From IMG/VR virus record IMGVR_UViG_3300028883_000277, positions 1 to 26,191 of that record: DNA of 26,191 nt, one strand, 5' to 3'. Below the pieces are notes generated by a model. That model was not told where the DNA came from, did not search any database, and saw only the letters and a program-made list of their open reading frames with translations. Each line of letters begins with the position of its first letter. The stretch's first letter is position 1. This stretch comes from a virus. Position numbers and translations under genes: made by a program. Positions 1 through 26,191 of the stretch are shown here, one piece after another.

Positions 1-44
1 CTATCGGGGAGAGGTCACAAAAAAATTCCCCGATGGCTTGTCCC

Positions 45-74
45 GTTATAACATACAATAAATCGGTTTGTCAA
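45..74 (-). promoter_or_regulatory. Predicted promoter for the next gene beyond the left edge
   Basis: Minus strand TTGACA (69-74), 18-base spacer, TATAAC (45-50). Transcription would leave the window. An inverted repeat, ATCGGGGA / TCCCCGAT (3-10 and 27-34), would lie at the 5' end of the transcript, a possible mRNA-stabilising hairpin or operator. Confidence 0.55.
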
Positions 75-93
75 GGGGTCAAGCCAAATCATC

Positions 94-597
94 CTACCAC
101 AAGAGACCGGTCCTCTTTCGTTGCTCTTTCACAGACTGTTTGTGAAAGTCAACGAGTATGGCAGCAATCGCAACATCAACCTCGATACCTGTCTTTGTAC
201 CCTTCAGTGCCTCATCCGTGGTAAGGCTCTGCAACTTTTTCTTCATACCGGTCAGAGAGCCAGCAACGTTCTCCTCCCACCCGTCCAGCTCACCGGTAGA
301 CATCAATTTATGAACTCTCGTCTGGAGACGATTGAGAAAGTGATCCGCAACCCCACGGAACTTACGTTTCTCCCCAGATACATTTCTGTGACGGATAACA
401 CCACTTCCCGCCTTGGTTTCAATCGTGTTTGCCGGAATGAAGGGCATATTAGGCGATTTATCCCCTTCAGAAGCACTCAGATCCGCTTCAGGAGCCATTT
501 TCTCGGCTTTCTGGGTATCATCCCCTTGATTATCGTCTTGAGTCGATTCTAAGGCCTCTGAGGGAGTATTATTCAGCTTATCTTTCTCGTCTGCCAT
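94..597 (-). CDS. Unknown protein with acidic disordered N-terminus
   Basis: I do not recognise this 167-aa protein. Residues 1-50 are acidic and low in complexity (E, D, S, Q, N), probably disordered. The rest is more basic and helical (FRGVADHFLNRLQTRVHKLM, 80-99) and ends KRTGLLW, with a hydrophobic helix before it (VDVAIAAILVDF). The ATG at 597 follows GAGGAG by 9 bases and overlaps the glycosyltransferase by 20; the frame runs to 639 but has no better start. Its place between terminase/glycosyltransferase and the left edge could suit a head-assembly accessory protein, but nothing in the sequence proves this. Confidence 0.72.
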   Translation of the reverse strand: MADEKDKLNNTPSEALESTQDDNQGDDTQKAEKMAPEADLSASEGDKSPNMPFIPANTIETKAGSGVIRHRNVSGEKRKFRGVADHFLNRLQTRVHKLMSTGELDGWEENVAGSLTGMKKKLQSLTTDEALKGTKTGIEVDVAIAAILVDFHKQSVKEQRKRTGLLW

Positions 598-1282
598 GGT
601 TGATAACTCCTCTGTCTTCGAGGTATTGCCATACCTCATAGGTTATCGAATATCGTTCAGACTCACAATTCCACTGAGGGAGCCCACGATTCTCTTTCCA
701 ATAGGAGTCACGCAGGGTGCGGTGTCCTCCCCTCCGATGCTCCAGCCGATCAAAATCAGAATGGTCACGATGGTACAATGCTCCCTTCAGCAAAACTCTT
801 GTCTCGTACCCGTGCTTACGAATCCGTCGATAGAAGTCGTCATCGTCTCCGCCATACCCATAGATCAATTCATTATACCCGCAGGTAGCCAGCAGCACAT
901 CACGGTGCATAAAGATCGTACCGGTTGTGCCAGCAGGGTTCACTCTCCCGCCTCGGTAGGTGACATCGTGATTAGGGTCGAACGAGTCAAAGAAGCCCTT
1001 GGCGAAAGTTATATCCGAATCCGTAGCAACGATCCACTCACCTGAGCAAAACTCCAGCCCAAGATTCCGGGCGATGCACAAATTGAATAGGGTCTGCTTC
1101 TCAACCCGGAGTACCTTTATTCTGGGATCGGCAAACTTACGAAGTAGGTTAGAGACAGGTTGCTTCGAGGACCAATCAACAATAACGATCTCCCCGAAGT
1201 AATCAAAGGAAAGCCAGTTGGGTATACTATCATTGAGAAACAAATTTCGGTTCATGCAGGTACTAACGAGTGATACCTTCAT
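578..1282 (-). CDS. GT-A fold (GT2-like) glycosyltransferase
   Basis: Predicted nucleotide-sugar-dependent glycosyltransferase, 234 aa. The N-terminus VSLVSTCMNRN (3-13) is typical of GT2 enzymes, followed by VIVDWSS (33-39), ARNLGLEFCSGEWI (71-84) and the metal-binding DSD (88-90). The acceptor-side motif GYGGDDDDFYRR (142-153) matches the G.GGEDxDLxxR pattern of chondroitin-synthase and GalNAc-transferase-like enzymes. It is unrelated in fold to the GT-B enzymes at 5514-9630. It overlaps the terminase stop by 4 bases (ATGA), with GGAG sites just upstream, so it is made with packaging and probably virion genes. Virion or host-surface glycosylation is plausible, unproven. Confidence 0.88.
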   Translation of the reverse strand: MKVSLVSTCMNRNLFLNDSIPNWLSFDYFGEIVIVDWSSKQPVSNLLRKFADPRIKVLRVEKQTLFNLCIARNLGLEFCSGEWIVATDSDITFAKGFFDSFDPNHDVTYRGGRVNPAGTTGTIFMHRDVLLATCGYNELIYGYGGDDDDFYRRIRKHGYETRVLLKGALYHRDHSDFDRLEHRRGGHRTLRDSYWKENRGLPQWNCESERYSITYEVWQYLEDRGVINHGRRER

Positions 1283-3315
1283 CTCCTACGTCTCCTTTTC
1301 CCTCCCACACCTACTCGAACTTTCCTAACCTGAGTCTCGGAAGTGCTTCTCCGGTGGCCTCTCCGACGAGATATCGGTCGCCCATAGGTAGCTTCCTTGG
1401 TCTGTAGCATGTAAACAACACCAGCAACCGCATCAGCGCAGTCCTTCGACCCTCCAGCCGGATGGTCAATCTTCCCTTTTTCAGTCTTCTCCACCTCTCG
1501 CAACTCCTGAGCCAACGTAAGGTGTCTGGGAATCAAAAGCCGTTCGTCCTTTATTGACAGCTTAACCTCAGTATAAGGAGCAACTGAGGTGTCAACGGAC
1601 AGCACTCCTGATCTAATCCGGGCTTTCTTAAAAGCTTGAATCATCATAGTAGATTGATAGCTGTCCATCGTACTCCATTTGATAAAAAGTTCTCCCCTGA
1701 GCCACAGCACGAGGTCTCTAACGAGTTCAAGGTCTACTTCCCCGTTTGGAGGAGCCTTGACTCTCAAAACTCCGTCAATCTGATACATGGGAGCACGTAT
1801 ATCTCTCAACTCGACAAACTCACCGGTCTTCTCATTAAAGTATTTGGTAGCTGGCAGCAGCTTGTATCCGGTGATTCTTCCAATAGCAAGTCCAGCAGCG
1901 TCATTCGATACTCCAACATCGATATGAGCCGCAAACGGTAGCGTGGCGTCAACAATGTTGTTCTCCATGTAATCCCGGTTTACCAACTCCCAGAAGTCAG
2001 GTTCGTTCACGTCAACCACTCGGTCAATAATACATTCGTTATGCAGGAATAGCTGATTCCCAAACGTTTCCTCGAAGTTTAGTTGAGCCTGTTCGATCTG
2101 CTCCCGGTAGGGTATGAACGGATGTCTGGTCCCGGTGGCAATACCGGCAAGGTCACGCATGGCAGCTTCAATGTCCCTCTCAAACTCAGCCTTGTACTCG
2201 ACGGGAACCTCGATGACATCTTCCTCGTCGGTAGCCTCTGCAATCGATTGCACAATACGAGTCTGCTTCAGTTCGTTCCCGACCTCGATCAAGAATTTAT
2301 CCCCACAGAAACGATCTGCCGGGAGCACGTCCCATTGTGCGTATTTCATAACAAAGATAGTACTGTCCGTCGCAGCCTCATCCATCTTACGATCTGTGAA
2401 GTCACCGGGGTAATGTACGGAGGATATCAAGAGCAGCTTGCCGGGGAGTTTTCCCTTTTGCATGAATCGTGACTTCATACGTCGAATCAGAGCAGAGTAG
2501 ACTCTTTCCGCTTGGTCGTATTCCTCCTCGCCCGTGTGCTGTGTCCGCACAGAGTCCTGCGTCTTAGCCATGAAGTTCAACTCATCGATCATCCCACCAA
2601 AGACATTCATGCCTATGGCTCCGGTATCCGACCCTCCAATGGGCAGTACGTAGATGTTCTTAGGAAATCGCAACTCACTTAAAACCTTTGGATCGTACGG
2701 GAAGTTCCTTTGAAAGTAAGGAGACAGCTTCAGCCTCTCGGCAAACTGTCCAAACACAACTTTCTTGGCAAGCGTCTGCGTCATCGATTGCTGGATGAAA
2801 ACAATAGATGAGCCCGGAGCAAGGTCAAACTCCAGTTGCGGATTGTGAAAGCAGGATAGACGATACAGCATGTACCCAAGGGCAATATCAGCAAAGTAGT
2901 TCTTCCCAATACCGATAGCACCTGTGAGCACAGCTTCGATATAAGGGTCGCCCTTAGCCTCAAAAAGTCGTTCCAGCTCATACTTGATCTTCGGACGGAT
3001 ATATCCTTTCTGATTAAAAAATTCCTTAGACTCGGCAAACTCCTCTATGTCAACGATTCGGTCTACTCGCAGTCCTCTTGCCTGATGCAGAAACGAAAAA
3101 TCCTGCTCCTGTACTGCTCTGATCCAGTTCGACAGGAAGTCCCTCAAATCCTGCTGCATCATAATGCACGTACCGTCGATATTATGAGTAGGTACGGATT
3201 TTAAAAGCAGATCAAATGCTTTAGTCTCCGTCTGGGGTAAGCCAATACTATTAGACAGATCCACAAACTTCCTGACAGCATTGTTAAACTCGACACACGA
3301 AATGTTAGTCGTCAT
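1279..3315 (-). CDS. terL: Terminase large subunit
   Basis: Predicted packaging motor ATPase and headful/cos nuclease, 678 aa. The ATPase domain has a Walker A-like GAIGIGKN (132-139), with Asn in place of the usual Thr/Ser, and Walker B MIDELN (242-247). The RNase H-fold nuclease shows AHIDVGVSNDAAG with Asp466, MDSYQS with Asp551 and SKDCADAV with Asp628, the expected three acidic positions. The C-terminus is very basic (KRRRRR). The ATG at 3315 follows GGGAGGA. It overlaps the small subunit by 11 bases and the downstream glycosyltransferase by 4 (ATGA). A perfectly symmetric copy of the dyad repeat lies at 2239-2252. The portal gene is expected beyond the left edge. Confidence 0.93.
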   Translation of the reverse strand: MTTNISCVEFNNAVRKFVDLSNSIGLPQTETKAFDLLLKSVPTHNIDGTCIMMQQDLRDFLSNWIRAVQEQDFSFLHQARGLRVDRIVDIEEFAESKEFFNQKGYIRPKIKYELERLFEAKGDPYIEAVLTGAIGIGKNYFADIALGYMLYRLSCFHNPQLEFDLAPGSSIVFIQQSMTQTLAKKVVFGQFAERLKLSPYFQRNFPYDPKVLSELRFPKNIYVLPIGGSDTGAIGMNVFGGMIDELNFMAKTQDSVRTQHTGEEEYDQAERVYSALIRRMKSRFMQKGKLPGKLLLISSVHYPGDFTDRKMDEAATDSTIFVMKYAQWDVLPADRFCGDKFLIEVGNELKQTRIVQSIAEATDEEDVIEVPVEYKAEFERDIEAAMRDLAGIATGTRHPFIPYREQIEQAQLNFEETFGNQLFLHNECIIDRVVDVNEPDFWELVNRDYMENNIVDATLPFAAHIDVGVSNDAAGLAIGRITGYKLLPATKYFNEKTGEFVELRDIRAPMYQIDGVLRVKAPPNGEVDLELVRDLVLWLRGELFIKWSTMDSYQSTMMIQAFKKARIRSGVLSVDTSVAPYTEVKLSIKDERLLIPRHLTLAQELREVEKTEKGKIDHPAGGSKDCADAVAGVVYMLQTKEATYGRPISRRRGHRRSTSETQVRKVRVGVGGKRRRRR
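2239..2252. repeat. 14-bp dyad repeat, perfectly palindromic variant
   Basis: TGCAATCGATTGCA inside the large terminase gene (encodes QSIA there). One base from the main form and fully self-complementary. Confidence 0.8.
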
Positions 3316-4051
3316 CACTCTCCTCCCTTGCCGGTGGCCTCTTGAGCGAGTACGACCCATCATCGTTTATCCGCAACGTCAGAGCGTCTTCCTCCACAGC
3401 CCCAAGGAATCGCTGTGACATCTCAAGCATCTTCTGCCCTCCGTCCTGAAACTGTCCTAGCAGACCATCGAACTGATGTTTCATTAGAACATTGTACTCA
3501 CTTGGTTTCGAGTCACGAAGGCCGAGCTTCATCTCCATATTCAAGAACTCCGACAGCATACCGTCGAGCGTAGCAATCTCCTTGCCGGTGAATTTAAACG
3601 GGATAGACGACTTCTCCTTGTCTCTTAATTCATTGACACGTTCCATCTGTATTCTAATCAAGTCCACTTTCATCGCCATAGCATCTAACTTCTCAGCTAT
3701 AGCCTTGCCCCGGCGTCCGGCAAGTTCCTCCATTCTCTTTCGCTCTTTGTTCTTACGGTCCTCGCCTTGGTGGATCTCACCTATGACTTTCTTCCGCATA
3801 GAAGTGATAGCTCTTGCAAGCGATTTCACAGGGGAAGACTTCTGAGCACCCCACTCGATCTGGGCAACCTTGGCAATGTGGGCAGAACTCTGTCCGATAC
3901 GCAGCCGGTGATATACCTCAAGCAGTCGCTTGTCCGACAAGTACTTTAGCCAGTTACCTTTCCGCCCCGGTGGGGCAACGAGTTCCCGTATCTGTCTAAT
4001 AAGGGATTCGCCGGATAGGGCAACCATTTCATCTATTGACTGTTCTGGCAT
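3305..4051 (-). CDS. Probable terminase small subunit
   Basis: Probable DNA-recognition subunit of the packaging terminase, 248 aa, assigned mainly by its position directly before the large subunit. Residues 33-80 (NWLKYLSDKRLLEVYHRLRIG, then SSAHIAKVAQIEWG) look like a helix-turn-helix region; the middle (95-145) is a highly charged probable coiled coil, followed by helical oligomerisation-like segments and an acidic end (REESDDD). The ATG has GAGGAG about 9 bases upstream, within the end of the ParB-like gene. It overlaps the large terminase start by 11 bases. A one-base variant of the dyad repeat lies at 3815-3828. It could also be another phage DNA-binding protein. Confidence 0.65.
   Translation of the reverse strand: MPEQSIDEMVALSGESLIRQIRELVAPPGRKGNWLKYLSDKRLLEVYHRLRIGQSSAHIAKVAQIEWGAQKSSPVKSLARAITSMRKKVIGEIHQGEDRKNKERKRMEELAGRRGKAIAEKLDAMAMKVDLIRIQMERVNELRDKEKSSIPFKFTGKEIATLDGMLSEFLNMEMKLGLRDSKPSEYNVLMKHQFDGLLGQFQDGGQKMLEMSQRFLGAVEEDALTLRINDDGSYSLKRPPAREESDDD
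3321..3327 (-). promoter_or_regulatory. Ribosome binding site deciding the large terminase start
   Basis: GGGAGGA on the minus strand, 5 bases before the ATG at 3313-3315. It rules against the in-frame ATG at 3363, which lies deep in the preceding gene. Confidence 0.8.
3815..3828 (+). repeat. 14-bp dyad repeat, one-base variant
   Basis: TGCAAGCGATTTCA inside the probable small terminase gene (encodes KSLA). It is the same variant as at 13460-13473. Confidence 0.75.
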
Positions 4052-4057
4052 GTTTTA

Positions 4058-4921
4058 TCACTCCTCATCTTCGGCCAGTACCGAATCAATATCATCCTCA
4101 TCCAGTTGAGCTACGTCAAGATCTCCCCTGAACTTAGGAATGAACTTATCCAGTGGTGCCAGTTCCAGCAACTTACAGAGCACAGAGTCAAACGTGACAC
4201 CGTATTCGGTAACTTCCCGTGCCTTGTCTTGGAAGAACCGCAGCATCCTGCCGGGGATACGAACCCAGATGTGCTGTCTACCTCCAAAGTCAAGAATCAT
4301 ATAGTTGTACGGTACAGTATCACCGTACTTGGTAAACAATCGGTTGAGAACGGTTGTCAGGTCATCAACGGTAGTGATCTCATCCTTAGCCTTGTCGAAG
4401 TCCCGCTTCATCTCATCACTCGGCAGGGACTCACGAGCAGTTTTTATCATCTGCTCCAACTCAGTAGGGTCGGTAAACGCAAGGTGCTGTGCTACGTCCT
4501 CAAAATCGTGTCTTTCCATGAGGTCGGTAACCAAAGCAGTAAACTTTTTCCGGTTAAAAGTTCCCCTGAGCTTATCCATCTTAACGGTCAAGAACTTCCG
4601 CCTATCTCTGACAGAGACATCACTGTCCCCAACGTGTTCTTTGATTACAGCCGGGACTTGTGGCATGTCAAGTAGGGCAGCGACATCATACCTATGCTCC
4701 CCGTCTATAATCTCGTATATATACTCCGAACCTTCAGGCAGTGACGCAATAACGAGAGGCTGCAAGAAGCCCTCCTCCTGAATGTTTCGGGTCAATTCGT
4801 TAAACGTATCAGGGTCCAGCTCATTCGGATTCCAATCATTCGGACGGATCTCTTTCAGATCGACCAGCACGAAATCAGGTACGTGGACTGTATCGTCCAT
4901 ATCGTATGTGTCTTTCGCCAT
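4058..4921 (-). CDS. ParB/sulfiredoxin-fold protein
   Basis: Predicted ParB-superfamily protein, 287 aa. Residues 17-95 match the ParB N-terminal nuclease/CTPase-like domain: LVDLKEIRPNDWNPN (19-33), GFLQPLVIA (51-59) and the GEHRYDVAALL box (74-84). The remaining two-thirds is helical without a clear ParB helix-turn-helix, and the acidic C-terminus contains DDIDSVL, similar to the DDIDDLL tails of two other proteins here. Phage ParB-like proteins act in DNA partition, as nucleases or in packaging; the gene lies 6 bases upstream of the terminase genes. No ParA gene is in the window. The ATG has AAGGAGGT just upstream. Confidence 0.85.
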   Translation of the reverse strand: MAKDTYDMDDTVHVPDFVLVDLKEIRPNDWNPNELDPDTFNELTRNIQEEGFLQPLVIASLPEGSEYIYEIIDGEHRYDVAALLDMPQVPAVIKEHVGDSDVSVRDRRKFLTVKMDKLRGTFNRKKFTALVTDLMERHDFEDVAQHLAFTDPTELEQMIKTARESLPSDEMKRDFDKAKDEITTVDDLTTVLNRLFTKYGDTVPYNYMILDFGGRQHIWVRIPGRMLRFFQDKAREVTEYGVTFDSVLCKLLELAPLDKFIPKFRGDLDVAQLDEDDIDSVLAEDEE

Positions 4922-4938
4922 CTTACCTCCTTGATCAA

Positions 4939-5517
4939 CTATAATCGTTTAGGCAAAGTTTTAGGATGCTCCTTCGTGCGGACAAACCTAAGAAGATATG
5001 AGGATAGCAAAGCTTCCTTGAATACCAACAGGTAGTACGGTTCCAGCAGCCTTATAATATCACTCGTTTCGATATCCCATAAATGGTGTGAATTAAAGTG
5101 GGTCGTCTTAAACCGAGGGTGAGAAACGATTATCTCTCTCGGCCTTACTCGTTCTATCATGTGAGAAAAGTCTTCCGGCACACGCAGATGCTCAATGGTT
5201 TCCAGCGAGACAAGAACGTCAATCGGCAACTTCATCTGATCCCGTAACTCACAGCACCGAAACGATACATTATCGTCCTTATAGTGCTTATTGGCGTGAT
5301 CGATTGCTTCCTTACTGAAGTCAACACCGATTACCATCTCAACGTCAGGATTCTTAGAAAGTAGGTAGGAGCCATACCCACACCCGCAAGCAATATCCAG
5401 AACTTCTCCCCAGACAAACCTCCGGGCCAACATATACTGATGGATATGGTTCTTGATGATAACTTCTTCCTCTAACTTGTCAACCGCATCCCTATCTCTG
5501 AAAATTCTTTCGATCAT
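4939..5517 (-). CDS. SAM-dependent class I methyltransferase
   Basis: Predicted small-molecule or glycan methyltransferase, 192 aa, with a Rossmann SAM-binding fold. Motif I is VLDIACGCGYG (39-49), the acidic residue after strand 2 is in GVDFS (Asp66), and the motif around strand 4 is VSLETIEHL (103-111), typical of the Methyltransf_11/UbiE-like group. There is no DPPY or PCQ motif, so it does not look like a DNA adenine or cytosine-C5 methylase. It overlaps the glycosyltransferase stop by 4 bases (ATGA) with AGGTGAG upstream. By position it may methylate a sugar installed by the neighbouring enzymes, which is inference. Confidence 0.88.
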   Translation of the reverse strand: MIERIFRDRDAVDKLEEEVIIKNHIHQYMLARRFVWGEVLDIACGCGYGSYLLSKNPDVEMVIGVDFSKEAIDHANKHYKDDNVSFRCCELRDQMKLPIDVLVSLETIEHLRVPEDFSHMIERVRPREIIVSHPRFKTTHFNSHHLWDIETSDIIRLLEPYYLLVFKEALLSSYLLRFVRTKEHPKTLPKRL

Positions 5518-6986
5518 GGCTCACCTGCACTATTCGTCACCCAGAGTTTTCGGCCTCCCGGCATAAGTCCGATCTCTTTATGAGCATAACGTTTTAACAT
5601 CTTTGCTACCCACAACCGGGAGTACATACCAAAAGACTTGCCACATGCCTCGTTCAGCTTTGTGAATAGCGTATCAAAGTCAACTGGTCGTATATTCTTT
5701 TTATCCAGACGTTTAAAGACAGGCTCAAAGACTTTGAAGTTCTTGCCATTGAATACACCTTCTGATTTTTTAACAACTTCGTCTATCAGCGGCATCAGCG
5801 ATGCCCTCACTTCTCTATCACTGTGCCTCTCGTAAACAACATCACAGGCCCACGTGTAGGCTTTCTGAGCCGCAGTCTTATACTCATCCCGTATCTGCAA
5901 AATCATAGTAACCAATTCAGGCACCGCCACAGATTCAACATAAAAAGGAGTCAGGTTACCCGGATCTGTCCAGCCCTCCGAATACTTATTGTTCAACCAA
6001 ATCAGGGGCTTACCACTCATCATGTATTCAGTAAAGACAATCCTTGGCCCATCATCCAACTCCCTAAGTGACACTCCGACATGAGCCTTCATCCACAACT
6101 CATGGTAGTTATCCGGTAAGTGGTAGTAATCAACAAAAGCCTTAGCACCCCGGAGCACCTTCTTGGTCCACTCGGTCTCGGCACTTGTCGAGCAGACTAT
6201 CAGCCGGATGTCTTCTCCCATGGCGTTTAGTTTCTTGAGCGCATCAATAGTCACCTCAGCCTGTTTTGGAATACCCTCTCTTTCGTTCCCAAACCCACCA
6301 GCAATCATCAAATAAAAGGGCTTGGACCTCTGCCATTTGTGATGATGGGGAATTGACGGTGGGCTTTCTGGTCTCCACTTATGATAAACATTCCGTAATC
6401 CAGTACGCTGATAGGCTGGTGACATAATCCTTCGCATCTGAACTTTGAACAACTGAGCATTGTACGGAGAGGAAAAGACACAGGGTCCAAAACTGGCACA
6501 GTAAGCTTCCAGAATTTCCATAGACCTGAGCCATGCAGAGTCACCGGCAGGGTTACGTCTCCATTCCTTTTCGGATAAAGCCAGTTCAAAGAACGTAATA
6601 ACCGCAGGTTCAGTCCCACCATATCCACCGTCCCGCAGCATCCGCTGCATACCAACAGTCATCTGCGTATTCCAGTTTAGGATAAGGTCATACGGTAGGG
6701 GAGAACGTCTGGTGGTCAGATACTTATGCAAGTCCTCGCTGTACGTCCCGGCACCCGTCAGGGGATCACGAACAAGGTCAACTGGGATAGCCATCATTTT
6801 ATCCCGATCCCACCCTTCTAACGATTCGTACTGAATATCTTTTGGCACCATCAATAAACAGTTAATATCATTTTTCAGAGCACGGGCAAGACGAACTGCC
6901 TGTTTCACTCCAGCAGGTACGGAGTACTGGGTCTTATGTGCTCCGATCACTGAATGACTTGGTAAGAATAGTACAGTATGTCTCAC
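5514..6986 (-). CDS. GT4-like glycosyltransferase, paralogue 2, with C-terminal extension
   Basis: Predicted GT-B-fold glycosyltransferase, 490 aa, paralogous to the gene immediately upstream (shared IAGGFGNEREGIPKQA at 228-243, VCSTSAETEWT at 264-274, SLRELDDGPR at 306-315 and GKPLIWLNNKYSEGWTDP at 325-342). It differs by a C-terminal extension from about 410 that includes PVDFDTLFTKLNEA (434-447), KMLKRYAHKEIG (462-473) and a final KLWVTN strand, which looks like a winged-helix-type module. The start is GTG overlapping the previous TGA, with AAGGAG 7 bases upstream. Tandem duplication followed by divergence is the simplest origin. It is coupled to the methyltransferase by an ATGA overlap. 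Confidence 0.87.
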   Translation of the reverse strand: MRHTVLFLPSHSVIGAHKTQYSVPAGVKQAVRLARALKNDINCLLMVPKDIQYESLEGWDRDKMMAIPVDLVRDPLTGAGTYSEDLHKYLTTRRSPLPYDLILNWNTQMTVGMQRMLRDGGYGGTEPAVITFFELALSEKEWRRNPAGDSAWLRSMEILEAYCASFGPCVFSSPYNAQLFKVQMRRIMSPAYQRTGLRNVYHKWRPESPPSIPHHHKWQRSKPFYLMIAGGFGNEREGIPKQAEVTIDALKKLNAMGEDIRLIVCSTSAETEWTKKVLRGAKAFVDYYHLPDNYHELWMKAHVGVSLRELDDGPRIVFTEYMMSGKPLIWLNNKYSEGWTDPGNLTPFYVESVAVPELVTMILQIRDEYKTAAQKAYTWACDVVYERHSDREVRASLMPLIDEVVKKSEGVFNGKNFKVFEPVFKRLDKKNIRPVDFDTLFTKLNEACGKSFGMYSRLWVAKMLKRYAHKEIGLMPGGRKLWVTNSAGEP

Positions 6987-8161
6987 TTTATGACTCCTTC
7001 AAGTATCGGTTTTATTGCATCCCTCCACGAATCCCGGTGGTGACGATTGCAAGCGATTGCACCCTGACGTAAGGCAAGCTCCGCAGCCTCCTCATAATTC
7101 CTCATACATCTAATCATAGCGTTCGAGACTTTTTTAAGGTCGTGCTTGTTCGCATGGTAGGGCATCAACTCCGGGTCGGTCCACCCCTCAATATAGCGGT
7201 TGTTGAGCCATATAACAGGCTTCCCATTCATCATCATTTCCGACAGTGTAAACCTTGATCCATCACTGATCTCTCGCAGGGCAATACCAATATGTGCTCG
7301 GTCGAATAATTCAGCATAGTTATTTGGCCTGTAAAAGAAACTCGTGAAGGAACGAAAGGGCTTTAGAATCCTATGGGTCCAATCACTCTCCGGTGTACTG
7401 GAGCAGACAGTCAGCTTGACCTTATACCTCAGTCTCCTTAACTTTTGGAGCACCCGGAGAGTCGTCATTGCCTGTTTGGGTAGCCCTTCCCTACCCGGAC
7501 CAAACCCACCAGCAATAAGTACCTCAAACACTCCATTCTTAGGCTTACTGTGTCGTCGCAACTGGGCAACAGGAACTATCGGATTCCAGATGAAAACTAC
7601 ATTTGCCAGAGCCTTGCTGGATAACTCAGAACTAAAGATACTGGGGATCTGGCGCATTATAATATTGTAATCGTCTGGGTTATGCAGCATCAACGGTCCA
7701 TCGATTGCTGCTCCAGCTTCAAGAATTTGTAAAGCGTGAGTAAACTCCCATTGACCTATCGGGTTGCGGTCCCACTCGGCAACTGAGGAAGGGTTGTCAA
7801 TGGTAGTCACTATCGGTGGGCAATCAGGCAGTGACCTGAGCCACATAGTCATCGCAGCGTTGTAGTTGAAGACTACATCATATCGACGGATCAGCGGGTA
7901 TATCTTTTTCGTAAACCGTACTGTTCGAGCGCAGCCCATGGTTACTTCTTTGGGTACGTCTGCATTGATAGGGCGCAGGGAGGGCGTCCAGTTGCTTATT
8001 AAATTGACCTTCAATCCATCTGGGATCAGTATATGGGTTTCATGGAGATCGGCCAAGATAGAGCCGGTAAGGACGCCCTGTTTTAAGTCCATCCCGACAA
8101 TCCGAGACTTATCCTGCTGCTTGATAATATTGTGAACCGGTATGACTAGTATTCGAGCCAT
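6983..8161 (-). CDS. GT4-like glycosyltransferase, paralogue 1
   Basis: Predicted GT-B-fold glycosyltransferase, 392 aa from ATG 8161. It is clearly paralogous to the next gene: both contain IAGGFG..REG.PKQA (217-231 here), a VCSS/VCSTS strand followed by E(S/T)(D/E)WT, a LRE(I/L).DG element and GKP(V/L)IWLNN(R/K)Y.EGWTDP. The donor-binding region has an ExnE pattern (ALREISDGSRFTLSEMM). Substrates cannot be told from sequence. The ATG is chosen because it overlaps the previous stop as TAATG and has GAGGG just upstream; an in-frame ATG at 8176 is less likely. A 14-bp dyad repeat lies near the 3' end (7048-7061), encoding AIAC. The gene overlaps the next by 4 bases (GTGA). Confidence 0.88.
   Translation of the reverse strand: MARILVIPVHNIIKQQDKSRIVGMDLKQGVLTGSILADLHETHILIPDGLKVNLISNWTPSLRPINADVPKEVTMGCARTVRFTKKIYPLIRRYDVVFNYNAAMTMWLRSLPDCPPIVTTIDNPSSVAEWDRNPIGQWEFTHALQILEAGAAIDGPLMLHNPDDYNIIMRQIPSIFSSELSSKALANVVFIWNPIVPVAQLRRHSKPKNGVFEVLIAGGFGPGREGLPKQAMTTLRVLQKLRRLRYKVKLTVCSSTPESDWTHRILKPFRSFTSFFYRPNNYAELFDRAHIGIALREISDGSRFTLSEMMMNGKPVIWLNNRYIEGWTDPELMPYHANKHDLKKVSNAMIRCMRNYEEAAELALRQGAIACNRHHRDSWRDAIKPILEGVIK
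7048..7061 (+). repeat. 14-bp dyad repeat, main form
   Basis: TGCAAGCGATTGCA near the 3' end of a glycosyltransferase gene (encodes AIAC). Confidence 0.9.
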
Positions 8162-9630
8162 TATTCCCTCACCCATACAGGCATTTCAGTGTTGCACGTG
8201 TCCCGGTAACCCATCTTACGCATATACCATGAGTATAGCAGTCTCGACGGAAAGAGCCTTGCTTGAATGTTAGCAATATCCAAATTGTTGCGAGACTTCT
8301 CCCTAACGAATCTCCGCAACTGGTTGAAGGTAATCTTCCGTCCTTTCTTCACCTTCTTTAACGGTCCCAACGTATCAGTGATATAGGCAGGGTATCGGGC
8401 CAGTTTCGTTCGCTTCTTAACTTCGGACTCTATGTGATCTATAAAAGCATCGTTACGGTCAGGCGCACCCCTCTGGGAAATATGCTCTTGGCAGCTCCCG
8501 ACCAAATCAGGATACTTCGGGTCTTTGTAGTATCGATCCGCAACTTCTCGGATCATCGCTTCGCATTGAGCCGGAGACTTGTAGATATAAGGATATCCCT
8601 TCGGAACTAAGTCCAGACACCATCTACGGTTAGGTAGTATTCCTAAAAGCCCAAGGTACAACTGCTCCCATACCGAGGGCGATGTCTCCCCTTCCCTATC
8701 GGGTGCAATAAAAGCATGACACTCCTTGAGCTTGGCAAAGAATTGAGACTGAGGTAGGTGTACGTATCGTTCAACTCCGGGCCACTTCAGCATGTGGTCT
8801 GGAATATCAGTGTTGGCGCTCTGGCTGGTAGCAGTGATAACCATCTTGACGTTGCGGCCAGCAGCATACATCTTCGATACTCGTCTCACAAACGATTCAA
8901 ACTTGTATACGGTTGACTCCGCATTAGCGTAGTTAAAGGCGAGGTTTTTATTCTTACGTCTCTCCTCCACCGACAATACGTGTGGGTTCAACTTTTCAGG
9001 AAATAACGAGGAGCAGAACTTCAGAGCATGCATAGGACCGAGTGCTTCTTTCATCGCAGCCGGTGACAGGTACTTCCGGGCCGAGGCTTTAAGCATCTCT
9101 ATCTCCCAATCACCCCACGTCACGTTAAAACATCCGATCATACTCAATGCCTGAGCTACCTCAAACTCTTTGTAGTGGGCTCCTGATGGATTCTTAGGAG
9201 AGAAGATGTACGGAATAACGTTGTAGACAGGCGGGTTGACGGACATTCGGTATCGGTCCACAGGCGGGAAAATGTTATTTTGAAGGTATACCGTAGCCAG
9301 ATGTCTACCTGTAATGATAGCGTCATAGTGGTAGACACCATTGTTGGTCTCTCTGAAAAGATCGCAGAACTTATCTTCGATACGGGATAAGAAATGGTAT
9401 GTCTTACGACTGAGACCATCGGCAGAGTCAATATCGATCCACTTAATCTCTGGACGTTCTATGATGCCGGGGTTGGATTCGAGAACTGATTTCGTATAAC
9501 GTCTTGGAGCACACCAGTATACGAAGTGGCCCCTGTCGCAAGCTCTCGTAATAAAGTGCTTGGCCCAATGAAAGACACTGCATGTAGCCATATTCGCAGA
9601 TGTCGGATACATTAAATAGACGATTCTCAT
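8161..9630 (-). CDS. GT-B-like glycosyltransferase with C-terminal extension
   Basis: Predicted glycosyltransferase, 489 aa, of GT-B fold. The N-terminal Rossmann-like half starts RIVYLMYPTS and the C-terminal half contains a nucleotide-sugar-binding-like segment APDREGETSPSVWEQLYLG (309-327). Glu315 and Glu322 stand in an ExxxxxxE pattern related to GT4 enzymes. Residues from about 420 form an additional helical domain (ITFNQLRRFVREKSRNN, then a WYMRKMGYRD stretch) that resembles the C-terminal extension of the glycosyltransferase at 5514-6986 in general layout. The ATG has GGAG 6 bases upstream; a 14-bp dyad repeat fills most of the 26-base gap before it. Its TAA overlaps the next ATG (TAATG). 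Donor and acceptor are unknown. Confidence 0.8.
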   Translation of the reverse strand: MRIVYLMYPTSANMATCSVFHWAKHFITRACDRGHFVYWCAPRRYTKSVLESNPGIIERPEIKWIDIDSADGLSRKTYHFLSRIEDKFCDLFRETNNGVYHYDAIITGRHLATVYLQNNIFPPVDRYRMSVNPPVYNVIPYIFSPKNPSGAHYKEFEVAQALSMIGCFNVTWGDWEIEMLKASARKYLSPAAMKEALGPMHALKFCSSLFPEKLNPHVLSVEERRKNKNLAFNYANAESTVYKFESFVRRVSKMYAAGRNVKMVITATSQSANTDIPDHMLKWPGVERYVHLPQSQFFAKLKECHAFIAPDREGETSPSVWEQLYLGLLGILPNRRWCLDLVPKGYPYIYKSPAQCEAMIREVADRYYKDPKYPDLVGSCQEHISQRGAPDRNDAFIDHIESEVKKRTKLARYPAYITDTLGPLKKVKKGRKITFNQLRRFVREKSRNNLDIANIQARLFPSRLLYSWYMRKMGYRDTCNTEMPVWVRE

Positions 9631-9641
9631 TCCTTACTCCG

Positions 9642-9655
9642 TGCAATCGCTTGCA
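9642..9655 (-). repeat. 14-bp dyad repeat, main form, intergenic
   Basis: The main form on the minus strand, filling the 26-base gap between the radical SAM stop and the next gene. It ends one base from the GGAG ribosome binding site (9637-9640). Confidence 0.9.
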
Positions 9656-9656
9656 A

Positions 9657-10631
9657 TTATAAAAAGTCTCGATGCTCCCAAAACATAGCGCATTGTCCTT
9701 GACTGTTAAACTCCTCGTACGCATCTGCATAAGCCATGTATCGACACGGTGGACACTTAGTAATGTCAGGCTGTAGTTTATGACGTTTTAACCAAAGTTC
9801 ACGAAACGTAGTAGTCTTATGTAAGTTCCCGGCAACATGAACTCCCCGCCATTGACAACAGAAGCATACCTCAGCGTTGGCAGTAACGATCCCGACCAAA
9901 CCAGCCATTTTACATGGTAGATTATTCTGGGCCACCGAACGGGTAGTCTCAATAATAGAAACGTCTGACTCCGCAGTCGGCATCTCATACTCATCATAAC
10001 CTATCCCTGATCTGCCTGTACTACCCTTTAGATACGCAGGTTTGAACTGGATGTACTCCAGATCCAACTCTTTCGCCACGGCCTCCGCCTCTCCCATACT
10101 CTCAACATTCTCTCTGCATACAACGAATGAAGCCCCGACAAAAGCTCCTCTGTCCTTCGCATAACGCATCCCATCGAGAACTTTCTCAAATTTATCTGTA
10201 CCTTTCAGGGCAGCGTAGGTAGCAGGGTTGCCAGCGTCCAGAGATACCCGGATAAATTTAAAGAGCTGAGGAGTCTTAACGTCTTTCAACATTGTCCCGT
10301 TGGTAACAAGTCCAATATCAAACCCGGCTTGCATTGCCAGTTGAGCCATGTCGTTAAACTCCGGGTGTATTGTTGGCTCCCCTCCCCCAGTGAAAGTAAT
10401 CGACTTGCAGCCAACATCCCTCAACTGGAATACCAAACTGGAAAAGAGAACAAAATCAAGTAACGAGCGATCCCTTGACCGGAAGTCTTCAAACATGCAA
10501 AACGAACAGTTAAGGTTGCAGACGTTCGACACGTCTATTTCGCACGATATAGGCATTACAGGATCTCCATTGGCAGCAGCCCTCATAGAAGCGTAGTGAT
10601 AAAAAGTCTTACCTGTCATTAACTTATTCAT
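9657..10631 (-). CDS. Radical SAM protein, SPASM-like C-terminus
   Basis: Predicted radical S-adenosylmethionine enzyme, 324 aa. The [4Fe-4S] motif is CxxxCxxC: Cys38, Cys42, Cys45. The GGGEP motif at 82-86 is the SAM-binding signature. Later features include LVTNGT (108-113) and IRVSLDAG (127-134). C-terminal cysteines (240, 256, 258, 259, 293, 296, 314) suggest an auxiliary cluster of the SPASM/twitch type, as in enzymes acting on peptides or sugars. The ATG has GGAG 7 bases upstream. Three glycosyltransferase genes and a methyltransferase follow with minimal spacing, so it probably belongs to a glycan- or modification-forming pathway. The substrate is unknown; no precursor peptide gene was seen next to it. 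Confidence 0.92.
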   Translation of the reverse strand: MNKLMTGKTFYHYASMRAAANGDPVMPISCEIDVSNVCNLNCSFCMFEDFRSRDRSLLDFVLFSSLVFQLRDVGCKSITFTGGGEPTIHPEFNDMAQLAMQAGFDIGLVTNGTMLKDVKTPQLFKFIRVSLDAGNPATYAALKGTDKFEKVLDGMRYAKDRGAFVGASFVVCRENVESMGEAEAVAKELDLEYIQFKPAYLKGSTGRSGIGYDEYEMPTAESDVSIIETTRSVAQNNLPCKMAGLVGIVTANAEVCFCCQWRGVHVAGNLHKTTTFRELWLKRHKLQPDITKCPPCRYMAYADAYEEFNSQGQCAMFWEHRDFL

Positions 10632-10648
10632 AACGGTTCTCCTTTTAA

Positions 10649-11680
10649 TTATTTTTCAGATCGTTTCTGGAGTATCCACCTGACGCCCCCACGGATGTCT
10701 TCTTCCATAGACTTGTCCCAGAGACTTTTGGTAGCTCTGGCGTCATTGGTTCCGTAGGTCAAGTGGTGTTTCATCAACGGAATCCACCAAACAGTATCGT
10801 AAGGGTCGAACTGCGTGGCTGACTCAAATCCATGAGTCTTCCATCGAATTAGGCTTTTCTCCATCACGCCTGATGCACAGAAGAACCAAATCATGTAAAA
10901 ATTCGACGGTTCGAGACCGGGATATTTTCCCATCTTATGTTTCTCGAATATTCGGCCACCGATTTTCCCGGCTTGGGTATGCATATCGAAGCAATACCAT
11001 GGCAAAGTAACGGTCTTTGGTTGTCGCTTCCGTCGAATACGCTTATACCAACGTTTCGCACCGGCCTTGATGTCTGCTTTAGTGAATTGCGGATTGAGCC
11101 CACGAAAAGAGATAAGCATCATGACGGACAAGCACGACATCCGGTCACCGAGCATCCCTCCCATGCCCACACGTTTCCGCACAAGACGTATGGCGTTGCG
11201 TTCGTAATCTGTTATTTTCCCACGAGGAGAACTTATCACACACTCCTCAAATAAAGAATCCACAACGGTTGTCGGATCATCATTTTCGATCTTATCATGC
11301 AAAATTTTGACGTTCCGCAATTCATAATGATTCCATTGCTCAGGCGTGAAGTTCTCACTTGGGGCATTAATTAGCATTTGAATCGGCGCATCCTTGGACT
11401 TGGTAGCAAGGGCAAGTTGGTAAATAAATTTTCGATACTGAGCTTCCTCTGTCGGCTTACTCTCATAGAACTCATGTAGTTCACCGAGCATAGGCCAGCA
11501 CTCCTCGAAGACAAGTACAGTCAAACGCCATTTGAGCCAATTCCTCTGTTGCTTATCATTCCAGAGTATATCGAAACACGTCTTAACGAGATCGAGGTTT
11601 CCCCGGCGAATACCCTTCTGGATTCCACTCCTCGCTCCGTATAGCAGATCATCTGGTGATATATTCACTTTTCTCGGCAT
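10649..11680 (-). CDS. Unknown protein, clamp-loader collar-like N-terminus
   Basis: Unknown 343-aa protein without a Walker motif. The N-terminal stretch SGIQKGIRRGNLDLVKT (18-34) followed by LKWRLTVLVFEECWPMLGE (49-67) resembles the C-terminal collar domains of clamp-loader subunits and RarA/MgsA (pattern: QKAIRRGN...WRLLVIAEED). This suggests a non-catalytic clamp-loader or collar-type subunit, as gp62 is in T4, but it is inference. The second half is basic and aromatic-rich (KRWYKRIRRKRQPK at 209-222, then WWIPLMKHHLTYG). The ATG has GGAG five bases upstream and a strong promoter before it. No polymerase or sliding clamp gene is visible in this window. Confidence 0.8.
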   Translation of the reverse strand: MPRKVNISPDDLLYGARSGIQKGIRRGNLDLVKTCFDILWNDKQQRNWLKWRLTVLVFEECWPMLGELHEFYESKPTEEAQYRKFIYQLALATKSKDAPIQMLINAPSENFTPEQWNHYELRNVKILHDKIENDDPTTVVDSLFEECVISSPRGKITDYERNAIRLVRKRVGMGGMLGDRMSCLSVMMLISFRGLNPQFTKADIKAGAKRWYKRIRRKRQPKTVTLPWYCFDMHTQAGKIGGRIFEKHKMGKYPGLEPSNFYMIWFFCASGVMEKSLIRWKTHGFESATQFDPYDTVWWIPLMKHHLTYGTNDARATKSLWDKSMEEDIRGGVRWILQKRSEK

Positions 11681-11710
11681 TGTCGCTCCGTTGATTTTTC
11701 AGTCCATACG

Positions 11711-11739
11711 ATTATATCAAAATGGTTTTGTCAAGTCAA
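11711..11739 (-). promoter_or_regulatory. Strong predicted sigma-70-like promoter
   Basis: Minus strand TTGACT (11734-11739), 17-base spacer, TATAAT (11711-11716). A second, overlapping TTGACA (11730-11735) is 12 bases from the same TATAAT. It drives the 343-aa gene and probably the radical SAM/glycosyltransferase run. Confidence 0.7.
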
Positions 11740-11743
11740 GGTA

Positions 11744-12139
11744 TCATTTACTACGGACAACCCGCTTGTTGACAGCGATGTCCGGTTTGAAAAAAGCTAC
11801 TCTGGTCTTTGTATCCCATGTAAAGTCATAGTTACGATTTTCGCTCGTGTCTATATCATTCATAGCGAAGAAGTGACCCGCTGATATTTGAAAGTTTCCG
11901 GGGCGGGATTGGATACCTAGTATACCACTCTCGTTCTCGTTATTTGTAAACTGGATAGCAATACGTTTCCCGTCTTCAGAAATGTAAAAGACAGCATACT
12001 TGAAAGCGTCCAGATCAAACTTGGAGACCGCAGCACTGTTAAAAGCCAGCACCTTGTTCTTTCGGACGGTAACCTTCGGAATGGTAGTTCTGCCCCTCTT
12101 GATATACTTCTTGAAGCCTTCGATCCCTTCGTTAGCCAT
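11744..12139 (-). CDS. Unknown small phage protein
   Basis: I do not recognise this 131-aa protein. It has a basic N-terminal stretch (FKKYIKRGRTTIPKVTVRKN, 9-28), followed by alternating hydrophobic strands (FKYAVFYISEDGKRIAIQF), which suggests a mostly beta fold. No catalytic residues stand out. I chose the ATG at 12139 because AAGGAG lies 8 bases upstream. An in-frame ATG at 12187 has GGGGAGG only 2 bases before it, probably too close, and would add a hydrophobic extension. A 223-base gap precedes it and a strong promoter follows it. Confidence 0.75.
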   Translation of the reverse strand: MANEGIEGFKKYIKRGRTTIPKVTVRKNKVLAFNSAAVSKFDLDAFKYAVFYISEDGKRIAIQFTNNENESGILGIQSRPGNFQISAGHFFAMNDIDTSENRNYDFTWDTKTRVAFFKPDIAVNKRVVRSK

Positions 12140-12362
12140 GGCATGAACTCCTTGAACTGCCTCAGAAGCCCATATAAGCAATATCATGACCTCCCCATGG
12201 TTCGGCATAGGAGAGTATGTATAAGCCTCATATTCAGCTTATTAGAGCCTTTGTAGCAAGGAATAGGGGGTTACTTGTAAAGCAATCGTGCCAAAGCCTC
12301 AAATTAAGGACAATGGCACGATTTTGGCATGCAGTCACACAGCAGCACTTAGTCCGGCACGA
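12140..12362 (-). other. 223-base gap with inverted repeats
   Basis: No convincing gene. It holds an inverted repeat AATCGTGCC (12284-12292) / GGCACGATT (12315-12323) with a 22-base loop. A third GGCACGATT at 12356-12364 overlaps the stop of the 338-aa gene. A second dyad ATAAGC (12221-12226) / GCTTAT (12237-12242) lies downstream. No T-run follows either dyad, so a classical terminator is not supported. No strong promoter pair was found. Confidence 0.6.
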
Positions 12363-13379
12363 TTAGATGCCGAGCAGATCATCAATATCGTCTCCATCGC
12401 CCTCCTCTCCGCCTTCCTCGTTTTCCTCACCGGCTTCGTCCTCCAGAGCAGCCTCGATAGCTTCCCGAAGGGCTTTCTTGGTCATCTTACTGAAGCCCCT
12501 AACCGTCAGATCATTTTCCTTCATGAACGCAACTAATTCAGGTTTACTCATGTCTTCCAGTTCGACTTCCTCACCTTCCTCCTCGACACCTTCTTCCTTG
12601 GCTTCCTCGGCTTCCTCGGCGGCAGCGGCAGCTTCCTTTCTCAGTTGAGCCTGACGTTTCTTATCAACCTTGGTGGTCACTTTCACACCAAAAGTCTTTT
12701 CGACAAAGTTGATATGATCGGCAAGCGAGGAACGTTCAGGAGTCACGCCGGAATCGCCCATCCACTCTTGGCAGATGTATTCCAACGCATTTGTGTCGTT
12801 GGTGGTGTTCAAAAGCTTCTTAGCCTCGGACAGTGCATCGGTCACGATGTTGGCCTCACTGTCACCCATCTGAAACTTCATGGTTACGATTGAGGGAACT
12901 CCATCCCCTCCATCGGGTTTGCGAGAGATCTTCACGGCCTCACTGACCTCACGGGTTGACATTTCCTTCGCCTTCTCCAGCCACTCTTTAGCGTTCTTCT
13001 CCGTAATGACTGTGGCGATGTCCTTCATCTTGGTCCAGCCAAGGGCAGCAACTTTCCGTTTATCCAGCTTGTACTCAACAACCTTGTCCCAGATATCGAC
13101 CATATACATCGACTTCCGGTAACCAACGTTCAGCTCATCGTCGCAAAATTCACGGAATCCAGCCGGTCCTTCCTCGTAGCCCCAGAGTTCGGGATACTCT
13201 TTATGGTAGGACTCGGATAGCAGTTGGCTCAGATTCAAAAACGTCTTATCGAGCGCACCATCGATTTCCAGTATCTTTGCCCTGACCAATTCGTGCCGTT
13301 TCTGCTTCTGTGTGGACTTCTGGGCCTTTCCGGTTGCAGAAACACTCTTGCCTTTACTTCTTGTAGTCTGTCTTGCCAT
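12363..13379 (-). CDS. Unknown protein with SAP/HeH-like segment and acidic DIDDLL tail
   Basis: Unknown 338-aa protein. A basic, Ser/Thr-rich N-terminus (1-28) is followed by a helical domain (30-150) containing LGWTKMKDIATVI (113-125), a helix-turn-helix-looking stretch. An Ala/Glu-rich linker (245-276) leads to a SAP/HeH-like segment (277-311, starting MSKPELVAFMKEND) and a very acidic tail ending DDIDDLLGI. The last two parts closely resemble the C-terminus of the ssDNA-binding protein at 21586-22527, suggesting a shared partner or shared regulation of DNA binding. The ATG has GGAGG about 9 bases upstream, and a promoter-like TTGACA lies in the 91-base gap before it. It could be an abundant DNA-organising or replication protein. 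Confidence 0.82.
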   Translation of the reverse strand: MARQTTRSKGKSVSATGKAQKSTQKQKRHELVRAKILEIDGALDKTFLNLSQLLSESYHKEYPELWGYEEGPAGFREFCDDELNVGYRKSMYMVDIWDKVVEYKLDKRKVAALGWTKMKDIATVITEKNAKEWLEKAKEMSTREVSEAVKISRKPDGGDGVPSIVTMKFQMGDSEANIVTDALSEAKKLLNTTNDTNALEYICQEWMGDSGVTPERSSLADHINFVEKTFGVKVTTKVDKKRQAQLRKEAAAAAEEAEEAKEEGVEEEGEEVELEDMSKPELVAFMKENDLTVRGFSKMTKKALREAIEAALEDEAGEENEEGGEEGDGDDIDDLLGI

Positions 13380-13424
13380 TCTGTGATACCTCCTCGTCTA
13401 TAGGTTATTGGAACGATTTTGAAG

Positions 13425-13451
13425 CGTATATCAGGTAAATTCTTTTGTCAA
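13425..13451 (-). promoter_or_regulatory. Predicted promoter for the 338-aa protein gene
   Basis: Minus strand TTGACA (13446-13451), 15-base spacer, then TATACG (13425-13430) preceded by TGA, an extended -10-like context. A dyad repeat sits 8 bases upstream of the -35 box. Confidence 0.5.
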
Positions 13452-13459
13452 GCTAAAAT

Positions 13460-13473
13460 TGCAAGCGATTTCA
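13460..13473 (+). repeat. 14-bp dyad repeat, one-base variant, at a stop codon
   Basis: TGCAAGCGATTTCA; its last three bases form the TGA stop of the AAA+ gene. It lies 8 bases upstream of a TTGACA box. Confidence 0.8.
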
Positions 13474-15066
13474 TTTTTTGGATTTTGACGGTGTTTTCTT
13501 GCGAGTTCCGATTTTCCTGACCTTCCCTCTAGCTGTCCCGTTGACAGCCTTTTCATGTTCACTGGAGACCATTCTGGCCCGTTCCTTAGCCCATTGTCTA
13601 ATTGCCTCCAGCTCCTCCTTATCTCTTTGTGCAGTAGGTACTGTTTCATCTATTGCTTCGAGAATGTGCTGAGTGGTAAATTCAATCTCATCAGCAAACC
13701 CTTTGAACATGGCGTCCTCAATAACAGCCTCGACTTCAGATCCAACATAGCTTTCAGTCTTCCGGGCAAGCAACCCTAAGTTGTACTCGGCAGGGTCACG
13801 ATCCCGCTTGGCAATATGAATAGCGAATATCTCCTCACGTTCCTTACTGGTCGGCAGATCCGTGGCCCAGACCTCATCGAGTCGCCCTTTCCGGTAAACC
13901 ATCGAGGGAATGGAAGCGATCTCATTTGCCGTGGCAACCAGAACAACAGGCGCAGTGGTCTCTTGCCTCCACGTCAGGATAGTTGATACAACTCTGGCAG
14001 TGACACCGGAGTCAAGATTCCCAGAACCGGACATTCCAGCCATTCCCTTTTCAATCTCATCTATCCATAAGACACAGGGCGAGACAGCCTCAACAACCGC
14101 AAGGGCCATTCTGATAGCTGCCTCCGACTCCCCGACAAGAGATCTGAATACCTTACCCATATCCAATCGCAACAGGGGCAACCGTAAGAATCCAGCACTC
14201 GCTTTCGCAGTCAAGGATTTTCCAGAACCGGCAGGTCCGACTATGAGCATCCCTTTCGGGTACGGTAATCCGTACTCCCGTGCCTCCTCCGTAAAGACTT
14301 TTTGTCGTTTCGTAAGCCATGCCTTAAAGACATCAAATCCCCCAACGTGCTCCATGGTTTCATCGGTATCAATAAACTCCAAAACGTCCGACTTCTTTAC
14401 TTCGTCTTCCTTCTGCCTTTGAATGGTGCGGATATCAATTTCTTCATGCAGAGCCATCGATAGTGACAGAGCATTTTCAGCGCCGAGGGAGTCAAGACCG
14501 ACAGCAGCGATTGAAGCTTCTCGCAGCAGCTCTTTCCTGTCCTCTGCGTCTTCCGGTAACTCCATCACGTCCTCGTATGCCTCTACAAGTCGCTCATAAG
14601 ATCTGGCAATTTCTTCCGAGGTCGGCAACGGACAGTCCACAACGGTTACAATGTTTTTGAGTTCTACCGGCAAGTCAATGTGAGGACCAACGAAAATAAG
14701 ATGACATCCTTTTAAACGTGCAGCCATGGTAGAATCGATAATTTGCTGAATGACTGCATTGTTAGCGATCATCTGCCGGATGTTATGGAAAACTCCGACA
14801 ATCGGCTCATTCTTTTTGGCATGTTCAATTACTGCCAGTGAGTCAATCAGATCGTCTTTCACACCTTGGGGTTTAACTGTTTCATCGGGCCGTCCGACCA
14901 TCAGTCCGGTGCTGATCTTCCAGATACCAAAAGCAACGTCATCCATATCCATTTCGATCATAGCTTTCCTAATCTCACGTTCCGCAACGTGAGGTTCAGC
15001 CGTTCTCATAAATAGACACGGATAACCTGCTTGTAAGTAATCCCCGATTTTGGGTTGTCCACTCAT
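13471..15066 (-). CDS. AAA+ ATPase, Ycf46/FtsH-like
   Basis: Predicted AAA+ ATPase, 531 aa from the ATG at 15066. The N-terminal 230 residues resemble a degenerate ATPase-like domain of the Ycf46 type. The C-terminal AAA+ module has Walker A GPAGSGKS (277-284), Walker B LWIDE (333-337), sensor 1 ATAN (378-381) and a GRLDE arginine-finger box (394-398) like the GRFDE of FtsH/Cdc48. There is no HExxH protease motif and no membrane segment, so it is not an FtsH protease. The C-terminus is a Lys/Arg tail. Possible roles are remodelling of replication or recombination complexes. It is preceded by a TTGACA box and a dyad repeat; another dyad copy overlaps its TGA stop. Confidence 0.9.
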   Translation of the reverse strand: MSGQPKIGDYLQAGYPCLFMRTAEPHVAEREIRKAMIEMDMDDVAFGIWKISTGLMVGRPDETVKPQGVKDDLIDSLAVIEHAKKNEPIVGVFHNIRQMIANNAVIQQIIDSTMAARLKGCHLIFVGPHIDLPVELKNIVTVVDCPLPTSEEIARSYERLVEAYEDVMELPEDAEDRKELLREASIAAVGLDSLGAENALSLSMALHEEIDIRTIQRQKEDEVKKSDVLEFIDTDETMEHVGGFDVFKAWLTKRQKVFTEEAREYGLPYPKGMLIVGPAGSGKSLTAKASAGFLRLPLLRLDMGKVFRSLVGESEAAIRMALAVVEAVSPCVLWIDEIEKGMAGMSGSGNLDSGVTARVVSTILTWRQETTAPVVLVATANEIASIPSMVYRKGRLDEVWATDLPTSKEREEIFAIHIAKRDRDPAEYNLGLLARKTESYVGSEVEAVIEDAMFKGFADEIEFTTQHILEAIDETVPTAQRDKEELEAIRQWAKERARMVSSEHEKAVNGTARGKVRKIGTRKKTPSKSKK

Positions 15067-15071
15067 AAGCG

Positions 15072-15076
15072 CCTCC
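15072..15076 (-). promoter_or_regulatory. Ribosome binding site deciding the AAA+ start
   Basis: GGAGG on the minus strand, five bases before ATG 15064-15066. It favours this ATG over the in-frame TTG at 15105. Confidence 0.75.
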
Positions 15077-15110
15077 GTATATTTAAGGTTAATGAAATCA
15101 TCCAAGTACG

Positions 15111-15139
15111 ATCCTATTATATAGGAAAAGTTTTGTCAA
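15111..15139 (-). promoter_or_regulatory. Predicted promoter for the AAA+ ATPase gene
   Basis: Minus strand TTGACA (15134-15139) with TAGGAT 17 bases downstream (15111-15116). A perfect TATAAT lies only 12 bases from TTGACA (15116-15121), too close for a standard pair. A 14-bp dyad repeat sits 7 bases upstream of the -35 box. Confidence 0.55.
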
Positions 15140-15146
15140 GAGTTAT

Positions 15147-15160
15147 TGCAAGCGATTGCA
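15147..15160 (+). repeat. 14-bp dyad repeat, main form, intergenic
   Basis: TGCAAGCGATTGCA between the RuvC-like stop and a TTGACA box 7 bases further downstream in the direction of transcription. Confidence 0.9.
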
Positions 15161-15161
15161 A

Positions 15162-15764
15162 TTATTTCTGCCGAGTATGAAAACTGTTGTGGCAATAGTC
15201 ACGCATAGGGTTTAAAATATGTCCGTACGTCTTTTGTAGCTCACTCAATATATCAAGTTCAAACTTCCGATATCCGTCCTTACGCAGATCCCCACGCTTT
15301 ATGATCGGCAGGTTCATCATGTGCCAGCCAAGATCCGTCAAAGCGAATGATATGTACTCATCGTGGGTCTTCAGTTCTCGCTTGCTTATATTCTGGAGTA
15401 TGGCAACCGGCTTCATATCTTTCTTGCAAGATCCAACCCCTTTATTAAACCATTTGCATAGAATAGACTGAGGCACCGGGAACGGTTCCATCCTTGATCG
15501 CCTCCATAGGTACGTTTTGACAATGCCTCCGAGTTCTCCCATAGTAGCCAGCTTACCACCCCTAACTGAGTACGCATAGTCCTCAATAAAGAACGTGTCA
15601 GATGCCTTACTATTCTGCATAATGTGGAGAACGATTTTACGATAGCGTTCAAGATCAGTTCCCTGTTTAGCACTGGTCCCAACGTTCCAACTTTTGAATT
15701 TTCCATCAAGGTCAAATCGGGTCATACCCGTTCCTGTCAACGATAAGTCCAAGCCAACTATCAT
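15162..15764 (-). CDS. RuvC-like Holliday-junction resolvase/nuclease
   Basis: Predicted RNase H-fold nuclease, 200 aa, most likely cutting recombination junctions or branched replicative DNA before packaging. The first strand carries the catalytic aspartate in GLDLSLTGTG (Asp6), the second acidic motif is FFIEDYAY (Glu61/Asp62), and a C-terminal acidic motif HDEYISFALTD (134-144) occupies the place of the RuvC DxxDA motif. A basic segment (CKKDMK, 113-118) could contact DNA. The ATG overlaps the preceding stop (ATGA). Directly downstream lie a 14-bp dyad repeat and a promoter-like TTGACA box, so this gene ends the long recombination operon. Confidence 0.85.
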   Translation of the reverse strand: MIVGLDLSLTGTGMTRFDLDGKFKSWNVGTSAKQGTDLERYRKIVLHIMQNSKASDTFFIEDYAYSVRGGKLATMGELGGIVKTYLWRRSRMEPFPVPQSILCKWFNKGVGSCKKDMKPVAILQNISKRELKTHDEYISFALTDLGWHMMNLPIIKRGDLRKDGYRKFELDILSELQKTYGHILNPMRDYCHNSFHTRQK

Positions 15765-16126
15765 GATCTCTCCTCCAAAAAAGCTTCAGATATCCTTACC
15801 ACAATCTCGCACTGATGCCGAGTCAGTCTCTTTATGTGACACTCTCCCGACCCAAGGCCCAATCCTTCTGCCAGCCATGAATAAGCATCAGAACGACTCA
15901 TGTACTCTCGCTTCCAAATTTCGTCAAAGGCATTATGTGCTTCTCTCCTAGCCTGTCTGGTCTGCTGGTCAGATTGCATACCCGATGGAAGCCCATCATA
16001 TCTAACGTCGTCTACTGACGTGCATTGAGGAAAGTTCGAGCACCCGAAGAACTCCCCATATTTACCAGTTCTCCTGACGAGGTATCCATCAGAACAATAG
16101 ACGCAATCGAAAGGACGAAAGGTCAT
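15761..16126 (-). CDS. Topoisomerase-type zinc-finger protein
   Basis: Predicted small zinc-binding protein, 121 aa, probably contacting ssDNA or another replication protein. The N-terminus has a four-cysteine finger of the kind at the C-terminus of bacterial topoisomerase I: Cys8-x2-Cys11, then GKYGEFFGCSNFPQC with Cys29 and Cys35. The C-terminal half is helical (SRSDAYSWLAEGLGL at 77-91, then CHIKRLTRHQCE) and resembles the helical part of phage zinc-finger proteins of unknown function. The ATG at 16126 gives an ATGA overlap with the Cas4-like stop and has GGAGAG 7 bases upstream. It overlaps the RuvC-like gene by 4 bases. No topoisomerase catalytic domain is present. Confidence 0.83.
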   Translation of the reverse strand: MTFRPFDCVYCSDGYLVRRTGKYGEFFGCSNFPQCTSVDDVRYDGLPSGMQSDQQTRQARREAHNAFDEIWKREYMSRSDAYSWLAEGLGLGSGECHIKRLTRHQCEIVVRISEAFLEERS

Positions 16127-17031
16127 ATTCCATCTCTCCAAAACTTCTTACACTCAGGACCAACAGCACAACCTCTCACCTTGTAGCAGTCCATCTCATT
16201 CCGCTCACAAACTGGGTCCAGTGGCGGTAGTTGCTTGGGATAAGTTTTCATCCCGGTCTCGTAGGACTGTAGCTTCGCAGTGATCCGTTTTACAACTGGT
16301 ATTGAGTACTGTACTGGATACATCTTAATGGGAAACGATTTCACCACATGCTTCTTAATAATGTAGGCAACATAGCCAACCGTATGATCTATCGGAACCG
16401 GGAACTTCTTATCGTGACTCAGCCCCCACATATACGTCATAACTTGCCATTCGTGATCAACGAGAGGGGCAACGAGTTTCCCGAAGTCCTTTTCATTCAT
16501 TGATTTCGCCTCCACAACCCGATAGAACTTATTTTTTAAAAGAAACATATCAGGATGTCCAGAGACGTGAAAAGGCCGTCGAAGCCTCATCCAGTGCTCA
16601 TGGTACGTAATCGCTTCCGGCCTCGCACCGCACTTGGTACAGTTCTTTTTTGGTGGAGCACCAAAGTAAAGCACGGTATTGCAAGCCATACATCTCCACC
16701 ATCCCCGGCGTTTATTCCCGAAAACGTCTGGAGTATTCTGTATCCACCAATGCAGAGCATTGCCCATCCCGTACGTGAGTCTCATACTCACATTGGCCGA
16801 TGATATCTTTTCCTTCTCCAGCTTGGCCCCAATAACGTGCATACGAATACAGCAACTATGCAAAGACGATGCCCGTGGTCTCCCTATCTTATACCTCTCG
16901 AAGTCTTTTTGAAGCTTGACATTCTCGGATGCGACAACCGTGGGATCATCACTCTCGTCAGCTATAGTCGATCTCACCGGTTGGTTCTTACTCTTTATCC
17001 GTAGCATACGTTGGGCGAAAGGGTCAGTCAT
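16123..17031 (-). CDS. Cas4/RecB-like PD-(D/E)XK exonuclease, probable Fe-S cluster
   Basis: Predicted RecB/Cas4-family nuclease, 302 aa, for end processing in recombination or repair. Residues 55-62 (SSLHSCCI) match the N-terminal cysteine motif of Cas4/AddB; His94 (NALHWW) fits motif I. A zinc ribbon is inserted at Cys114-x2-Cys117...Cys131-x2-Cys134. The active site shows GHPD (Asp161), VEAK (Glu174, Lys176) and the QxxxY motif (Gln196, Tyr200). Four C-terminal cysteines (275, 282, 288, 294) probably complete a [4Fe-4S] cluster with Cys60/61. The ATG has GGAGG five bases upstream. Its TGA overlaps the next ATG (ATGA). The extra zinc ribbon is a notable addition to the basic Cas4 plan. Confidence 0.9.
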   Translation of the reverse strand: MTDPFAQRMLRIKSKNQPVRSTIADESDDPTVVASENVKLQKDFERYKIGRPRASSLHSCCIRMHVIGAKLEKEKISSANVSMRLTYGMGNALHWWIQNTPDVFGNKRRGWWRCMACNTVLYFGAPPKKNCTKCGARPEAITYHEHWMRLRRPFHVSGHPDMFLLKNKFYRVVEAKSMNEKDFGKLVAPLVDHEWQVMTYMWGLSHDKKFPVPIDHTVGYVAYIIKKHVVKSFPIKMYPVQYSIPVVKRITAKLQSYETGMKTYPKQLPPLDPVCERNEMDCYKVRGCAVGPECKKFWRDGI

Positions 17032-17557
17032 CGTTTCCTCCGATCACCATAGGCACCCCACTAAAGTCCTCTCGGATTACCCATGGGATAACGAGCAAGG
17101 GATACTGCGGATACCTGAGTCTGAATTTATTTACCTTAGTCCGTCCACTAATTCCCCACTTTCCCTTGACCTCCACAAATACATTGTAACCAATAATAAA
17201 AAAGTCAGGAACGTAGATAGCATTACTATCCATCTTGCTGCCTACCTTAAAAGCATGTCTCTCATACTCAAAAGGAACAAGCGCAACAAAAAGTGCTTCG
17301 GCCACCCCTGCCTCATAGTAGGAACGGAAAGACATCTCCACCATCTCCGAATACGCCTCATCGGGATCGGCCATCTCAGGTACTACATGACCCCTAACGT
17401 GTTTCGGGTGCAGCCGGGATTCATTACCTTCCGTAACTATCCAACCAATCATGCAGTTTTGAGAACAAACAAACGGCCCGACTTTATCCAGCAACTTCCA
17501 ATCCTTGTTAGGCATTGGAAAGAAACGGCCACACTGACTACACATCTTGTTTGGCAC
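17024..17557 (-). CDS. PD-(D/E)XK endonuclease with N-terminal zinc site
   Basis: Predicted Mg2+-dependent DNA endonuclease, 177 aa. An N-terminal zinc-finger-like site is formed by Cys6-x2-Cys9 and Cys31-x3-Cys35. The nuclease core reads Glu82 (YYEAGVAE), then VPDFFI (Asp118) and, ten residues later, FVEVKGKW (Glu129-Val-Lys131), the classical PD...ExK arrangement of restriction-endonuclease-fold enzymes. It could be a structure-specific nuclease like phage T7 endonuclease I, or a nicking or single-strand nuclease. It starts with GTG, supported by GGAGGTT five to six bases upstream. It overlaps the upstream gene by 20 bases and the Cas4-like gene by 8, in a run of recombination enzymes. Confidence 0.83.
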   Translation of the reverse strand: MPNKMCSQCGRFFPMPNKDWKLLDKVGPFVCSQNCMIGWIVTEGNESRLHPKHVRGHVVPEMADPDEAYSEMVEMSFRSYYEAGVAEALFVALVPFEYERHAFKVGSKMDSNAIYVPDFFIIGYNVFVEVKGKWGISGRTKVNKFRLRYPQYPLLVIPWVIREDFSGVPMVIGGNDD

Positions 17558-18134
17558 GGTGAACCTCCATCGGTACTTTCTTTTTTCTCAGCCGCAGTGT
17601 ACGAATCCGGCTTTTTGCAGAACTACCCTTACCGTCATCTTGAACACCTGTCTCGTCCACTACACAGTCCGTTTCCAGCCGAATCTCATTAAGCGGTGTC
17701 CCGGTCTTCAACGATCTGATAAACTTCCCGGCAAGCTGGTAGTCTTTTTCCTTCACCAAGTCTGTCAGACTCTCCAGCGACCAATCAACACACAAAGCTT
17801 GCAATCGCTTGCAGATAGTCGTGGCAAACTCCTGTGTTCCAGCGGTTAAGGCTTTCATGCCGTGAGTCCGGTTTGATACAGACCATCTCCCGTCTACGTC
17901 TTGCCATATAAACCAATCTTTCGTAACACCTATCCCGAAGACTTCATGCCAATCATGACCGTCGGGATTCCCGAAGTCAACACGGAATATACTAAACTCG
18001 TTAAGGGGATCTTTGTCAGCTTCAATCATCGACTCCTCTTGAGCTGTCAACCAAGTTAGTAATTTCTGCAACCCTTCCACAGCGTTATCCTTTTCAAGAA
18101 ACCTCCGTACTCGTCTTACGTCAGGTAAGTTCAT
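17538..18134 (-). CDS. Unknown protein in recombination operon
   Basis: I do not recognise this 198-aa protein. The ATG at 18134 is preferred because GGGAG lies 6 bases upstream and the overlap with the recombinase is only 14 bases; the frame extends to 18200. The N-terminal half is acidic/helical, the middle holds aromatic strands (DWHEVFGIGVTKDWFIW, 61-77, then DGRWSVS), and the C-terminus is very basic (SRIRTLRLRKKK). It overlaps the following nuclease gene by 20 bases. A copy of the 14-bp dyad repeat lies at 17800-17813, encoding KRLQ here. A role in DNA recombination is suggested only by context. Confidence 0.78.
   Translation of the reverse strand: MNLPDVRRVRRFLEKDNAVEGLQKLLTWLTAQEESMIEADKDPLNEFSIFRVDFGNPDGHDWHEVFGIGVTKDWFIWQDVDGRWSVSNRTHGMKALTAGTQEFATTICKRLQALCVDWSLESLTDLVKEKDYQLAGKFIRSLKTGTPLNEIRLETDCVVDETGVQDDGKGSSAKSRIRTLRLRKKKVPMEVHRAKQDV
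17562..17568 (-). promoter_or_regulatory. Ribosome binding site supporting a GTG start
   Basis: GGAGGTT on the minus strand just before the GTG at 17555-17557. It favours GTG over the ATG four codons further in. Confidence 0.75.
17800..17813 (-). repeat. 14-bp dyad repeat, main form
   Basis: Minus-strand TGCAAGCGATTGCA inside the 198-aa unknown gene (encodes KRLQ). Confidence 0.9.
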
Positions 18135-19230
18135 CCCGATCTCCCATAATGCGTCGTTTGGCAGCTTCCACAGTAGCTTGCATAGTCCTGATTCGCTCAT
18201 GATCGTGCTTCTTCCAGACGCTTACGATGTTATCCAGTTTCGAGGCTTGCTTGTCGAAGTACATCCACTTCGAGCCTTTCTTCCGAACGATCCCGTATTC
18301 CCTCGCTTGCGTCATCATAGAAGCGAAGTCGTTGACTTGTCCAGCGACCAGATCATCAAAGTCTTCAACCATCCTGATATACTCACAAACACCAGCAAGG
18401 GTAAGCACTTTAAACTTCCGAACAGAAACGATGTGGCGAGCTGCGTAGTTTTTCTTTCTCTTGTCATCCCGGTACTTGTCATCCGAACTCTTTTTCTTGA
18501 GAGCCTTTTGGTTGCAACGAAGCAAAAGCGAGAACTCATGCATCATTGCTTTTCCCCCGGTCATCGATTCGGGGTCACCAAAAACTTGCATAATGTTAAT
18601 CCGCAACTGGTTGGTAAACAGGATAGCACAGGGATGCTCATTCTTCCGCTCTTTAATGAGTCGTTGCTTGAGCTTTCTGATAGCTCTCCCGATCAGCCGA
18701 GTTTGCAGTGCGATAAAATTCTCCTCACTGGAGCCTTCCATCTCTGCGGATGGTACAAGCGCAGCCAGTGAGTCCAGAACATACAACCCACAGTCATCAG
18801 CCATGAGTGCAGAGTCAGCGATGTTAATATGTTGCTCTCCATAATCAGCAAGGGCAACGACATACTCCTCTGGATCAGCACCAATCCGTGAGGCCCATGT
18901 CCGATCCAAAGTCCCTTCAACGTCTCCCCATACACCCCTCATAATAAGCGGTGATTTCGAGCACGTACATAGTGATTTATGCCTAAAGCACGTAAAGCAT
19001 AAGTCCTGAGCAGTCTTAACGGTATTGATTGCTAAGGTTGTCTTCCCGCCCGATTCTCCACCCCAGAAGCAAGTCGATCCCCATAGCGGCAGACCGCCAG
19101 CGGTTATGAAGTCAACAGGGAATACTCCCGTGGGTATACGATGAGGATCTCGTGCGAGTCCCGTCCCCTTAAACATCGTACCTTCTCCGCATGCTGTGTT
19201 CTGCTGTTTTATTATGTCGGTTAGCTTCAT
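18121..19230 (-). CDS. RecA/UvsX-like recombinase with Cys-rich insertion
   Basis: Predicted strand-exchange ATPase for homologous recombination and recombination-dependent replication. Walker A is GGESGGKT (57-64), the catalytic glutamate is Glu105 in WGDVEG, Walker B is LYVLD (149-153), and the L2 region FTNQLRINIM...FGDPESMTGGKAM (205-229) closely follows RecA. Length (369 aa) is typical. Between the helix after Walker A and the catalytic glutamate there is a Cys cluster, Cys78-x2-Cys81-x6-Cys88-x-Cys90, suggestive of a metal-binding knuckle and absent from E. coli RecA. The C-terminal part after 250 is basic. It overlaps the preceding gene by 4 bases and the next by 14. Confidence 0.93.
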   Translation of the reverse strand: MKLTDIIKQQNTACGEGTMFKGTGLARDPHRIPTGVFPVDFITAGGLPLWGSTCFWGGESGGKTTLAINTVKTAQDLCFTCFRHKSLCTCSKSPLIMRGVWGDVEGTLDRTWASRIGADPEEYVVALADYGEQHINIADSALMADDCGLYVLDSLAALVPSAEMEGSSEENFIALQTRLIGRAIRKLKQRLIKERKNEHPCAILFTNQLRINIMQVFGDPESMTGGKAMMHEFSLLLRCNQKALKKKSSDDKYRDDKRKKNYAARHIVSVRKFKVLTLAGVCEYIRMVEDFDDLVAGQVNDFASMMTQAREYGIVRKKGSKWMYFDKQASKLDNIVSVWKKHDHERIRTMQATVEAAKRRIMGDRDELT

Positions 19231-19565
19231 TCATCACCATCCCCGGTCAACCGATCAATCTCCTCTGTAACAAGTTCAGAAGCAAACTCCCGTGCTTGTT
19301 TGTAGACGGTCAGCATCTCCTCAACATAGCAAGGTACAGATAGCATCACGTCTACACGAGCAGACGAGTAGTCTCCCATGTTTACAGTTGCTCCCAATTT
19401 AACACTCACATTAGCGGTGTCGGTCACGAAGGGCCGTATCCTGATTTTCTTGCCTTTCTCCGTCTTACTTTCATTCTCCTTGCTACGAATAATAGTAGAG
19501 GTCACTTCCAGTGTACCTTGCTTCTCTAAAACCTTTTTTACAGGCTGTCTTCTCTTAACTGTCAT
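19227..19565 (-). CDS. Unknown protein upstream of RecA
   Basis: Conserved-looking 112-aa protein without a function I can assign. The N-terminus is basic and the middle predicts beta strands (VSVKLGATVNMGDYSSARVD, 53-72), followed by a C-terminal helix (VEEMLTVYKQAREFASELV) and an acidic end. The ATG has GGGAGGAG about 4 bases upstream, formed by the last codons of the MerR-like gene, one base away. Its stop overlaps the RecA-like start by 4 bases (ATGA), so the two are probably co-translated. By position it may be a recombination accessory protein, but that is inference from neighbourhood alone. Confidence 0.8.
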   Translation of the reverse strand: MTVKRRQPVKKVLEKQGTLEVTSTIIRSKENESKTEKGKKIRIRPFVTDTANVSVKLGATVNMGDYSSARVDVMLSVPCYVEEMLTVYKQAREFASELVTEEIDRLTGDGDE

Positions 19566-19566
19566 A

Positions 19567-19980
19567 TCACTCCTCCCACTCAGACTCTACAAGGGCTCGA
19601 ATGTCCTTCAACCCGTCGAGTTCACCTCTATCAAGGCTTTCAAACGCACACACCAACAGTCTAACTTGGTGTCTCGTATATAGCCGCCATCCCCTCGTAT
19701 CAAAATGAGTAGGATTCGGCAGTACCCCGTTGCGGTGATAGGCACGAATCGTCTTTACTTTACGTTTAATGATACTTGACAATCGACCTATTGTGAAGAA
19801 CGTTCCCTTGGTAGACTTAATGATCCCCTTCGGTCTACCAAGACTCTTGCTTCTTTTGTAAGCCCTTGATTTCCGCTGTATCTTCCTGCGGTAGTTAGGG
19901 TCTTCCCGGTATCGACGTTTCCGGGCTTCTGATATTCTCATCTTGTTTCTACGATAATACTCTTTTTGGTCAAAGGCCAT
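19567..19980 (-). CDS. MerR-like helix-turn-helix protein with basic N-terminus
   Basis: Predicted DNA-binding protein, 137 aa. Residues 1-45 are extremely basic (rich in RR/KR, with YREDPNYRRKIQRKSR at 24-39), followed by an AT-hook-like GRPKG (48-52). Residues 61-105 match the MerR-type winged helix pattern: FTIGRLSSII, then KTIRAYHRNGVLPNP and GWRLYTRHQVRLL. It lacks the long dimerisation helix and effector domain of full MerR proteins. The ATG has an AGAGGGG site about 8 bases upstream. It sits between helicase and recombinase genes, so it might be a transcriptional regulator, an excisionase-like architectural factor or a homing-type accessory. Its target is unknown. Confidence 0.8.
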   Translation of the reverse strand: MAFDQKEYYRRNKMRISEARKRRYREDPNYRRKIQRKSRAYKRSKSLGRPKGIIKSTKGTFFTIGRLSSIIKRKVKTIRAYHRNGVLPNPTHFDTRGWRLYTRHQVRLLVCAFESLDRGELDGLKDIRALVESEWEE

Positions 19981-19995
19981 GGAAGTACACCCCTC

Positions 19996-21453
19996 TTAAC
20001 TTTTGTAGGTCTTAATGATTAGATTTTCCGACCGGTATTGCCGTATCCTTTTTTGCCCCCAACGAACAGCATCAGGATAGCTGACATCCACAATATCTAC
20101 AACGACAGGTTGCTTCTTGTCAGCACAGACACGTTCTATCCTACCCTTAGATTGCAAAATTTCAGACTGCGGTGTAGCATATATAATTCCAGCTAGTTCC
20201 TGAATGTCCGTTCCCAGAGCCATCATTCCATACGTAGCAAGCAGAACCTTTTTCGATTTGGCATTACGTTCAATCTCTTGCTTGGATATTTTCACTTTCT
20301 TACCCTTATATCCAGTTGGAACTTGATCAGCATAAAATCCCATATCAACTAACGGGATACCTTGTACTTTGTTGCACAACTTTCTCAGATAGACAAGTTG
20401 CTCAGTACGATCAGAAATAACTACAAGCCGTCTCCCAGATCTCCAGATTAGCCCAACGTAACGGGCAATCAGAGCGTTTCTCGCAGGGTTTTTTGACAAC
20501 TTAGATAATAACATCCCACGCCTGTTAAGTGCTTTTGATCCCTTCCAAATATGACCAGAACTTCCTGTAAAACGGTGCATAAGCACTTTGGGTTTCATCC
20601 GTCCTATATCCCGTCCACGCAACCGAAACTGTTGCAGGTGCTTTTCAAATACAACTTCCATCCCGTCTTGCCTTTCGAGAGTAGCTGAGGCACCTATTCT
20701 ATACATGCACGGAAACAGGTTTGCTACAGGTGCAAACGTAGCAGGAGGCATTGACCTATCCACTTCATCATAGACACTTGTTCCGAAGTACTTTCGGAAG
20801 TTCGCACCGGCACGGTCCAGCGCCAGCGTATGAACCAGCCCGACAACAATCTTACAACCTCCGTATCGGACTTTTCCGCCAGCAGCAATACCTACAAGCC
20901 TTTCCGGTAACGATGTGTGCTCCAGTATCCTCTCGGTCCATTGTTTTACCAGATCACTTTTAGGAACAACTATTAGGGCAGTTCTCCCGATGTACTGGAT
21001 CATTTTAAGAATGGATACTGTTTTCCCGAAACCCGGAGGAGCCTCCAGTATGAAGCCCGTGTTTCCCAAACCAAATCGACTAACGAATAAATCATGAACA
21101 GGTTGCTGACCCTCTCGTAACTTAGCAGTAAACTTATAGGTTGCCTTCTTGCCAAGAGTCCTCTCATCTATAACTTCCTTGGCAATCCGCTTTAAGTTTG
21201 GAAAATGGTAAATAGGAATACCGAAATATCCCGGCATCAATTCACCGTCATCATACACAGGCACTCGTTCACGGGAAAATTTACGGGTCACCGTCAGTAT
21301 GTCCTTAGCTCTACGGTAGTTCACCATCTCGTCTCGTGGGATAAAAACGTGTGACCCTATGATTACATGCGAATACAAGTCAATGCTCCCTGCAAGCGAT
21401 TGCAAATTTGAGGACGCCGGGTCTCTGTATCCCGGCAAGGTCGTATCAGGCAC
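19996..21453 (-). CDS. SF2 DNA helicase, UvsW-like
   Basis: Predicted superfamily 2 ATP-dependent helicase of the UvsW/RecG/XPB-like type, acting on branched DNA in recombination and fork restart. Motifs (485-aa numbering): Q-like LREGQQ (112-117), Walker A APPGFGKT (138-145), DEVD (229-232), SAT (256-258) and the arginine-finger motif QSKGRIER (434-441). Two RecA-like lobes fit the length. The start is uncertain: the GTG at 21453 has no clear ribosome binding site and an in-frame TGA lies just upstream. TTG at 21378 has AGGGAG 7 bases upstream and would give 460 aa. It is followed after 15 bases by the MerR-like gene and lies near the RecA gene, a T4 UvsW/UvsX-like setting. Confidence 0.92.
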   Translation of the reverse strand: MPDTTLPGYRDPASSNLQSLAGSIDLYSHVIIGSHVFIPRDEMVNYRRAKDILTVTRKFSRERVPVYDDGELMPGYFGIPIYHFPNLKRIAKEVIDERTLGKKATYKFTAKLREGQQPVHDLFVSRFGLGNTGFILEAPPGFGKTVSILKMIQYIGRTALIVVPKSDLVKQWTERILEHTSLPERLVGIAAGGKVRYGGCKIVVGLVHTLALDRAGANFRKYFGTSVYDEVDRSMPPATFAPVANLFPCMYRIGASATLERQDGMEVVFEKHLQQFRLRGRDIGRMKPKVLMHRFTGSSGHIWKGSKALNRRGMLLSKLSKNPARNALIARYVGLIWRSGRRLVVISDRTEQLVYLRKLCNKVQGIPLVDMGFYADQVPTGYKGKKVKISKQEIERNAKSKKVLLATYGMMALGTDIQELAGIIYATPQSEILQSKGRIERVCADKKQPVVVDIVDVSYPDAVRWGQKRIRQYRSENLIIKTYKS

Positions 21454-21602
21454 GGTTCATTGCCATCGCCTGTCTTCCATGAGATTATGACACGTCTTTC
21501 AGCATCGGCTGTGCTCCCCGTACTCAGGTCAATTCCTGTCGTTGATAGGAGATATGGCTTACTCCCACCTTTGTCCTCAAACTGTTTAGAGAAGGTCGTC
21601 AA
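21363..21602 (-). CDS. Tentative small ORF between SSB and helicase
   Basis: A possible 79-aa protein starting at TTG (21600-21602), with GAGGAGGAGT about 9 bases upstream inside the SSB acidic tail. It would overlap the SSB end by 17 bases and the helicase 5' end. It is proposed because 132 bases between the SSB stop and the helicase GTG would otherwise be empty in a very compact genome, and because the translation (for example SKPYLLSTTGIDLSTGS) looks protein-like. Its last residues are less convincing, and the purine-rich SSB tail makes the ribosome binding site weak evidence. No function can be assigned. It contains a 14-bp dyad repeat. The alternative is a non-coding spacer or a helicase N-terminus in another frame. 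Confidence 0.4.
   Translation of the reverse strand: MTTFSKQFEDKGGSKPYLLSTTGIDLSTGSTADAERRVIISWKTGDGNEPCLIRPCRDTETRRPQICNRLQGALTCIRM
21391..21404 (+). repeat. 14-bp dyad repeat, main form
   Basis: TGCAAGCGATTGCA at the 5' end of the helicase gene (encodes QSLA in that frame). It abuts AGGGAG, the possible ribosome binding site of the alternative TTG start at 21378. Confidence 0.9.
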
Positions 21603-22527
21603 TGTCGCCTGACTCCTCCTCACCTTCTTCCTCCTCCGATCCGCCATTCTCACCAAGCCATTCCTCGTGAGCTTTGAGAATCTCTTTTCGGAGTTGAACT
21701 TTGGCAAGTCTTTTTGCTCCCTTAACTGCATAGTCTTGCTCATCCAGAAATTCCAATAACTCAGCCTTGCTATAGTCCGCAAGATCCGGCATTTCTGGAG
21801 CTTCTTCCTCACCCATGTCATCGTCGCCCAAACCAAGATCATCAGACGTTTCAACATCGTCCTCTGCCCCAACGGGTGCTTCGCCATGGGTAATGTGCTC
21901 TCGCAGCCATCCAACTTCCTTCGGTTCAAACAACTTCTCATAATCCAACGGTTTAATCCACTCGGCTGGAGTCGGAACATCCTTTCCCTTCGGGGCCAAT
22001 TTCTTCAACGCAGTAGGTGTGAGCTTCTTCAGAAACTCAATGTCCTCACCCACATTAGATTCGGTCTGGGAAGTTCCACGGGCAACATCATAGGCGCAAA
22101 ACTTCATGTCTCCCTTACGCCTCTCGATCTGTTTGATAATCCGCTGTCGAGCACGTCCACGGGCAACATACAACTTCCTCTGGTTCTTGTGTTCTTTACC
22201 ATCCCGGTCAACCCATTTCCGGTGGTCGATAATGGTAGCAACAACAACGAATGAAGACTGTTCACCTAAGTCCTCACAGATCGGACACGCATCAAACTCT
22301 TTAAGGCAAGTGTAAAAATTGCCCCATTTCCCGGCGATCTTCAGGTTGTGCTCCCAGATGAAAAACTGTGGCGTGTCAAGAAAAGTGATCTTTCCCGACG
22401 AGTCCGGTTCAAGCCAAAAGCGAAAAGGCTTATTCTTTCGCTCCTCTTGACGGGCCTTCGCCTCCTTGTCAACTTGGGACGATTTAGTCATCCCGGCCTT
22501 ACCTTTACTGAACCATTTTTTCGGCAT
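21586..22527 (-). CDS. gp32-like single-stranded DNA-binding protein
   Basis: Predicted T4 gp32-type ssDNA-binding protein, 313 aa, coating ssDNA during replication and recombination. A basic N-terminus is followed by an OB-fold-like core. A zinc site His60...Cys74...Cys81-x2-Cys84 resembles T4 gp32 (His, Cys, Cys, Cys with similar spacing). The C-terminal third is highly acidic and ends in GDIDDLL, like the acidic protein-recruiting tails of other SSBs. Within it, residues 252-287 (starting SKAELLEFL) form a small SAP/HeH-like segment also present in the 12363-13379 protein. The ATG at 22527 is set by GGAGGAGGT three bases upstream; an upstream in-frame ATG at 22542 would put that site inside the gene. 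It has its own promoter, fitting high expression. Confidence 0.88.
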   Translation of the reverse strand: MPKKWFSKGKAGMTKSSQVDKEAKARQEERKNKPFRFWLEPDSSGKITFLDTPQFFIWEHNLKIAGKWGNFYTCLKEFDACPICEDLGEQSSFVVVATIIDHRKWVDRDGKEHKNQRKLYVARGRARQRIIKQIERRKGDMKFCAYDVARGTSQTESNVGEDIEFLKKLTPTALKKLAPKGKDVPTPAEWIKPLDYEKLFEPKEVGWLREHITHGEAPVGAEDDVETSDDLGLGDDDMGEEEAPEMPDLADYSKAELLEFLDEQDYAVKGAKRLAKVQLRKEILKAHEEWLGENGGSEEEEGEEESGDIDDLL

Positions 22528-22530
22528 CGT

Positions 22531-22539
22531 ACCTCCTCC
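22531..22539 (-). promoter_or_regulatory. Strong ribosome binding site deciding the SSB start
   Basis: GGAGGAGGT on the minus strand, three bases before the ATG at 22525-22527. It rules against the in-frame ATG at 22540-22542. Confidence 0.8.
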
Positions 22540-22573
22540 CATAACGGTTAAATGTTGGACTATTCATTATCTA

Positions 22574-22602
22574 CCTATAACACAGGTCAAAAGTTTTGTC
22601 AA
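22574..22602 (-). promoter_or_regulatory. Predicted sigma-70-like promoter for the ssDNA-binding protein gene
   Basis: On the minus strand TTGACA (22597-22602) is followed after 17 bases by TATAGG (22574-22579). The flank CCCTTGACAAAACTTTTG matches the other promoters in this window. It lies in the 96-base gap between the MazG-like gene and the SSB start. A small AAGGG/CCCTT dyad (about 22601-22618) overlaps the -35 box. Confidence 0.65.
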
Positions 22603-22623
22603 GGGTGTTTTTTCCCTTTATTT

Positions 22624-22920
22624 TCAACGGTTTCCGTGCTCATCGTAGGACCGTTTTTCAACCCTCTTGAACTTCTCACGCATACAACCCTCAAGGGTAG
22701 CTATCCCTCCATGGTCATCAGGAAACAAACTGGCAAGATCAGCCAGCAGGATACCTACATCTCCTATCTCTCCCCTGATTTCAGACGGTTGTTTCTTGCG
22801 TCCTACAGCTTTAATCAGTTCCGTAAACTCATCTACCATCTTATCAAGGATAGACCCTGCATCCCGGTCAGGCCACAGTCCGTCAGCCCAATCGACTATT
22901 GCCTTTTCCAGTTGCGTCAT
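22624..22920 (-). CDS. MazG-like nucleotide pyrophosphohydrolase
   Basis: Predicted all-alpha NTP pyrophosphatase of the MazG superfamily, hydrolysing (d)NTPs or related nucleotides to monophosphate and PPi. The protein is 98 aa. The metal-binding pattern ExxE...ExxD is visible: Glu31-x2-Glu34, 16 residues, Glu51-x2-Asp54. The ATG at 22920 gives an ATGA overlap with the primase stop and has a GAGGGAG site 8 bases upstream; the same frame extends to 22992 but that would overlap the primase by 76 bases. Phage MazG proteins are often suggested to adjust nucleotide pools or host alarmone levels during infection, but the substrate here is unknown. It is the last gene before a promoter-bearing gap. 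Confidence 0.85.
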   Translation of the reverse strand: MTQLEKAIVDWADGLWPDRDAGSILDKMVDEFTELIKAVGRKKQPSEIRGEIGDVGILLADLASLFPDDHGGIATLEGCMREKFKRVEKRSYDEHGNR

Positions 22921-23957
22921 GTCAAATACTCCCTCATTGATAGAACTTTCTTTAATTGCTTCTGAGACTTTAAATCTCCACCATCCTTGCACTTGGCAAC
23001 TCTCCAGTTCAATTTAGCAATCGCAGCTTTCTGCCCTACAAAGTCGATGATCCGCTCGTGAGCACGTATCCCGGAACGATCAGCATCGTACCCAAGCAGA
23101 AGTACTCCCGATAGGTTGTCCAATACAGCATGCACCTGAGCCTTTGTCACAGAACTCGTCGCAGAGGCTATAACGTTCGTAAAGCCTAATGAAGCAACTT
23201 TCATTGCATCGATCTCCCCTTCCACAACCATCAACGGTCTGGACCAATCTACCAAATGCATCCCAAACCACACACCGTTATATCTCAACTTTGGAAATTC
23301 AAGGTGGGGAGTCCCGGCCACCCTCGGTGATACGGTCCAGATGTCTTTCTCTCGACGGGATCGTTCACGCATAAGGTAGACACGACCATTGAAATCAACA
23401 AGCGGAAATACCATTGTTCGTGAGTGCTCATTAAATCGTACTCGAAACATATCTTGTATATGCTCAGGTATTCCACGGGTGTCACTCAGGTAAGATCGAA
23501 TTTTTCTATGCTCATGCCCTACCCCATCGTACAGAAGTGGAAACTTCCTTAAAACGATATCAGGCAACGGGGTCCGTAGGGGCTCTGGTTCCGTCCTTAC
23601 CGCATACGGGTCCGGTGGCATAGTAATTAACGTTGTATCGTCGAGGTCGGCTCCTGCTTCGGCAAGCGCATATATCCTCGCAGCATCATACGGGTATTCT
23701 CCACTGAGCACAAATAGATTGTGAAGGAATGTTCCCAGAGAAGACGCCCAATCGTGACAGCCAAAACAGTAGAATGTAGAATACCTCGGAGGCTCGGTGA
23801 TCGCAACTCCAAAACTCGGTCTCTCATCTTTGCCAGAAGCATGTGTCCATGGTGCCAGTGGGCATGGCGAGTTAAGGAATCCACGCCCAGAGTCTATTAT
23901 CTCGTGCGAGGGCATGCCTACGTGGATTAGAAATGTCACAATGTCTTCTTTATTCAC
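22917..23957 (-). CDS. DNA primase, CHC2 zinc finger plus TOPRIM
   Basis: Predicted DnaG-type primase making RNA primers at the phage fork. The N-terminus shows a CHC2-like zinc site: Cys32 and His39, an ERPSFGV segment (45-51), then CFGC (64-67). The TOPRIM core contains the conserved glutamate in VVEGEIDAM (Glu246), the acidic pair DAD (291-293) and a downstream KDGGD (324-328), as expected for Mg2+-binding catalysis. At 346 aa it is shorter than DnaG (about 600 aa) and lacks an obvious helicase-binding C-terminal domain, which is common in phage primases. It starts with GTG, overlapping the preceding stop by 4 bases (GTGA), with a weak AAAGG site upstream. It stands close to the DnaB-like helicase, its expected partner. 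Confidence 0.93.
   Translation of the reverse strand: MNKEDIVTFLIHVGMPSHEIIDSGRGFLNSPCPLAPWTHASGKDERPSFGVAITEPPRYSTFYCFGCHDWASSLGTFLHNLFVLSGEYPYDAARIYALAEAGADLDDTTLITMPPDPYAVRTEPEPLRTPLPDIVLRKFPLLYDGVGHEHRKIRSYLSDTRGIPEHIQDMFRVRFNEHSRTMVFPLVDFNGRVYLMRERSRREKDIWTVSPRVAGTPHLEFPKLRYNGVWFGMHLVDWSRPLMVVEGEIDAMKVASLGFTNVIASATSSVTKAQVHAVLDNLSGVLLLGYDADRSGIRAHERIIDFVGQKAAIAKLNWRVAKCKDGGDLKSQKQLKKVLSMREYLT
22929..22935 (-). promoter_or_regulatory. Ribosome binding site deciding the MazG-like start
   Basis: GAGGGAG on the minus strand, 8 bases before the ATG at 22920. It lies inside the end of the primase gene and favours the 98-aa product over the longer in-frame start. Confidence 0.7.
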
Positions 23958-24301
23958 GGAATGAACCTTTTAAATTTATCAAGTGCCGTTTTAGGCACTT
24001 TAGGCTTTTTATTCTTACTACCTTTCGGACTACCTCGTGTCCGTGGCCTACTAAGTAATACTTCAATCTTCTCTCTTACTATAGGCTTCTTTTCACTTCT
24101 CTTTCTAACCTTCGAGACCAGTTTAGGTCTTATAGGTTTTAAATAGTCTTTATTAAAAAGAGCCAGCAACCTACTAAACTCGTGACTATGGGTAGAATTA
24201 ATTGAATAAATAATAGCCTCATCGACTGAGATATTCTTACCCCTTGCAATCGCTTGCAGCTTTTTTGAAGTAGACAAATCCAACTCCAACCCTATTATCA
24301 T
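23954..24301 (-). CDS. Small basic protein, ribbon-helix-helix-like N-terminus and AT-hook-like tail
   Basis: Unknown 115-aa protein. The first 40 residues read as strand (IIGLELDLS), helix (TSKKLQAIARGKN) and helix (SVDEAIIYSINSTHS), the order seen in ribbon-helix-helix DNA-binding proteins. The rest is very basic, with an AT-hook-like RPRTRGSPKGSKNKKP segment at 85-100. Both points suggest DNA binding, but this is pattern reading and not a family match. I chose ATG at 24301 because it gives an ATGA overlap with the helicase stop; a GTG at 24313 in the same frame is possible. Its TGA stop overlaps the primase GTG by 4 bases. It contains one copy of the 14-bp dyad repeat (24245-24258). It might be a regulator or a fork accessory protein. 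Confidence 0.75.
   Translation of the reverse strand: MIIGLELDLSTSKKLQAIARGKNISVDEAIIYSINSTHSHEFSRLLALFNKDYLKPIRPKLVSKVRKRSEKKPIVREKIEVLLSRPRTRGSPKGSKNKKPKVPKTALDKFKRFIP
24245..24258 (-). repeat. 14-bp dyad repeat, main form
   Basis: Minus-strand TGCAAGCGATTGCA inside the ribbon-helix-helix-like gene (encodes QAIA). Confidence 0.9.
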
Positions 24302-25692
24302 TCCCACCAGCACTCTCCATCGGCACAGTGATCGCCTCCGAACAATCGGCTGTTAGGTAATACGATCCCGATACCCTCATAGTCGCCCGGATTGCCAATT
24401 CTGGCAGGGATACGGTCGGGGTCCGGTTGCATGTAGGGGTCAAGAAAGTTAAACCCGGACAGCAGCGTATCCTGCCGAATAATCATCCGGGCCATATCAT
24501 AGCGCACCCGAACGGTTCCCTTCTCCCCTTCACGTCCTTTTAATAGTTCAAGTAATTTAAACAGTTGTGACTCCAGCATATATCCATCCCCAACTTCGGC
24601 TTCATTCGAGATCCCGATAACTATTGAAGCGAGCTGACCTATTGCATCCGAATATCCAATATTACCAAGACTACCTGATCCCCTCCGGTTAAACTGATAG
24701 GAAGCGATGACCGGTATATTATTTTCCATAGCAATATCTTTGAGCCATTCGGCGGCATCGGTAACCATCTCCCACCGTGACTTAGTTTTCATTCTAGTCC
24801 GTATCAAGTATGCTCCGTCAACGTATAGGACAGACGGTCTGTATTCTTTCACTCTCAAAGCAAGGTCTTCAACTGTTGATTGTAACGATCCTTGTAGCAG
24901 ATAAAATGGCCTACCAGACTCCTCCTCCGTAATGGAGTGTACTCCCCGGCCTAAACGTCTCGTAGCCCAGTGAGAAAGACGCCCAAGCCTAATGTCTGTA
25001 GCAGACACGTTTGTCCGCAGCGCAATCAGCCTCCGTGAGCATTGCTTCGTTGCCATCTCGTAAGTAGCAAATAATGGCGTCTCCCCTGCATCATACGCAG
25101 CGTTCGCACCATTCAGTAGAATGTAAGTTTTCCCAACTCCGGGCCTCCCAACAACGGCAACAGTATCCGCAGCTTGAGCACCGTCCGAGACCTGATCAAT
25201 AAACTCGATCCCAAATGGTACACCCTTCATTCTGCCACGTTGTTGTCGCAGATTATGATCCGCAATCACTTCAGGCACAACGTCTTCGAGCCTAACTATC
25301 TTGTCAGTGCTATGCCTTCTTTCAAGTTCCAGAGCCAGCCCCTTGATAACTTCCTTAGCCGTCTCAACATCAGAGTCATCCACGCATTTAGCAACCTCAC
25401 CCATCGTATCGGTGATCGTCTGTAGCGCATTGCGTCTCTTGAAACGATCTACAAAGAACCCCACAGGTTCATTAGGATAGCTCCCAAACACGATATCATC
25501 AACTTCAATTTCAATCGTGTCAGTAGTCGGAAATTGACCGTATTCGATAGCATGCTCCATTATGAACTCAAACGCAGCACGTTCATCCGCATCCCTGAAG
25601 GTCTCACTATCTATGTCGTTGTCGGAGAAGAACGTAACCGGAAGTCCCTCATCGATAACTTTATTAATTAACGCAAGTCCTACTCCTGACAT
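24298..25692 (-). CDS. DnaB-like replicative DNA helicase
   Basis: Predicted hexameric 5'-3' replicative helicase of the RecA-fold DnaB (SF4) family, unwinding DNA at the phage fork. Length is 464 aa, normal for DnaB. Residues 1-95 form a short helical N-terminal domain. The motor domain shows Walker A GRPGVGKT (182-189), the following ATYEM segment (209-213), Walker B VLYVD (288-292), the sensor-like SYQFNRRGSG (331-340, Gln333) and the KGR element (385-387) that matches the arginine-finger region of DnaB proteins. The C-terminus carries a short Cys/Trp tail. The ATG has a GGAGG site about 4 bases upstream. The gene overlaps its upstream neighbour by 1 base and the downstream small gene by 4, placing it at the head of a replication operon with primase and SSB. 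Confidence 0.95.
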   Translation of the reverse strand: MSGVGLALINKVIDEGLPVTFFSDNDIDSETFRDADERAAFEFIMEHAIEYGQFPTTDTIEIEVDDIVFGSYPNEPVGFFVDRFKRRNALQTITDTMGEVAKCVDDSDVETAKEVIKGLALELERRHSTDKIVRLEDVVPEVIADHNLRQQRGRMKGVPFGIEFIDQVSDGAQAADTVAVVGRPGVGKTYILLNGANAAYDAGETPLFATYEMATKQCSRRLIALRTNVSATDIRLGRLSHWATRRLGRGVHSITEEESGRPFYLLQGSLQSTVEDLALRVKEYRPSVLYVDGAYLIRTRMKTKSRWEMVTDAAEWLKDIAMENNIPVIASYQFNRRGSGSLGNIGYSDAIGQLASIVIGISNEAEVGDGYMLESQLFKLLELLKGREGEKGTVRVRYDMARMIIRQDTLLSGFNFLDPYMQPDPDRIPARIGNPGDYEGIGIVLPNSRLFGGDHCADGECWWE

Positions 25693-26191
25693 TATACCTC
25701 CACTCTATCAAATTCTATGTTTATCTTAGAAACTGATAACGATAAGAACCCAGAGTTCTCTGCTAAGGTTGAGCCAGCCGTTGATCCCAAAGCGGCAATA
25801 AGATCCTCAGTTACCGGCTCCATGACCGTTTTGGCCTCTCCCGGTTTCCCTTTCACCAACAATACAGCACGTTTCTTACCTTGCCGGGAAGTTACAATAC
25901 TCATGGTCCGGGCTTCCATTTTAGACAGACCTCCACAGGGTACTCCCGGATGTTTCCATACCAGAATACCAGAGTTCTCCACGTCTGACAAAATCTCTCC
26001 AGCCGGGTAGTCCTCCCAAATATCAGCCGGGACTCGACTCATAAATAACTCCATCAGCGTATCATTGGTCACGATAGAGCAAGCCCTTCTTTCAGTCAGA
26101 GCGAAAGTGATTGAGACGGTTTCTGCAAGCGATTGCATAAGTTGAATGGAATTACAGACAACTATGAGATTGACAGGACGTTGAGTAAGAA
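25692..26191 (-). CDS. Unknown protein, 5' end beyond window
   Basis: I do not recognise this protein. The frame has an internal ATG at 26136-26138, but no Shine-Dalgarno sequence precedes it and the frame stays open to the window edge, so the real start is probably outside. The visible part is about 165 residues, mixed alpha/beta in appearance, with hydrophobic strands (GILVW, RAVLLVKG). No catalytic motif is evident. Its TAA stop overlaps the helicase ATG by one base (TAATG), implying translational coupling and perhaps a role with the helicase, such as loading; that role is inference only. One copy of the 14-bp dyad repeat overlaps the internal ATG. If the ATG is the true start, the protein is 148 residues. 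Confidence 0.7.
   Translation of the reverse strand, partial: LTQRPVNLIVVCNSIQLMQSLAETVSITFALTERRACSIVTNDTLMELFMSRVPADIWEDYPAGEILSDVENSGILVWKHPGVPCGGLSKMEARTMSIVTSRQGKKRAVLLVKGKPGEAKTVMEPVTEDLIAALGSTAGSTLAENSGFLSLSVSKINIEFDRVEV
26124..26137 (+). repeat. 14-bp dyad repeat, main form
   Basis: TGCAAGCGATTGCA in the truncated gene at the right edge. It overlaps an in-frame ATG (encodes QSLA). Confidence 0.9.

Follow-up and report, generated by a model that had tools for sequence, protein, structure and literature searches.

What does a phage gene cassette encoding a radical SAM enzyme (rSAM), three glycosyltransferases (GT1, GT2 and GT3) and a methyltransferase (MT) build, and to what is the product attached? 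The window, i.e., the whole stretch of DNA analysed, is a virus record of 26,191 bases, apparently a fragment of its phage genome. In the ORF list, the five genes lie head to tail on the minus strand from position 10631 to 4939; GT2 overlaps GT1 by 16 bases, GT3 overlaps GT2 by 4, MT overlaps GT3 by 4, and a gap of 26 bases separates rSAM from GT1. These coordinates agree with a sequence-only reading of this DNA, which had described five genes with overlaps or a 26-base gap. However, the run is longer than the cassette delimited there, reaching from p10649 through rSAM, GT1, GT2, GT3, MT, a ParB-like protein, TerS and TerL to a GT-A enzyme with no gap above 26 bases, and the ParB partner had been left outside (Table 1). 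The gap ahead of p10649 is 63 bases, and the predicted promoter at 11739-11711 is likely the start of the gene run. Since p10649 has two copies in the relative L002 and is also found where relatives have neither GT nor ParB, it is, by its occurrence, a backbone gene and not part of the variable slot described below. The further GT-A enzyme expected after the terminase was recovered with a Glycos_transf_2 match. In L002, no GT-A enzyme was seen after TerL.

Table 1. Features of the gene run, in the order of transcription
Feature	Position	Strand	Basis
Predicted sigma-70-like promoter, TTGACT-17-TATAAT, extended -10	11711..11739	-	Consensus scan, 11/12 matches
p10649, conserved protein	10649..11680	-	Homologues in relatives
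rSAM, radical SAM enzyme, 324 aa	9657..10631	-	PF04055
GT1, GT-B glycosyltransferase, ParB-pairing family	8161..9630	-	AF2 model, fold search, profile
GT2, GT-B glycosyltransferase	6983..8176	-	GT3 similarity, hhalign to GT1 family
GT3, GT-B glycosyltransferase, GT2 paralogue, GTG start	5514..6986	-	GT2 similarity, hhalign
MT, class I SAM methyltransferase, small-molecule type	4939..5517	-	Methyltransf_25
ParB-like protein, conserved GT1 partner	4058..4921	-	PF02195, PHROG 26387, Noc/ParB fold
Putative terminase small subunit (TerS-like)	3305..4051	-	Position and homology to the same gene in relatives
TerL, terminase large subunit	1279..3363	-	tblastn to annotated phage terminases, E 1e-90
GT-A glycosyltransferase, overlaps TerL end	578..1282	-	Glycos_transf_2 E 5.5e-9, Glyco_transf_7C

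The AlphaFold model of GT1 (pTM 0.81) predicts a GT4-like GT-B enzyme with two Rossmann domains, with fold Z scores of about 24 to BshA and about 23 (22.9) to PglA. Structure comparison, a check proposed in the sequence-only reading and run on GT1, thus upheld the GT-B fold and placed it nearest to GT4 enzymes of the envelope and small-molecule kind (PglA, BshA and WaaG among them). The glycosyltransferases of phage SP-15 are among the weaker fold matches; T4 AGT and BGT are not among the matches listed, which excludes nothing. GT2 and GT3 share 31% identity over 403 columns (E 1e-68), as expected for the tandem paralogues already suspected, and their profile aligns full-length to the GT1 family (hhalign 98.9%, E 1.3e-17). 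The earlier count of three GT-B enzymes therefore stands, GT1 by its model and the other two by profile alignment. No relatives of GT3 were found in viral contigs and none of GT2 in phage records, and a search of viral and genome contigs with the GT2/GT3 profile returned none. The GT has about 15% identity to its L002 counterpart, versus 62% for TerL; on this comparison its sequence changes far faster than the phage backbone, and the GT profile is too variable for scanning contigs.

The radical SAM assignment of rSAM is supported by PF04055 (E 1.5e-18), a CxxxCxxC motif at Cys 38, 42 and 45, and a GGGEP motif. The SPASM-like label given to it earlier is narrower in its basis, consisting of seven C-terminal cysteines (240, 256, 258, 259, 293, 296 and 314) in SPASM-like spacing, with no SPASM model matched. 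Among sugar-acting radical SAM enzymes, the cytosylglucuronate decarboxylase BlsE, which acts on a base-attached sugar, is its nearest solved enzyme by sequence (E 2e-10, residues 35-191). However, the likeness is confined to the radical SAM core, and the NCBIfam BlsE score is 49 against a cut-off of 400. A PADLOC listing as prokaryotic viperin was rejected, considering that the NCBIfam score of 54 bits falls short of the cut-off of 180 and lies below those of several other radical SAM families. Searches of viral contigs gave no rSAM relatives, and among 50 relatives of the phage the radical SAM family had only 3 matches, none in the cassette slot. MT matches Methyltransf_25 (E 7.5e-11) and, under the cut-off, a UbiG-like model (E 1.4e-11), in line with its earlier description as a small-molecule-type methyltransferase. 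Its sequence could not be aligned even with the methyltransferase of the nearest relative.

The ParB-like protein matches PF02195 above the cut-off (E 1.6e-12) and PHROG 26387 (E 4e-52), and its best fold matches are Noc and ParB. By its N-terminal fold it is a member of the ParB/Noc family, with a predicted CTPase/DNA-binding fold. It also matches DNA-methyltransferase families (PHROG 498, E 1e-13; PADLOC type II methyltransferases, E about 1e-5). A ParB-only search of viral contigs yielded 46 loci, of which 41, several of them near-duplicates, had at least 2 kb of upstream sequence. A GT1-family enzyme lies within 1.8 kb upstream of ParB in 30 of these 41 loci, and downstream in 2 more. In the window, GT1 and ParB belong to one same-strand run and are 3.2 kb apart, with GT2, GT3 and MT between them. 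Both genes are present in 13 related phages and both are missing beside TerL in L003, L004, L006, SIO-2, 13VO501A and R30Z, and a different backbone, that of Arthrobacter phages, carries the pair too. Beyond what TerL accounts for, the distances of GT and ParB are correlated (partial r 0.27, permutation p 0.0004). A GT of the GT1 family is lacking at three high-scoring ParB loci (L044, L050 and L051); in L051, a DNA-methylase-like gene with a DPPY motif precedes ParB in the place of the GT. Phages with the pair, many of which are in cultivation, have hosts in Stenotrophomonas, Vibrio, Rhizobium, Agrobacterium, Rhodobacter and Arthrobacter, both Gram-negative and Gram-positive. A full-text literature search, with most subscription journals outside its reach, revealed no published description of the pair, and biochemical tests of family members were likewise not found.

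Upstream of the GT-ParB pair, the genes vary among relatives and include PIG-L, epimerase, aminotransferase, WbqC, methyltransferase and cupin genes; rSAM, GT2 and GT3 occupy this slot only in the window, among the relatives searched. A check for the same gene set in related phages therefore went against a conserved five-gene unit, the unit that is kept being one GT plus ParB. The other part of that proposal, a dedicated sugar pathway, is supported because the same slot in relatives holds recognisable sugar-building genes. Judged by gene content, the cassette represents one version of a sugar-tailoring slot that changes quickly and is attached to a GT-ParB pair that is conserved, within the replication and packaging run of a group of tailed phages. 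The PIG-L-epimerase-aminotransferase-MT-GT-ParB-TerL locus of the Delepquintavirus phages DLP3 and Summit has the same slot, the same GT and ParB families and the same position before the terminase, but carries PIG-L, epimerase and aminotransferase where the window has rSAM, GT2 and GT3.

As to the acceptor, the sequence-only reading had left virion, host envelope and DNA unranked. We consider the phage's own DNA to be the best-supported acceptor, at a likelihood slightly short of even, because ParB is the regular partner and the cassette lies inside a run of DNA-replication and packaging genes. This does not extend to ordinary T4-like glycosylation, for which base-handle genes would be expected. 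No ThyA-type hydroxymethylase (thymidylate synthase family, PF00303) was found in 16 related records, no C5 cytosine methylase (PF00145) in 27 and no QueC (PF06508) in 24, each with a valid control; TET/JBP dioxygenase (PF12851) had no match in 16 records, and the control genomes gave none either. Two candidate handles were rejected: the DLP3 'thymidylate synthase' gp141 is a dual-specificity phosphatase by Pfam, and ThyX is present in only 6 of 27 records. Furthermore, 6-bp palindromes are strongly avoided, with observed/expected ratios of 0.53 in the window and a median of 0.62 in GT-ParB phages, close to the 0.59 of T7; T4 (0.94) and SP-15 (0.95) hardly avoid them. The test is indirect and not absolute, since the hypermodified phage M6 scores 0.47. 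The missing handle genes in relatives and the palindrome avoidance together argue against T4-like bulk glycosylation.

A published observation on restriction speaks for DNA as the acceptor: DLP3, which carries the module, was reported to have DNA uncut by 15 enzymes (PMC7326821). However, our site count found no site for 10 of the 15 in its genome, leaving five informative enzymes (among them SmaI with 68 sites, ClaI with 18, EcoRI with 7 and NdeI with 4), and the resistance is therefore less strong evidence than it first looked. No published restriction data on GT-ParB-negative Vibrio relatives were found.

Known DNA-modification systems resemble the locus in part. T4, with its dCMP hydroxymethylase and alpha- and beta-glucosyltransferases, likewise has GT-B enzymes among replication genes, with a possible anti-restriction role, but complete relatives have no member of the hydroxymethylase family, palindromes are strongly avoided, and the window adds a ParB partner and extra sugar-tailoring genes. 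SP-15, with its glycosylated hypermodified thymine, also has several glycosyltransferases in one phage, although its DNA shows almost no palindrome avoidance. In the CmoX cytosine carboxymethylation systems, a ParBc protein is similarly and recurrently linked to a phage DNA base-modifying enzyme, which there is a carboxymethyltransferase with an amide ligase rather than a GT with sugar genes (PMC12783734).

The main rival acceptor is a virion protein. Phage glycosyltransferases glycosylate the virions of some mycobacteriophages, and here too the GTs might attach a tailored sugar to proteins of the capsid or tail, ParB having a separate function (e.g., in packaging) though coupled to the GT. 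The slot adjoins TerS-TerL, in JP1 and RcKickapoo the genes for portal and capsid come shortly after it, no base handle is encoded while palindromes are still avoided, and the fast turnover of the GT would be expected of an exposed decoration. Virion glycosylation nevertheless appears less likely than DNA glycosylation, as it leaves unexplained both a DNA-binding ParB as the regular partner and the methylase-like gene in L051, and tblastn at E 0.01 found no mycobacteriophage relative of GT1. Modification of LPS, capsule or another surface glycan, blocking superinfection, is improbable. The GT4-type fold and the resemblance of the slot genes to O-antigen genes (WbqC, WecE/DegT and WcaG-like) fit such a role, and LPS was suggested by the DLP3 authors for their GT (PMC7326821). 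However, the cassette has no predicted membrane segment, neither a flippase nor a polyprenyl transferase was recognised, the run sits with replication and packaging genes with ParB as partner, and the same pair serves phages of hosts with both Gram types.

ParB could also be a phagemid partition protein beside the GT by chance, considering that DLP5 and DLP3, which have ParB domains, are possibly phagemids in the lysogenic state (PMC7326821). The frequency of the pairing on more than one backbone and the joint absence of both genes in relatives make this very improbable. The slimmest chance falls to a pathway for a RiPP or a free natural product centred on rSAM, whose SPASM-like cysteines and shared run with a methyltransferase would suit it. 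No precursor gene was found beside rSAM, as the sequence-only reading had also remarked, and no gap from p10649 to MT is long enough to hold one within the run; rSAM scores far under every peptide-maturase cut-off, and the slot of relatives holds sugar genes, not peptide genes.

For DNA as the acceptor, we can outline how the genes may act together. A host nucleotide sugar would be transferred by GT1, the acceptor probably being the DNA of the phage itself, and the ParB-like protein would provide for DNA binding or loading. The sugar would be lengthened or branched by GT2 and GT3, and possibly by the GT-A enzyme as well, and altered by rSAM and MT. With palindromes still avoided and no known base handle encoded in complete relatives, the modification is expected to be partial or directed to particular sites, and its acceptor chemistry to be of an unrecognised kind. 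Changes of the sugar may help to evade modification-dependent restriction. The full proposal, in which ParB guides site-directed DNA glycosylation, the GT-ParB core is kept while tailoring enzymes are swapped, and in this phage the sugar is remodelled by rSAM and an oligosaccharide is put together on DNA by three GTs, is possible but tentative.

The acceptor is directly testable, many GT-ParB phages being cultivated. If it is DNA, these phages would represent a class of DNA modification for which no handle enzyme is known and whose sugar can change; with the virion as acceptor, the locus would be a widespread capsid or tail glycosylation locus linked to the terminase. Either acceptor would account for several genes now annotated as 'hypothetical', 'nucleoid occlusion' or 'LPS'.

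Nearly all the main genes of the window, apparently a fragment (26,191 bases of a virus record), lie on the minus strand. Replication and recombination genes (DnaB-like, primase, helicase, RecA, PD-(D/E)XK nuclease and AAA) come first in transcription order. From the conserved protein p10649 to a GT-A enzyme, neighbouring genes overlap or lie at most 26 bases apart. Because of this spacing and a sigma-70-like site before p10649, the cassette appears to be cotranscribed with ParB and terminase. p10649 has no Pfam match, is found in close relatives, twice in L002, and is vaguely reminiscent of RarA/MgsA ATPases in their C-terminal part.

Features of the gene run in order of transcription
Feature	Position	Strand	Place
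Sigma-70-like site, good	11739-11711	-	directly before p10649
p10649	10649-11680	-	after replication/recombination genes, directly before rSAM
Radical SAM enzyme (rSAM)	10631-9657	-	after p10649
GT1	9630-8161	-	after rSAM
GT2	8176-6983	-	after GT1
GT3	6986-5514	-	after GT2
Methyltransferase (MT)	5517-4939	-	after GT3
ParB	4921-4058	-	after MT
TerS-like	4051-3305	-	after ParB
TerL	3363-1279	-	after TerS-like
GT-A enzyme	1282-578	-	after TerL, end of run

Cysteines 38, 42 and 45 of the rSAM enzyme form a CxxxCxxC motif, and seven C-terminal ones have a SPASM-like spacing; the enzyme matched PF04055 and scored below every NCBIfam cut-off. Among solved enzymes, cytosylglucuronate decarboxylase is the nearest to it, with similarity confined to the core. 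The glycosyltransferase GT1 had no Pfam match. A structure model built with 27 phage relatives revealed a GT-B fold, closest in a fold search to GT4 enzymes (BshA, Z 24.2; PglA, 22.9), with the glycosyltransferase of Arthrobacter phage Kitkat among the best viral matches (TM 0.74). GT2 and GT3 are paralogues (31% identity) whose joint profile could be aligned along its entire length to that of the GT1 family (hhalign 98.9%, E 1.3e-17). From the modeled fold and this alignment, the three are predicted to be GT-B enzymes of one broad family. The window ParB has a ParB/Noc N-terminal fold, then a conserved region peculiar to this ParB family.

GT1-ParB is the conserved part of the cassette. The nearest relative, the viral record L002 (TerL identity 62%), matches the window in order (p10649 twice, GT, MT, ParB, TerS, TerL), and GT-ParB-TerS-TerL was found in Rhizobium RHph_TM16 and Y1_11, Agrobacterium JP1, Vibrio PG28, VH2_2019 and KarBoss, Stenotrophomonas DLP3 and Summit, and Rhodobacter RcKickapoo and RcZahn. 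In Arthrobacter DanielleIgnace and Kitkat, a methyltransferase follows the pair and the window-type TerL does not adjoin. Within about 9 kb of TerL, the only regions scanned, GT and ParB profiles built from phages carrying the pair matched both or neither; L003, L004, L006, SIO-2, 13VO501A and R30Z had neither. A search of viral contigs by ParB alone, run to avoid circular reasoning, yielded 46 loci, several of them near-duplicates. Among the 41 that had 2 kb or more of upstream sequence, near-duplicates included, a GT lay at most 1.8 kb upstream of ParB in 30, downstream in 2 and was absent in 9, six of these with a diverged ParB. GT and ParB distances were correlated beyond TerL's contribution (partial r 0.27, permutation p 0.0004).

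The slot upstream of the pair varies in content: PIG-L, epimerase, DegT aminotransferase and MT in DLP3, Summit, RcZahn and KarBoss; epimerase and aminotransferase in TM16 and Y1_11; PIG-L, WbqC and MT in PG28 and VH2_2019; a SLOG-family gene annotated DprA in JP1 and RcKickapoo; and a UDP-sugar-dehydrogenase-like gene in locus L042. Downstream of ParB, locus L043 carries GT, MT, GT, cupin, Gfo/Idh, aminotransferase and epimerase. None of these slots held window-type rSAM or GT2/GT3; the viral and genome contigs searched gave no GT2/GT3 relatives, and phage records only distant rSAM matches (at most 28% identity). Judged by GT identity of about 15% against 62% for TerL between the window and L002, the slot changes far faster than the backbone.

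Several further observations were made in relatives. A WbqC-like gene is kept upstream of TerL in Vibrio phages without GT and ParB (L036:6569-7342, L039:6448-7188, L041:6557-7297), so WbqC alone is independent of the pair. DLP3_099 (L024:17296-17976), published as an Erm(45)-like methyltransferase, lies within the sugar cassette between aminotransferase and GT; it matched no Pfam family at E 0.01 and may naturally act on a sugar. A pyruvate-phosphate-dikinase-like protein lies downstream of TerL in 8 of 16 related records (DLP3, Summit, TM16, Y1_11, PG28, VH2_2019, KarBoss and RcZahn), usually with a phosphatase nearby, and is also annotated in Vibrio phages without GT-ParB. DLP3_141 (L024:40757-41533) is annotated as thymidylate synthase, a name also on PHROG 17568; this looks wrong, as its Pfam matches are dual-specificity/tyrosine phosphatase families. 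The 987-aa TerL of L042 (9650-12613) carries in its ATPase region an HNH-like insertion of about 300 aa that looks like an intein.

Phage GT-B enzymes, ParB-domain proteins and sugar cassettes are already known kinds. The literature searched held no description of a GT-ParB core with swappable sugar-tailoring genes beside terminase, and among the phages compared the rSAM and three-GT form was seen only in the window.

DNA as the acceptor is favored by the ParB fold of the GT's partner, by matches of the window ParB to DNA-methyltransferase families, and by locus L051, where a DPPY-motif, N6_N4_Mtase-like gene (E 6e-4, under Pfam's cut-off) occupies the GT's place. Phage ParBc proteins have also been linked to CmoX, which modifies DNA bases (PMC12783734), and 15 enzymes were reported not to cut DLP3 DNA (PMC7326821). 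By site count, the DLP3 genome has zero sites for 10 of the 15; the others have SmaI 68, ClaI 18, EcoRI 7, NdeI 4 and XbaI 1. Since SmaI sites consist of C and G only, one of these two would have to be the modified base if a single one explains all five.

Bulk DNA glycosylation is opposed by the absence of PF00303, PF00145 and QueC from 16, 27 and 24 related records, respectively, with valid controls, and by palindrome counts. TET/JBP dioxygenase (PF12851) likewise gave no match in 16 records, although the control genomes gave none either. The window has 184 6-bp palindromes against 345 expected (0.53), and the median ratio for GT-ParB loci is 0.62, levels resembling unmodified T7 (0.59) and not T4 (0.94) or SP-15 (0.95). 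This strong avoidance suggests exposure to type II restriction. T4, SP-15, phiW-14, Vi01 and M6 all have modified DNA, and modified phages differ in avoidance, as phiW-14 (0.77), Vi01 (0.80) and M6 (0.47) illustrate; host-matched Vibrio phages gave no clear difference (0.59-0.71 with the pair versus 0.63-0.77 without). Glycosylation of the virion instead of DNA is a serious rival. The best single answer for the acceptor is DNA, but modified only partially or at directed sites, through an unrecognized handle.
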